In this document: positions 1 through 43,700 of the stretch, one piece after another
Position numbering within the stretch: position 1 is the stretch's first letter
Layout of the letters: each line of letters opens with the position of its first letter
IMG/VR virus record: IMGVR_UViG_3300036851_000239
Coordinates: 1-43,700 of that record
Strand: one strand, 5' to 3'
From: a virus
Length of the DNA stretch: 43,700 bases
The notes under the pieces: model-generated
What the model was told of the DNA's origin: nothing
What the model saw: the letters and a program-made list of their open reading frames with translations, nothing else
Database searches by the model: none
Translations under genes and position numbers: made by a program

Positions 1-184
1 GTGAACGACTGATACTCGAACGGCGCAATCGTTGGCAGTTGCGGTGCCGAGAACTCGGGCACGGGTCCGAGCAAGTCGGAGAGGTTCCGGAATGCCTGAC
101 CATACGCTGGTGCTTGGAACGAGCCAGGATACCCTTGCAGGAGCGGCCCGAGGTCAAAGGACGGCGTCCCTCTCGGCTCCGGGT
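1..184. repeat. Terminal direct repeat, left copy (circular assembly overlap)
   Basis: These 184 bases recur at 43517-43700. The only difference I see is position 57 (G) against 43573 (T). On the coding (minus) strand this is a Pro CCC versus CCA change in the same gene, so it is synonymous. This is the usual sign of a circular or terminally redundant phage genome whose contig ends overlap. It could be a physical terminal repeat, but a headful-packaging P22-like phage would give a circular map instead. The difference may be population polymorphism or a base error. Confidence 0.93.
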
Positions 185-395
185 CAATCCGAGGCCCCGG
201 CCCTGGTGGTGGCGGAGGTGGCGTTCCACCAGTCGGCGGCAACGAGGCATCAATCGGATCGCCGTACGGTGTCCCGCCCAGTATCGGCAGATCTGGCTCT
301 CCAGGCGGCATTCCGTACTCGGGATCGCCGAGTTCTCGCCCCCACGGGTCACGAGGATCCTGATCCGGCTCAAGTTCAAGGTTACGTCTCGCCAT
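1..395 (-). CDS. Virion/ejection-type structural protein, N-terminal part (continues at 43516)
   Basis: ATG at 393-395, preceded on the minus strand by a GAGGTAGAG-like ribosome site and 7 bases after the stop of the upstream gene. The frame is open to the window edge. Through the terminal repeat it continues at 43516 and stops at 43039, giving about 290 residues in all. The N-terminal third is Pro/Gly-rich (a PPPPPPGPGP run) and looks disordered. The rest resembles a podovirus virion protein with a conserved block on the other side of the junction (see 43039-43700). It lies between other ejection-type proteins. Confidence 0.85.
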   Translation of the reverse strand, partial: MARRNLELEPDQDPRDPWGRELGDPEYGMPPGEPDLPILGGTPYGDPIDASLPPTGGTPPPPPPGPGPRIDPEPRGTPSFDLGPLLQGYPGSFQAPAYGQAFRNLSDLLGPVPEFSAPQLPTIAPFEYQSF

Positions 396-402
396 TTGGT
401 CT

Positions 403-1284
403 CTACCTCACAAGATCAGCGAGTGACCGACGTGTCGTGGCCCTGCTCACCGGTGCCGTCTGCGCCATCGGTTGATTGGGGTTGAAGAGCAAGCTCGAAA
501 GCGTCTGATACCCGCGCTCTGCGCCCTGCCTGAATGGCGTTAGCCGCCCTTCGCGCTCCCGCTCCCGCAACAGCCGCAACTGCCGGTCCTCTTCCGCGCG
601 CGTGCGGTCTTCGTTCTCGAGGCCCCACATGCGCTCGCGCTCTTTCAGATATTCCGCGTAATCACGAGCGTCCTGCTGCTTCAGGAACTCCAAGGCCTGC
701 TGGTTGTATTGGCTCTGGAGATCCATGCCTCGGTTCGCCGCACGACTCTGGAGGCCCGCGCCGACGAGATTGCCAGCCAAGTCCGTGAGTTGCGCTCCGC
801 CTGGCGAGCCGAAGAACTTGCCCAGCGTTGAAAAGAGACCACCCTTCACGGCTGCTCCTGTCCCGGCCGCGGTGCCGGTGCCCAACATCCCGGCCGCGCC
901 GGGGCCTGTCAGACCTGCTGTCTCGAACCCCCACGCTGCAGGCATCGCTCCGGCCGCACCGCCGGCGCCGCCGATCAAGCCAGGCATGACACCGGGGATG
1001 CCGAACGCCGCCAAAGCAGCGCCCCCGACGACCGGTCCCCACTTCTTGGCCTGCTTCCCGAAGCCCTCGTTTTCGTTCATGTTCCCGGCTGGGTCGATCT
1101 CGACGCCTTTCGGGAACTGCACGCCCATCTGCTGCTGGATCGTGCGCTGGACCTGTTTGCGCTGCTGATCGCTGAGGCGAAATGGGCTATTCGGGTTGAT
1201 CCCCACGCTGGCGAGAATGGAGCGATACTGCGGGCTCGATCTCCATTGCTCGTTCCACGCGTTGATCTGTTGGCTGCTCGCCAT
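403..1284 (-). CDS. Gly/Ala-rich putative DNA-ejection (internal virion) protein
   Basis: 293 residues. Residues about 80-165 are very rich in Gly and Ala with hydrophobic stretches (GGAALAAFGIPGVMPGLIGG), like membrane-inserting internal virion proteins of short-tailed phages. Residues about 180-260 are highly charged and predicted helical (KERERMWGLENEDRTRAEED). The position after the P22 gp10-like tail gene, in front of two more long helical proteins, matches the gp7/gp20/gp16 ejection-protein block of P22-type phages. The assignment rests on context and composition; I recognise no specific family. The start abuts the stop of the upstream HNH gene. Confidence 0.6.
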   Translation of the reverse strand: MASSQQINAWNEQWRSSPQYRSILASVGINPNSPFRLSDQQRKQVQRTIQQQMGVQFPKGVEIDPAGNMNENEGFGKQAKKWGPVVGGAALAAFGIPGVMPGLIGGAGGAAGAMPAAWGFETAGLTGPGAAGMLGTGTAAGTGAAVKGGLFSTLGKFFGSPGGAQLTDLAGNLVGAGLQSRAANRGMDLQSQYNQQALEFLKQQDARDYAEYLKERERMWGLENEDRTRAEEDRQLRLLREREREGRLTPFRQGAERGYQTLSSLLFNPNQPMAQTAPVSRATTRRSLADLVR

Positions 1285-1743
1285 CTATGCGGCCTCGCTC
1301 CGAAGCCTGCGCCTGCGTTCCTTTTGATACTCGGCGTTACACACACGGCAGTGCCTACTCCCGTCCTTAGAGACGTAAGTATTCGCGACATCAAATGGAT
1401 GGCCTTTGTCGCACGCCTGCCGCATGCGAAGCGCGGTCGCTCGCGTGTTGTTGTATCGACCGCGACGGACCGTCCGCATCACGTTCTCGGCGTGCGTGAC
1501 CACCTCCAAATGGGCAGGGTTCACGCATGCCCGATTGCTGCACAGGTGGTCGAGTTCCTTTCCGCCCTGGATCGGACCTACCCAGTGCTCGTAAGCAATC
1601 CGGTGTGGCTTTCTGGTCTGCCGCCGATACCGCATGGCTCCATACCCAGTCCGCTTATCCGTGCAGCCTGTCCACATCCAACAACCACCGGCATCGCGCT
1701 TGTCCACCTTTGCCGTGAATCGCTGAAGTTCTTCAGTAGTCAT
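1285..1743 (-). CDS. HNH endonuclease (HNH_3, homing-type)
   Basis: 152 residues. The N-terminal half has the fold pattern of HNH_3 homing enzymes: CWMWTGCTDKRTGYG, then HRIAYEHWVG, then the catalytic block ELDHLCSNRACVNPAHLEVVT. The histidines in DHLC and NPAHLEVV are the expected HNH positions. A C-terminal Cys cluster (CDKGHPF and CRVCNAEY) probably binds zinc. It sits as an insert between two virion genes with almost no spacing, typical of free-standing homing endonucleases in late operons. It probably cuts phage-lacking alleles of this locus and has no structural role. Confidence 0.88.
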   Translation of the reverse strand: MTTEELQRFTAKVDKRDAGGCWMWTGCTDKRTGYGAMRYRRQTRKPHRIAYEHWVGPIQGGKELDHLCSNRACVNPAHLEVVTHAENVMRTVRRGRYNNTRATALRMRQACDKGHPFDVANTYVSKDGSRHCRVCNAEYQKERRRRLRSEAA

Positions 1744-1745
1744 TG

Positions 1746-2252
1746 CTAATCAGGCAGTTTCTCCACGACTATTTCGAGCTTGAACAGCATTGCGGTTGCA
1801 CCAACCGAGGTATAGATCGCTTCATAAGTTATCGCCGCGTTCGCATCGATCGCCAGCAAGAGCGTGCGTTGCTCGAATGTGCTGGTGGTGTTGCCGGTCA
1901 GGTTCGTTCCCGCACTCGTGAGGGCTACGCTGCCATCCGTCCAGCCGATCACGATCTGAATCTCGCTCGAGGTGGTCGCCGCCCGCGTCACGCGCACGAA
2001 ATAGCTGACGCGGTATAGACCGGCCGTCAGATCGGGCATCGGCACCGGCGTCGCGGCGATGTCCGCGCCCTGCGCTGAGAGCGACACGGTCGCCAGTTGT
2101 TCCGGCGTGTCGTCGGTCCGCTGCTGCTGCTCGATCAGCCAATCGACGATTTCTTGGCTGAAATACGGACTGCGCACCTTGCGACCCGTGTTGCGGTCGA
2201 CGGTTTCCGGTGAGACTGGCGCATCGTGCGGAAATGGTGAGGTATTCGGCAC
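1746..2252 (-). CDS. Putative minor virion protein
   Basis: 168 residues, GTG start directly after the stop of the gp10-like gene. The N-terminus has a short PYFSQEIVDWLIEQQQ helix. The rest is beta-rich with Thr/Ser/Ala (YRVSYFVRVTRAATTSSEIQ, then TLLLAIDANAAITYEAIYT), the composition of a virion beta-sandwich. It lies between the packaged-DNA stabilisation protein and the ejection block. I do not recognise a family. A tail needle or accessory head-tail protein is possible, but the sequence does not show the long coiled coil of P22 gp26. Confidence 0.55.
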   Translation of the reverse strand: MPNTSPFPHDAPVSPETVDRNTGRKVRSPYFSQEIVDWLIEQQQRTDDTPEQLATVSLSAQGADIAATPVPMPDLTAGLYRVSYFVRVTRAATTSSEIQIVIGWTDGSVALTSAGTNLTGNTTSTFEQRTLLLAIDANAAITYEAIYTSVGATAMLFKLEIVVEKLPD

Positions 2253-3674
2253 TCACGCAGCCGCCCTTCTCACATCAGCGATGAGATCCAACCACCGCCA
2301 CGCTACCGGATCGGTGGCCACGAGCTCAGGCACCATGTTGCGACCGCTTCCGCAGTTGTTCCAGATCACCCGCTGACCGTAGGCCCCTTGCACACCAGCG
2401 GAACGCGTGCGCTGATTCCCCCAAATCTTTCCGCCTGTCTTCGACATCCGCATCAACACGCTCGGGTCGCTGCCCTGCCCGCTGGTCAAGCCAAGGCCAG
2501 GCTCGAGATGCAACTGCAGCCGGTCGACAAAGAGCCGCTTCTGCTCGTCTGCGAGAATCGGCGGGATACGCATCCGCCGCAGGACATCGCCGTCCGCATC
2601 GGTGTAGAGATCGCTCGCCATCCGGTAGGTCGTCCCATTGCCCGCATGCAATACGAGGTGCCGGTTGAACACGTGCGTGTGATACTGCGGCCCCCACGCG
2701 GTAAACATGGTCCCGTCCCACGACGCTCGTTCGTGCCACATGCCTTCCGTGCGGTCGTAGACCCACGTCGCGTTGGCAGATGGGAAGTTCAATACATAGA
2801 AGTCGTGGCCCTGGTCCTGATAGCTCCACCCGACCGCATCATTGATGCGCGAGTACTTACTGATTGCCTGCTCGACTGGTTCGGTGCTGACGACCGTTGG
2901 GTTGTAGCCGAGTGCCTCCACGACCTGCCCATCCCCGTTTTTGTTGTGGGTCAGCCACATAATGGCGGCCCCGCAACGTTTCAACGAGAAGGGCGCGGCA
3001 ATCCCATACGGAATCTGCACGCCCGTGATAGGCGCGAACGGAAACGGGGAGTTGCCGGCGTTGTACCACACGTCGCCTGTGAAGTCGCCAATCAGAAAGA
3101 TGCGCGGATACTTGACCAGCATCGCCTTCCACGGGTCCGAGGCTGTCGACCGCTGGGCGATTTGCGTCCCGTCCCACGTGGTACCGTCCAGGGCATTTGA
3201 AATCTTCAGCGTGGACGTCACGCCGTCGAGCGCAAGGAAGCGCTCGTCCATGTAGCCGCCCATCGTCACGTCTGAGACGACCGACGTCAGCACGTTGGTA
3301 TTCAAATTTAGGATGTAGCCGGTATCGCCGGAGGTAATAAAGAGCTGGTCTCCAGCATCACCGTTTGTGCAGTGCGTTGATGGGTTTCCGTCCACGGCCA
3401 CGGTCCCGCGGCTGGTCGTTGTCCCGTCCGCATTGACTTCGTATTCGGTCGGGCCAATCGTGGCGAAGCACCGTTCCGTCCCGTTGATGGTGTGGCTGAA
3501 GATGCCGCGCCCTGGGCTCTCCGGAGCTGAACGGAACGTCGCTAGGCCGGGTGTTGGATAGAGCTTGTATTCCTGGCCGACACGCTGACTGTAAAGATTT
3601 ACACAGCGTTCCGGTGAGGCCAGCAGGCTCTGGCTTGCTAGCATCGTTGGGCCGGCGAAGCGAGGCCATCTCAT
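2253..3674 (-). CDS. P22 gp10-like tail accessory / packaged DNA stabilisation protein
   Basis: 473 residues, close to the length of P22 gp10. It opens with a typical MLASQSLLASPERCVNLY segment and a short PTPGLATF stretch, followed by repeated beta blades (GDQLFITSGDTGYILN; YPRIFLIGDFTGDVWY) as in the phage stabilisation protein family. In P22, gp10 closes the portal/gp4 channel after packaging and carries the tailspikes. The gene directly follows the gp4-like gene (5-base gap), the same order as in P22. Family assignment is from remembered pattern and context. Confidence 0.8.
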   Translation of the reverse strand: MRWPRFAGPTMLASQSLLASPERCVNLYSQRVGQEYKLYPTPGLATFRSAPESPGRGIFSHTINGTERCFATIGPTEYEVNADGTTTSRGTVAVDGNPSTHCTNGDAGDQLFITSGDTGYILNLNTNVLTSVVSDVTMGGYMDERFLALDGVTSTLKISNALDGTTWDGTQIAQRSTASDPWKAMLVKYPRIFLIGDFTGDVWYNAGNSPFPFAPITGVQIPYGIAAPFSLKRCGAAIMWLTHNKNGDGQVVEALGYNPTVVSTEPVEQAISKYSRINDAVGWSYQDQGHDFYVLNFPSANATWVYDRTEGMWHERASWDGTMFTAWGPQYHTHVFNRHLVLHAGNGTTYRMASDLYTDADGDVLRRMRIPPILADEQKRLFVDRLQLHLEPGLGLTSGQGSDPSVLMRMSKTGGKIWGNQRTRSAGVQGAYGQRVIWNNCGSGRNMVPELVATDPVAWRWLDLIADVRRAAA

Positions 3675-3678
3675 CGCG

Positions 3679-4416
3679 TCAGAACTCTCCGCTCGTGAAG
3701 CGCATCCTTGACAGTGTTCCGACGCGACGTGTCAAGGCGCCGTCGATGACGACATGTGATGGCCTGAAATTGCCTCGCTTGATGTCATCCAGGCTTGTCT
3801 TCGCCAGCATCGCAAGATTCTGCGGTGGCGTGGCCCCTGGATAGTGCGCGGAAAGCTCCATCGCGAGGTTGTAGACAATCGCCCGCCGATAGCCCGGCGG
3901 GAAGGTGTAGACCGTGCTCAAGTCTGCAAACTCCGTGAGCGCGGTCGGCGTGTAGAGCACGAGTTGCGTAGTCCCGACATTTGGGATCGGCAGCGGATAG
4001 ACGCGCCCGAGGCCAGCAGACCAGTTGTGGTCGTACCAGATACCTTGAGCGTAGGTGCTCTGAAACGTCTTCTGCGGCCACGCCTCGTATTCGTCGTCGC
4101 TGAACACCTTAATCGGCGCCTCAACTGGGGTCGCAGCGCCCGTGTCGAGGATCAGGCCCGCATGGTCAATCCAGAGTGGGCGTGCCATAGGGATGTTTGC
4201 GCCTGGGCCAATCGTGTAACTGGCCAACCCACTGGTGAGTGTGAGTGTCGTGCGCGCGAGAAAGTAGATGGTGTGTCGCTGGGTGCCGAGGCCATCCACC
4301 CAGCGGTTGAGCACGTCGAACGCGGTTTCCCCGTCTTCGGAGCTTGGGTCCTCCGTTGGGTCGATGACTCCAAGGAGTTTCAGCGCGGCGGCGGCGAAGT
4401 CGTTGGCGCTCGGCAC
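3679..4416 (-). CDS. P22 gp4-like head-tail adaptor
   Basis: 245 residues; GTG start with a GAGG ribosome site. It begins with a helix (FAAAALKLLGVIDPTEDPSSED) and AFDVLNRWVDGLGTQR, followed by TLTLTSGLASYTIGPGANI, all typical of P22 gp4-type tail accessory factors. That family binds the portal ring and provides the attachment site for gp10. The C-terminal part YRRAIVYNLAMELSAHYPG is the helical portal-facing region. P22 gp4 also has peptidoglycan-hydrolase activity; I cannot judge that here. Directly upstream of the gp10-like gene. Confidence 0.8.
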   Translation of the reverse strand: MPSANDFAAAALKLLGVIDPTEDPSSEDGETAFDVLNRWVDGLGTQRHTIYFLARTTLTLTSGLASYTIGPGANIPMARPLWIDHAGLILDTGAATPVEAPIKVFSDDEYEAWPQKTFQSTYAQGIWYDHNWSAGLGRVYPLPIPNVGTTQLVLYTPTALTEFADLSTVYTFPPGYRRAIVYNLAMELSAHYPGATPPQNLAMLAKTSLDDIKRGNFRPSHVVIDGALTRRVGTLSRMRFTSGEF

Positions 4417-4422
4417 GTCGCC

Positions 4423-4755
4423 TCAGAAGCGCCCGGCCGCTTCTGACCCCTGCATGATGGCCTGCACGGTGCCAGAGGTCGCCGTCGAGAACCGTGCCCG
4501 CACCGCCTCAAAACCAGCGCAGTTGGCGGACCATGCTCCATTCGCCGTCGCGGAACTCGCAGCCGTGGCGCTCGCAGCCGGAACCATGTTGAAGGCCACC
4601 CACGTGTTCCCATCGACCGTCGCTTCGAAGGACACGGTACCAGTCCACGTCCCCAGCAATTGCAGGGCGACACCCGCGAGCCCGCGTGCGCTGATGGAGA
4701 TCAGTTCGTCGGTCGCATCCAGAAACAGCGGGCCTACTCGGGGGGCATTGGTCAT
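4423..4755 (-). CDS. Small putative virion protein
   Basis: 110 residues starting at the ATG at 4753-4755, which overlaps the TGA of the preceding 59-residue gene (ATGA), so translation is probably coupled. The sequence is beta-rich and Ala/Thr-rich (GLAGVALQLLGTWTGTVSFEATVDGNTW), consistent with a small beta-sandwich that decorates or joins virion parts. I do not recognise a family. The more upstream in-frame start would run deep into the 59-residue gene and was rejected. Confidence 0.6.
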   Translation of the reverse strand: MTNAPRVGPLFLDATDELISISARGLAGVALQLLGTWTGTVSFEATVDGNTWVAFNMVPAASATAASSATANGAWSANCAGFEAVRARFSTATSGTVQAIMQGSEAAGRF

Positions 4756-4931
4756 GTTTTGCGCTCCGTCCGTGGCTGCCAACCAGGCTTTGCTGGTGGC
4801 TGCGGTTCTGGTGGCGGAAACTTCGTCGGCGTGTCGACCCACCCGTCGCCGAGTGCGTTGAGCGTCGCCTCGTCCACGAACTTGCGCCCGCTAGGTGCCA
4901 GCGTGGGGTGATACAAGAACGTTGGATGCAT
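4752..4931 (-). CDS. Small phage protein (59 aa), unknown function
   Basis: 59 residues, MHPTFLYHPTLAPSGRKF..., then LGDGWVDTPTKFPPPEP. Proteins of this type, with FLYHP near the start and a GWVDTPAKF-like centre, are common small genes beside head or tail genes of many phages, but the role is unknown. The ATG overlaps the upstream stop (TGATG) and the stop overlaps the next ATG (ATGA), so it sits in a tightly coupled chain. The Pro-rich C-terminus is probably flexible. Confidence 0.65.
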   Translation of the reverse strand: MHPTFLYHPTLAPSGRKFVDEATLNALGDGWVDTPTKFPPPEPQPPAKPGWQPRTERKT

Positions 4932-5410
4932 CAGGCAACCACCGCTACGTCAGGCTCTTCCACCATCACTTCGCGCTTGAGTAGTTCGACCGTGTTCTGG
5001 AACGCCCGCTCCAGTAGTTCCGGCGGCAACGCCAACGCGTAGACACTGCCACTCCTCGCCATCCCGGCCATGACGCAATCGGCGATGAAGTCAAGCACGT
5101 CAATCAGGTTCACGTCCGTCGGCACGCCATCTTCCATCGTCAAGTGATGGCGATTGAGCTTTCGGTGGCGGTCCCACCAGCTGGTTTGCTTGAACCCAGT
5201 CAGAAAGTCAGCGTGGAAACCATCGATGTCGGTCAACTTGTCGGGATCGTGGCGCTGTCCGGCCTCGCACACACGCGCCATGAAGAAATCCAGTGCACAC
5301 CGCACGTCATTGATGTGCTGCTTCGAGCTGGCGAGCAGCGTATCCTTCGACACGTTCGCGTAGTCGCAGGTGCGTGTGTCGGCTGTTGGGCTCTTGCGTA
5401 TACGAATCAT
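4931..5410 (-). CDS. DUF5662-like phage protein (HD-like helical)
   Basis: 159 residues, almost all helical. The pattern TLLASSKQHINDVRCALDFFMARV, then GQRHDPDKLTDIDGF, then RHKLNRHHL-type histidines and LIDVLDFIADCVMAG resembles the phage DUF5662 family, which has HD-phosphohydrolase-like His/Asp spacing. No reaction is established for the family as far as I know. It stands between the glycosyltransferase cassette and the tail genes, so it may belong to the accessory cassette. Confidence 0.55.
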   Translation of the reverse strand: MIRIRKSPTADTRTCDYANVSKDTLLASSKQHINDVRCALDFFMARVCEAGQRHDPDKLTDIDGFHADFLTGFKQTSWWDRHRKLNRHHLTMEDGVPTDVNLIDVLDFIADCVMAGMARSGSVYALALPPELLERAFQNTVELLKREVMVEEPDVAVVA

Positions 5411-5414
5411 CTGA

Positions 5415-6455
5415 TTACTCCGTTACTGGCAACGGCGCGGCGACAGGCATTGACATAACCGCGCACCATCGCGCTACCGCTGATCCGGTGACGATCGAGA
5501 TTCCAGTAAGCGCCGGGTAGAGGTGGTATTCGTGGATGAACTCACTCGTGGCGAACACGAACCGCGGAGCGACACAGATCGCAACCCAGCCAATCGCCCA
5601 CGTCAGCAGCGGTATCCTTCGCCGCGCCCAGACCGCCAACACGGCCACCGTCGCTGTCAGGAGACACGCTGCGGCCTTCCAATAGGACGAGAGGCCCACG
5701 ATGTCGTGGTCGATGGAGAGGCCAACAGGCCAGGCGTAGAGGGCCAGCAGATGCCAGACCGCGGTGGCTTGCAGGAGGAGAACCATCGGCAGGTCAAACA
5801 CAGGCCCGCCCGCCCCAGGCACCGTCGCGATCACATTCACCAAGCGTGGCCAGGCCACCGTCATCGCCAGCGTCAGGGCGCACAAAAGGGCACCCTGAAT
5901 CCATCTGGCCAACGGGATGTCTTGCCGAAAGACCCGCAGTGACAGGATGACGAGCGGGATCGCGATGAGGCCGATTTCCTTACTCATCGCCGCGGCGACG
6001 ATCGAGATAGCAGCGACCCCTGCGCGCCAGAGCCCAGGACGATCCGCCCATCCAAGCGCGGCCCAGACCGCCAGGAGCGTCCACAGCGCGACCAGGAGAT
6101 CGCCTCGGGCGCTCACGTAGCTGACGGCTTCGCTGTTTATGGGGTGCAGGAGAAAGACGGCTGCCGCGATGAGCGCCGCTGTCGGGGCGACGATCTCGCC
6201 CGCGACGGCATACACCAGCAGACCTGTCGTGAGATGCAGCCCGATGTTCGCGGCATGTTGCCGCCCAGCGTCTAGCCCGATCGCGTCCACGGTCCACTGC
6301 GAGAGGCCGCGGCCTGGTAGCGTCCACGCTGCCGGCGCCTCAAGCGCGTGGTCGTCTTCCCATACAAAGGACGCCCCGAGCGCCGGCCGGTAGAGCAGGA
6401 CCGTCAGGGCGCAGAGGCCGACGAGGAGGAGTCTGCGGATGTGCGCGTGATCCAT
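5415..6455 (-). CDS. GT-C membrane glycosyltransferase domain, TMTC/TPR-type (N-terminal part as separate gene)
   Basis: 346 residues with about nine hydrophobic segments. Motifs fit GT-C fold enzymes of the TMTC / bacterial TPR-glycosyltransferase type: a first loop FVWEDD (Asp34, Asp35, the expected acidic catalytic pair), HPINSEAVSY at 104-113 followed by SARGD at 115-119, SKEIGL at 158-163, and HEYHLYPAL near the end. Such enzymes use lipid-linked sugars and act on the periplasmic side. The family normally continues after this point into one last membrane helix and TPR repeats; here the ORF stops, and that part is encoded by the upstream gene 6404-6838. The start overlaps that gene by 52 bases. 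Role could be glycosylation of an exported protein or of the host surface. Confidence 0.75.
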   Translation of the reverse strand: MDHAHIRRLLLVGLCALTVLLYRPALGASFVWEDDHALEAPAAWTLPGRGLSQWTVDAIGLDAGRQHAANIGLHLTTGLLVYAVAGEIVAPTAALIAAAVFLLHPINSEAVSYVSARGDLLVALWTLLAVWAALGWADRPGLWRAGVAAISIVAAAMSKEIGLIAIPLVILSLRVFRQDIPLARWIQGALLCALTLAMTVAWPRLVNVIATVPGAGGPVFDLPMVLLLQATAVWHLLALYAWPVGLSIDHDIVGLSSYWKAAACLLTATVAVLAVWARRRIPLLTWAIGWVAICVAPRFVFATSEFIHEYHLYPALTGISIVTGSAVARWCAVMSMPVAAPLPVTE

Positions 6456-6838
6456 GTCAGCACTCGATGCGGGGTCTTGAACTGTGGTGCTCGCGCGATC
6501 ACTGTCTCGATGCGGAATCGTGCGTCGATCCAGTCCTTCCGATTCGCGGCGTTGATGGCCAGATTCGTTTCCGCGATGGCCCAGGCTAGGAGCCGTTCGT
6601 CAGGTGCGCGGCCGAGGCGCTGCGTGAGCTCGCTCGCATACCGCCACGCGTCGGCCGCCTTGCCGTATTGCCCGCGTCGCTGATACTGCTGCCCGAGATT
6701 GATCCACGGACGCGGCTTCTCTGGGCTATGCGCGACCGCCGTCGCCCAGAGACGCCGTTCATCCTGCCAGTCTGTCGCGCGGCTGTACGTGACGAGGGCG
6801 AGCCCCAGCAGCCACGCCCCAGTCACGCACCTACGCAT
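6404..6838 (-). CDS. TPR module of a TMTC-type glycosyltransferase (C-terminal part as separate, upstream gene)
   Basis: 144 residues; ATG at 6836-6838 overlaps the upstream TGA (TGATG). One N-terminal hydrophobic helix (VTGAWLLGLALVTYSR) is followed by ATDWQDERRLWATAV and then SPEKPRPWINLGQQYQRRGQ, a classic TPR. This junction (last membrane helix, R-x-x-W-x-D-E-x-x-LW, TPR) is what I expect at the C-terminus of TPR-containing GT-C glycosyltransferases. Here it is a separate gene translated before the catalytic part, so the two halves are split and in swapped order. The protein is probably anchored with TPRs in the periplasm and pairs with the 5415-6455 product. Confidence 0.75.
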   Translation of the reverse strand: MRRCVTGAWLLGLALVTYSRATDWQDERRLWATAVAHSPEKPRPWINLGQQYQRRGQYGKAADAWRYASELTQRLGRAPDERLLAWAIAETNLAINAANRKDWIDARFRIETVIARAPQFKTPHRVLTWITRTSADSSSSASAP

Positions 6839-7320
6839 CAAAAAGTGACCGGCCGAGAGTCGTACGTGACCGTCGCGGCACTTGTGCCGTTCCACGTGCT
6901 CGTCTCCGACCGACACGTCCAGAAGAACCCGCCCCGCACGTTGATCCACGGCATGAACGCGGCATCCCCAGACCCACGCGTGCAGTCCGCGCCGTAATCG
7001 GGATCGTTGGTGTGAAAATGATCCGATGCCCCAACGTAGACCCGGTCCGTGTTGTCATGCGCGCGCGCCCTCGTCCCGTTCTGGCCACGGCGTACGCTGA
7101 TGGCAGTACCGCTCACGGCAGTCACCAACGCTTGTTCTGAGTCAACCCACACGTAATCGCCCACGTCGAACCCGGTGGCGCTGGTCACGGAGAAAACCGT
7201 CGCCGTCTCTGAGGCATTGGCCGCCAGAGTCGTGGTGTTCATCAGCGTCTGAGCCTGAGCGGCTGAGACGCCGACGAGGAGCAGGAGTGCAATCAGTGCC
7301 GCGCGTCGTATGGTGTGCAT
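6838..7320 (-). CDS. Exported protein coupled to the glycosyltransferase genes
   Basis: 160 residues. The start is chosen at the second of two adjacent ATGs, 5 bases after GGAGG. Residues 1 to about 24 form a clear signal peptide (two Arg, ALIALLLLVGVSAA core, AQAQ cleavage region). The mature part is beta-rich with SVTSATGFDVGDYVWV and RRGQNGTRARAH motifs, the latter reminiscent of modules in phage fibre-like proteins, plus two Cys that could form a disulfide. Its stop overlaps the start of the TPR gene, which makes it a candidate substrate or partner of the glycosyltransferase. Mature function unknown. Confidence 0.7.
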   Translation of the reverse strand: MHTIRRAALIALLLLVGVSAAQAQTLMNTTTLAANASETATVFSVTSATGFDVGDYVWVDSEQALVTAVSGTAISVRRGQNGTRARAHDNTDRVYVGASDHFHTNDPDYGADCTRGSGDAAFMPWINVRGGFFWTCRSETSTWNGTSAATVTYDSRPVTF

Positions 7321-7331
7321 CATGTCCTCCC

Positions 7332-8552
7332 TTACGCCGCCAACACGGCAACGATGTGCTCGGTTCGCTGAGCCAGCACACCGAAGACAATGTCGAAACG
7401 CGACTTCCACTGGTCGGTGTCACCGTCCCACCATTCGCAGTAGCGCATCCCGACCCCGCTCAGGGAGTCGTACTTCATCGAGGCCTGATTGACGCCGTCC
7501 GGCTTCTCGAGCGGCACGATCGCGAGCGCGACCGCTTCCTTGTGCCAGAGCAGTCCAATCGTGGCCAGGGCCGAGGCTGCGCCGCTGAAGGTCAGCGCCG
7601 CGTTATCCGCCGGCAGCGCCGAGACGTTCTGGAACGCTCCGGTGGACCGAATCGTCGGGCTGATGTTGATCGTCAGCGCGCCCGCCGCGTTCGTGCCCGC
7701 TGCCGTGACAACAAACGGCTGCAGGAAGGGATAGGTCGCTTTCGTGATCGGGTTGACCGCGAAGACATCCGCGATGGTGAACCTGTCACCCTCTGCGACG
7801 GCTCCTGACCCCGTCCAGCCGTCCGTGACCAGCGTGGTCGCGCCGTCGGCCGTGGCTCCATTGACCAGAATCGTCCCGGCCCGCGCTCCATTGGTGTGGC
7901 GGTACAGGTTTTGGTCCATGTGCCAGTTCATGCCGTTCTGGTACGTGCCGTCCAAATCGGCATCCGTGAACATCGCCCCGATCTTGCCGCTCGGATTGAA
8001 CTGAGCCGGCGTGATCGCCTGGATGATGTCGCCTTCCATCTCCGGGTTGATGTTCAGGTGTCGCTGGCCTTTGCCTCTCGGCGCAGTCATGTCGCTGAGC
8101 CGCGCGCCTGCGTCGTAGTAGGTCGCCGTCGAGGACGGGGTTGTGCCGTACGTCCCGACGTTGTGGTAGGTCCGCAGCGCCACGTCCCGCAACACAATGC
8201 GGTCGACTTCATTCGCCAACCGAATCGCGGCCGGCTTCAAGCACTGTTCGGTGAGGGAGTTCAGATCGAGCTTGCGCTCCATCGACGACATCTCGAAGTC
8301 GATGCCGATCTGATAGTTGAGGGTCAGGGTGTCGAACTGCTCGTTCACGTTCTGGCCGGTCCAGCTCTGGCCCGTCCTGACGGTGAACTGCGCGGGTTTG
8401 CGAATCCGAATCGCGTCGCCGCGCTTCGCGCCCGCCTGTCCGAACAAGGGTTCGACCTTGCGGCTGCAGGTGCGCAACGCCACGCAGTTGGCCTCGAAGG
8501 GGTCGAGGGCCGCGAGCGTGACGTGGTCAATCGTGAAACCGTTGAATGCCAT
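7332..8552 (-). CDS. Major capsid (coat) protein, P22 coat-like
   Basis: 406 residues, close to P22 gp5 in length. N-terminal region IRKPAQFTVRTGQ, then FDTLTLNYQIGIDFEMSSMERKLDLN, with an ending of YCEWWDGDTDQWKSRFDI-type, matches the pattern of P22-like coat proteins (HK97 fold). It follows the scaffold gene directly, and the order portal, scaffold, coat is that of P22. The TAA/TGA region is followed within 12 bases by the exported-protein gene. Forms the procapsid shell with the scaffold. Confidence 0.85.
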   Translation of the reverse strand: MAFNGFTIDHVTLAALDPFEANCVALRTCSRKVEPLFGQAGAKRGDAIRIRKPAQFTVRTGQSWTGQNVNEQFDTLTLNYQIGIDFEMSSMERKLDLNSLTEQCLKPAAIRLANEVDRIVLRDVALRTYHNVGTYGTTPSSTATYYDAGARLSDMTAPRGKGQRHLNINPEMEGDIIQAITPAQFNPSGKIGAMFTDADLDGTYQNGMNWHMDQNLYRHTNGARAGTILVNGATADGATTLVTDGWTGSGAVAEGDRFTIADVFAVNPITKATYPFLQPFVVTAAGTNAAGALTINISPTIRSTGAFQNVSALPADNAALTFSGAASALATIGLLWHKEAVALAIVPLEKPDGVNQASMKYDSLSGVGMRYCEWWDGDTDQWKSRFDIVFGVLAQRTEHIVAVLAA

Positions 8553-8560
8553 TTAGGCCC

Positions 8561-9637
8561 TCAGGCCCGCACTCCCAGCCGTGCTTTGTTCGCTCGAAAC
8601 TGCGCGAGCGTCATCTTCGAGGCGTCGGGGAGCGTGACCGGAGACGCGTTTCCGCCCACTGGTGCAATCGGGGCGGGCGCGGGGGTGATTGGTTGAGCGG
8701 GTGCCTTATTGCGCTGATTCACCAGCGCCCGGACCCGCGTCTCAATGGCCCCGATCACCAAACCCTGTTCGTACTGGCTGCGAGCCGAACAGACCGCCGC
8801 AAGGTCGTCGGGATGACTCCCGAGGTAATGCGTGAGGTCGTGGCGCAGGGGGGACGTCAGGAGACGGTGAACGATCGGTGCTCGCTGGGGCATCGGCAGA
8901 CGGCCGAGCGTCTCGAGCACTTCCGAATGGGCATCGTCGAAATCCGCGTAGCGCTGACGGATCTGTGGCAGCTCGGCGTCATACGCCTGCTGCGCGCGGT
9001 CGATCTGCGCCTTGACCTGATGCACACGTTCGACGCGCGTGTGTGAGGCCTGAAGCTGACGGAACTCTTGCCGAGCATGCCAGCGCGCGAGCGAGGCATT
9101 GTGCGAGGCATACGGATCGGGCTGATCGGCAAACTGCTCGAGCTGCGGCTCAGGGTCGTTCGGATCGGGCTGTAGCGTCGGCTCGGGCTGAGCCTGCCGT
9201 GCCTGCGGTTGTGGCTGCAAGCTACCGTCCGGCTGCCCCTGCGGCCACGGCTGCGGCTGGCCATAGGACACACGACGTGCGAGATCGCTGCGCTCCTCGA
9301 GCAGCCGCTTGATGCGCCGATGGTCGCGACGCCGCAGATCCAGCGTGACACCGGTGTCCGGGTCTTTCCAGCGATGCGCGGCTGGCTGCGGACCCTGCGG
9401 CTGTTCCTGGGCTGGCGGTGTGTCAGGTTCCTCGTCGGGTTCGGCCTCGAGCTCCACGGGACCACGCGGCGGGAGGTCGCTCGCAATCGGTGGCTCAGTA
9501 ACCGGCGCTGGTTCGGGCGGCGCCTGTAGCGACACTGCTCGTTGGGCACGAAACTCGGCGAGGGTGGACGGCGCAACCGGCGCGGCTGCAGGCGATGCTG
9601 CTGGTGCGACTGGAGGCGCTACCGCTGTCTCACTCAC
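8561..9637 (-). CDS. Scaffolding protein
   Basis: 358 residues; GTG start with a GAGGAG site. N-terminal 170 residues are Pro/Ala/Gln-rich and disordered, the centre (about 170-310) is charged helix, and the C-terminus is basic. These are features of P22-type scaffolding proteins that direct coat assembly and then leave. A short motif occurs at both ends: TLAEFRAQRA at residues 25-34 and TLAQFRANKA at 343-352. In P22 the basic C-terminal helix-turn-helix binds coat, so a second copy at the N-terminus may be a second coat- or portal-binding site. Position directly upstream of coat supports the call. Confidence 0.8.
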   Translation of the reverse strand: MSETAVAPPVAPAASPAAAPVAPSTLAEFRAQRAVSLQAPPEPAPVTEPPIASDLPPRGPVELEAEPDEEPDTPPAQEQPQGPQPAAHRWKDPDTGVTLDLRRRDHRRIKRLLEERSDLARRVSYGQPQPWPQGQPDGSLQPQPQARQAQPEPTLQPDPNDPEPQLEQFADQPDPYASHNASLARWHARQEFRQLQASHTRVERVHQVKAQIDRAQQAYDAELPQIRQRYADFDDAHSEVLETLGRLPMPQRAPIVHRLLTSPLRHDLTHYLGSHPDDLAAVCSARSQYEQGLVIGAIETRVRALVNQRNKAPAQPITPAPAPIAPVGGNASPVTLPDASKMTLAQFRANKARLGVRA

Positions 9638-9673
9638 AACGTGAACTCCTCAAAAAACTCGGGCCACAAACGC

Positions 9674-9727
9674 AAAAAGGCCGGTCCGCTCCTCCCTGCT
9701 TCTCCGCAGGTGGAACAGACCGGCCTT
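9674..9727 (-). terminator. Intrinsic terminator upstream of the scaffold gene
   Basis: Arms AAGGCCGGTC (9677-9686) and GACCGGCCTT (9718-9727) are a perfect 10-base inverted repeat. A smaller stem (CCTGC/GCAGG) is nested in the loop. On the minus strand the stem is followed by TTTTTGCG, as in a rho-independent terminator. It lies about 36 bases before the scaffold start, so it would reduce readthrough from the portal side or be overcome by an antiterminator. An assembly-ratio control role is inference. Confidence 0.7.
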
Positions 9728-9748
9728 GTGTCTGTGGACCCTTGTTGC

Positions 9749-9806
9749 TCACGCTCCGCTGGGCCTAGCGGGTGTCACGCGGGGGATCAGCCCGCGCCTA
9801 GCGTGA
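9749..9806 (-). ncRNA. Predicted three-way-junction structured element
   Basis: Three complementary pairs nest exactly: outer TCACGCT (9749-9755) with AGCGTGA (9800-9806); inner CCGCT (9756-9760) with AGCGG (9767-9771); inner CGCGGG (9778-9783) with CCCGCG (9791-9796). All pairs are Watson-Crick, giving a 58-base three-way junction. It lies in the only sizeable gap of the head region (9638-9819), just upstream of the terminator in the leftward transcript. It may act as RNA (regulation or processing of the scaffold/coat message) or as a DNA cruciform. I do not recognise a known RNA family. Confidence 0.5.
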
Positions 9807-9819
9807 ACCGTGGTGTTGC

Positions 9820-9876
9820 TTAGTAACCCTTTTTCTTGCCGGACTTCTTGCCCGACTTCTTGCTACCGCATGGCAT
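9820..9876 (-). CDS. Tiny Lys-rich peptide (18 aa)
   Basis: The ORF encodes MPCGSKKSGKKSGKKKGY, overlapping the 3' end of the upstream HTH gene by 14 bases. It is nine-tenths Lys, Gly and Ser and strongly basic. The codon pattern is a repeated SGKK unit. The ribosome site is weak. Its place between portal-side and scaffold genes would fit a small DNA-binding or capsid-internal peptide. It may also be chance; mass spectrometry of virions would decide. Confidence 0.4.
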   Translation of the reverse strand: MPCGSKKSGKKSGKKKGY

Positions 9877-10285
9877 GAAAATTATTGCAAACCATGGCTG
9901 CGCGTTTGTCAACGTCACCATGCAGACTTTCGCGGCCGACATCGGTCAACTCCCACGCGCCATCAATGCGGTGTATCAGTTCCTTGTTTCTGGCCTCCTG
10001 GATCGCGGCGGATACAGCCCGCTTTCTGCCCGGCAGCCGCTCTGCCAATTGGGAGACCGTCAGCGGGCCGTAGCGAAGGGCTGCGACAATCTGGCGCGTA
10101 CGAGTGGTGTCCCGTCGCTCGCTTCCACGACCCACACGCTCCCCCAGTGGAGACACGAACCCATCCGGGATCATCACCAGCCCACGCCCGTCACGCTGCA
10201 GATGGCTGCGCGCCACCCAGTTATAAATCGTGCGCACGCTCACACCGAAATAGGCCGCCGCCAACACGGCGTTCATCCGTCTCAT
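9863..10285 (-). CDS. Two-domain DNA-binding protein (HTH plus winged helix)
   Basis: 140 residues; ATG overlaps the upstream stop (ATGA). Residues 1-45 form an excisionase/MerR-like HTH (AAAYFGVSVRTIYNWVARSHL). Residues about 62-125 form a second winged-helix module (TRQIVAALRYGPLTVSQLAERLPGRKRAVSAAIQEARNKELI). A regulator inside the head operon, between portal and scaffold and just before a terminator and a structured element, suggests a role in late gene control. A packaging or small-terminase-like role is less likely because a terS candidate exists elsewhere. Confidence 0.6.
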   Translation of the reverse strand: MRRMNAVLAAAYFGVSVRTIYNWVARSHLQRDGRGLVMIPDGFVSPLGERVGRGSERRDTTRTRQIVAALRYGPLTVSQLAERLPGRKRAVSAAIQEARNKELIHRIDGAWELTDVGRESLHGDVDKRAAMVCNNFHAMR

Positions 10286-10506
10286 AGACCGTGTCTCCTG
10301 CGCCGCGCTCGACATTTCGCGCACCGCGTGCTGCTATAGCCGATCAGCGCTGCCCCACATGGCTTGCCATTCACCACCGCTGTGCATCGCGCCGGCGTCT
10401 TGACGACACGAGTCAGTGCCATCTGGCGGCACCGATCATCGATACCTAGGCACGCGCTCCCGGCCGCCGTGAAACCGTCCCGTGGCGCATCAACCCACCA
10501 ACTCAC
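10282..10506 (-). CDS. Small zinc-ribbon protein, unknown function
   Basis: 74 residues from a GTG that overlaps the portal stop (GTGA). The C-terminal half has a four-Cys pattern (ARCTAVVNGKPCGA ... TRCAKCRARRRR) and ends in a basic Arg run, suggesting a small zinc-binding nucleic-acid-binding protein. An in-frame ATG at 10422 would give a shorter product retaining the zinc ribbon. No family recognised. Confidence 0.55.
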   Translation of the reverse strand: MSWWVDAPRDGFTAAGSACLGIDDRCRQMALTRVVKTPARCTAVVNGKPCGAALIGYSSTRCAKCRARRRRHGL

Positions 10507-12752
10507 GCGTCGGCTCCGTTCGGCTTCGGCTTCGCCTTCTGCTGCTCCATCGCGTAGACGTGGCCTTGCTCGCCGGTTTCCAGTTCCTGCTGATGCGACA
10601 AGCCGGCCATGCCTCGTTCGTGCGCTTGCTCGCCCATCTGGGCATCCTGCTGCACCTGCAGATCCTGCTGGTGAATCTGCAGGTCGGCCATCTTGAGGAG
10701 TCGCTTCGTTTCCTCCTGCACCGCAATCTTCGCGGCTTCCGCGTCGAGCTCCGCCTGCAGCTTGATCATCTCAGCCCGAATCTTCGCCATCTCGACTTCG
10801 GCCTTCAGGCGCTCGATCTGCAGCTTCGCGGCGTCAGCATCCTGCTGCTTCTTGATGTCGGCCTCCGCCTTCACCATGTCCTGCTTGACGGCATCCTGGA
10901 GGCCTTTGATAACCTGAGCGTCCTGCTCGAGCACGGCTTTGAGCTGCGCGTTCTCCTGGGCCAGCTGCTGCGGGTCCATTGAGCCGTCTTCCTCTCGGAT
11001 GTTCGGCGGCAAGGTGCGATCGAGCCGGTCGGCGATCTCCCGGTTCCCAGGCCCGTCCATGTTCCTGACCGCAATAGGCGCCATAGCAGCGGCCATCGGC
11101 TCGGGCAGCACCTTCATCAGCTCGAGCTGGAAATCGGCGGCTTCCTGCCGGCGCGTGCTGTAACTCGCCCCAACATCGGCCACGACGTCGAACCGCCCGG
11201 CTCCCCACTGGAAGATACCCGCCACGCCGCGCTGCGTCTTCCGCTGCTGCCCCACAATCACTTCCTCGGTCTCGGTCTCGTCTTCGAGGCCAACAATCCG
11301 CAGCACGCGCCCAGGGCGGTTGTAAATCTTCGGAATCGCGCCCAAAAGCAGCATGCCCTCGAAGATCAAGGCCGCCCGAAAGTTGTCTTTGTAGTTGACC
11401 GCGCCCTCAGCTTGCGCGTCTTTCCGGGCCAGGATGGCCCGGCCGGACTGGTCGGCGTTCTTGCGGTTCGGGTCGGTCGCGTCGTACCAGCCGGTCGTCG
11501 TGCGGCAGTCCGACTTCGCCTGATTCAGCGCGATGGTGATCGCTTGCACCTTCGCCGGGTCGGTGAACTGCGCCACCTTCGGCTCCATCGGGCGTCCAGC
11601 GGTGTCATACGGGACAAAGGGCAGAACCGTATGCGCCTGACTCGCCGCGGTTGCCCAAGTCTTGGCGTAGGGCTCAATGGCTTCTGCCGGCGCCATCACC
11701 TTGGACTTCGGAGATAACGCAAGCTCGTAGACCAGTTCGGACGCCTGATAGTTGTACTGGCGCTGCGGATCTCGCGCCGCCCGCACAATCCCCCGTAGCG
11801 TGCGCTTGCCCTTGACCGTCAGCGACTCGCCGTACATCGGGACAATTGGGATGAACGGCCACGGCTGATCACGGCCTGCCGTCTTGTCCTCGTTGCCCTC
11901 CAGCACCTCCGCGCCGGTGATTTTGGCGAGCTTCACGACGCGCGTTTTGGGCTTGTGCGTCTGGATCGGCTGGACGCCTTTCGGCACGGCCGAGGACGGA
12001 ACGACGCTTCCGTCTTCCAACAGCGCGAACTCCGGACCGTCCTTCTCCTCAACGTAGAAGTAATCGACGACTCGCACCGAGCCTTCCGGAAACCAATCAG
12101 GCATGGCGATGCCAGTTGAGGCGAACGCATCCTGCTGCGTCGCGATGGCGTCCGGCCACTTCGCCTTGAACTCCTCCATCGGCACGTCTTCGATGATGAA
12201 GGCGTAATTGCACTTCCACGGCTCGTGCAGCGGCGTCGCTGGGTCCCTGAAGACGTTGAACTGGTTTTCGATGGCCTGATACTTGATGCACTGGTCGAAG
12301 ACTGGGGCCAGATCGCCGCCAGGCACCTGGTCGTACTCAAACTCGGTGAACAGCCGGTAATAGCCCCAACCCGGCCCGACCGCGCCCTTGAACGCTTCCT
12401 CGCGCGCTGGCTTCGCGTGGCCCGTGATCTCGATGTGTCGAATTAGGCCTTGGAACACTTCGGCCGTGTCGATATCTGCCCCGCTGTCCACTGGACTGAC
12501 CTGGATGGCTGGCTTCGAGCTCCGCATCTGGCCCACAAGCTGCCGATACGGCTCGCCAATCTGGTCAATCGTCAGGCAGGGCCGTGATTCACCCCGGGAG
12601 GACACGACGTCCGGGTCCCACTGCTCAAGGTTCAGGAACTGGAGGTCTTTCTCCCCTTCCTGCCGCATGGGCTGCTCAGCGGTGTCGGCAACCTTCCAGC
12701 GCGTGAGCGCCGTCGTCAGGAAGGGATTCGAGGCGGAGTCGATGTCAGCCAT
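10503..12752 (-). CDS. Portal protein, P22-type
   Basis: 749 residues, close to P22 gp1. N-terminal features include EKDLQFLNLEQWDPDV and RPCLTIDQIGEPYRQLVGQMRSSKPAIQV, typical of P22-like portals. The last ~160 residues are a long amphipathic helix rich in Gln, Ala, Glu and Lys (about 600-735), matching the long helical barrel that P22-like portals extend into the capsid. The portal forms the 12-mer DNA channel at one capsid vertex. It sits between terL-side small genes and the scaffold. Confidence 0.9.
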   Translation of the reverse strand: MADIDSASNPFLTTALTRWKVADTAEQPMRQEGEKDLQFLNLEQWDPDVVSSRGESRPCLTIDQIGEPYRQLVGQMRSSKPAIQVSPVDSGADIDTAEVFQGLIRHIEITGHAKPAREEAFKGAVGPGWGYYRLFTEFEYDQVPGGDLAPVFDQCIKYQAIENQFNVFRDPATPLHEPWKCNYAFIIEDVPMEEFKAKWPDAIATQQDAFASTGIAMPDWFPEGSVRVVDYFYVEEKDGPEFALLEDGSVVPSSAVPKGVQPIQTHKPKTRVVKLAKITGAEVLEGNEDKTAGRDQPWPFIPIVPMYGESLTVKGKRTLRGIVRAARDPQRQYNYQASELVYELALSPKSKVMAPAEAIEPYAKTWATAASQAHTVLPFVPYDTAGRPMEPKVAQFTDPAKVQAITIALNQAKSDCRTTTGWYDATDPNRKNADQSGRAILARKDAQAEGAVNYKDNFRAALIFEGMLLLGAIPKIYNRPGRVLRIVGLEDETETEEVIVGQQRKTQRGVAGIFQWGAGRFDVVADVGASYSTRRQEAADFQLELMKVLPEPMAAAMAPIAVRNMDGPGNREIADRLDRTLPPNIREEDGSMDPQQLAQENAQLKAVLEQDAQVIKGLQDAVKQDMVKAEADIKKQQDADAAKLQIERLKAEVEMAKIRAEMIKLQAELDAEAAKIAVQEETKRLLKMADLQIHQQDLQVQQDAQMGEQAHERGMAGLSHQQELETGEQGHVYAMEQQKAKPKPNGADA

Positions 12753-12948
12753 TGAAGCCCTGCACCTCGTAGGGCGTCACGTCTGCGCCTGTGGGCCGAC
12801 TCACCCAATGCTCGGGCACATGCTCGTAGGCCGGCCTGTGCTCCCATGTGGCGCCAGGGACCGCCGCCATCGCGAGCCCAGCGGTCGCGAAGACGCCGTC
12901 TACGCCGTAATCATCGTAGCGACCGCTTGCCAAGACGTAGACTGTCAT
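12745..12948 (-). CDS. Small phage protein (67 aa), unknown function
   Basis: Starts MTVYVLASGRYDDYGVDGVFAT, a pattern common in small phage proteins beginning VYVLSSGxYSDYxVxGVF (a DUF7336-like family, from memory). Start overlaps the upstream stop (ATGA) and the 3' end overlaps the portal start by 8 bases. Function unknown. Confidence 0.65.
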   Translation of the reverse strand: MTVYVLASGRYDDYGVDGVFATAGLAMAAVPGATWEHRPAYEHVPEHWVSRPTGADVTPYEVQGFNG

Positions 12949-13190
12949 TGCCAGCCCCGGAACAGCCACACGAGCCGCTGTCGGAATGTCATGCCGCGGA
13001 ACGCTTCGAGCGCATCCACGCGCCCGCGGGTCCTCAATTCGTCGTGAATCAGCTTCTGCAGCACGTCGTGGTGCTGCTCGAGCAGCGCGCCCTGATTGTT
13101 GACGACATGCCGGACCTCGCGCTGACTGACCTTGCGCGGTGTGCTCATGAGCGCCGAATCCACGAACTGTGCGCCGCCCGGACCAGTCAT
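12945..13190 (-). CDS. Small helical phage protein (81 aa)
   Basis: ATG overlaps the preceding stop. Central helix VRHVVNNQGALLEQHHDVLQ and a C-terminal aromatic/basic LVWLFRGWQ. No family recognised. It is one of four small coupled genes between the HNH gene and the portal. Confidence 0.55.
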   Translation of the reverse strand: MTGPGGAQFVDSALMSTPRKVSQREVRHVVNNQGALLEQHHDVLQKLIHDELRTRGRVDALEAFRGMTFRQRLVWLFRGWQ

Positions 13191-13396
13191 TTGGCCGCGC
13201 GCTTGGCCGCTTGCCTTACTCGCCGCGCGCGCTCCCTAGCGCCTTGATGCGGAGTGTGTCGGCTATTCAGATTCAGGCGTCGGCGCAATTCCTCCAGCGT
13301 CTCACGGCTCGTCGCCGTCACCAGATCGCGCTCGTCCTCGCCGGCCGCGATAGCTGCCTTGTACGACTCGTAAATCTGCCCCGTGTTGATATTCAT
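13187..13396 (-). CDS. Small basic phage protein (69 aa)
   Basis: Start ATG at 13394-13396, overlapping the stop of the coiled-coil gene (ATGA). N-terminal helix TGQIYESYKAAIAAGEDERD, C-terminal half strongly basic (ARERARRVRQAAKRAAK). Probably nucleic-acid-binding or a partner of the packaging machinery; function unknown. Confidence 0.55.
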   Translation of the reverse strand: MNINTGQIYESYKAAIAAGEDERDLVTATSRETLEELRRRLNLNSRHTPHQGARERARRVRQAAKRAAK

Positions 13397-13725
13397 TCGT
13401 CCCACACCTTGTCTTCAAGCCGCGCCAAGCGTGCCTTGATCTCATCCCCCTCGAGCAGTCGCCGTAGTAATTCGTCTTCGAGTCGCTTTAGGCGCGTGCT
13501 GAACTCATCGCCTTGCTGACGCACTAGTTCGTGAAGATGGTTCACGCCACGGCGCATGTCGGATATGTCGAATACCTCACGGCTCCACGCGCCTTTGCTC
13601 GTAATGCGATCCAGAAGCGGATTCAACAGTGCGACCAACGATTCGTAGTCCCGCCGCAGGGCGTCAATCTGGCGACGCATGGACTTGACTGTCACAGGGG
13701 CGAGTTCCTTCGATGTCTTTGCCAT
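13393..13725 (-). CDS. Coiled-coil protein (110 aa)
   Basis: Start taken at the ATG of MAKTSKELAPV; the longer frame would read into the HNH gene. Heptad-like charged sequence almost throughout (MRRQIDALRRDYESLVALL; FSTRLKRLEDELLRRLLEGD; ARLARLEDKVW) predicts coiled coil. Function unknown. Confidence 0.55.
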   Translation of the reverse strand: MAKTSKELAPVTVKSMRRQIDALRRDYESLVALLNPLLDRITSKGAWSREVFDISDMRRGVNHLHELVRQQGDEFSTRLKRLEDELLRRLLEGDEIKARLARLEDKVWDE

Positions 13726-13741
13726 GCTTGCAGTTATACCC

Positions 13742-14134
13742 CTAAGCGACCTTCTTTCGCTGCGTGCGCCGGCACACCCGGCAGACATCGCAAAGGCCGC
13801 CGCCACGCTTTAACCTATTCCTGCTAAAGTCCGTTCTCGGCTTCGCCGTTCGACACGCGCTGCACACCCTATCCGTGTTCGGATTGCCTCCCGCGCGGAC
13901 GATGCGCATGCGCGCATGGAGCAGGTTGTGATAGGCGGCGTCCTGACAGATGACGAGCTGCGCCGCGGCGCTTTTCGTTCCATCGGCATGATGCACGACT
14001 GCCCCGGGCGGTAACGGCTTCCCCAATGCCCGCTCAGCCCTCCGCCGATGGATGCGCCCCTTCGAGTTGACTGGATACCACAAACCGGTGCACCCTGGAC
14101 CGACAGCGCCAGCCGGCTTCACTATCTCATCCAT
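13742..14134 (-). CDS. HNH endonuclease (HNH_3) with C-terminal zinc finger
   Basis: 130 residues. LWYPVNSKGRIHRRRAERA, then VVHHADGTKSAAAQLVICQ and AYHNLLHARMR give the HNH_3 His-His-Asp ... Asn-His pattern. The C-terminus has CSACRTAKPRTDFSRN and CDVCRVCRR, a pair of Cys knuckles seen in DNA-binding parts of homing enzymes. It overlaps the 3' end of terL by 13 bases. HNH enzymes beside terL can be packaging partners in some phages, but a free-standing homing enzyme is equally likely. Confidence 0.82.
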   Translation of the reverse strand: MDEIVKPAGAVGPGCTGLWYPVNSKGRIHRRRAERALGKPLPPGAVVHHADGTKSAAAQLVICQDAAYHNLLHARMRIVRAGGNPNTDRVCSACRTAKPRTDFSRNRLKRGGGLCDVCRVCRRTQRKKVA

Positions 14135-15633
14135 GAAGTTGAACCCATAGTGGAAGGCATAGCTCGGCGCATCGGCTGCAGATCCTGCGGCCGTGACACG
14201 ACCGGCTGCGCAAACGTCAGCGCGAGCGCATCGCCGTCATCAGGCGACTTCTCCCCGCGCTTCTTGATGTCCTCTTTGGATTCGAGCCAGATGCGCTGCT
14301 TGTTATCCGGCCTGAGCCCAGGTGCTTGCAAATCAATCTCCAGCCGAGGTGCCGCATCGATGGCTCCGGTGGCCAGCCACGCTTTCATCTCCGCCCACAT
14401 GTGATCGCGGTAGTACCGGCGCTTGTCGTTCGGCGAGTCCGCCCCGAAGTTCACTTCAGTGACGTTCCGGTGCCCTAAGTCCCTGAGGCGCTGCGCAATC
14501 GGCCCGGCGATACCGGCGCTGTCTAGGAACAGCATCGCCACCTTGTGCCCGCTGTAGGTCGAGGTCAGCACGTCGCCGAGGCGATTGGTCAGGACCGCCG
14601 GATCGGCGGTGAGCTTGCCGGGGATGCGGATGGACGGGATAGATCGGGCGTCTCGCCCTCGCCTGAACCGAATAACGTTGAAGTCGCTCCCGCCCCATGC
14701 GAGGTCACAACCAGCCACCAATGGTTCATCTGGGAGCACTTCCACACTACGCTTTTGAGCGTCGAGGACTCGCTGGGCGTCAATGAACTGAGCGTCTGAC
14801 GCATTCGGCGGCAGCCCGCACACTCGCACTCGAAAGAAGTCGGAATCCTCGCCATAGTCCTCCGCATACTCCTTGACCAAATCAGCGTTATGGCCTTCGA
14901 CGGTCCGAACATCGATCACCCACGACTTCCACCGATGGCGCTTGGTCGCGAACACCGCATCGTAGAACGACCCGCTGCGCCGCGTCGGGTTGCCGAAGAG
15001 GAAATACATCGGCTCGCCCTTCGCCAACCCGCCTTCCTGCACCTCGTGGATGACCTCAGGAACGTTGCTGTCCTCGTCGTTGATGTAGAAGCTGGTCGAG
15101 CGCTCCGAATGCTGCCCAGCGAACGCCTCGCTGTTCTCCGGGGCACAGGTCTGCGGCGTCACGCGCCAGGATTCCCGATGCCCCCTGCGGTAGAGAATCT
15201 GCGTGTTCGCTTCAAACCACAGGCTCGTGATGGATTGCTTGTTCCACCAGAGAATCGCCGCCCAGGTCTTGTCGTCGAGCTGCGTCGAGGTGTTCGCGGT
15301 CACCGTGCCCTTCGCGTCCACTCGCGTGCTCATCAGGAAATTCACCAGCATCCCGGTGAGCGCGCCCTTGCCGGCCCCGTGCCCTGAGCTCACGGCCCCT
15401 CGAATCGGTGGAACAGGCGTGATGCCGTCGAAGCGCCGGGCCTTGATCTCGCTGCCCAGCCAGTCGAGGAACTCGCATTGCCAGATGCGCGGTTCCTTGT
15501 AGCGCTCGAGAGGGGTATCTGGCACCGCCCATGGGAAGGCGAAGCGGACGTAACCCAGAGGATCGGCGTAGAACTCGCTGACCGCGTGCGCCAGTTCAAG
15601 TTCTGCCGATACTCCGCCCGTGGCGATTCGCAT
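14122..15633 (-). CDS. Terminase large subunit
   Basis: 503 residues. A Walker A motif is visible in SSGHGAGKGALTGM (residues about 81-94), followed by the ATPase region. The nuclease half contains AGCDLAWGGSDFNVIRF (metal-binding Asp) and AMLFLDSAGIAGPI. TerL packages DNA into the procapsid through the portal using ATP and cuts concatemers. The small-subunit candidate lies immediately upstream (5-base gap). The gene order terS-terL-portal-scaffold-coat is P22/lambda-like. Confidence 0.92.
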   Translation of the reverse strand: MRIATGGVSAELELAHAVSEFYADPLGYVRFAFPWAVPDTPLERYKEPRIWQCEFLDWLGSEIKARRFDGITPVPPIRGAVSSGHGAGKGALTGMLVNFLMSTRVDAKGTVTANTSTQLDDKTWAAILWWNKQSITSLWFEANTQILYRRGHRESWRVTPQTCAPENSEAFAGQHSERSTSFYINDEDSNVPEVIHEVQEGGLAKGEPMYFLFGNPTRRSGSFYDAVFATKRHRWKSWVIDVRTVEGHNADLVKEYAEDYGEDSDFFRVRVCGLPPNASDAQFIDAQRVLDAQKRSVEVLPDEPLVAGCDLAWGGSDFNVIRFRRGRDARSIPSIRIPGKLTADPAVLTNRLGDVLTSTYSGHKVAMLFLDSAGIAGPIAQRLRDLGHRNVTEVNFGADSPNDKRRYYRDHMWAEMKAWLATGAIDAAPRLEIDLQAPGLRPDNKQRIWLESKEDIKKRGEKSPDDGDALALTFAQPVVSRPQDLQPMRRAMPSTMGSTSWMR

Positions 15634-15638
15634 TTTTG

Positions 15639-16070
15639 TTAATGTTTTTGCGATTCCGCCGCTCGCTTCCGGCCCGCCAAAAGCGCCTGCATCAGCGCAT
15701 CGTCGCCCTTGAGTTCCAACTTCTCGACCAGCATCCCAAGGTGTTTTGCCGCCAGCTCCACATACCGCCCGCGATCAACGAACTTGAGCTTCAGCACGCG
15801 GTCCGTGTGCCCATCACCAGCCGCCGCATTCTTGATGATGACCTCGACGCCGGCGATGCACCACGCCTCTTCCTCGGTCAATTCGTGGACTGGCTTGAAG
15901 TTGCCGCTCTCGTCGAGCAAGCGACGGATATCGTATTGCTGGCCCCTACGAATCGCTTCGACCGTGGTCTCGACGCTTAATGCTTGGTCGCGGAGAAGTC
16001 GTTCCCTGATGGCTCTGGTGGCCTTATTGAGGCTGCCTGGCTTACGTCCGCCGGTCTTCTTGCCCTTCAT
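15639..16070 (-). CDS. Terminase small subunit (putative)
   Basis: 143 residues directly before terL. N-terminus is basic (KGKKTGGRKPGSLNKATRAI), as in DNA-binding small terminases. The middle (ELTEEEAWCIAGVEVIIKNA) and RYVELAAKHLGMLVEKLELKGD are typical of small-terminase C-terminal regions, where the LAKHLGM phrase is widespread. It recognises packaging sites. ATG overlaps the stop of the upstream membrane-protein gene. Confidence 0.8.
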   Translation of the reverse strand: MKGKKTGGRKPGSLNKATRAIRERLLRDQALSVETTVEAIRRGQQYDIRRLLDESGNFKPVHELTEEEAWCIAGVEVIIKNAAAGDGHTDRVLKLKFVDRGRYVELAAKHLGMLVEKLELKGDDALMQALLAGRKRAAESQKH

Positions 16071-16435
16071 TTCTCCGGATTAGACGAAATAGACAGAACC
16101 GGCGCCGTCATCGCCTCTCGCCAGCGGCGGTACGCTTCGGCCATCACCGGGCACTTTGCCTTGTCTTTCACGCCCAGATGCTTCCGCTGCCACACGTAGA
16201 CCTGCTGGCTCCACGTGTAGACGCAGGCTTGGCCGGTGTCGAGCACGTCCGCGGTGTAGACCGGATAGCGTTCGACAATGGGCGGTGGGAGTGGGCGGAC
16301 AGCAGCGAGGGGAGGCGCAATTGCGAAACCCAACGCGAGACCGATTCCGGCAACAGCGACGAGGGTCGCTATGGAACGCCAAGGATCACGCACGTAGTTG
16401 AGTATGAAACTCAGGTGGGATCGGTTCAATGACAC
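16067..16435 (-). CDS. Single-pass membrane protein, paralogue of the 31328-31636 product
   Basis: 122 residues from a GTG start. One hydrophobic segment (SIATLVAVAGIGLALGFAIA, about 21-40), then the block VRPLPPPIVER and TADVLDTGQACVYTW, a nearly identical copy of which occurs in the plus-strand gene at 31328-31636. The C-terminal part (RKHLGV ... CPVMAEAYRRWREAM) also aligns. So the phage carries two diverged copies, one in the early/late leftward unit just before terS, one beside attP. Function unknown; the mature part is probably outside the cytoplasm with two Cys. Confidence 0.7.
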   Translation of the reverse strand: MSLNRSHLSFILNYVRDPWRSIATLVAVAGIGLALGFAIAPPLAAVRPLPPPIVERYPVYTADVLDTGQACVYTWSQQVYVWQRKHLGVKDKAKCPVMAEAYRRWREAMTAPVLSISSNPEK

Positions 16436-16438
16436 AAT

Positions 16439-16669
16439 CTACGCAGTTTTAGACAATCCGGACTTCTTCGTTGCTTTTGCGGCTCGCACGAGACGTTCAG
16501 GCACGAGCACATACCATGCGCCCGCGATCTTCACTGCGCCTGGCAATCGTCCTCTCGTGGCACAGCGGCTGAGTCCGGCACGCGTGCGATTGAACCAGTA
16601 GCCGAATTCCTCGAGCGTCAGGAGGATCTCTTGCTCGGCTTCGGCGAGCACGTCCTGAGGGTTACTCAC
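16439..16669 (-). CDS. Small HTH DNA-binding protein
   Basis: 76 residues from a GTG 4 bases after the upstream stop. TLEEFGYWFNRTRAGLSRC followed by ATRGRLPGAVKIAGAWYVL is an excisionase/HTH_17-like fold with a short wing, ending in a Lys-rich tail (AKATKKSGLSK). Location immediately before the packaging genes suggests a regulator of the late region, but an Xis-like role cannot be excluded. Confidence 0.6.
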   Translation of the reverse strand: MSNPQDVLAEAEQEILLTLEEFGYWFNRTRAGLSRCATRGRLPGAVKIAGAWYVLVPERLVRAAKATKKSGLSKTA

Positions 16670-16673
16670 GGCG

Positions 16674-16868
16674 TCAGTTTCGACAAGCGACGTAGAACAC
16701 GGCTGGCGCCATAAACCAGCACAGAAATGCCACAACGGCAAGGCACACGGCGACAGGGGTATCGCCGGCCTTGATGGCGACTCGGATTGCTCGAAGAGCC
16801 CCCATACCAACCATTGCGAACACGCCAACGCAGAACGTGAACCAGAACATCAGCCAGTCGAAAGACAT
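16674..16868 (-). CDS. Small membrane protein (64 aa)
   Basis: Two hydrophobic segments (WLMFWFTFCVGVFAMVGMGA and PVAVCLAVVAFLCWFMAPAV) separated by a short basic loop (RAIRVAIKAGD). Could be a small holin-like or superinfection-related membrane protein; it is far from the lysis genes, so function is open. Confidence 0.6.
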   Translation of the reverse strand: MSFDWLMFWFTFCVGVFAMVGMGALRAIRVAIKAGDTPVAVCLAVVAFLCWFMAPAVFYVACRN

Positions 16869-16899
16869 CGAATCACCTCAGTCGGTTGACGCGGTAGGG

Positions 16900-17160
16900 C
16901 TATCCGTCCCTCCGCCCACCGGGTCTACGCGCGCCTGATCTTCTTTCTGTTCTTGCTCTTGGAGGCGTCCGGCTCCTTGGCTGTTCCTGGGGGTGACTCT
17001 CGCAGACGTAATGAGCGCCGGACGTCGCCGATTCCAGCATGGCAATCCATCTTGGGAGGTAGCCTTTGTCTATGCTCCCGATGGTGGATCCCCAGTTCAT
17101 TAGCTCCCGCATCTCGGCGATGACGCGCATTCGCTGGCCATCATTCTGGTCTGTCGTCAT
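16900..17160 (-). CDS. Hypothetical protein (86 aa)
   Basis: N-terminal part MRVIAEMRELMNWGS and GYLPRWIAMLES is helical and looks real. The last 30 residues are Arg/Pro/Gly-rich low complexity, possibly a degraded or shifted C-terminus. No family recognised. Confidence 0.45.
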   Translation of the reverse strand: MTTDQNDGQRMRVIAEMRELMNWGSTIGSIDKGYLPRWIAMLESATSGAHYVCESHPQEQPRSRTPPRARTERRSGARRPGGRRDG

Positions 17161-17236
17161 CTAGGTTCGCTCCCCACGCCATCAGAAGAAGACTTGTCGC
17201 GCGTGGACAGGCGTTGCTGATTCGTGGCGACAGGGA

Positions 17237-17449
17237 CTACCGCGGCCACCGATCTGCCCCCTCCCACCGACGACTACCTCTTCGTTCGCCAGAGCCTTGC
17301 CGCTCCCGCCACGACTCGCCGTCAGTGTCGCGTGTGCCCTTGCACGTCGGGTAATTCGAGCAACCCCAGAACCGCTGGCCGCTCGTCTTGTTAGCCCGCG
17401 AAATCATGGGTTCGCCGCACTCCGGACACTCGACGTTCTCAGGCTTCAT
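17237..17449 (-). CDS. Topoisomerase-type zinc-finger protein
   Basis: 70 residues. ECPECGEPMISRANKTSG, then RFWGCSNYPTCKGT is a full C4 zinc finger of the kind found at the C-terminus of topoisomerase I. Here it stands alone, followed by a charged Arg-rich tail. It overlaps the end of the Acb2-like gene by 11 bases. Such stand-alone fingers usually bind single-stranded nucleic acid; role unknown. Confidence 0.75.
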   Translation of the reverse strand: MKPENVECPECGEPMISRANKTSGQRFWGCSNYPTCKGTRDTDGESWRERQGSGERRGSRRWEGADRWPR

Positions 17450-17651
17450 ACAACAGCGCGCGGACGGCGGCGTCCTTGGCTTCCAGTAACTTGCGCAGCG
17501 CCACGGTTCGCTCCGGGTTACTTGGATACTTCTCAACGACGCGCTCGGCCAACTCACAGAATGGCCTGCTCGCTTCTTGTAGGTGCTCCGGCAAATGCCG
17601 AAAGCGGAAGAACTGCAACATGCGGTCGGTCGGCTTCGTCTCGGTCGTCAT
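17439..17651 (-). CDS. acb2: Acb2-like anti-CBASS cyclic-nucleotide sponge
   Basis: 70 residues, the size of Acb2. The sequence LPEHLQEASRPFCELAERV and then SNPERTVALRKLLEAKDAAV matches my memory of the Acb2/Tad1 hairpin family, in which the NPERTVALRKLxEAKDAA helix is the most conserved part. Acb2 proteins form hexamers that bind cyclic di- and trinucleotides made by CBASS (and bind some Thoeris signals), so host defence effectors are not activated. No enzyme activity is needed. It sits among other small accessory genes, the usual place for anti-defence genes. Assignment is by pattern recall; a profile search would settle it. Confidence 0.78.
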   Translation of the reverse strand: MTTETKPTDRMLQFFRFRHLPEHLQEASRPFCELAERVVEKYPSNPERTVALRKLLEAKDAAVRALLYEA

Positions 17652-17743
17652 TGTTCGAATTGCCTCGTTGTGCGATGCGGTAGGGCGACCTAGGAATTAG
17701 GCTGTCCGTCCACGCGCGTCTCGTCTTCTTGTTCTTCCTGCAT

Positions 17744-18376
17744 CTATCGCTCCCCACGGACGGCGGCGAGGGAGGCCAGTACTCGCTTGCTCTCGTCTAG
17801 TTCGATCTGCCAATACACCGGCGGGACTGGCTCCGTCTGACCATCGAATTGCCGAACCCATCGCACCAGCGCCTCGGTCAGCGTGGCAACCCGGGCCTCG
17901 GCTTCTCGCGCCTTGTGCTTGAGTGCATCGCGATCCTCAGCGAAGCGCTCGGCCATGTCACGGTGGAAGTCGACCGTCTTTGCGCATTGCTCCACCATCC
18001 GGTCGTATGTGCACCCGTAACAATCTCCGTCTGCTGGCAACGCACGATGACATGTCCCACAGCGTGCATCGCGCAGCGTGGCGACCTGCTGCTCCGCTTT
18101 CTGGGCTCTGTGTAGCGCGTTGCCTAGATCGTTCTTCGTGAAGCCTAATTCACCCCACGCGCCGTCTCGTTCTTGGACGAGCGTGGCAACCTGCTGCTGC
18201 AAGGCGTCTCGTTCCGCAATGACGTCGTCAAATACGTCTCGCGCGTGGTCAGTGGTCATCTTCGCCAACTCACCGACAGGATCTACCGCGCCGGCCGCCT
18301 GATGTTCTTCGCACATCCACTTCACCTCTGGATCGCAACCACAGTAGCGAGCACTTATGCCGGCATCTCGTCCCAT
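17744..18376 (-). CDS. Coiled-coil protein with zinc knuckle (210 aa)
   Basis: Start at the ATG of MGRDAGISARYCGC, 22 bases inside the 3' end of the DUF5131 gene. Residues about 45-100 and 150-190 are heptad-rich (IAERDALQQQVATLVQERDG; FAEDRDALKHKAREAEARV). Between them ARCGTCHRALPADGDCYGC is a four-Cys zinc motif. The repeated VATL phrase suggests internal duplication. Widespread type of phage accessory protein; function unknown. Confidence 0.65.
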   Translation of the reverse strand: MGRDAGISARYCGCDPEVKWMCEEHQAAGAVDPVGELAKMTTDHARDVFDDVIAERDALQQQVATLVQERDGAWGELGFTKNDLGNALHRAQKAEQQVATLRDARCGTCHRALPADGDCYGCTYDRMVEQCAKTVDFHRDMAERFAEDRDALKHKAREAEARVATLTEALVRWVRQFDGQTEPVPPVYWQIELDESKRVLASLAAVRGER

Positions 18377-19146
18377 GTCCGACCGTCGAGTAGGCGTCCG
18401 CCTGACTTCGGCGTCGGACCTCCCCATTGCTTGAAGAAGAACTTCACGCCAGCGGCCACGCACTGATCGCGGATATCCCGCACCCATTCCACCGCAATCG
18501 GGCGATGCTTCGGCCCGCTCTCGCCGCCCACAATGACCCAGTGGATGCCGTGGAGGTCAATATCGCCTATGTGCTCCAGGAGCGGCTCGATCGAGAGGAA
18601 TCGAACCGCCGCTGGCGTCTGCCTCAACACCGTGATGCGCGATTTCCAACGCCGATTCTCGACACTGACGCCGAGCCACATCTGGCACATCACAGGCGCG
18701 AACGAAATCGGTTGGCCTTGACGGTTCAGCCCGCGATCCTCCAGATACATCCGGCCCGAACCGTCGCTGTCAAAGCAGAGCCGCGACATGATCGACCGCA
18801 TCCGCTCCGGCCGCTTCGTGAGCACTTGGAACACATGCCCTTTCGCATGTCCCGCGCGAATCGAATCCAACACGCGAAGGATGAAAGCATCCGGCACGTC
18901 ATCGTGGAACAGATCGCTCAGGCTGTTCACGAAGATCCGGCGCGGTTTCGTCCAGTGCTTCGGCTGGTCGAGCCGGTTCACGTGGAGCTCCAGCGGAATA
19001 TGCCCCTTCACGAACCGCCGACCCCTGATCCGGAATGGTGGCGTCCGCTCGATGTAACACGATGCGCATGCGGGACTGATCTTGGTGCAACCAGTCGTCG
19101 GGTTCCACGTCGCGTCTGTCCATTCAATCTGTGAGTGGTCCGCCAT
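18355..19146 (-). CDS. Phage Gp37/Gp68 family (DUF5131) radical-SAM-like protein
   Basis: 263 residues. It starts with IEWTDATWNPTTGCTKISPACASCY, where Cys20, Cys27 and Cys30 form the three-Cys motif of this family, compatible with an iron-sulphur cluster. Further signatures are FVNSLSDLFH, VFQVLTKRPERM, WLGVSVEN, FLSIEPLLEHI and WVIVGGESGPKHRP, all characteristic of DUF5131. The fold is related to radical SAM enzymes such as spore photoproduct lyase. Substrate in phages is not established to my knowledge. No partner gene of the TcmP type is visible next to it. Confidence 0.9.
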   Translation of the reverse strand: MADHSQIEWTDATWNPTTGCTKISPACASCYIERTPPFRIRGRRFVKGHIPLELHVNRLDQPKHWTKPRRIFVNSLSDLFHDDVPDAFILRVLDSIRAGHAKGHVFQVLTKRPERMRSIMSRLCFDSDGSGRMYLEDRGLNRQGQPISFAPVMCQMWLGVSVENRRWKSRITVLRQTPAAVRFLSIEPLLEHIGDIDLHGIHWVIVGGESGPKHRPIAVEWVRDIRDQCVAAGVKFFFKQWGGPTPKSGGRLLDGRTWDEMPA

Positions 19147-19605
19147 CTATGCCGCCTCTTTCTGTGCCCGTCGTCGCTCGCGCATGCTCGCCGCGGACAT
19201 CCCTGACCGGTACCCAGCATGCCAAGTCTTGCGACCGACTTCGACCATGCGCTCAATCTCCTCCGGCGTGGCGTCTGGAGCGACCTCGCGACAGATGTCC
19301 TCCACCGTGGCCCTGACCTTGGCGCTATATTTTGCCTGGTTCCAAGCGGCCAAACGCGCACCAGAGGCCTTGAGCTGTTCTGGCGTCCGTGAGGCCGCAG
19401 CCGCCCATCCCGCACAGGTCCGGTCGCAGTAGCGCTTACTCCGACCTCGCAATGCCGTGACATGACACCACTCGCACATCTTCCGTGGCGCCGGCGGCAA
19501 CTCTCCGCGTCGGCGCCGAGACCAGATGCGGCGAGCACAGCTTTTCGCCGCATACGTGTTGCCTGGCGTCACGTCGCCGCCGCAGTTACAGGGACAAGGG
19601 GTCAC
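19147..19605 (-). CDS. Cys-rich DNA-binding-like protein (152 aa)
   Basis: GTG start overlapping the previous stop (GTGA). N-terminal Cys set (CPCNCGG ... SCARR) and MCEWCHVTALRGRSKRYCDRTC resemble HNH-associated zinc fingers. The C-terminal half is helical and basic (RMVEVGRKTWHAGYRSGMSA). It could be a homing-enzyme-like DNA-binding domain without a nuclease centre. No family recognised. Confidence 0.55.
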   Translation of the reverse strand: MTPCPCNCGGDVTPGNTYAAKSCARRIWSRRRRGELPPAPRKMCEWCHVTALRGRSKRYCDRTCAGWAAAASRTPEQLKASGARLAAWNQAKYSAKVRATVEDICREVAPDATPEEIERMVEVGRKTWHAGYRSGMSAASMRERRRAQKEAA

Positions 19606-19838
19606 ACTGGTTGCTCAACATTGAGATTGGTGGACGATACGCCAGTCGCCCCGCAGCGCAGGCACGTGATCGACCGATTCACACACGTCTGTCCGACGGG
19701 CTCCGGAGGCCCCAAGATCGCCGTGGCTCCGCAATGGCGCTGATAGACACAGATCCGACTCCTGACGACGTCGCCATCTCTCCGAAATAGTGACGGCTGG
19801 CTCATCCCGTCCCTGATCGGCGTCACTTCCGGCACCAT
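19602..19838 (-). CDS. Small zinc-ribbon protein (78 aa)
   Basis: Starts MVPEVTPIRDGM and carries CVYQRHCGA ... CVNRSITCLRCGAT, four or more Cys in a ribbon arrangement. Overlaps the upstream gene by 16 bases; an internal ATG at 19805 is an alternative start. Function unknown. Confidence 0.5.
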   Translation of the reverse strand: MVPEVTPIRDGMSQPSLFRRDGDVVRSRICVYQRHCGATAILGPPEPVGQTCVNRSITCLRCGATGVSSTNLNVEQPV

Positions 19839-20035
19839 GCACAGGTCAACGGCTTCCGTGCCACCCTGACCCAGTACGACTTGTCGCACGTCGCGCACTG
19901 CAGCAACACCGCGTCCAGTTGGCGGTCATCGTACGAATCAGCCGATGCGAGCGCCACGCTGGCTTCGCGGGCGTACCGCTCGGCGATGGCCAGCTTGTCG
20001 AGGGCGTGACGGATGGAGCGATCACGTCTAGTCAC
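19823..20035 (-). CDS. Small zinc-ribbon protein (70 aa)
   Basis: GTG start in a GTGA overlap with the upstream gene. Helical N-terminal half (IRHALDKLAIAERYAREASV) and a C-terminal zinc ribbon (LLQCATCDKSYWVRVARKPL, then CAWC). Function unknown. Confidence 0.55.
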   Translation of the reverse strand: MTRRDRSIRHALDKLAIAERYAREASVALASADSYDDRQLDAVLLQCATCDKSYWVRVARKPLTCAWCRK

Positions 20036-20403
20036 TGGGCTAGCCCCTTGTATTTCAGCCACTGCTGGCGCAATTTCTCTTTCGCCGCAACCGTCTGGAC
20101 GCGATTCATGCACGCCTGCAGGTTCGCGCCGCTCATCCACGCATTCTCAAACTCGTCCCACGTGTTACCGAACGTGCGGCCGTGCTCGGCGAACTCGCGC
20201 TGAATCTCTGAACACGCAAGACAGAAGCAATATGTCCTCACCTCGCCTTCCCACTTGCCCGCGATGCGCTCGTACCGCATGCCTGGCTGGATAGGTTCAC
20301 GGCACTCGTAACAGATATGCGCCTTTCGCGCCAACACTTCGCGCGCGCTGTAGAACTGCGCCTCATCGCCGTCATAGTCGCCGAGTGATACGTCACAGCT
20401 CAT
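20032..20403 (-). CDS. Phage zinc-finger protein (123 aa)
   Basis: HICYECREPIQPGMRYERI, then YCFCLACSEIQREF form a CxxC...CxxC zinc unit, preceded by SAREVLARKA. The pattern is common in phage proteins annotated only as zinc-ribbon or hypothetical. The C-terminal 40 residues are helical and basic. Gap of 24 bases to the upstream gene with no visible signal. Confidence 0.6.
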   Translation of the reverse strand: MSCDVSLGDYDGDEAQFYSAREVLARKAHICYECREPIQPGMRYERIAGKWEGEVRTYCFCLACSEIQREFAEHGRTFGNTWDEFENAWMSGANLQACMNRVQTVAAKEKLRQQWLKYKGLAQ

Positions 20404-20427
20404 TCGCCACCTCTTACGCCAACACTG

Positions 20428-20634
20428 TCAGATCCTAAATGTCGCCACCAGGCGACGGCGTCGATGCTTTCGCGCGTCAAGCGGCCATGTCCCCTTCACC
20501 CGCGTGATATCGACCACGCGCCCGCACGCGAGCCCCCTCGAATGCGCGATATCCCAACTACGAGCCCAGAGGGCGACCTTGCACTGACATCCGGGCGCCC
20601 GACGATCAAAGAGCGTGACGGAGTAGAGATTCAT
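20428..20634 (-). CDS. Small basic protein (68 aa)
   Basis: Start at the ATG of MNLYSVTLFDRRAPGCQC, 28 bases inside the end of the upstream gene. It has two Cys in GCQCKVALWARSWD and a strongly basic C-terminus (RKHRRRRLVATFRI). No family recognised. Confidence 0.5.
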   Translation of the reverse strand: MNLYSVTLFDRRAPGCQCKVALWARSWDIAHSRGLACGRVVDITRVKGTWPLDARKHRRRRLVATFRI

Positions 20635-20950
20635 CTGACTCGCCGTCCTTTGGCGTTCCGTGCAGATCGCACCAGTCTTTCCAAGACAGCACGACAAGGG
20701 CCTCAGCGTCATTCTGGCGCGTCCTTTTGATGACTAGCACTCCCGCCTTGTTTGACGCTGTCGCGCTCGCCTGGATGCCAGCCAGCCAGCCCCAGATGTA
20801 TCGAGGGAGCGCCTTGCGAATCTTCAACTGGTAGCACGCGATACCGTCCACGAAGTCTGCCCCGGCCCGAGAGCCATCACACGGCTTCCGCTCGGTGCCC
20901 ACATCCCGAGCGAATCTCGTCTCAGCCGCCTTCCAGCTTCGGCTTCTCAT
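20606..20950 (-). CDS. PD-(D/E)XK-like protein (Holliday-junction-resolvase-like)
   Basis: 114 residues. SWKAAETRFARDVGTER (acidic residue in helix 1), GADFVDGIACYQLKIRKALP (an Asp and then Q-x-K in place of the usual E-x-K) and AGVLVIKRTRQN, LVVLSWKDWCDLHG fit the small Hjr/VRR-type nuclease core common in phage recombination regions. It could resolve replication or recombination intermediates; no RusA-like gene is visible elsewhere. Start overlaps the upstream stop. Confidence 0.6.
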   Translation of the reverse strand: MRSRSWKAAETRFARDVGTERKPCDGSRAGADFVDGIACYQLKIRKALPRYIWGWLAGIQASATASNKAGVLVIKRTRQNDAEALVVLSWKDWCDLHGTPKDGESDESLLRHAL

Positions 20951-21198
20951 GCCGCGCTCGACTTCTCCGATTGGTCCCGCAGGTGAAGAATCAAATCATT
21001 AACCCGCACGGTCAGACCGTGGAACGGCTCGAGCTCCGCCAGCAACCACCGGCGCCAGCGCTCTTCCTCCGGCAGCGGGGGCGCCTTCTCGCGTGACCAC
21101 GGCGGGCGACAGGTGGTGCATTGCCATTGATCGCCGTGCTTATCGACGAACAGGTTCCCGCACGCACAGCGCCGCCGCATCCGCGTCGTGCTCTTCAT
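20947..21198 (-). CDS. Small zinc-ribbon protein (83 aa)
   Basis: MKSTTRMRRRCACGNLFVDK, then WQCTTCRPPW give a CxC...CxxC zinc unit at residues about 11-31, followed by helices RWLLAELEPFHGLTVRVNDL. ATG overlaps the upstream stop (ATGA). Placed directly after the replication pair, so possibly involved in replication; function unknown. Confidence 0.6.
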   Translation of the reverse strand: MKSTTRMRRRCACGNLFVDKHGDQWQCTTCRPPWSREKAPPLPEEERWRRWLLAELEPFHGLTVRVNDLILHLRDQSEKSSAA

Positions 21199-21743
21199 GC
21201 GCCAACCCTTTCCGGAGCTTGCGAGTACCGCTGCTGCGCGGCCTGCCGTCGCTGAATCGTCGGGTTCGTCTTGAAACACGCACACCGCTCAACCCACGCG
21301 TGCGGCGCATGCGGAATACGTCGTTCGCAGAAGCGTCGGATCGTTTCCGGCAGATGCCCTGGCGCACTCATCCCGCAGAAGCGCTGCGCCCACCCGGTGT
21401 CCTCGCAGACGTCGCAGTCGTGTCGCCAGTCCTTTGTCACTGTCAGCGCGAGGTCGCGCCCGCCGAATGGGTTTTTGATGTAAACCTGACGCGCGTTTTG
21501 TACGTCCGCGAGCCTGAATGGCTGTGGCTCAGCCCCTTGGCGCCGTACGACCGCATCGGCATCAGCCCGCAGCTCCGCGGCCACCGGGAACCACGTGCGC
21601 GTCTTCAACGCGTGGCTCACTGCGGCCACGAGCACCTCGTCGGGGATGTCCACGAGCGCCGCGAAATACTCGTCGGTGTCCCCTGGCATCGCCTTGAGCG
21701 AGAGCATGCGTCCCATTTGCAGGTCGAAATCTTCGCGCGTCAT
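21195..21743 (-). CDS. Putative helicase loader / replication protein P-like with zinc motif
   Basis: 182 residues. N-terminal MTREDFDLQMGRMLSLKAMP, EYFAALVDIPDEVLVAAVSH and WFPVAAELRADADAV resemble loader proteins (G40P loader or lambda P type), where a WFPxxxEL phrase is common. The C-terminal half has CDVCEDTGWAQRFC and CERRIPHAPHAWVERCAC, a zinc-binding set. The start overlaps the O-like gene stop (ATGA), the classic initiator-loader pair. It would recruit the host DnaB helicase, since none is encoded. Confidence 0.6.
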   Translation of the reverse strand: MTREDFDLQMGRMLSLKAMPGDTDEYFAALVDIPDEVLVAAVSHALKTRTWFPVAAELRADADAVVRRQGAEPQPFRLADVQNARQVYIKNPFGGRDLALTVTKDWRHDCDVCEDTGWAQRFCGMSAPGHLPETIRRFCERRIPHAPHAWVERCACFKTNPTIQRRQAAQQRYSQAPERVGA

Positions 21744-22597
21744 TGGCCGTTCGCTTTCCGGGCCTGCGCCTCGAGCGCCCATTTCGGTAGAGCTTTCGAC
21801 GTCTGCGGAGATGGCGCGAAGCCGTTGCGGCCGCCGCGATCAACCGCCCGGTTCAGCCACGACACGAGGAACCGCGGCATCCCGATCGCCGTCTTCCGCG
21901 TGTTCGCTTCCGTCCACGCCAGCGCCTTTCGGCACTCGCCCTCGACGTCTACGCCCGGATAGGCCGCACGCCACGACTCGAGTTGTTCGGCCGTTAACCC
22001 CCATGTTTTTGCGCCTCTGCCGACGGTGTTGAATTCGAGAACGAAGCACTGTGCTTCCGTCGGCTTCGAGCCATTCGATGGCGCGAAGCTAACGTTCTTC
22101 TCTTCCGTACCGTTACGTACCGTACCGTTACGTACCGTACCGGGTTCGCCGAGTGCTTCGGGTTTGCTTCGATTGTGCTGAAGCACATCATCAGCACTCT
22201 GCTTTGATTGCACTGAAGCACTTTGCTTTGAGTGTGCTTCGCGCCTTACGTGGCCAGACGCACGACCTCCAGCAGCCCCAGCCTTACGTTTGGCTTGTTT
22301 TATTGCTTCAATCGTGGCCGCTGACCTGTTATGGCACAGATAGTCATGAACCTGCCAGCCACCAGGTACGGTCTCCCAGAGACCGACCAACACGAGTCGT
22401 GCCGCCATTTTGCGCGCACGCTTCACGCCGAGATAGTGCAGCGCTTCGGCCGGGATGAAGCCGTCTGTGAGCCCGGATTGGCAGTGGATGAGACCGCATA
22501 CGTACAGCCATGAAGCAGCCGCACCGCACTTTAAGAACTTCGGATGTGTCGGCACGCTCGTCTCAATGTAGATGTACGCCATCGTTTCGACCCTCAT
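21740..22597 (-). CDS. Replication initiator, lambda O-like organisation
   Basis: 285 residues. Start chosen at the ATG within a TGATG overlap at 22595-22599. The N-terminal ~100 residues (AYIYIETSVPTHPKFLKCG, LHYLGVKRARKMAARLVLVG, GGWQVHDYLCHN) form the winged-helix domain typical of phage replication initiators. A low-complexity Gln/Ser linker (about 130-175) is encoded by DNA repeats (22105-22240). The C-terminal third (GLTAEQLESWRAAYPGVDVE, MPRFLVSWLNRAV) is the usual partner-interaction region. As in lambda, the origin may be inside this gene. Confidence 0.75.
   Translation of the reverse strand: MRVETMAYIYIETSVPTHPKFLKCGAAASWLYVCGLIHCQSGLTDGFIPAEALHYLGVKRARKMAARLVLVGLWETVPGGWQVHDYLCHNRSAATIEAIKQAKRKAGAAGGRASGHVRREAHSKQSASVQSKQSADDVLQHNRSKPEALGEPGTVRNGTVRNGTEEKNVSFAPSNGSKPTEAQCFVLEFNTVGRGAKTWGLTAEQLESWRAAYPGVDVEGECRKALAWTEANTRKTAIGMPRFLVSWLNRAVDRGGRNGFAPSPQTSKALPKWALEAQARKANGQ
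22105..22141. repeat. 15-bp tandem repeat in the initiator gene
   Basis: The unit CCGTACCGTTACGTA occurs at 22105-22119 and 22120-22134, followed by a partial copy at 22135-22141. It encodes a VRNGT repeat in the linker of the initiator. It lies next to the longer TGCTT repeats, so it may be part of the replication origin. It could also be simple slippage in a tolerant linker. Confidence 0.75.
22160..22240. repeat. Imperfect iterons with dyad symmetry, candidate replication origin
   Basis: A roughly 22-base unit recurs: TGCTTCGATTGTGCTGAAGC near 22164, TGCTTTGATTGCACTGAAGC near 22200, and a truncated TGCTTTGAGTGTGCTTC near 22224. In the first, TGCTTC and GAAGCA form a dyad around a 9-base centre; in the second the left arm reads TGCTTT. 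Iterons inside the O gene are the lambda-type origin layout. Initiator binding is inference. Confidence 0.55.
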
Positions 22598-22854
22598 CAG
22601 GTGCCGGGGTTGCCGGGGTAACTCTCTACCCACAGCAACCCCGCCCGCGCTGCCGAGCCGCGCTTGCTACCGCCCATTGACTTCTGCGTACGTAGGCTGG
22701 ACGGCCTGCCTTTAAGTTGTCCGGTGACACGCCGCGGTTCCAGCTGCGTCATGGCTTCGCGACCTGTGGCCGCTCGCTCGGCAGCAACCCCTCTCAGCCT
22801 TGGTCTATGGGCAGCCGAAGCCGCCGATCCCTCGGCCTTCCGCGTTAGGGTCAT
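22597..22854 (-). CDS. Small basic protein of uncertain start
   Basis: The frame ends in a TGATG overlap with the initiator, which supports a translated gene here. The longest form (85 residues) begins at ATG 22854 with a weak GGTGA site; an ATG at 22752 gives 51 residues. The C-terminal half (RVTGQLKGRPSSLRTQKS, GSKRGSAARAGLLWVESYP) is basic and Ser/Gly-rich. No family recognised. Confidence 0.4.
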   Translation of the reverse strand: MTLTRKAEGSAASAAHRPRLRGVAAERAATGREAMTQLEPRRVTGQLKGRPSSLRTQKSMGGSKRGSAARAGLLWVESYPGNPGT

Positions 22855-22860
22855 CAGTCA

Positions 22861-22902
22861 CCGGACAACGTCTTGTCTGGTGGGCGGCTCATACAGCCGC
22901 CC
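22861..22902. promoter_or_regulatory. Tandem hairpins in the gap before the replication genes
   Basis: GGGCGGCT (22882-22889) and AGCCGCCC (22895-22902) form a perfect 8-bp stem with a 5-base loop. CCGGACAA (22861-22868) and TTGTCTGG (22873-22880) form a second stem with one G-T pair. The gap 22855-22990 between the lipoprotein gene and this point has no convincing ORF. No T-run follows, so these are more likely regulatory RNA structures or operator-like sites than a terminator. Confidence 0.45.
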
Positions 22903-22990
22903 CACGTTGCTCCCTACCACCACATCAGCGCTCCGCCAAGAACACCGACGCGATGACTCTTCACAACGTGCCACATGGACCAGAACGTCG

Positions 22991-23338
22991 TTACTGACCG
23001 CACAAATGGATTGGCGCAGGTCCCCACGGATCGTTCGGTTCGCCCTCCCACCACAAGGCATACACATGCCACGGCGCACCCCAATAGGCCGTGCAGGGAT
23101 CGCTGTAGGACTGCTGATAGTAGGATGGCGACGGAGGCTCGGCCGGATAGTTCTCGTACTTCGAGACCTGGCACACGCCATTGCAGTCCGGATTGGCCCC
23201 GTCGAGCACCGTGACGGTTGCCGAGTACTGCACTGTAGGTGCCGCAACGCCCGAGGGTCCTGCGATTGACGGGGCGCCGCCCTGGTTACACGCCGTGCTG
23301 CCGAGAACACATACCAGCCCAAGAATCGTTCGTTTCAT
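22991..23338 (-). CDS. Lipoprotein (115 aa), unknown function
   Basis: N-terminus MKRTILGLVCVLGSTACNQG has two basic residues, a hydrophobic core and a lipobox STAC, so lipidation at Cys17 is expected. The mature part is Pro/Tyr/Trp-rich with four Cys (DCNGVC ... DPCTAYWG ... HLCGQ), probably two disulfides outside the cytoplasm. A lipoprotein in the early/replication region suggests host-surface modification or superinfection exclusion. Start overlaps the preceding stop. Confidence 0.7.
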   Translation of the reverse strand: MKRTILGLVCVLGSTACNQGGAPSIAGPSGVAAPTVQYSATVTVLDGANPDCNGVCQVSKYENYPAEPPSPSYYQQSYSDPCTAYWGAPWHVYALWWEGEPNDPWGPAPIHLCGQ

Positions 23339-23559
23339 GCGTGCTCTCTCGTCCCTTCTGATAACCCGTAGGTTTCTCGTAGAAGCCGCAGGTGATCCAC
23401 GGCCTGCTCGAGCAGCTCCGGAAGGCCACCGATTGGAATCGGCACCTCTCCAGCCTCTCTGAGCACGGCGATGCGATCCTCCAAGCAGTAAATGAGCGAT
23501 AAGAGTGACAGCGGACCTTCTACGCGGCGCGGTTCCGCCACATACGCAGGACTGAGCAT
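23335..23559 (-). CDS. Small helical protein (74 aa)
   Basis: ATG at 23557-23559 with a strong AAGGGGAAGGAAG ribosome site, overlapping the end of the HNH-like gene by 40 bases. Sequence GPLSLLSLIYCLEDRIAVLR and LPELLEQAVDHLRLLRETYG is helical. No family recognised. Confidence 0.55.
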   Translation of the reverse strand: MLSPAYVAEPRRVEGPLSLLSLIYCLEDRIAVLREAGEVPIPIGGLPELLEQAVDHLRLLRETYGLSEGTREHA

Positions 23560-23960
23560 GCTTCCTTCCCCTTGGGCACCATGTCCCGATTCCATTCCAC
23601 GGTGTAAATATCCCGGACGTCGTCAGCCTTCTCGCCGTCGCGTGCGAGCACCAGGAGCGCGCCCGCGTGAATGAGCTGGTGAACTCCCCTCGATACCGTC
23701 CAGACGTTCGTCCAATCGTGTCGCCGGCCTCTGTTCTGGCTTCGGTATTCCAGGTGATGCCGTTCCAGCGCCTGCCAGCGGTCGACGTGCTCCGGCTCGA
23801 GATAGACGCCGGTCACTTGGCAGATGCGCTTGTCGCGCCGGTCGACCTTCTTGCAGACGCGCTTCCACTCCGCGGCTTCTGCCTTCTCCTTGGCCCGCCG
23901 GACGAGAATGAGCGGGTCGCCCTTAGCGAACGCCAATTGAGGACAGTTGCTCGCGCCCAC
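23520..23960 (-). CDS. HNH-like nuclease in the recombination module
   Basis: 146 residues; GTG start. AKEKAEAAEWKRVCKKVDRR, then ICQVTGVYLEPEHVDRWQAL, ERHHLEYRS (His-His of HNH) and TVSRGVHQLIHAGAL (final His) give the HNH layout; Cys positions are only partial. It follows the Cas4-like nuclease, so it may be part of the phage recombination module instead of a homing enzyme. Confidence 0.65.
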   Translation of the reverse strand: MGASNCPQLAFAKGDPLILVRRAKEKAEAAEWKRVCKKVDRRDKRICQVTGVYLEPEHVDRWQALERHHLEYRSQNRGRRHDWTNVWTVSRGVHQLIHAGALLVLARDGEKADDVRDIYTVEWNRDMVPKGKEACSVLRMWRNRAA

Positions 23961-23962
23961 GG

Positions 23963-24607
23963 TTAGAACTCCGCCGCCACGGTTTCAGGTTCGCGCGCCG
24001 GCGCCTTCCACCGCTCGGTGCATTCGGCCACGTCGCAAAACGAGCACTCAAATTTGCTCGGGACATGCGCCGGGCGCTCGTCTCCGCCGACCAGTCGAAG
24101 CGTCGCGAAAATCTGCTCCTCGCGTTTCGGTGTCAGGTCTTCCGGTTGAATCAGGACCGGCCCGTCCGAGTAGCACACTTCGCCGCTGATGGCCTTCAGG
24201 TCCGGCCTCAGCCGACGCAGCGCGAGGATGTAGAGCAGCACCTGCCACCAGTCGGAGTCGCGCTTCTTGCCGCTCTTGCAGTCGATGACGCGCGTGTCAC
24301 CGTTGCGGGTCGCGATGAGATCCTGCTTCCCGGACAGAAGGGCGGTCCGGCCCTGCAGCTTGAAGGCGTTCTGGTTTTCCAGCGTCACCGACCAACCCTC
24401 GGCTTCAAGCTGCGTCTTGCGCTGCTGCACCATCTCGTTGTGCGTGGCCGACCACGCCGCCGAATCGAACGTCGGATCGTCGCGCTTCTCGTACTTGTAG
24501 TGCGCGCGATACCACGGCGCGAAGGCGCAGTGCTTGTCACCGGACAGCAGGCCGGTGATCCAGGTCACCCAAATGAACGGCAGGCCGTATCGTGGTGTCG
24601 CCATCAT
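23963..24607 (-). CDS. Cas4/RecB-like PD-(D/E)XK nuclease with 4-Cys Fe-S signature
   Basis: 214 residues. The nuclease core is visible as SGKQDLIATRNGDTRVIDCKSGKK (Asp, then D-x-K), followed by WWQVLLYILALRRL (the QxxxY-like helix). One Cys near the N-terminus (KHCAFAPWYRAHYKYE) and three near the C-terminus (FECSFCDVAEC) reproduce the four ligands that hold the iron-sulphur cluster in Cas4 and AddB-type nucleases. It lies next to the YqaJ exonuclease and ERF protein, so a role in end-resection during recombination is likely. There is no CRISPR array or cas gene here. Confidence 0.8.
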   Translation of the reverse strand: MMATPRYGLPFIWVTWITGLLSGDKHCAFAPWYRAHYKYEKRDDPTFDSAAWSATHNEMVQQRKTQLEAEGWSVTLENQNAFKLQGRTALLSGKQDLIATRNGDTRVIDCKSGKKRDSDWWQVLLYILALRRLRPDLKAISGEVCYSDGPVLIQPEDLTPKREEQIFATLRLVGGDERPAHVPSKFECSFCDVAECTERWKAPAREPETVAAEF

Positions 24608-25284
24608 CGCCTCGCGTACACTTCCGCCGAATCACGAAGCGCCGCGCTAAGGTTCACCAGTGTCGCAATCGAGTTGACTTCCGCATCCACTTCCGCAAGG
24701 AAAGCCTTGGCCTTCTTCTCGTACTCGGCGATGTCGTTTTCGTTCCGCTCGACGCGGACCACCTTGGCCTGCAGCGGGTCCGGGAAATCTGGGTTGTAGG
24801 ACAGCCAGTCACACCAGCGCGCGCCGGTAATCCAGAGGCCGTGCACGATCTGCTTCAGGTACTCGCCAGGAACGACGCCAGTCCGGAGGTATTCGAGATG
24901 TATCGCAGGAGTCGGCGCCTTCGCCTCGACAAGGCCCTCCCAGTCGAACACGACGCCGTCTGGCGACATACCCGCCATGACGCCGTCGAGCATCGCAAAG
25001 CCCGCCTTGGACACAAGGTTGCCCGTCAGGACTTCGTAAAGCGCCAACGCGTCGGCCTCGCGGTCCACGCCGTCCTGCATGGCCTGGTTCGTATAGTTGC
25101 GCTCGTGACACCGGCCTGTGATGCGCTCGAGCACGAGCTGCACGCGGAGGTTGCGCCGGCCGGCGGCTTCGCCCTTCGAAATCGTGGCCAGCATCTCGGC
25201 CGCACGAGACGACGTGAGCCGGCCGAGTCGCGCGGCGACCCACTCCGGAGACCGCTGCTCGCAATCGATGACGGTAAAACTCAT
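24604..25284 (-). CDS. YqaJ-type recombination exonuclease (lambda Exo-like)
   Basis: 226 residues. IDCEQRSPEWVAARLGRLTSS is the classical YqaJ start (QxSPEWxxxRxGxxTAS). Catalytic residues are visible in MSPDGVVFDWEGLVEAKAPTP (Asp and E-x-K) and GEYLKQIVHGLWITG. It degrades 5' ends of double-stranded DNA to make the 3' single strands used by the annealing protein next door. ATG overlaps the erf stop (ATGA). Confidence 0.92.
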   Translation of the reverse strand: MSFTVIDCEQRSPEWVAARLGRLTSSRAAEMLATISKGEAAGRRNLRVQLVLERITGRCHERNYTNQAMQDGVDREADALALYEVLTGNLVSKAGFAMLDGVMAGMSPDGVVFDWEGLVEAKAPTPAIHLEYLRTGVVPGEYLKQIVHGLWITGARWCDWLSYNPDFPDPLQAKVVRVERNENDIAEYEKKAKAFLAEVDAEVNSIATLVNLSAALRDSAEVYARR

Positions 25285-26057
25285 GACGCCTTCACCTTGG
25301 CAGCTCTCACCTTCAACGCCTCCCATTCCTTGCGCTTGTGCTCGTTCGCGTAGGCCTTGAATTCGGTCTTACTGGCCTGCCACGCCGCCTGCAGCGCCTG
25401 GAGGCCGTTGTCTGCGACGGCGGTCATGTCGGTGAACCACGCATCCACGTCGACCGGCGGCTTTACTTCGGCCTTCTTCCCGGCGCGGTTCCCGTCGTCG
25501 TCGTCCTCGCCCACCGCCACGTTGAAGATCATCTTGAGCAGGTAGCGCATGCCGTAGGTCACGGCGGAGCCGGCGGCGTGCGTCTTCGTCATGACGTCGC
25601 CGCCCTTGGCGCCCTTCCCGTCGGCCGGCATGTCGATGTGGTAGAGCCTGGAGTATCCGGCGCCGTGCGTGACGTGGCAGACCACTCGAACGTGGTCCGG
25701 CGGGGCACCGTCCGCCGTGTCGAAGGACAGCCCGAAGCCGTGACCGGTGTAGACCGGCCGGATCGCTCGGTCCAGGGCTCCATAAGAGGCATACCGGCTC
25801 TTGGTCTGCGGGTTCGACGCATCGGCCGATACCGGGCGCATCCCCTTCTGCGCTGCCGACATCGCGGCGTTGAACTCGGACTCGGCCCGGCGAGCCTCCA
25901 TCCGTTCCCAGAGCGCCATCAGCCGCTCGATCTTCTCGACCGAGGCGTTCGGGTCCTTCGCCAGCCGCTCGAACATGTGCACGGCGTCCCAGCTCTCGGC
26001 GGGAACCATCGCGACTGCTTCAGCCGTCCCGACGTCGAGGACGTGTGGCTGCGCCAT
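25281..26057 (-). CDS. erf: ERF-family single-strand annealing protein
   Basis: 258 residues. FNAAMSAAQKGMRPVSADAS, then SRYASYGALDRAIRPVYTGH and GLSFDT, and later HAAGSAVTYGMRYLLKMIFN with GEDDDD are the ERF superfamily signatures. P22 Erf circularises the incoming genome by annealing terminal redundancy. Start overlaps the upstream stop (TGATG). Together with the YqaJ exonuclease it forms a RecET/Red-like pair. Confidence 0.93.
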   Translation of the reverse strand: MAQPHVLDVGTAEAVAMVPAESWDAVHMFERLAKDPNASVEKIERLMALWERMEARRAESEFNAAMSAAQKGMRPVSADASNPQTKSRYASYGALDRAIRPVYTGHGFGLSFDTADGAPPDHVRVVCHVTHGAGYSRLYHIDMPADGKGAKGGDVMTKTHAAGSAVTYGMRYLLKMIFNVAVGEDDDDGNRAGKKAEVKPPVDVDAWFTDMTAVADNGLQALQAAWQASKTEFKAYANEHKRKEWEALKVRAAKVKAS

Positions 26058-26296
26058 CACAGCCCCCACACCGCGCGCTCCACCATCGGCACGCGCTGAT
26101 TCAGAAAGTCCCGCTCGGCCGTCGCCATCTCCGACCAGTTCGCGAAGTCCTCCGATCGACCCGTCGTGATCTGGTGGTAGTTGTGCAAGGCTGCGATCAG
26201 GGCGTGCTTGGCCCTGACCACGTGTATCGGATGCGGCTTGACGGTTTCCTCTTTCGGTGGCCAAAAGGATTCATCTCGTGCGAGAATGAGGTTCAT
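26057..26296 (-). CDS. Small early protein (79 aa)
   Basis: Start at MNLILARDESFW, which has AAGGAGG 10 bases upstream; a longer start at 26335 lacks this. Sequence contains VRAKHALIAALHNYHQI and MATAERDFLNQRVPMVERAV, helical. Coupled to erf by a TGATG overlap, so possibly a recombination accessory factor. Confidence 0.55.
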   Translation of the reverse strand: MNLILARDESFWPPKEETVKPHPIHVVRAKHALIAALHNYHQITTGRSEDFANWSEMATAERDFLNQRVPMVERAVWGL

Positions 26297-26364
26297 GGAC
26301 TCAGCGCCTCCTTCGCGCTGGGTTTGGCCCGTCACGTTGTTGAGAACGTGGCGGGCATTTTTGT

Positions 26365-26724
26365 TTAGAGTTCGACGCGGTCGAGGATTGACTGCAGTCG
26401 CGAGTAGGCCGCCCCGAGCCGCGCGTTCGCTTCTGCCAGCCCCGCAGCGAGCGGCACGCCTGGATGTGGAAGGGCTTCTTTTCCGACACCGTTCGGCGGC
26501 TCAGGCGCCAACACAGCCGACAGCCGATCGGACAGGTTGGCAATCACGCCGTGCAGAGCTTCGATCCGCTGCTCCAACTGTCGGAACTGCTCAGCAACCA
26601 AGGACAGTCTCGGCGGGGGCTGCGGGATCGAACCTGCCATTGCGCCGCCACCAATCAACCCTACGCGCTGTCCCTGCTCGCAGCGCGCGTCGTATGCCGT
26701 CGTCTCACCGTTTCCGTAACTCAC
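26365..26724 (-). CDS. Coiled-coil early protein (119 aa)
   Basis: GTG start with GGAGG 6 bases upstream. Central helix SLVAEQFRQLEQRIEALHGV and C-terminal LAEANARLGAAYSRLQSILD suggest a coiled coil; the N-terminus is Gly-rich. No family recognised. Confidence 0.55.
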   Translation of the reverse strand: MSYGNGETTAYDARCEQGQRVGLIGGGAMAGSIPQPPPRLSLVAEQFRQLEQRIEALHGVIANLSDRLSAVLAPEPPNGVGKEALPHPGVPLAAGLAEANARLGAAYSRLQSILDRVEL

Positions 26725-26741
26725 TGTCGTCCTCCGTTCGT

Positions 26742-27131
26742 TTACGCTGACTTCCTGTCGTCGTAGAGCAGAAACGCTTCCGGGCACCACTCGCGTGCGG
26801 TCTGCTCCGCTGCCGCCGCATAGTCCCGCAACTCCTCCCGGCTCAATTCCGTCAGGGACGTCTTCCCCTCCGGCATGCACTCGGCCTTCAACAGCAGATG
26901 CGCCTCGTGCTTGTGATACCCGGTCTCCTCGCAAAACGGCTGCACCACGTAGCCCCAGTAATGTTTTATTTGGGCGTAGGTGTAGGCGTCCTCTTCGGGC
27001 TCGATCCGGATGGTGAGGGCCGTTCCGTCGCCTGTCCGCTTTGCCCACTTTTGGCGACGCGTTTTGTAAAATTCATCGGTCACGTGAATGTCGCCGTCCC
27101 TCACTACTCCGGATACAACCAATGCGCTCAT
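26742..27131 (-). CDS. Phage recombination-associated protein, NinB-like type (129 aa)
   Basis: ALVVSGVVRDGDIHVTDEFY, then YAQIKHYWGYVVQPFCEETG, HKHEAHLLLKAECM, and TSLTELSREELRDYAAAAEQ followed by a P-E-x-F end match a common phage family whose members read QNRYYWGVVxxxIAExTGY ... HxxLK ... TSxLxxxEFxxYIxxIxxWA. NinB-type proteins of this layout bind single-stranded DNA; the function of this branch is not settled. Confidence 0.55.
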   Translation of the reverse strand: MSALVVSGVVRDGDIHVTDEFYKTRRQKWAKRTGDGTALTIRIEPEEDAYTYAQIKHYWGYVVQPFCEETGYHKHEAHLLLKAECMPEGKTSLTELSREELRDYAAAAEQTAREWCPEAFLLYDDRKSA

Positions 27132-27177
27132 ACTGGTGTCTCCAGCGCAACGAAGACGTCTCCAACTCGCCACGTAA

Positions 27178-27399
27178 TCACTGGGCCCCCGCCAGCCGTC
27201 GGCGCGCATCCGGCACCTCGATGCCGGCGCTGCGCCATCCGCAATTAGTGCACTCCAGATGCATGGCGCCAGGCGTGAAATGCACCAAGGCCTGATGCCC
27301 GCGCAATCCGCAGAACGCCTGTCCGATCACGCGCAGCGCCTTCACGGCGTTGCCGTCCTCTTCGTCCGGCGGGATCCAGTTGCCGAGCACGTCGTTCAC
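27178..27399 (-). CDS. Small zinc-binding protein (73 aa)
   Basis: IGQAFCGLRGHQALVHFT, then MHLECTNCGWRSAGIEVP form a Cys/His zinc set. ATG overlaps the upstream stop. Function unknown. Confidence 0.5.
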   Translation of the reverse strand: MNDVLGNWIPPDEEDGNAVKALRVIGQAFCGLRGHQALVHFTPGAMHLECTNCGWRSAGIEVPDARRRLAGAQ

Positions 27400-27635
27400 T
27401 GAACCACCTCCGGCGCCTGCTGCTCCTGCAGCGCGGCCTGCAGTTCTTCCGCGGCTTCTTGAATCGCCTTCGCCAACGCGAACGCGTGTGTGACTGCGAC
27501 GTAATCGCGGCCCGGCAGGGAGATAGAACAGTCCCCTATGTCAATATTTATGAACCGCTCGCCACTGGACTCGATCTGGAGCACATGCGCTTTCAGCACA
27601 TCGTCGTCGTGGAGCGTGATATAGGCGCTTGCCAT
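27396..27635 (-). CDS. Small early protein (79 aa)
   Basis: N-terminal half is beta-rich (YITLHDDDVLKAHVLQIESS), C-terminal half is helical and Ala/Gln/Glu-rich (AIQEAAEELQAALQEQQAP). Adjacent to the HTH gene. No family recognised. Confidence 0.5.
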   Translation of the reverse strand: MASAYITLHDDDVLKAHVLQIESSGERFINIDIGDCSISLPGRDYVAVTHAFALAKAIQEAAEELQAALQEQQAPEVVQ

Positions 27636-27992
27636 TTATGCGATCCTCCGCAATGAAATCGTGGTGACGACTTCCGCCTGCTGGCTCAACTCCGCTAGCG
27701 CCAGCACGAGCGGCCCGCGCAGTTCTTCGACTTCCCAGAGCACATCAAGTTGCGCGCGTTCCTGCCCGGACAACCACCGCGCCACCTGCCGCTCATCGCG
27801 CTTGAGGTGCGCCGCCAGTTCTTTGAGCGACCAATCGCCAGCCAGCCGGGCGGCTTTCTTCACGGCCTCGCCGATCTTGGCGCGATAATCGACGTCCTCC
27901 GCTTTCCGGAGAGACGCGGTGGCCATCCGAGGCCGTATCTCCGCTAATTCGCGATGACCATCCACGCTGGGGCCAGCTACAGTGGTGGACAT
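27636..27992 (-). CDS. Phage regulator with HTH (118 aa)
   Basis: AKIGEAVKKAARLAGDWSLK, ELAAHLKRDERQVARWLSGQ is a helix-turn-helix, followed by a helical C-terminal region WEVEELRGPLVLALAELSQQ. The layout (regulator in the early operon, downstream of cro- and xis-like genes) is reminiscent of CII, but I do not see enough to claim it. Confidence 0.6.
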   Translation of the reverse strand: MSTTVAGPSVDGHRELAEIRPRMATASLRKAEDVDYRAKIGEAVKKAARLAGDWSLKELAAHLKRDERQVARWLSGQERAQLDVLWEVEELRGPLVLALAELSQQAEVVTTISLRRIA

Positions 27993-27999
27993 GAACGAC

Positions 28000-28191
28000 T
28001 CACTCCCCTTTGCGACGACCGATGCCGTACACGGCCGCGTAAATCAAATTCCCTATTCGCATCCCGAGCAGCATCGGGTCAGCATCGACCAGATCCGCGC
28101 GTTCCTGATCGAGCGCCAGACGATCCGTGTCCAACTCGCCCTCGACACGCTGCGCGCTGAGAGGAGCCTGCTCCGAAGGTTGATCGCTCAT
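28000..28191 (-). CDS. Small early protein (63 aa)
   Basis: MSDQPSEQAPLSAQRVEGEL, helical centre DRLALDQERADLVDADPMLL, basic end. ATG overlaps the upstream stop (ATGA). Function unknown. Confidence 0.5.
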   Translation of the reverse strand: MSDQPSEQAPLSAQRVEGELDTDRLALDQERADLVDADPMLLGMRIGNLIYAAVYGIGRRKGE

Positions 28192-28352
28192 GACTGACAC
28201 TCCTTGGCCTTCTCTTGGGCCAGTCGCATCTCGTGCAGCCACAACACCAACCGACCCGTGGAGACCCGCATGCCAGTGCGGGCATACAGCTCCATCTCTG
28301 CCTGCAAGGCCTCGAGGATCGTCAGCAGATCAAGGGCGGTGTCTGTCGACAT
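28188..28352 (-). CDS. Small early protein (54 aa)
   Basis: All-helical: TALDLLTILEALQAEMELYA and TGRLVLWLHEMRLAQEKAKE. TGATG overlap with the upstream gene. Function unknown. Confidence 0.5.
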   Translation of the reverse strand: MSTDTALDLLTILEALQAEMELYARTGMRVSTGRLVLWLHEMRLAQEKAKECQS

Positions 28353-28642
28353 CAGGCCACCTCGCGCCGGTCCATCACGCTGTTGGCGGTTGGGGGCCAC
28401 CAGCCGGCCGGAACCGCTGGCGGCTTGCCGTTGTCGTGGACCTTGTCCGCGCTCATCCAGGTCTGCACGGTCGCGTGCGTCTCTTGCGCGTCCGCGAGTG
28501 CCTTCGCACGTGCGAGTCCAACCGGACGCGGCGTGATGCGCGCCCACTGGTGATCCGGCCATTCGAGCAGTCCCTGGCACGGGCCGTCGCGGGTAATCAG
28601 TCGGCGTCCGTAGTGGTGGATCGCGACTTCATACATGGCCAT
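28352..28642 (-). CDS. Small early protein (96 aa)
   Basis: Start MAMYEVAIHHYGRR with a strong AAAGGAGAGGAG ribosome site. It contains PDHQWARITPRPVGLARAKA, then LADAQETHATVQTWM; this arrangement is typical of small phage ORFs of unknown role. Confidence 0.55.
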   Translation of the reverse strand: MAMYEVAIHHYGRRLITRDGPCQGLLEWPDHQWARITPRPVGLARAKALADAQETHATVQTWMSADKVHDNGKPPAVPAGWWPPTANSVMDRREVA

Positions 28643-28655
28643 GACTCCTCTCCTT

Positions 28656-28778
28656 TCAGAACACCCACACCGCCACGAGCACCCAGAACGGCACGCACAC
28701 CAGAACCCCGAGCAGGCAGCCTTCGAAGGGCCGAGAGCCGTCGTCCACGTCGTCGATGAGTTCGTCGGAGAAGTGCAT
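28656..28778 (-). CDS. Small membrane protein (40 aa)
   Basis: An acidic N-terminus (HFSDELIDDVDDG) and one C-terminal hydrophobic helix (GVLVCVPFWVLVAVWVF). ATG lies 1 base after the upstream stop region and 13 bases before the next gene, so it fits the operon spacing. Confidence 0.5.
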   Translation of the reverse strand: MHFSDELIDDVDDGSRPFEGCLLGVLVCVPFWVLVAVWVF

Positions 28779-28779
28779 G

Positions 28780-28965
28780 TCAGGCCACCTTCCCGCCGCG
28801 GCGCTCGCTGAGCAGTCGTCGCAGGGTGCCGAGGTCCAGTCGGTGCATGACTTTCAACACCTGCGCCTCGGTGCCGCGCTGGCCGTTCCACCGCGCCCAC
28901 GCGCGCGCCAAGTCCATGTGCTCGAGAAAGCGACCGTGCGTCGTGTCGGAATAGGTTGTTGCCAT
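28780..28965 (-). CDS. Small early protein (61 aa)
   Basis: Start MATTYSDTTHGRFLEHMDLA, 1 base after the Xis-like stop. Contains ARAWARWNGQRGTEAQVLKV and a basic C-terminus (RRLLSERRGGK). Possibly a small DNA-binding protein. Confidence 0.5.
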   Translation of the reverse strand: MATTYSDTTHGRFLEHMDLARAWARWNGQRGTEAQVLKVMHRLDLGTLRRLLSERRGGKVA

Positions 28966-28966
28966 T

Positions 28967-29218
28967 TCATGCCCCCTGTCTCCGCTTACGAGGAACATCT
29001 TGATCGTTGCGCAGCCAGCGAATGACGTCGTCCTTGCGCCAGCGGTACGGACCTGTTGCGAACGGCGCAGGGACGAACGTGCCGTCCTGGAGTTGCTTGC
29101 GGATGCCGCCCACGCCGCGCGCGATGATCTGGGCGACCTCGGGCAGCGTCAGGAGTACCGGCCACGACTCGGGCCGGGCGAGGTCGATGTCGGGGCGTTT
29201 CGTCAGGCAGGCGGCCAT
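28967..29218 (-). CDS. Excisionase-like HTH protein
   Basis: 83 residues. VLLTLPEVAQIIARGVGGIR, then a wing PYRWRKDDVIRWLRNDQD and a basic tail (RKRRQ) are the AlpA/Xis-type HTH_17 fold. Start overlaps the cro-like stop (TGATG). Position directly after cro and its small size make it the best candidate for the directionality factor of the integrase. It may also act as a regulator. Confidence 0.72.
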   Translation of the reverse strand: MAACLTKRPDIDLARPESWPVLLTLPEVAQIIARGVGGIRKQLQDGTFVPAPFATGPYRWRKDDVIRWLRNDQDVPRKRRQGA

Positions 29219-29433
29219 CAGCTTGCCTGCGCCTCTGGCGCCGCGACCGGCCCGAACACCAATGTTCCGCGGCGGAGCCGGAGGGCCGACTCCAGCTTCT
29301 GTACGGTCTCGTAACTCGGGTAGGTGCCCGCTTCAAGGCGGTAGATCGTGGCCCGTGACACGCCCGAGTGCTTCGCCAGATCCTCAGGCTTCCATCCGTA
29401 TCGCTTCCGCGCCGCCGTCAGTGTCTTTCGCAT
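29218..29433 (-). CDS. Cro-like repressor (HTH_3)
   Basis: 71 residues from ATG 29431-29433. RKTLTAARKRYGWKPEDLAK, HSGVSRATIYRLEAGTYPSY is a clear HTH_3 domain. It is the first gene of the leftward unit, facing the CI-like gene. A GTG at 29454 would lengthen it by 7 residues but lies upstream of the predicted start of transcription, so the ATG is preferred. Expected to repress the lysogeny promoter during lytic growth. Confidence 0.82.
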   Translation of the reverse strand: MRKTLTAARKRYGWKPEDLAKHSGVSRATIYRLEAGTYPSYETVQKLESALRLRRGTLVFGPVAAPEAQAS

Positions 29434-29443
29434 GGTCGAGACG

Positions 29444-29473
29444 TATATTCGCACTATAGAGAACGACTGTCAA
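29444..29473 (-). promoter_or_regulatory. Leftward early promoter (PR-like)
   Basis: On the minus strand, TTGACA (29473-29468) and AATATA (29449-29444) are 18 bases apart, a near-consensus sigma-70 promoter. Transcription would begin only a few bases before the ATG at 29433, so the cro message would be nearly leaderless. CI and Cro operators are probably within 29434-29561; TTGCAGCAA at 29501-29509 is a small palindrome in that gap. Confidence 0.65.
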
Positions 29474-29561
29474 GAGATATCGTCGCGTGGGTGAGATTTT
29501 TTGCAGCAATGCGACAAGTCCTTGCACGGCCGCCACTTGCGCGCGCCCATACTTGGCCGTG

Positions 29562-30035
29562 ATGGTGGATTCCCAGCTGGTGCGGGCGGCGTTGCGCCAA
29601 CTACGTACGGACGCGAACATGACGCCGGAAGAATTCGCAGACGGCGCAGGAGTCAGCAGAGCGACGGTGTATCGAATAGAGGATCTAGAAAAGACTTACG
29701 CGCCACGAATCGAAACAGTCAGCATGCTGGTTGAGAGCCGGCACATTACGCTTTCGGAATTCTTCGCACGAATCGAGGGCTTGCCGGCGCCGGACGTATC
29801 TGACACACTGCCTCCTCCCGTACCGAGCCCGCAGGGCAACCATGGCAATCGTGATCCCGTTCGTCAGGCGTCCGACGACACCAACGCGATCATTTTGCGC
29901 AACACCGCCGCCCTTGACGAACTCATCGAAGCCGTGCGGATGGTCAGCGGAGAACTGCGTGCGACTCGGGAACAAAATGCAAGTGCTCGCAATCACAAAT
30001 CCGCGAAGACTGCGGGAAGTGGAAAAGCTCGTTGA
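29562..30035 (+). CDS. CI-like repressor without a visible peptidase domain
   Basis: 157 residues. LVRAALRQLRTDANMTPEEF, ADGAGVSRATVYRIEDLEKT is an HTH_3 domain (residues about 5-60). The C-terminal ~90 residues are a Pro-rich linker and a helix LDELIEAVRMVSGELRATRE; the Ser/Lys peptidase S24 domain of LexA-type repressors is absent. The start is ATG 29562, with CATACT 8 bases upstream (29548-29553), suggesting a leaderless message. Divergent from the Cro-like gene. Without self-cleavage, induction must work by another route. Confidence 0.75.
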   Translation: MVDSQLVRAALRQLRTDANMTPEEFADGAGVSRATVYRIEDLEKTYAPRIETVSMLVESRHITLSEFFARIEGLPAPDVSDTLPPPVPSPQGNHGNRDPVRQASDDTNAIILRNTAALDELIEAVRMVSGELRATREQNASARNHKSAKTAGSGKAR

Positions 30036-30056
30036 CCGGCTCTTGGCAGAGAAGGT

Positions 30057-31112
30057 ATGAGAAGCGCCCGCACCAGAATCGCGACGAACGTCTTTCGGGA
30101 CGCCTCGGGCATCTCGGCCATCGTCCGCGTTCGAGGACACAAGCCCAAGGAGCTGCGGTTCCTGCCCAACACGGCGCTGAAGGACATCCGGAAGGACATG
30201 GAGCGCTGGGCGGCCCGGATGCACACCGCGAAGCCGACGCCCAGCCGCGGCACGCTGGCGGCCGACGCCGTCACCTACGAGCGGCTCACTCGGCATCTAG
30301 TAAGCTGGCGCGAACGGCGCTCAGAGGTGCGTGCCCTGGTGCGCGCGCTGGGCGATACGCGACGATCGCAGATCCTGAAGGCCGATGTGCTCGAGATGCG
30401 CACGGCATGGCTCCAGGCCGGCGTGGCGCCCAAGACGTGCAACAACCGGATCGGGACGCTGCGGAACATCTTCCGCGTGTTGGACGGGAAAAGGGTCGAC
30501 ATACCCTGCGACGAGATCGAGGATCTGCCGATACACAGGACGCCGATCCAGCGCGTGTCCGTTGAGACGATTCTGGCGGTTGACGCGAAGCTCCAAGAGC
30601 ACGAGCGCAAGGGCTGGATACGCAACGCGAAGACGCGAGCCCGCTACCGCGTGATGGTCAGCACGGGTCGGCGGCCGTCCGAAATCGCACGCACCGAACC
30701 GGATGACGTAGACCTGTCGAATCGGATTTGGGTGCCACGCGACGGCAAGGGAGGCTTTACGCCTGGCCTGTACTTGAACGACGACCAATGGACCGCGTGG
30801 TTCCTCTTTGCCGAGGCGAAGGCATGGGGCAAGTTCAACGAGAGCGCGTTCGTGCGCACGTTGAGGACCGCCGGCTGGCCGGAAGGCGTGCGGCCCTACC
30901 AGGCGCGGCACACGCTCGGGATCACGCTCTCAGAGGCGGGAATCGACCTGGACGACGTTGGCGCGGCCCTCGGACACAAGCGCCGGGAGACGACCCGCAA
31001 GCACTATGTACCCGTGCTCGGCAGCCGCATGCAGGCCCTCAGCGAGAGCCTGTCCGGACGGTTCAATGGCTGGAACCGCGTGGAACCACAACGTGGAACA
31101 GACGACAAATGA
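30057..31112 (+). CDS. int: Tyrosine recombinase (phage integrase)
   Basis: 351 residues. The first ~150 residues are the arm- and core-binding region. The catalytic half shows STGRRPSEIARTEPDDV (Arg I), WVPRDGKGGFTPGLYLN (Lys region), PYQARHTLGITLSEAGIDLD (Arg II; the usual first His of HxxR is Tyr here), ALGHKRRETTRKHYVPV (His/Trp position and the Tyr nucleophile). It starts 21 bases after the repressor stop, with AGAAGG upstream, and attP lies just downstream. Integrates the phage at the host attB. Confidence 0.92.
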   Translation: MRSARTRIATNVFRDASGISAIVRVRGHKPKELRFLPNTALKDIRKDMERWAARMHTAKPTPSRGTLAADAVTYERLTRHLVSWRERRSEVRALVRALGDTRRSQILKADVLEMRTAWLQAGVAPKTCNNRIGTLRNIFRVLDGKRVDIPCDEIEDLPIHRTPIQRVSVETILAVDAKLQEHERKGWIRNAKTRARYRVMVSTGRRPSEIARTEPDDVDLSNRIWVPRDGKGGFTPGLYLNDDQWTAWFLFAEAKAWGKFNESAFVRTLRTAGWPEGVRPYQARHTLGITLSEAGIDLDDVGAALGHKRRETTRKHYVPVLGSRMQALSESLSGRFNGWNRVEPQRGTDDK

Positions 31113-31308
31113 CGCATCCTCAGTCAGATACAGGCGAGGGCTTTGCATTCGACTCCCAGGCGCTTCCGCCAGATATCTCGTGTAGAATAAGGCGTTTATC
31201 CTCTGTTTTGGCTCCGTTCCACGACTGGTTCCACTTCACAGAAATTGGAATGAAATGGCGCATATAAATACTGTCTGGATTAACATTCGTGGCACCAAAC
31301 GTGGAACC
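31079..31308 (+). promoter_or_regulatory. Arm-type repeats around attP (CGTGGAACC-like)
   Basis: The octamer or longer CGTGGAAC(C) occurs at 31079-31087 and 31092-31099 on one side of the attP core, in inverted orientation at 31216-31223 (GTTCCACG) and 31227-31234 (GGTTCCAC) on the other, and again at 31300-31308. Five copies flanking a core site is the layout of integrase arm-binding sites. The first two lie inside the int 3' end. Other occurrences elsewhere (for example near 38625) are isolated. Confidence 0.6.
31148..31171 (+). other. attP: attP core matching the 3' end of a selC (tRNA-Sec) gene
   Basis: The segment starts TTCGACTCCC and ends GCTTCCGCCA, 24 bases. A normal tRNA has 23 bases from the T-loop TTC to CCA; the selenocysteine tRNA has 24 because its acceptor stem has 8 pairs. 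E. coli selC has TTCGACTCC and ends CTTCCGCCA, so both length and flanks agree. It lies 35 bases after int. Only the 3' part is present (no full cloverleaf upstream), as expected for an attP that restores the host tRNA on integration. Confidence 0.75.
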
Positions 31309-31327
31309 GCTTGTGGAGGTGTGTCTG

Positions 31328-31636
31328 ATGCGAATACGAGTGTGGCAGGTTCTTGTGAGCGTGGCCGTGGGCGTACCTCTGGGGCTCATCTTGGCGCCAC
31401 CGTTTGCGGCCATGCGTCCCCTTCCGCCCCCAATCGTGGAGCGTGTTCCGATCCACACCGCCGACGTCCTGGACACCGGAAAGGCCTGCGTCTACACGTG
31501 GGGCGAGGAGGTGTTTATCTGGCAGCGTCAACACATCGGCATCCCGCTGGCGAAACCGTGTCCTCCTATAAAAGAAGCGCAACGGCGGTGGCGCGAGGCG
31601 CAGCAAGCTCCAGTCGCGGTGTTGGCCAGGACATGA
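31328..31636 (+). CDS. Single-pass membrane protein, paralogue of the 16067-16435 product
   Basis: 102 residues. Start ATG 31328 has GGAGGT 7 bases upstream; the longer GTG start at 31289 was rejected because this ribosome site is so good. N-terminal helix VLVSVAVGVPLGLILAPPF, then MRPLPPPIVERVPIHTADVL, DTGKACVYTW and WQRQHIGI, which closely match the other copy. ATGA overlap with the lipoprotein gene makes them an operon, and both lie beside attP where lysogenic-conversion genes are common. Function unknown. Confidence 0.75.
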   Translation: MRIRVWQVLVSVAVGVPLGLILAPPFAAMRPLPPPIVERVPIHTADVLDTGKACVYTWGEEVFIWQRQHIGIPLAKPCPPIKEAQRRWREAQQAPVAVLART

Positions 31637-32439
31637 ACAAGACCCTGCCTGCGCTTGTCGTCCTGTGCGTGCTGCTCACCGGCTGCGGGAGCGAGCAGTC
31701 CCCGCTCGGCCCAACGCCCACCCCGTCGCCCGCTCCCCCGGCGGCGTTCTCGGGCTCGGTCACGGACACCGTCACCGGTGCGCCGGTCGCCGGCTTCACG
31801 GCCCTGATCGCAGGCTCGCGGCTGACGGTCTCCGCGCCGGGCTACGTGACACGGGAGACACGTTCCAGCGCCACGAGCGTGGACCTGATCCCTGAGGCCG
31901 GCTTCGACCTCGGCTTCTATCGAGAGCTCGCCAGAGGGACGATTGAGACGTCCATGCAGCCCTTGCGGGTTCTCTCTCAAGCACCGAGCATCTACCTGCA
32001 GACGCCCGGACTCTCACCCGCGAATGTCGCGGCGCTTGAGCAGGCGGCTCGAGCCGTCGTGCCGGACATGACGGGCGGACGCTTTCAGGTGCAGGCGTGG
32101 GAGACCGGAGCAGGTACGCGGGGCGACAGTGCCGGCTGGATCACGGTGGAACTCGTCAATGATGGCGGCTTGTGTGGCCGCGCCAATGTCGGCGTGCCAG
32201 GGCATGTCTGGCTGAACCTGCACAGCCAGTGCGCTCGAGAAGGATTTGCGGTCTATCCGCCGCTCTTTGCGCACGAACTCGGGCACGCCCTCGGCTTCAC
32301 ACACGTGACGAGAACGGACGCATTGATGCACACGCCGATGACGCAGGGCGTTCGGTCGCCGCCGGCTCTTGAGCGCCATCACGCCGCGATCGCCTACAAG
32401 CGGCAGGCTGGGAATCGGGACGTCGACGTGGATCGATAG
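31633..32439 (+). CDS. Lipoprotein with metzincin (matrixin-like) zinc-protease motif
   Basis: 268 residues. N-terminus KTLPALVVLCVLLTGCGSEQ has a lipobox LTGC, followed by a Pro-rich spacer and a short carboxypeptidase-regulatory-like repeat (FSGSVTDTVTGAPVAGF). The C-terminal domain contains AHELGHALGFTHV: HExxHxxGxxH with His214, Glu215, His218, His224, and a Met-turn at Met232 (ALMHTPM). The last residues (HHAAIAYKRQAGNRDVDVD) resemble secreted lipoprotein proteases that I associate with Acidobacteriota. As a surface protease next to attP, it may be a conversion factor expressed in lysogens. Confidence 0.8.
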   Translation: MNKTLPALVVLCVLLTGCGSEQSPLGPTPTPSPAPPAAFSGSVTDTVTGAPVAGFTALIAGSRLTVSAPGYVTRETRSSATSVDLIPEAGFDLGFYRELARGTIETSMQPLRVLSQAPSIYLQTPGLSPANVAALEQAARAVVPDMTGGRFQVQAWETGAGTRGDSAGWITVELVNDGGLCGRANVGVPGHVWLNLHSQCAREGFAVYPPLFAHELGHALGFTHVTRTDALMHTPMTQGVRSPPALERHHAAIAYKRQAGNRDVDVDR

Positions 32440-32505
32440 GACGGCTCTCCGACCGACATCCGCGCCCCGGAAGTAGCGCGGTCTCCCAGCCAGCCGGAGG
32501 CCGTC
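32440..32505. terminator. Hairpin at the convergent end of both transcription units
   Basis: GACGGC plus CTCC (32440-32450, one bulged base) pairs with GGAG plus GCCGTC (32496-32505), and CCGCGC (32460-32465) pairs with GCGCGG (32476-32481) inside it. It lies directly after the + strand lipoprotein stop and before the minus-strand operon end at 32591. No clear T-run follows on either strand, so termination may be rho-dependent. The gap 32506-32590 shows nothing else I can support. Confidence 0.5.
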
Positions 32506-32590
32506 CATCTTTGCCGAGCTTGGCGGCCCTCTCCCTCCGCCCGCCTACTGTTGATCCCGCGACCACGGGAGGCTCTATCGCTCGACACTT

Positions 32591-33022
32591 TCACTGAACC
32601 ACGACGCGTGCCGTGGCTCGGCCGCAGACCTTTTTCAGATCGTCATCGGCGTAGACGGTCGCCGTGATCACGTAGGTGCCTCCGTGCAAATCGATGAACT
32701 TCCGGTCCTGCCGGATGCGTTCGTCTGCTCCGTCGAGTTGAATCACGGATCGCGGGACGGGGCCGTCCTGCTTCTCCGGCTCGCGGAGCATCTCGGGCGT
32801 GTCGTCCGCGAACATGTCCATCGTCCGATCCGGCTCGGCGTACTCGACGTCGAATGCGAGCTGCCGATGCGCCTTGTCAGGGGTCACGCGCGCCTCCGCG
32901 CAGAGCGTGACTGGGCCGAACGCCACAGTGACAGTTCGGGCGTAACAATTTGTGATTCTGACTTTGACGCATTGGTCAAGCGCCGCAGCATGGGCCTGGA
33001 CGGCGAGCGCAAGGCAGATCAC
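32591..33022 (-). CDS. Exported protein (about 143 aa), unknown function
   Basis: GTG start gives ICLALAVQAHAAALDQC, a signal-peptide-like segment but without a positive residue. A CTG at 33034 in frame, overlapping the preceding TGA, would add TLK and give a normal signal peptide with a GGGGGTC site upstream. The mature part is beta-rich (KVRITNCYARTVTVAFGPVT; YVITATVYADDDLKK) with several Cys. It is the last gene of the leftward unit. Confidence 0.6.
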   Translation of the reverse strand: MICLALAVQAHAAALDQCVKVRITNCYARTVTVAFGPVTLCAEARVTPDKAHRQLAFDVEYAEPDRTMDMFADDTPEMLREPEKQDGPVPRSVIQLDGADERIRQDRKFIDLHGGTYVITATVYADDDLKKVCGRATARVVVQ

Positions 33023-33030
33023 CTTGAGGG

Positions 33031-33792
33031 TCAGTTCCCGACCCCCAATGTAAGCAGGCGCTTGACGCCTCCGCCACCTCCCCCTCCGCCAGCAACCTCA
33101 GATATGACAGTACAGGCTAAGGCCTCATCATCCGCCACCTGCGTGGCGCCACAGGTGTACGCAGTGTCGGTCAAGTTGACGGTGCGACAGTGGAGGGAGG
33201 AAAAGTTTCCGTGGTCGGCTGAGGCGACAAGCGTCGCGGTCTCCTGCGCACAGGTGCCGGGGGAGCCACCTCCGTAGTAATTCGCCATAAGCGCCACGCG
33301 CTGTGCAGACGCGAGTGTCCCAGTCGTGCACTGTGGGTTCGCTTCGTTGGTGTTCGCCGGATTCGTGCAGGACCCTCCAGTCTCGATCTCCGTATTCGCG
33401 TCAGCTTGCACGGTGACACACGAGAACTGAATATCATCTGCCGTTGCCGAGTCGAGGTCGATAGAGACTGTATTGCTTGCCTTTGCGGTCAGATCTCCAG
33501 CAGCCCACGTCTCTGCGATGCCTTGCTCCCCTGCCGTGTCGACTCGTCGAATCTGGAATGTGAGCGCGACTCCACCATACGACATCGATAAGATATGAGA
33601 TCCCGACGTCACGCCGTGCGACGCAGCACAGATGATTCCATCAGGGCTGACCGATGTATGGGTAAAGGTATACGGATCTTGCGTGCCAGTCCGCAGGCTT
33701 CCCGTTGCTGCGTCGAAGGTGACGACAGCCCAGGCGGGAGGTGCCGTGAACAGGATGAAGAGTAGAACAGAAAGAGCAGTTCGACGCATCAT
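33031..33792 (-). CDS. Exported Cys-rich protein with poly-Gly region (253 aa)
   Basis: MMRRTALSVLLFILFTAPPA is a signal peptide. The mature part is beta-rich with eight or more Cys (SCTNPANTNEANPQC; SPGTC; YTCGAT; LACTV), probably forming disulfides outside the cytoplasm. A run of eight Gly precedes the basic end VKRLLTLGVGN. I recognise no family. It overlaps the upstream gene by 4 bases. A virion role without export is hard to reconcile with the signal peptide. Confidence 0.65.
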   Translation of the reverse strand: MMRRTALSVLLFILFTAPPAWAVVTFDAATGSLRTGTQDPYTFTHTSVSPDGIICAASHGVTSGSHILSMSYGGVALTFQIRRVDTAGEQGIAETWAAGDLTAKASNTVSIDLDSATADDIQFSCVTVQADANTEIETGGSCTNPANTNEANPQCTTGTLASAQRVALMANYYGGGSPGTCAQETATLVASADHGNFSSLHCRTVNLTDTAYTCGATQVADDEALACTVISEVAGGGGGGGGVKRLLTLGVGN

Positions 33793-34193
33793 CCAAAGAA
33801 CCCCGTTTGGTAGTCTGTGCCTAACACCGACTGAAGGGATGACATGTCGGACGTCAACGTCGCGTTGGTCACGCCGAGGTTCGACAGCTCCTTTAGTTGT
33901 CGGAGACGGTCCACTCTCGCAAGGTAGGTCTCCTGGGCCGTAGGAGTGACGACCGGAGTCGTGAGGTCCACGCTGGCTCCGGTTGTCAGGTTGCTTTCCA
34001 CCGCCGCCTGCAGATTCAGCGCGGCTCTCTCCCCTCTCGCCCAGGATTTCACGTCAGCGAGAGTGGTGGTGCCAGTCACGTAGAAGTCTCTCTGGACGGT
34101 CGCGACGTTTGGACCAGAGAACTCGATAAGCAGGTGAATCCGTCCATCCTGGACAGGATCCTTCCGAACGAGCGTTGCTGTGTCGTAAGCCAT
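33789..34193 (-). CDS. Putative virion or fibre-associated protein (134 aa)
   Basis: Beta start (YDTATLVRKDPVQDGRIHLL; ATVQRDFYVTGTTTLADVKS) and a helical C-terminal part with LARVDRLRQLKELSNLG and LTSDMSSLQSVLG. Of the type often found near tail-fibre genes. No family recognised. Confidence 0.5.
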   Translation of the reverse strand: MAYDTATLVRKDPVQDGRIHLLIEFSGPNVATVQRDFYVTGTTTLADVKSWARGERAALNLQAAVESNLTTGASVDLTTPVVTPTAQETYLARVDRLRQLKELSNLGVTNATLTSDMSSLQSVLGTDYQTGFFG

Positions 34194-34194
34194 G

Positions 34195-36120
34195 TCAGAA
34201 CTTCGTATAGGTCACGTCCACCGCGACCGTAACCGCTGCGGAACTTGTGACACACAGAGCGTTGCCGGAAGTGGTTCGAAAGACGGTCCCGAGACCACTC
34301 CCGCGGCTGATACCCGTCTGCGCAATGAGCGGATAATTACTCGATATGTCCGCTTGGCCCGTTGCACAGTTAGTTCCGGTGCCACGCACGAACTTGACGT
34401 TGGACGTTCCGCCTGCCATGACATCGTAACTACAGACGTAGATGATCTGCCCTGCCGTCAGCGCAACGATTTCCGTGGTCGTCGCCGTCGACATGTTCAA
34501 CAGCGCGTGGTTGTCGCAGCCGATGAGGCCAACGAGATTTCCGGTTGAGTTCGTCCCGACGAACGCCGCACGCGCAGGCACCGCGCTCGCTGTTGCGCCG
34601 TTGTAGGCTGGGCCCGTGGAGTCCGAGGCAATAGACACCCGCGGCGCGCCTGTGCCAGACACCCCGTTCCCGGCAAGAACGGCAACGCCTCCCCACTGCG
34701 CGGCGTTGATCGGCTCATTGTCTGGAAACGTCCCCACGTTCACCGTGAACGCGGTGTTGTCGCTCGCGATGGTGACCCGCTGAGACCCCGTGCCCGTCAC
34801 GCCATTCCCCATCAGTGGGGCGACGCCGTTGATCTGGGCGACGTTGAAGGGCTCGTTGTCCGGGAAGGTTCCCACGTTCGCAGTGACTGTCCCGCTCACT
34901 GGTTGCGTGACGGCTGACCCGTCGACGACGAGCGCATTCCCAGCCGTGACATTCGCCCCCCGCTCGTTGCCAGCTGCGTCCCTCAGTTGCGCGTACGGGA
35001 CTCGGTTCGACGCCATACGCGGCGCCGCTGCGCTGTTTTCGGTTGCCGCATTCGGCGTCACATCGTCGAGGACGAAGCCGCTGATGTTGATGGCCGTGGT
35101 GCCAAAGGTGAACGCGGCATTGTCAGCGAACGTCGCCGCGCCACCGCACCCGGAATCACAAATCACGTTCAGCGCGCCTGCGCCGTCGGTCACCGTCACC
35201 GTATCCGTCGCCCCTGTGAGGTTCCGAATATCAAGATCGGTCGCCGTCGCTGTCACGGCCTGCGCAGACGGGAACACGGTGAACAGATACCTGTTCGAGT
35301 CCATCCGAGGAGCACCGTAATTCCCGTCTGTGATGGTCGGAGGCGTCGTATCGAAGACCGCCGCAATCGGTGTGACGTTCGTCGTGCCGCCAGTGAATAC
35401 CGAATTGTCAGCAGTGGCCGGTGGGGACCCGCAGCCGCTATCGCAGATCACATTGAGGGCCCCCGCGCCATCCGTCACCGTGACGGTGTTCTGGACCGCG
35501 ACGCGAAAACCGCCGCCGTCGAGCGTCGTCGGCAGCGCCACCGCCGTCGCGCCACCACTGGCCGGGGTGAACAGCCCGACAAACACGCGCGGGCTCAGCG
35601 CGGCCGCGGTGTCGACGTCAAGTTGCTGAAAGGGCGGCGTGGCCTGTGCCGAAGCCAGAGACGGGATGAGTACGAACAGTGCAGCCCAGAACTTGTACCA
35701 CGGCCTCCGTGGCGCGGCTGGCGCGGGCGTAGGCGCACTCACCGGCACAGGCTCGAGCTGCTCACTGACCTGCACAACGGCGCGGAGGATGGCGAGGGCG
35801 ACAGCCTCATGCAAGCCCGGCGGCACGGTCACCACGCACCGCTGCGGGTCGCGATTTCCACCCGCCCGGCGCTTCAGGTATTCCCCGGCTCCCGGAAAGC
35901 GCGCGTGCAGTTCCTCGAGGTTGTCTTCGATCTTGGCCTCGAGCGGGGAATCGACGCTGTCGAGCGCCAACGCCGGCCCGTCCTCAAGCACGAACGTGTA
36001 GGCGGCGGACGAATCCGGCACCAGGAGGAAACTACACTTTGCCAGCATGACGCGCAGCCGGTCGGCGGCCTCGCAGACCCCGTCCACGCGCACGCGGTTG
36101 ATGATTCTCAAAGAATGCAC
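34195..36120 (-). CDS. Large repeat protein with internal membrane/signal-like segment (641 aa)
   Basis: Residues 1-125 look soluble and cytoplasmic. Residues 141-160 (WYKFWAALFVLIPSLASAQA) after two Arg look like a signal peptide or anchor. The rest is beta-rich repeats: TVTVTDGAGALNVICDSGCG occurs twice, as does NVGTFPDNEP followed by GVA, GNGV and IASD phrases. This suggests either a type II membrane protein with the repeats outside or two products from one frame (GTG at the PVPVSAP region). The motifs resemble repeat proteins seen in uncultured phages. Function unknown. Confidence 0.65.
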   Translation of the reverse strand: MHSLRIINRVRVDGVCEAADRLRVMLAKCSFLLVPDSSAAYTFVLEDGPALALDSVDSPLEAKIEDNLEELHARFPGAGEYLKRRAGGNRDPQRCVVTVPPGLHEAVALAILRAVVQVSEQLEPVPVSAPTPAPAAPRRPWYKFWAALFVLIPSLASAQATPPFQQLDVDTAAALSPRVFVGLFTPASGGATAVALPTTLDGGGFRVAVQNTVTVTDGAGALNVICDSGCGSPPATADNSVFTGGTTNVTPIAAVFDTTPPTITDGNYGAPRMDSNRYLFTVFPSAQAVTATATDLDIRNLTGATDTVTVTDGAGALNVICDSGCGGAATFADNAAFTFGTTAINISGFVLDDVTPNAATENSAAAPRMASNRVPYAQLRDAAGNERGANVTAGNALVVDGSAVTQPVSGTVTANVGTFPDNEPFNVAQINGVAPLMGNGVTGTGSQRVTIASDNTAFTVNVGTFPDNEPINAAQWGGVAVLAGNGVSGTGAPRVSIASDSTGPAYNGATASAVPARAAFVGTNSTGNLVGLIGCDNHALLNMSTATTTEIVALTAGQIIYVCSYDVMAGGTSNVKFVRGTGTNCATGQADISSNYPLIAQTGISRGSGLGTVFRTTSGNALCVTSSAAVTVAVDVTYTKF

Positions 36121-36404
36121 TCCACTTCTATCGGTCCTGTCCCGGCGTCAGCAGTCGCCCACACAACGACGGCGTCTTGGTCGTAACAACTCCCCTTGCT
36201 ATCGGCCACCCCGAACCGTCGCTCCGCGCCCGCCGCCAGCGTGATCCCGGTCCCGCCGATATCGGCGTCATAGATCGTGCAGTTGTTCGTGAGATCCGCA
36301 TTGCGGAGCACAACGGCCCGGCAGGCGTGAGGGACCGTGATTGGCGTCCGAGAAGCGGCGTCGATCGTGGTGGAATAGAACCGGGTGCGTGCAGCGTCAG
36401 CCAT
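36108..36404 (-). CDS. Small beta-rich protein (98 aa), putative virion component
   Basis: FYSTTIDAASRTPITVPHAC, then AVVLRNADLTNNCTIYDADI and GTGITLAAGAERRFGVAD read like a small beta-barrel decoration protein. It overlaps the following repeat protein by 13 bases. No signal peptide. No specific family recognised. Confidence 0.55.
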   Translation of the reverse strand: MADAARTRFYSTTIDAASRTPITVPHACRAVVLRNADLTNNCTIYDADIGGTGITLAAGAERRFGVADSKGSCYDQDAVVVWATADAGTGPIEVECIL

Positions 36405-36728
36405 TTACGTCTCACACTTCGTCGGACACGTACACCCCTTCGGATCGCATCTGGCCCCGCACCGTGCATCCCACGTGCGCCCTTGTGTCTCGTCATCGGG
36501 CGAACCTTTCTTGTCACACGTGTGCACACAGGCGCACTTCTCCACGCCTGCTTCAGGATCACCGAGCCGTGAGCACTTCTTCTCGACCGTGCCGCGCATC
36601 CACGGACGATCGGGATCGCACGGCAACTCCGAACCGTCGCACACACCATCCTGCGCGTAGGCAAAGGGGAAATGACTCGCTGAACCGGCGAGCAGCAGCG
36701 TGAGCAGGCCGAGCGCGATTCGTGTCAT
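36405..36728 (-). CDS. Exported Cys-rich protein (107 aa)
   Basis: MTRIALGLLTLLLAGSASHF is a signal peptide with cleavage expected near AYAQ. The mature part carries about a dozen Cys (CDGSELPCDPD; KCACVHTCDKK; CGARCDPKGCTCPTKC), a disulfide-rich mini-protein. Such secreted Cys-rich proteins are rare in phages. Function unknown. Confidence 0.65.
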   Translation of the reverse strand: MTRIALGLLTLLLAGSASHFPFAYAQDGVCDGSELPCDPDRPWMRGTVEKKCSRLGDPEAGVEKCACVHTCDKKGSPDDETQGRTWDARCGARCDPKGCTCPTKCET

Positions 36729-36943
36729 GGGTCCCTCGTCCAGTGCCTAGCCACCTGATAGCCCTCAATCACGGTCAGCGCGCCGTAGAGCGCGACATTT
36801 GCCGCAAGGTGTCTCTCGCGTCGAAACAGCCACGCACCAGTGTTGTACGCCAAGCAGGCCCCAGAGACGGCCATCAGGAGCACATGGACCATCCCCTTGG
36901 TTCCTTCGGCCCGTCCGCTCTCGCAGAACTCGCGCGGGGTCAT
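36725..36943 (-). CDS. Small membrane protein (72 aa)
   Basis: Start MTPREFCESGRAEGTKG in an ATGA overlap. Two hydrophobic segments (MVHVLLMAVSGACLAYN; LAANVALYGALTVIEGYQV). It may be a holin or pinholin relative near the lysis cluster, but there is no direct evidence. Confidence 0.5.
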   Translation of the reverse strand: MTPREFCESGRAEGTKGMVHVLLMAVSGACLAYNTGAWLFRRERHLAANVALYGALTVIEGYQVARHWTRDP

Positions 36944-37239
36944 GGGGTCACCGGGTATCTCATGTTGAGCTTCACGATGACATCGGCCACATAGCCACCT
37001 CGCCCCCAGTTGTGGTCCCACCGCCAGCCAGCGCGGAACGTCGCATAGCGGCCGTTCGGCTTCGGGATAGCGATCGACAGGAACGGCGGCCACAACACAG
37101 CGATGTGCCCCTCCCGCCCGAACCGGAGAGCGGCGACCTTTGGCGGCCTCGACGAATGGAAGGACAGCTTGCTCTGCACCCAGCCCGCCCACGGTCCCAG
37201 AATCCGCGCGTCCGTCCCGCGGTTGATGTAGCCGCTCAT
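36940..37239 (-). CDS. Hypothetical protein (99 aa)
   Basis: Rich in aromatic residues (GPWAGWVQSKLSFHSS; VLWPPFLSIAIPKPNGRYAT; FRAGWRWDHNWG) and basic. It carries no signal peptide or membrane segment that I trust. ATGA overlaps on both sides place it in the operon. No family recognised. Confidence 0.5.
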   Translation of the reverse strand: MSGYINRGTDARILGPWAGWVQSKLSFHSSRPPKVAALRFGREGHIAVLWPPFLSIAIPKPNGRYATFRAGWRWDHNWGRGGYVADVIVKLNMRYPVTP

Positions 37240-37502
37240 TTCGCTACCAGCGTGAGCTCGACGTTGGCCCCGATCAGCGGTGCAATCTGCCGGTCGAAGA
37301 TCGCCTTGTCGCGCACAATCAGGATGACAGATTGCCCGAGCGCCACCATCTGCTCCTCGCGCTCCGTGTCCGTGGCGGAGAGCTGCCCAAAGACCTGAAA
37401 GCCTGGCGATTCAGCTTTCAGCGCCCACCCAATCACGAGCAGGACCAACACCCACCACCAGACGCGCGGACCGAAGTCGAGCATTTCCCAGTGTGGCTCC
37501 AT
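37236..37502 (-). CDS. Small anchored periplasmic protein (88 aa), lysis-region
   Basis: Membrane segment VWWWVLVLLVIGWALK near the N-terminus, then a charged C-terminal part (REEQMVALGQSVILIVRDKA). Layout resembles inner-membrane spanin subunits, but no partner lipoprotein is recognisable beside it. Confidence 0.45.
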   Translation of the reverse strand: MEPHWEMLDFGPRVWWWVLVLLVIGWALKAESPGFQVFGQLSATDTEREEQMVALGQSVILIVRDKAIFDRQIAPLIGANVELTLVAK

Positions 37503-37700
37503 TTACTTCGCAGGCTCGCTTGGTTCAGGTGGAACAGGGTGAGATTTCAGGTAGAGTAGCGCGCCAACGAGCGCGCCGACCGCCGCTGTCTTACCGGCGC
37601 CTTTGAGATCTCCATTGCTGAGCGCGTCGATGGCGCCCGTTGTGGCGCCGCCGATCAGTGCGGCGATAATTCCACGTCCCCATAGCTTGAAGTTGAACAT
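37503..37700 (-). CDS. Holin-like small membrane protein (65 aa)
   Basis: Gly-zipper helices GIIAALIGGATTGAIDALSN and AGKTAAVGALVGALLYLKS with a Pro-rich tail fit a two-segment holin. It is near the lysozyme gene. Several small membrane genes nearby compete for the holin role. Confidence 0.5.
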   Translation of the reverse strand: MFNFKLWGRGIIAALIGGATTGAIDALSNGDLKGAGKTAAVGALVGALLYLKSHPVPPEPSEPAK

Positions 37701-37703
37701 TGC

Positions 37704-37961
37704 TCAGCTCCCATCCTCGTGTTCGTTCGCCTCGTAGTGCCGTGGGTCCAGCGCCATACCCACCGGCACCGCCTTGCCGTGCCGATCGCGACGCACGGCG
37801 ATAGCCATCATCCGGTCCTGCGGCCCGAATGGGTGTTTCACCAACAGATCCAACCGTTCCACTCCAGTCGTGACTTCGTGCGCCCAGTACCCAGTCGCCT
37901 GAGAGAAATCGCTCTCTTCTAACCACACCGGTAACTGGCGGCGTGGCGGCTCGCTGGCCAT
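37704..37961 (-). CDS. Small protein (85 aa), unknown function
   Basis: Starts MASEPPRRQLPVWLEESDFS; contains YWAHEVTTGVERLDLLVKHP and RMMAIAVRRDRHGK. Located immediately after the lysozyme. No family recognised. Confidence 0.5.
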   Translation of the reverse strand: MASEPPRRQLPVWLEESDFSQATGYWAHEVTTGVERLDLLVKHPFGPQDRMMAIAVRRDRHGKAVPVGMALDPRHYEANEHEDGS

Positions 37962-37962
37962 C

Positions 37963-38406
37963 TCACGCCTCGCCGGTCTCCAGCATCCGCGCCACATCAC
38001 CAGAACGCCGCGGCCCGACGTCGGTCGCCCACTTCGAATCAAGCGCCTCACGCGCTGCTGTCGCATAGTCGCCACGCTCCAATGCGCTGAGCATCTTTTT
38101 GAATCCGAGCAGCGAGATGATCCCCATGAACCCCATGTTGATCAGCGCGCCCTTCCGCACGTCATCGAGTGCGGCGAACCACGGCAGATGCGACGTCAGA
38201 CTGCGCTCAATCGAGTCGATGTCGTTGTCGAGCAGAAATTCAGCTTCAACGCGACTCAGGCCGATGTCTTGAATGTTGCGGCCGTAACCGATGGACAGCT
38301 TGCCCGCCGGACAGCGGTAGGGAAGGAGGCGCCCCAATCGCACAGGCCCGGTCCCCTCGTGCGCCTTGATTTGCCGGCGGAGCGCCAATCGAGCCTCGGC
38401 CGTCAC
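37963..38406 (-). CDS. Endolysin, T4-type lysozyme (GH24) with altered catalytic positions
   Basis: 147 residues; GTG start in a GTGA overlap. AHEGTGP carries the catalytic Glu17. PYRCPAGKLSIGYGRN aligns to the T4 lysozyme KDTEGYYTIGIG region; the catalytic Asp position is Cys32 and the Thr position is Ser38. Asp-to-Cys is a known functional variant in GH24 endolysins. The C-terminal fold KGALINMGFMGIISLLGFKK is typical. No signal peptide, so release needs a holin. Confidence 0.88.
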   Translation of the reverse strand: MTAEARLALRRQIKAHEGTGPVRLGRLLPYRCPAGKLSIGYGRNIQDIGLSRVEAEFLLDNDIDSIERSLTSHLPWFAALDDVRKGALINMGFMGIISLLGFKKMLSALERGDYATAAREALDSKWATDVGPRRSGDVARMLETGEA

Positions 38407-38588
38407 TGCCCCCTCCGCAAAAGCGTTTTGACGTCTGCTTTGAGCTCCACGAGATCAGCGCGGATCTGGTCGACGCGCTCCTCGAGCACGGCGACGCGGG
38501 TCTGCACCACGCCCCAGGCCAAGAGAGCAGAGACAATCCAGATACCAATCGTGGACAGGACCGACCACTGGATTCGTGGTTCCGCCAT
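38403..38588 (-). CDS. Anchored coiled-coil protein (61 aa), XhlA/spanin-like
   Basis: Membrane segment VLSTIGIWIVSALLAWGVV, then coiled coil VAVLEERVDQIRADLVELKA. This layout matches holin-accessory XhlA-type proteins or an inner spanin. It overlaps the endolysin start, so it belongs to the lysis cassette. Confidence 0.6.
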   Translation of the reverse strand: MAEPRIQWSVLSTIGIWIVSALLAWGVVQTRVAVLEERVDQIRADLVELKADVKTLLRRGQ

Positions 38589-38595
38589 AGACTCG

Positions 38596-38742
38596 TCACC
38601 CCCGTCGATTCGTCAACCACACGTGGAACCACACCAACCCGACGTACGCCGGCAACCAGACCATGACCTTAACGGTCTCCACCATCACCAGTCGCACAAA
38701 GGTGTCGGCCATGACCGCCAGCGCGTTGACTTCCTGCCCCAT
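38596..38742 (-). CDS. Small membrane protein (48 aa), holin candidate
   Basis: MGQEVNALAVMADTFVRLVM, then VKVMVWLPAYVGLVWFHVWL and a basic end (TNRRG). One or two hydrophobic segments with a basic tail, 7 bases before the XhlA-like gene. Small size and position make it a holin candidate along with the 65-residue protein. Confidence 0.5.
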   Translation of the reverse strand: MGQEVNALAVMADTFVRLVMVETVKVMVWLPAYVGLVWFHVWLTNRRG

Positions 38743-38750
38743 GGTTTCCA

Positions 38751-39098
38751 CTATGCCTGCCACGGCCTCAATTTGTAGGCGTTGATGATCTTCGTTCTCG
38801 CGGCTTGGTACTTGGCTACCGTGGCCGGCGCCGCGAACGTGTCGATGATCGTCCAGACCACGGCGCTAATCAGGCGCTCGGCATCCACGGACGCCTTGAC
38901 GGCCGCGTCGAGTTCGGCCGTTTCGTGAGCCGGATCGTCTGGATCGAACGCGTCGATGTGCGGCTGCGCTTCTATCTGTAACGTCACTGGCGATGTCTTC
39001 CATGTGCGCCTATCGCCGTCGTCGCCAATTGACACGCCGACAATGGCGATACCAGCCGTGCGGAGTACCCGATCGAGTCGCGCTGCGACATTCGCCAT
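38751..39098 (-). CDS. Hypothetical protein (115 aa) between fibre and lysis genes
   Basis: Beta N-terminal half (AIVGVSIGDDGDRRTWKTSP; VTLQIEAQPHID) and a helical C-terminal half (RLISAVVWTIIDTFAAPATV). Close to the fibre gene (4-base gap). Function unknown; possibly a fibre chaperone or tail component. Confidence 0.5.
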   Translation of the reverse strand: MANVAARLDRVLRTAGIAIVGVSIGDDGDRRTWKTSPVTLQIEAQPHIDAFDPDDPAHETAELDAAVKASVDAERLISAVVWTIIDTFAAPATVAKYQAARTKIINAYKLRPWQA

Positions 39099-39102
39099 CG
39101 AC

Positions 39103-40629
39103 TTAGCCGTCTATGCTGCCGACAATACCCGCTTGCAGGAACGACACGCCAGAGTTCGTTGCGGCCCACGTCGTTGTGCCTGTGGCCGTGCTGTCTTCCA
39201 GCCACGCATAGAAATGCCGTCCTATCGCTGGATAGTGCCGTATCGCCGCGACGTGCGCAAAATCAGTGGTCGCAGGATATCCGGCCGTGATACCGCTGGC
39301 GATTTGTGTCGCCATATACGCAGTGGTGCTGTCCTCGCCGAACCCGGCCGACCGCGCTATGCCCGCAGATGCGTTGTACGAGTCAACATAGAGCATGGCC
39401 TCAAGATAGGCTTCGCCAGCTACGCCCACCACGACATCTACCTGATTGGCTGCCGCTCCGTTCGCTTGTCGAATCGTGGCCGTGGTATAGGTCCACGTAG
39501 CTGTGGTCTCCAGTCGGCGTAGCACCCGAGGCACGCGGTTGTAGTAGTTCCACACAAACCGCCGAGCCAGGCTGTCTTCGGTCTGGCCGGAGACCGTCGT
39601 CGTTCGGAACGAGCCGAGATAGCGCCGCGTCGTGGCGGCAGACCTGACATAGACGCCGTTCTGTAGCGTGATCGCGGTGGCCCGCGTCGTGTCGTTCGTC
39701 CACGCCGTGAGCTCCAGCGTCAGCGTGCCGGCGTTGTCGTAGACGAAGACGTCGTACATCGTGCTGGTCGTCGCCGGCACCGCAATCGACAGTTCGGTGA
39801 AGGCAAAGAGCTTCCAGCGGGACCCGTCGAACAGCGCCAGCCGGTTGCCCTTGTACGGCGTGAAGTAGAGCGTCGTGGCTGCGGTGACGTCTGCGGTGGT
39901 GACCGCCACGGCCGTGGTCAACGTGATGCGCCCGTCGCACGTGAACGCCATCGGGTCAATCCACATCGGCGAGAAGTCGATCACCAGTACGGACGCAGAG
40001 ACCGCCATGCCAACCGGCCGAGCGTTCGTTGGGGCCGTGGACGTGATGGCCGCCGCTGTGCCGCTGACGTAGTAGGTCGATCCAGCCGACAAGCCCGAAA
40101 GCCCTGTCAGCACGCCGCCAATGCGCACCGTGCCGGTCGCCCCGGAGGCAATCGCTGCAGTCGCGAACCCGAGCGAGACGTGAAGCGAAAACGCGAACGT
40201 GTCCGCGTCAGCCCGATACCACCGCCCCGCTGTGCGAGCGCCAGACCCGTCTGAGAGGTACACCAGATCATTAGCGGACAGCGTTTCGCCAGCCACGGCA
40301 TCCGCAATATCCAGATTGACGGAGCTGGCCGCCTGAAGGGCGTAGACTCCGTCCGCAGTCCTGAGGGTCGTGCCGGCGCTGTTCTTGACGACGACTCGAT
40401 ACGCCACTGGGCTGAGGTAGAGGGTGACTTCCGAGCCCGATACCTGCGCAAATCCTGCGCTGTTGAGCGTGACGATGGTGCCGGCGCTGACGGTGAGATC
40501 CGTGTCCGAAAAGACGGCTCTCGGCGTGGAGGTGCCACTATCAAAAAATTCGAGAGAACCACTCGAAAGCGGATCGCTATTGTTGTCAGTCCATTGGATC
40601 CGAAACGCCGGCATGACCGCAGCTGGCAT
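39103..40629 (-). CDS. Tail fibre / receptor-binding protein
   Basis: 508 residues; start with AAAGGA upstream. The N-terminus FRIQWTDNNSDPLSSGSLEF, FDSGTSTPRAVFSDTDLTV, YRVVVKNSAGTTLRT is typical of the particle-binding domain of podovirus fibres (the phrase GGxLxFYxxGTxTPxxxYxD...SAG). The central and C-terminal parts are beta-rich with YLEAMLYVDSYNASAGIARS near the end. The fibre decides host range and attaches to gp4/gp10 in P22-like phages. No obvious enzymatic (tailspike hydrolase) motif. Confidence 0.78.
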   Translation of the reverse strand: MPAAVMPAFRIQWTDNNSDPLSSGSLEFFDSGTSTPRAVFSDTDLTVSAGTIVTLNSAGFAQVSGSEVTLYLSPVAYRVVVKNSAGTTLRTADGVYALQAASSVNLDIADAVAGETLSANDLVYLSDGSGARTAGRWYRADADTFAFSLHVSLGFATAAIASGATGTVRIGGVLTGLSGLSAGSTYYVSGTAAAITSTAPTNARPVGMAVSASVLVIDFSPMWIDPMAFTCDGRITLTTAVAVTTADVTAATTLYFTPYKGNRLALFDGSRWKLFAFTELSIAVPATTSTMYDVFVYDNAGTLTLELTAWTNDTTRATAITLQNGVYVRSAATTRRYLGSFRTTTVSGQTEDSLARRFVWNYYNRVPRVLRRLETTATWTYTTATIRQANGAAANQVDVVVGVAGEAYLEAMLYVDSYNASAGIARSAGFGEDSTTAYMATQIASGITAGYPATTDFAHVAAIRHYPAIGRHFYAWLEDSTATGTTTWAATNSGVSFLQAGIVGSIDG

Positions 40630-40691
40630 GTGCTATCCTTTCCCTTTAGTGCTCGCCCTTGCGTTTCTCGCCGGTCTCATCTGCGGCATCG

Positions 40692-41660
40692 TCATTTCTT
40701 CCACCGGCCTGTCACATTCCTTTCGGCAACAGCTTTCCGCACGTCTGCAACTGATGGCGTCCCAAACTGCTGCGCGAATGCGCGCTGCGCTTCGATGGCC
40801 TCCGCGGCTTCGTTGTGCGTCTTCCCGGCCTGCCGCAACCGGACGTATTCCTTTGACTCCTGAGCATTCAGCTTCAGCCGCGCAGGCTGGGGAGGTAGAG
40901 CTCGAGCCGCTGATGTGGTCGTGGGGGCTGGTGGGGCCGGTCCTGCCATCGCTCGAACGGCGTCCTGCGGAGTCTGCCCCTGCGCGACCAAGCGATCCGC
41001 CTGCTCTCGCTGAGACTCCGTCAGCTTCAGACCAGCCCGCTTCTCCGCCAGACCCACCTCATTGCGAATCCGCTGAGGACTCCATCGCGGTGCCGCGGCA
41101 GGTGCTGAACCAGATACAGGCGCACTTGTCGCGGCTGGAGACGCTGGAACTGCGGGAGTCGATGCGGCTGGTGACACGCGAGGCGCGGAAGGCGCAACGC
41201 TAGCCGGCGGCACATGGCCCCACGCCGTGCCTGTGGCCTGGGCAGGCACGCGCGGCGCTGGAGCGGCCGGAGCTGGCGCTGGAGTCGCCGCAGGTGCTCG
41301 TGCGCCACGCTTATAGCCGGAGACGACCATCGCGATTGGCGCGGCGACCGGCCCCGGAACGCCCATACCCTCAAGCGCCAGCCTCGCCGCCTCGTATTTC
41401 AGCACGGGCGTCGCTTGCGTCGTCGCGGCCTTGGCCGCAGCGGAGTAATACTTCGCACCCGCGACGGCCTTGCCACCGATGGTCTGCAGCAGACGCCCAA
41501 CCGGCGGCACGAGCGGCTGACCCATGACCTCGGCAGACGCAATCGCATCGGCCTCGGGGCCGGGCTTCATCGTCATTCCGAACACGGTTGGAGCAGGCGT
41601 TGGACTGGGCTGATCTGGCTCGAAGCTATCAGGCACAAAACCGGCCGGCATCTGCGCCAT
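40692..41660 (-). CDS. Ala/Pro-rich ejection-type virion protein (322 aa)
   Basis: Start MAQMPAGFVPDSFEPDQPSP. N-terminal third includes hydrophobic GKAVAGAKYYSAAAKAA; the centre is Ala/Pro/Ser low complexity; the C-terminal third has two related units (LKLTESQREQADRLVAQGQT, LKLNAQESKEYVRLRQAGKT), each starting LKL and ending in an A-x-A-I/M-type helix. It sits in the ejection-protein block. No family recognised. The gap 40630-40691 holds only the fibre ribosome site. Confidence 0.55.
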   Translation of the reverse strand: MAQMPAGFVPDSFEPDQPSPTPAPTVFGMTMKPGPEADAIASAEVMGQPLVPPVGRLLQTIGGKAVAGAKYYSAAAKAATTQATPVLKYEAARLALEGMGVPGPVAAPIAMVVSGYKRGARAPAATPAPAPAAPAPRVPAQATGTAWGHVPPASVAPSAPRVSPAASTPAVPASPAATSAPVSGSAPAAAPRWSPQRIRNEVGLAEKRAGLKLTESQREQADRLVAQGQTPQDAVRAMAGPAPPAPTTTSAARALPPQPARLKLNAQESKEYVRLRQAGKTHNEAAEAIEAQRAFAQQFGTPSVADVRKAVAERNVTGRWKK

Positions 41661-43039
41661 TACTTGGCCTCATTCCAGCCAGGCGGAAGCGCTGTCCCTG
41701 CCGGCACGGTGCCCGTTTCGCCGTTCGGGCCGATCACGCGCGTCCGCCCGCCCGCCTTCTTAGCTCGAGACTTGTAGCCCTCCACAATCTTGCGTGCCTC
41801 ATCGGCGTCCCCGACGTATTCACCGAGTGCCTGTCCTGACTCAAAAGCCAGCGAGGCCAGCATCGCGGCGCGCGCGCGGCGCTTCTGTTCAAGCGTCTCC
41901 TTGGAATCCCCTGGCTGCACGAAGTAGGTCTGACGGTCGTTCGCGAATTCCTGCTCCGGGATGGCGGCGCCAGAGTCTTTCCGGAGTCGCGCTTCCGTGA
42001 AGGCACGCTGCGCGGCGGTGTATTGCTGGCCGAGTTGCGTCTGCAGGAAGTTCGGCGCGAGTGCCTGCCATGTTTGTCCGGCAAGGCCAATCTCCTGAAT
42101 CTGCGGCTCCATCCCTTCCAGATCGACATCGGCCTGCTGCGCGCGGTTAAAAAAGTTCAGGACGCGTTTCTGCACGCCGCTTGAGGCTTTTTCCGTGCCC
42201 GAGGCCGGAGCTTTGCCTATCGCCTGGCTCCTGGGCACGCGAATCGGCTTCCCGTCTGGCCCGATGATGGTTTCGAGCGGACCAGGATCGTCAGATGTCG
42301 TCTGCGGCGCACGAGTCGCCGCCGCTTCGTCTCTGAGCACGCGCATGATGCGGGAGTACTCGTCCCTATCCCCTCGCCGCAGCGCTTCATTGGCCTGAAG
42401 TGGCAAACTCCTCGTGTCCGGCTTCACTGGTTCCGGCTTTGGCTCGACGTTCGCGATCGGCGCGCCGCTTGGGTCGAATCGCGTCTGTCCAGGACTCAGC
42501 GTGAACGGCTCTGGCGCCTTCTGTTCCGGAAACAGCAGCCCGTAGGCCTTGTCAACCGGCATGAACTTGAGCAGTTGCCCCTTCACCCATCCGGTCGGCA
42601 TGGGCTGCTTAGGAATCTGCTCGGGCTCCCACCCGCCTTCCGACGCCAATCGGCTCTGCACCGCGGGCCACGCCGTGCGCTGTTCCTCAGGCGACATCTG
42701 CGCGTACTCAGACAGCACGCCGATAGTCGCTCGCGTCCATCCAGCCGTCCGTCGCGCTTCTTCTTCTGTTTGCGTCTCCTGAATCTGCTTCGCGATCTGG
42801 GCTTCTCGTGCCCCGATCTGACTCTCAACGTCGCGTCTCTTGAGGACGCGATCCTGTTGCCGCTCAAAAGCCTCCTGCTCCGCCGCTCGGCGCGCTTGAA
42901 TGCCGGCCGGAATGCTCCCCAGCCCACGCGCGACGCCCGCCCACATATCGCCAGACTGCTGCGCACGCTGCGCGGCGATGTCGCCTTGCTGCATCAGGAG
43001 ATCGGCCAGACGACCGGCGTGCCGAGATTGATAGGGCAT
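41660..43039 (-). CDS. Long helical ejection-type virion protein (459 aa)
   Basis: Start at the ATG of MPYQSRHAGRLADLLMQQGD in a TGATG overlap. The first ~110 residues are Gln/Arg-rich helix (AERQQDRVLKRRDVESQI-like), then a Pro-rich linker, then a helical C-terminal region (TEARLRKDSGAAIPEQEFAN, QKRRARAAMLASLAFESGQ). Size, helicity and location match P22 gp16/gp20-type pilot proteins that enter the cell with DNA. Role inferred from context. Confidence 0.6.
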   Translation of the reverse strand: MPYQSRHAGRLADLLMQQGDIAAQRAQQSGDMWAGVARGLGSIPAGIQARRAAEQEAFERQQDRVLKRRDVESQIGAREAQIAKQIQETQTEEEARRTAGWTRATIGVLSEYAQMSPEEQRTAWPAVQSRLASEGGWEPEQIPKQPMPTGWVKGQLLKFMPVDKAYGLLFPEQKAPEPFTLSPGQTRFDPSGAPIANVEPKPEPVKPDTRSLPLQANEALRRGDRDEYSRIMRVLRDEAAATRAPQTTSDDPGPLETIIGPDGKPIRVPRSQAIGKAPASGTEKASSGVQKRVLNFFNRAQQADVDLEGMEPQIQEIGLAGQTWQALAPNFLQTQLGQQYTAAQRAFTEARLRKDSGAAIPEQEFANDRQTYFVQPGDSKETLEQKRRARAAMLASLAFESGQALGEYVGDADEARKIVEGYKSRAKKAGGRTRVIGPNGETGTVPAGTALPPGWNEAK

Positions 43040-43700
43040 CAGTCCGACACGTCCGCGCCGAATTCCGACGCCCACTTCAGGCGATCGAAGACGTCGCTTT
43101 GCTGGTTCCGCCACATTTTGTAGTCGTCTAGGAACTGGGTGTACGCGTCGTTCTGTGCCTTCTCTTCGGCCCGTGTCCCGAGATCGGCTTTCGTCCTCCA
43201 CCCGTACAATTGCGGCTCGAACTCGGCGCGCGCGCCTTCGAAGCCACGATCGTAGAGGTCGAACGCAGTGCCCCGATTCGCCTGCCAGTTCTGGAACGCG
43301 TTGCCGCGGTTCGTGTCGTAGGTCTGCCGGCGCCGCTGGTCGACGTTGCCGAACTCCTGCGAGGCGAAGTTCTGGTTGTAGGCCAGCAGGTCCTTGAGTG
43401 TCCCGCCCGTGCGTGCGAGCCCTTGCGCGGCCCGAGAGTTCATCAGCGCGTCTTGGCCGATATCTTTCCTGAAGCCGAAGCTCGGATCGCTGAAGACGTC
43501 TTCGCCTCTCGTCGGCGTGAACGACTGATACTCGAACGGCGCAATCGTTGGCAGTTGCGGTGCCGAGAACTCTGGCACGGGTCCGAGCAAGTCGGAGAGG
43601 TTCCGGAATGCCTGACCATACGCTGGTGCTTGGAACGAGCCAGGATACCCTTGCAGGAGCGGCCCGAGGTCAAAGGACGGCGTCCCTCTCGGCTCCGGGT
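43039..43700 (-). CDS. Virion/ejection-type structural protein, C-terminal part (start at 395 via the junction)
   Basis: Open in frame to the right window edge; through the terminal repeat it joins the N-terminal part at 1-395. The region EDVFSDPSFGFRKDIGQDAL, AQGLARTGGTLKDLLAYNQN, FASQEFGNVDQRRRQTYDTN matches a family of podovirus virion proteins with a DPGYxFRxxxGxxAL...ArGxxxTGGTLKDLxxYxQxxASxEY core. The full product is about 290 residues. Probably an ejection or tail-channel component. Confidence 0.85.
   Translation of the reverse strand, partial: PEPRGTPSFDLGPLLQGYPGSFQAPAYGQAFRNLSDLLGPVPEFSAPQLPTIAPFEYQSFTPTRGEDVFSDPSFGFRKDIGQDALMNSRAAQGLARTGGTLKDLLAYNQNFASQEFGNVDQRRRQTYDTNRGNAFQNWQANRGTAFDLYDRGFEGARAEFEPQLYGWRTKADLGTRAEEKAQNDAYTQFLDDYKMWRNQQSDVFDRLKWASEFGADVSD
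43517..43700. repeat. Terminal direct repeat, right copy
   Basis: Same 184 bases as 1-184 with one synonymous difference (43573). Confirms that the contig closes into a circle of about 43,516 bases. Confidence 0.93.

Follow-up and report, generated by a model that had tools for sequence, protein, structure and literature searches.

The head operon of the phage analysed here contains three consecutive genes (the trio), encoding an exported protein, a TPR protein and a GT-C membrane protein. By sequence, the latter two correspond together to one bacterial/TMTC-type TPR-GT-C enzyme, divided between two genes that stand in the reverse of the normal order. The interpretation we favour, with a probability of roughly 0.55, is that the trio constitutes a late two-subunit periplasmic glycosyltransferase unit of the TMTC type, which would use a lipid-linked sugar of the host and whose most likely target would be the exported protein.

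Genomic setting of the trio

The window, i.e. the whole stretch of DNA analysed, comprises positions 1-43,700 (43.7 kb) of the IMG/VR virus contig IMGVR_UViG_3300036851_000239 and has a GC content of 63%. Its head-tail genes follow one another on the minus strand in the order terminase, portal, scaffold-like protein, P22-type capsid, the trio, small genes, SU10-adaptor-like protein and Hc3 (table 1), and the trio is transcribed in the order exported protein, TPR half, GT-C half. The phage is probably temperate, as suggested by its integrase gene and the neighbouring gene for an HTH regulator.

Table 1. Coordinates of the trio and of other genes of the window considered in the text.
Feature	Position	Strand	Remarks
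Hc3	2253-3674	-	downstream of the SU10-adaptor-like gene
Tail adaptor, SU10-adaptor-like	3679-4416	-	PF24175; downstream of the trio
GT-C half, 346 aa	5415-6455	-	10 predicted transmembrane helices
TPR half, 144 aa	6404-6838	-	N-terminal hydrophobic helix and TPR
Exported protein, 160 aa	6838-7320	-	Sec signal peptide and small beta-barrel domain
Major capsid protein, P22 coat type	7332-8552	-	PF11651 (8e-36); phrog_283 (5e-66)
Tyrosine integrase	30057-31112		HTH regulator adjoining

The motifs quoted in the original prediction, the three genes, their order and their overlaps are all present in the window. The TGA of the exported gene overlaps the ATG of the TPR half in the sequence TGATG, bearing out the predicted coupling to an exported protein, and in the cases checked across lineages the spacing of these two genes ranges from a gap of 32 nt to an overlap of 1 nt. 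The stop of the TPR half overlaps the start of the GT-C half by 52 nt in the window (6404-6455, minus strand) and by 4-52 nt in every lineage checked.

The GT-C half is a TMTC-type membrane protein

The GT-C half of the window carries the motifs FVWEDD, HPINSEAVSYVSARGDLL, SKE and HEYHLYPAL, and the following active-site set: the acidic pair E33-D34 in EL1, R117xD119, K159-E160, D249 and E309xxxY313. The pair E33-D34 is invariant in all 17 phage contigs that possess the trio (see below), D34 is kept in at least 90% of the 51 phage and bacterial rows of our alignment, and R117, D119, K159, E160, D249, E309 and Y313 are invariant wherever a phage contig covers them. An AlphaFold2 model built from the 51-row alignment reached a pLDDT of 89.9 and a pTM of 0.90. 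When it was compared with the PDB by Foldseek, the leading matches were AglB, OST/STT3, PIG-U, ArnT, PMT, PglB, ALG3 and Emb, with probabilities mostly of 1.00 and a best E-value of only 3e-3. On the strength of this model, the GT-C half can be confidently assigned to the GT-C fold, and it displays the features of that superfamily, namely about 7-13 helices with a catalytic extracytoplasmic loop after TM1 and an acidic residue in EL1. The count of 10 helices treats the helix at residues 222-241 as a membrane-parallel one preceding the EL4 aspartate, as described for TMTCs.

For a closer placement we used as the comparison set the O-mannosyltransferases TMTC1-4 (GT-C/PMT clan; CAZy GT105) together with full-length prokaryotic TPR-GT-C homologues (PMC7801869). 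TMTCs possess eleven TMs and a C-terminal TPR region on the lumenal side (PMC7801869). The phage protein shares with this set the GT-C fold, the acidic EL1 pair, RxD in EL2, KE in EL3, D in EL4 and the ExxxY motif of EL5, located before the penultimate helix, and in both cases the last helix is followed by W-x-D and TPR, which in the phage are encoded by the other gene. It differs from TMTCs in that the phage GT-C halves have H or Y in place of the ERxxY arginine and that TMTC_DUF1736 is not matched; O-mannosyl transfer to a protein, a trait of the class, is no more than a possible activity of the phage enzyme. A Pfam search with the GT-C half of the window gave no matches, including to TMTC_DUF1736 and PMT_2, and across the 51 rows PMT_2 was detected in 11 and TMTC_DUF1736 in one. 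Taken as a whole, the sequence comparison supports the GT-C half as a TMTC-type protein that lacks the usual last helix and TPRs.

The TPR half corresponds to the missing end of the enzyme, in swapped order

The TPR half begins with one hydrophobic stretch, which is followed by WQDERRLW (a W-x-D-x-x-x-LW junction) and then by TPR (Pfam TPR_2, 1.6e-6). The hydrophobic segment is short in the window (about 15 residues, below the 19-residue hydropathy threshold) and clear in L003, L080, L091 and L007. An HMM of the phage TPR halves aligns to bacterial full-length proteins from their last helix on, directly after the GT-C part, in agreement with the proposal that the last helix and TPRs missing from the GT-C half are supplied by the preceding gene and that the 6404-6838 protein is a TPR continuation of this family. 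The N-terminal helix of the TPR half is thus the equivalent of TM11, and in sequence the two halves together correspond to one TPR-GT-C enzyme, with only one or two TPRs in the phage form.

Bacterial relatives, encoded at 70 loci, have a different arrangement. When searched with profiles of the phage halves, all 77 bacterial frames holding both parts proved to be one chain running from GT-C through the last helix to TPR, and none was split or reversed, whereas the two-gene order TPR-then-GT-C was found in 17 of 17 phage contigs. In most bacterial frames the TPR-half match begins within the first 17 positions, i.e. the hydrophobic helix, and it usually lies a few to about 40 residues past the GT-C match; frames without a TPR match are cut by contig ends or have a diverged or other C-terminal region. 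The break maps to the cytoplasmic loop that links TM10 to TM11, both ends of the GT-C half being cytoplasmic by homology, and this would allow the two halves to insert separately with their N-termini inside. A fusion of TPR into GT-C by a frameshift is unlikely, because the TPRs end in the periplasm, whereas TM1 has to begin on the cytoplasmic side.

As for the origin of the swap, tandem duplication followed by loss of both ends, as the original prediction proposed, is possible, because tandem arrays do exist in bacteria: a Gemmatimonadetes contig (L009:1-12648) contains a run of six full-length TPR-GT-C genes whose ends overlap. Shorter runs occur in L046, L048 and L021. Deleting both ends of a tandem full-length run would leave TPR followed by GT-C.

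The trio is a conserved but optional insert behind the capsid gene

Relatives of the trio were sought with the DNA pattern HPxxxEAVxYxxxRxD and by alignment searches. Other phages with the same split order, whose existence the original prediction had left to be checked, were indeed recovered: the trio occurs in the same order, directly behind the capsid gene, in 17 virus contigs including the window, which represent eight lineages at a GT-C identity cut-off of 70%. The GT-C gene is whole in 13 of them and cut by the contig end in L004, L123, L127 and L124. We found no full-length phage version and no frameshift error; the split is real and conserved across the eight lineages. The exported gene stands directly upstream of every TPR/GT-C pair, and the enzyme was never seen without it. 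The capsid gene is always the direct upstream neighbour of the trio. Capsid proteins belong to widely differing groups: four others are 55-60% identical to that of the window, while among those of L007, L004 and L086 the figure is only about 27%. In a tree with 44 bacterial rows, seven phage GT-C halves form one clade with support of 100/99, which is most simply explained by a single old acquisition.

Estimates of dN/dS in the L091 group are about 0.08-0.12 (GT-C half), 0.09-0.13 (exported protein) and 0.24-0.36 (TPR half), and those between L003 and L080 are 0.24-0.30 across all three genes, the gene overlaps slightly affecting the ends of TPR and GT-C. These ratios indicate that the genes of the trio are under purifying selection.

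The trio is an optional insert. L133 and L134 lack it altogether: their capsid shares 54% identity with that of the window, and their adaptor gene comes directly after the capsid gene. L135, and probably L086, possess the exported protein without TPR or GT-C in the available sequence. The natural empty site in these close relatives can be located at L133:2605-2744 and L134:4060-4199. Two loci, L084 and L085, were set aside, their exported-protein matches being at the domain level only.

Beyond these contigs, the GT-C half had no match in INPHARED and no convincing family in PHROGs, and searches with single proteins returned nothing from either viral contigs or INPHARED. A capsid search of about 1,500 genomes (Acidobacteriota, Gemmatimonadota, Myxococcota, Nitrospirota and the phylum of L077) returned distant capsids only, without the trio. 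The post-capsid genes of eleven cultured or metagenomic P22-type phages were also considered and rejected as relatives of the exported protein, the best of them, a 68-aa protein with E 0.006, being regarded as a chance match.

The exported protein resembles a virion-type module

The exported protein starts with a Sec signal peptide, with cleavage predicted near AQA-Q in the window and at AxA-Q or similar in relatives. In an eight-row alignment, the A-Q at the end of the signal peptide and both cysteines (C113 and C136) are invariant. The mature protein is Thr-rich. Its structural model is of moderate quality (pLDDT 73). In fold searches the barrel region matched a phage tail tube, a tailspike and a Vibrio phage VP1 capsid chain in the PDB, as well as tail-fibre proteins in BFVD, and the protein matched the tail-fibre family phrog_9851 in PHROGs (8e-7). 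L100, which belongs to an Acidobacteriota genome, encodes behind its capsid gene a protein with the same domain and without a signal peptide. Owing to these matches and to the capsid-adjacent homologue, the exported protein looks like a virion-type module routed through Sec. It has the fold of phage virion beta-barrel domains (tailspike regions, tail fibres, the VP1 capsid chain), to which it adds the signal peptide and the invariant cysteine pair.

Several further observations concern this class of proteins. The capsid protein of the window contains an inserted domain (residues 216-304) that scores against the distal tail protein family phrog_1302 (2e-7) and possibly shares its barrel type with the exported protein. 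In L135 (7230-9066), two consecutive signal-peptide genes, and possibly a third (ORF from 8874), lie behind the capsid gene; the second resembles the window protein at 4423-4842, which itself has no signal peptide. A further protein of the window, encoded in the second structural region (33031-33792, minus strand), likewise has a clear signal peptide (MMRRTALSVLLFILFTAPPAWA), and the product of the neighbouring gene at 32591-33022 may also be exported. Sec signals on virion-type proteins may be more widespread among these phages.

Proposed function

If the trio is a two-subunit glycosyltransferase, the overlapping TPR and GT-C genes would be translated in step, and the two halves, after separate insertion, would come together as a single 11-helix enzyme whose TPRs lie in the periplasm. 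GT-C enzymes use lipid-linked sugar donors and act at the outer face of the membrane (PMC11127046). In the phage the sugar would come from a host undecaprenyl-linked donor, an assumption that we make because neither a donor synthase nor a flippase was detected in the phage record, which may be incomplete. The TPRs would present the protein to which the sugar is then attached. Most likely this is the beta-barrel protein that the gene directly upstream encodes and that Sec exports; once glycosylated, it would act outside the cytoplasm, either on the cell surface or, at lysis, attached to virions. A more specific version, that the exported virion-type protein is O-glycosylated in the periplasm and then joins virions or coats the dying cell at lysis, seems to us rather unlikely.

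The exported protein is the first candidate substrate by analogy with bacterial enzymes encoded beside secreted pilins. Prepilin genes occur near TPR-GT-C in 18 of the 70 bacterial loci; all share the strand of the TPR-GT-C gene, and almost all precede it. In about eleven loci the TPR-GT-C gene directly follows a type IV pilin gene (loci of this kind include L015, L017, L024, L028, L029, L060, L068, L070 and L077). The location of full-length TPR-GT-C genes directly downstream of type IV pilin genes suggests that Nitrospirota and Geobacter-type bacteria possess a family of pilin glycosyltransferases, and that the bacterial enzymes act on secreted proteins whose genes adjoin their own. TfpO/TfpW pilin glycosyltransferases, too, are membrane enzymes encoded next to the secreted protein they modify, a likeness of gene arrangement; the phage unit differs from them in having no pilin gene and a signal-peptide beta-barrel protein as its neighbour, although many of its bacterial relatives do adjoin pilin genes. 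The asymmetry within phages, where the enzyme occurs only with the exported gene and the exported gene also alone, fits the pattern expected for a modifier and its substrate, and it implies that the exported protein works unglycosylated in some phages. Against the two-subunit reading stands the shortness of the TPR-half helix in the window.

The same enzyme might instead act on the host surface (a type IV pilin, O-antigen or other glycan), changing the receptor late or in the lysogen such that virions do not re-adsorb and related phages are excluded, with the exported protein being a separate exclusion or surface protein. The many bacterial TPR-GT-C genes directly behind pilA-like genes and the probably temperate lifestyle are compatible with this, as are the blocking of pilus phages by pilin glycosylation (PMC11841053) and the use of GT-C enzymes in three-component seroconversion by phage gtr (PMC11127046). 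We nevertheless regard such a target as possible but doubtful, because the genes are late, being part of the head operon and outside a lysogenic conversion position, no gtrA/gtrB is found in the record, and the enzyme never occurs without the exported gene; the late position and the strict linkage favour the exported protein. The gtr systems (GtrA, GtrB and a type-specific GT-C), by which phages alter the O-antigen, do resemble the trio as phage-encoded periplasmic GT-C enzymes needing a lipid-linked sugar. However, the trio lies in a late head operon and includes a TPR subunit and an exported partner, and a gtr-type operon was rejected given that no GtrA/GtrB adjoins the GT-C gene; matches to PF04138 (GtrA) and PF00535 (GT2/GtrB) were lacking anywhere in the record, which may be incomplete.

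It is also conceivable, but quite improbable, that the halves are independent, with the TPR protein serving the exported protein as an anchored periplasmic scaffold and the GT-C half being complete alone. The GT-C half by itself does model with high confidence as a compact GT-C fold, and other GT-C families are not known to have TPRs; yet the TPR half aligns to the bacterial chain from the last helix on, straight after GT-C, and the pair is always together and overlapping. That the trio is a relic or an artefact (a decayed bacterial gene, a frameshift or a misassembly) is scarcely credible: apart from the unusual order nothing speaks for it, and it is contradicted by the recurrence of that order in 17 contigs, by purifying selection and by the invariant active site. 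Frameshift or assembly error in particular is ruled out by the conservation of the order in eight lineages.

Significance

The GT-C fold and TPR-GT-C enzymes are already known; what is new is a split, swapped and phage-borne form with an exported partner, and our literature search found no paper linking phage, glycosyltransferase, tetratricopeptide and TMTC. A naturally split TPR-GT-C provides a test of the role of the TPRs, as each half can be removed separately. Being small and always linked, the exported protein is a ready candidate substrate for the bacterial TPR-GT-C enzymes, an entire class that is uncharacterised. If this virion-like protein is glycosylated, phages would have protein glycosylation outside the cytoplasm.

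Follow-up and report, generated by a model that had tools for sequence, protein, structure and literature searches.

A predicted attP core matching the 3' end of selC in a tailed-phage genome with probable hosts in the Vicinamibacteria

Retronphage phiR73 and the selC islands of enteric bacteria integrate by means of a tyrosine integrase. Their integration at selC, the gene for tRNA-Sec, has been described (cited in PMC7266877; PMC6174562), which agrees with an earlier reading of the present DNA, made from sequence only, that had named selC as an integration site in enterics. The Pf-tRNA-Sec prophages of Pseudomonas aeruginosa are filamentous and integrate at selC; their sister groups use tmRNA (PMC7549136). 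According to the authors who described the Burkholderia phage PhiE067, selC has rarely been identified as a phage site (PMC7266877). No earlier report of prophage integration in Acidobacteriota or Vicinamibacteria was found in the literature searched.

The window is the whole stretch of 43,700 nucleotides analysed here. Its 24-mer TTCGACTCCCAGGCGCTTCCGCCA is read, with a probability of about 0.94, as the attP core of a temperate tailed phage with a P22-like portal, predicted to integrate at host selC and to restore the 3' end of the tRNA. This reading, put forward earlier as a selC-like attP core, is supported by matches in selC genes, by 12 further contigs with a related integrase and by a conserved attP anatomy.

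Phage genome, integrase and attP region

The window is a soil-type tailed-phage genome with a GC content of 62.9%. In addition to the portal and terminase genes (Table 1), the minus strand carries genes for a major head protein and for a head-closure protein. The window shows no direct terminal repeat. An open frame of 358 aa on the minus strand spans the joined window ends and hints at a circularly permuted complete genome. A DUF5131 protein (PF07505, E 2.6e-88), belonging to a family without known function, is encoded at 18355-19146 (-).

Table 1. Positions of phage genes, putative attP core and arm-type sites in the window
Feature	Position	Strand	Remarks
P22-like portal protein	10503..12752	-	about 32-34% identity to GenBank phages
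Terminase large subunit	14122..15633	-	
HTH (Cro/CI-type) regulator	29487..30035	+	directly upstream of integrase
Tyrosine integrase, 351 aa (P0001)	30057..31112	+	Int_N + Phage_integrase
Left arm-type site 1	31079..31087	+	CGTGGAACC, within 3' end of integrase gene
Left arm-type site 2	31092..31100	+	CGTGGAACA, 13 bases after site 1
Putative attP core	31148..31171	+	T-loop (TTCGACT), 3' strands of T-stem and acceptor stem, discriminator G and CCA of selC
Inverted arm-like site, right side	31216..31223	-	GTTCCACG
Inverted arm-like site, right side	31226..31234	-	TGGTTCCAC
Right arm-type site 1	31288..31296	+	CGTGGCACC
Right arm-type site 2	31300..31308	+	CGTGGAACC, 12 bases after right site 1

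The integrase P0001 is a tyrosine recombinase by its match to PF00589 (E 8.7e-13, 48.8 bits, cut-off 27.1). Residues R206, K231, Y281, R284, H307 and Y317 are invariant in eight aligned integrases, and in all eight a tyrosine (Y281) replaces the usual histidine of HxxR. P0001 has no match among 50,697 GenBank phage records. The HTH regulator is a candidate repressor or excision regulator.

The 24-mer is present in a single copy in the window, even with three mismatches permitted, and is absent from 100 shuffles. Counted from the initial T of the T-loop (T54) through the terminal A (A76), it measures 24 bases, one more than in an ordinary tRNA, exactly as the sequence-only reading had counted. 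The acceptor stem of 8 bp assumed in that reading holds for length; perfect pairing does not. In the one acidobacterial selC gene folded, the stem consists of seven pairs and an A.G apposition at the eighth position; thus the 8/5 geometry is retained in length, not in perfect pairing.

Both the position of the core, 35 bases after the integrase stop codon, and its flanking arm-like repeats had been noted earlier, and both were recovered; the core is adjacent to the integrase gene and lies between 9-mers, with inverted copies on the right side (Table 1). Twelve distinct attPs were compared, L012 being a duplicate of L011. A right arm pair, with its members 12-14 bases apart, is located about 105-150 bases past the core in 12/12. 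On the left, 12/12 have one arm or a pair between about -81 and -46, the repeats of the common layout standing at about -70/-57. Right pairs are significant against shuffles (p<0.05) in all 12, the pair scored in L007 not being the obvious GGCAC one. Left pairs are significant at this level in nine attPs and weak, above that level, in L001, L101 and L007. The arm sequence varies by phage group (CGTGGAACC, CCGTGGCAC, TCCTGGCAC, TCGGAGCAA, GTACGGGAC, CGTGGCCCC and others).

Immediately to the right of attP, a frame at 31255-32439 (+), with a probable start at 31633, encodes a putative lipoprotein with a matrixin-like HExxHxxGxxH motif. Its match to PF00413 (E 1.9e-4) is under the curated cut-off, and it is regarded as a candidate cargo gene. 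A matrixin-like ORF (79-2187) also adjoins the displaced core of the bacterial stretch L028, which is described below.

The core in bacterial selC genes and in other viral contigs

An exact scan of one genome per species (84,980 species) gave 76 genome stretches with the 24-mer; by our own arithmetic, about 0.002 exact matches are expected by chance in 257 Gb of genomes. In 73 of the 76 stretches the 24-mer exactly ends a tRNA-SeC gene called by ARAGORN (anticodon TCA), and the Rfam tRNA-Sec model agrees for 3/3 genes tested. The resemblance to a selC 3' end proposed from the window is therefore an identity, and the search for host selC genes suggested with it returned these 73 tRNA-Sec genes, nearly all from one Acidobacteriota class. 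Titles of the records with the 24-mer are almost all Acidobacteria, Vicinamibacteria or Vicinamibacterales. Among 46 placed host genomes, 45 belong to a single class, for which the name Vicinamibacteria (Acidobacteriota) is taken from record titles and which includes records titled Cyanobacteria, Acidimicrobiia and Terriglobia. The sole genome outside the class is a record titled Dehalococcoidia (L024). Since the 24-mer is almost wholly confined to one Acidobacteriota class, it provides a host assignment, and the host of the window phage is most likely a member of the Vicinamibacteria.

Additional copies of the selC 3' end occur near selC in two stretches. In a closed Vicinamibacterales chromosome (L084, 4972-5346), three more such copies are arrayed in tandem behind selC, with a repeat period of about 97-128 bases; repeated insertion and slippage are candidate origins. 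In L074, the 24-mer at 551-574 (+) is accompanied by a second, inverted copy at 2711-2734 (-), 2.1 kb from selC, and a transposase-like ORF (1022-2095) lies between the two.

The exact 24-mer is also present in 12 other IMG/VR contigs. An integrase of the P0001 clade is encoded just upstream of the core in 12/12 (L002 being the same contig as L098); full-length clade members are 44-89% identical to P0001. The bases before the core are ...TTTGCA in the window and ...TTAAC or ...TTCTT in others, and some contigs reach into the T-stem with GGG or CTGGG. Beyond CCA the sequence diverges immediately among phages. The identity common to all of them extends exactly from T54 to A76 (CCA). In L008 and L001, the closest relatives of the window, its flanks are kept to the left and to the right of the core.

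Of 67 viral stretches with a match to the pattern TTCGACTCCNNNNNNCTTCCGCCA, 12 are acidobacterial and 55 have selC variants of other bacteria. A complete tRNA-Sec is present in 30/55 of the latter, and none of the 55 holds a close relative of P0001 (best E 1e-13).

Integrated elements and other targets of the integrase clade

No integrated copy of the P0001 clade at selC was found in 46 hosts, 193 class genomes and 396 phylum genomes, the first genome look for integrated relatives being shallow, with 5-10 candidates scored per genome. One genome match reached E<=1e-50 (L107 in genome G027), with no selC core in the 4 kb read. L107 (G027:C126) is part of a MAG with selC on another contig; the integrase relative is followed downstream by a repeated C-terminal fragment, which suggests that an element at another site has decayed or been duplicated.

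Three genome stretches hold the 24-mer without a tRNA (L028, L036 and L065). In isolate NP133, selC with the core is followed by foreign sequence in L056, which constitutes attL; L036 consists of foreign sequence, core and right flank and constitutes attR. Over 182 bases, the right flank of L036 shares 90% identity with its counterpart in the empty site L024. On the right, L065 matches the corresponding flank of empty selC sites (L046, L013, L023 and others), beginning at about base 13-52; on the left, the flanks of L065 and L036 are related. A further integrase type (1667-2890 in L069; PF00589, E 8.7e-28) faces selC in isolate NP936, and the displaced core is found in L028 (3838-3861). This case is less clean because the conserved chromosomal flank begins only 850 bases past the core. 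In MAGs of marine Acidobacteriota, this attB is used by a second element family, with another integrase type. Taken together, the empty site L024, attL in L056 and attR in L036 establish the 3' end of acidobacterial selC as a working attachment site, for another integrase family and not for the P0001 clade. The check for attL and attR proposed by the sequence-only reading gave both for an element of that other family at the same core; for the P0001 clade neither was found in the genomes searched.

In relatives of P0001 without the selC 24-mer, other gene ends follow the integrase stop codon. The core of L095 ends tmRNA genes in 4/10 host genomes, that of L104 ends tmRNA genes in 2/193 genomes, and that of L094 ends a tRNA-His gene in 1/193 genomes. 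By these matches, the 3' ends of tmRNA (L095, L104) and tRNA-His (L094) are the likely attP cores in place of selC. The core of L105 looks tmRNA-like. A 25-mer and a 23-mer of L097 had no match in the genomes searched. Right arm pairs are located at similar distances in 4/5 non-selC attPs examined. In an integrase tree of 23 sequences, in which the badly cut row L110 is to be ignored, L094 and L095 are close sisters (100/100 with L096) despite their differing targets. Because the backbone is weak, the tree does not give the order or number of target changes.

It is put at even odds that a single Acidobacteriota integrase clade with a fixed attP architecture has shifted its target between no fewer than three gene 3' ends, those of selC, tmRNA (ssrA) and tRNA-His, with core and arm specificity changing separately; the last point is suggested by the variation of arm sequences among phage groups. 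If true, the clade would be a natural series in which the change of integrase targets could be studied.

Proposed integration and comparison with described systems

In the proposed mechanism, the integrase would bind the arm repeats to the left and right of the core, and the core would recombine with the identical 3' end of host selC. As the identity common to all phages starts at T54, strand exchange probably takes place in or near the T-loop; the remainder of the core may be retained through the need to restore the tRNA. As attP contains the T-loop through CCA, integration would exchange the selC 3' end for an identical one, and tRNA-Sec would stay intact. The predicted attL consists of selC followed by the phage side starting at 31172, and the predicted attR of integrase, displaced 24-base core and chromosome. 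Recombination, the position of the crossover and lysogeny are presumed for the window phage.

It is extremely unlikely that the 24-mer belongs to a phage-encoded tRNA-Sec gene, decayed or partial, that plays no part in integration, even though tRNA genes are known from phages and the 24-mer matches a tRNA 3' end perfectly. Its conserved 24-base limits already disfavour decay: the shared part starts at one and the same 5' position in all phages, the preceding sequence is unrelated, and the 24-mer always lies just downstream of the integrase, between arm repeats. Neither the window nor the stretches of the 12 related contigs yielded a complete tRNA with ARAGORN, and Rfam gave no match at 31100-31200, where only the 3' end is present and the tRNA-Sec family (RF01852) is not recognized. 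A phage-borne tRNA gene at the site was rejected on these ARAGORN and Rfam results. The presence of the selC 3' end only is as expected of attP.

It is very improbable that the window is an integrated prophage or a chimera, with the 24-mer as attR or as a host remnant in place of a free attP. Proviruses with host selC attached are indeed numerous among IMG/VR contigs that carry other selC variants; the window has none attached. Its sequence is phage-like on both sides, with the integrase left of the core and minus-strand late genes elsewhere on the contig, and the flanks shared with L008 and L001 also argue for a free attP. A satellite or genomic island would fit the many known selC users that are of this kind, LEE and phiR73 among them (PMC7266877, PMC6174562). 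This, too, is a most unlikely account of the window, which encodes portal, large terminase, major head and head-closure proteins; among the genes tested, no essential virion gene was seen to be lost or decayed.

With the attP-core reading, the few phages listed as users of selC gain a new lineage, and a set of uncultivated phages can be assigned to a host through the core. The Acidobacteriota class concerned is a major soil group for which few phage reports were found. The attP set, with constant spacing and varied arms and targets, offers comparative data on integrase specificity and is useful for building integration tools for Acidobacteriota. The parts of interest are the host group, the clean series of 13 contigs and the shifts from one target gene to another among members of the integrase clade.

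The Pf-tRNA-Sec prophages share with the window a tyrosine integrase and an attP that is a 3' fragment of tRNA-Sec, theirs being 27 bp in length (GGGTTCGACTCCCACTGCCTTCCGCCA); use of tmRNA by their sister groups has its counterpart in relatives of the window integrase (PMC7549136). They differ in being filamentous, in the host phylum and in the selC variant, and viral contigs with the Pf selC variant give only distant matches to the window integrase. Burkholderia phage PhiE067 is likewise a tailed temperate phage with an attP (19 bp) matching the selC 3' end, but is a myovirus with a P4-type (INT-P4_C) integrase, a Burkholderia host and a shorter core (PMC7266877). Unlike the window, phiR73 and the enteric islands are P4-like satellites or pathogenicity islands with enteric hosts and a different selC sequence. 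Podoviruses of the P22 type were compared by the portal protein, which resembles that of the window; the window integrase is without a match in GenBank phages. The use of selC is thus a known strategy with an ordinary mechanism, recorded in enterics, Burkholderia and Pseudomonas, and here it concerns a little-studied host group.
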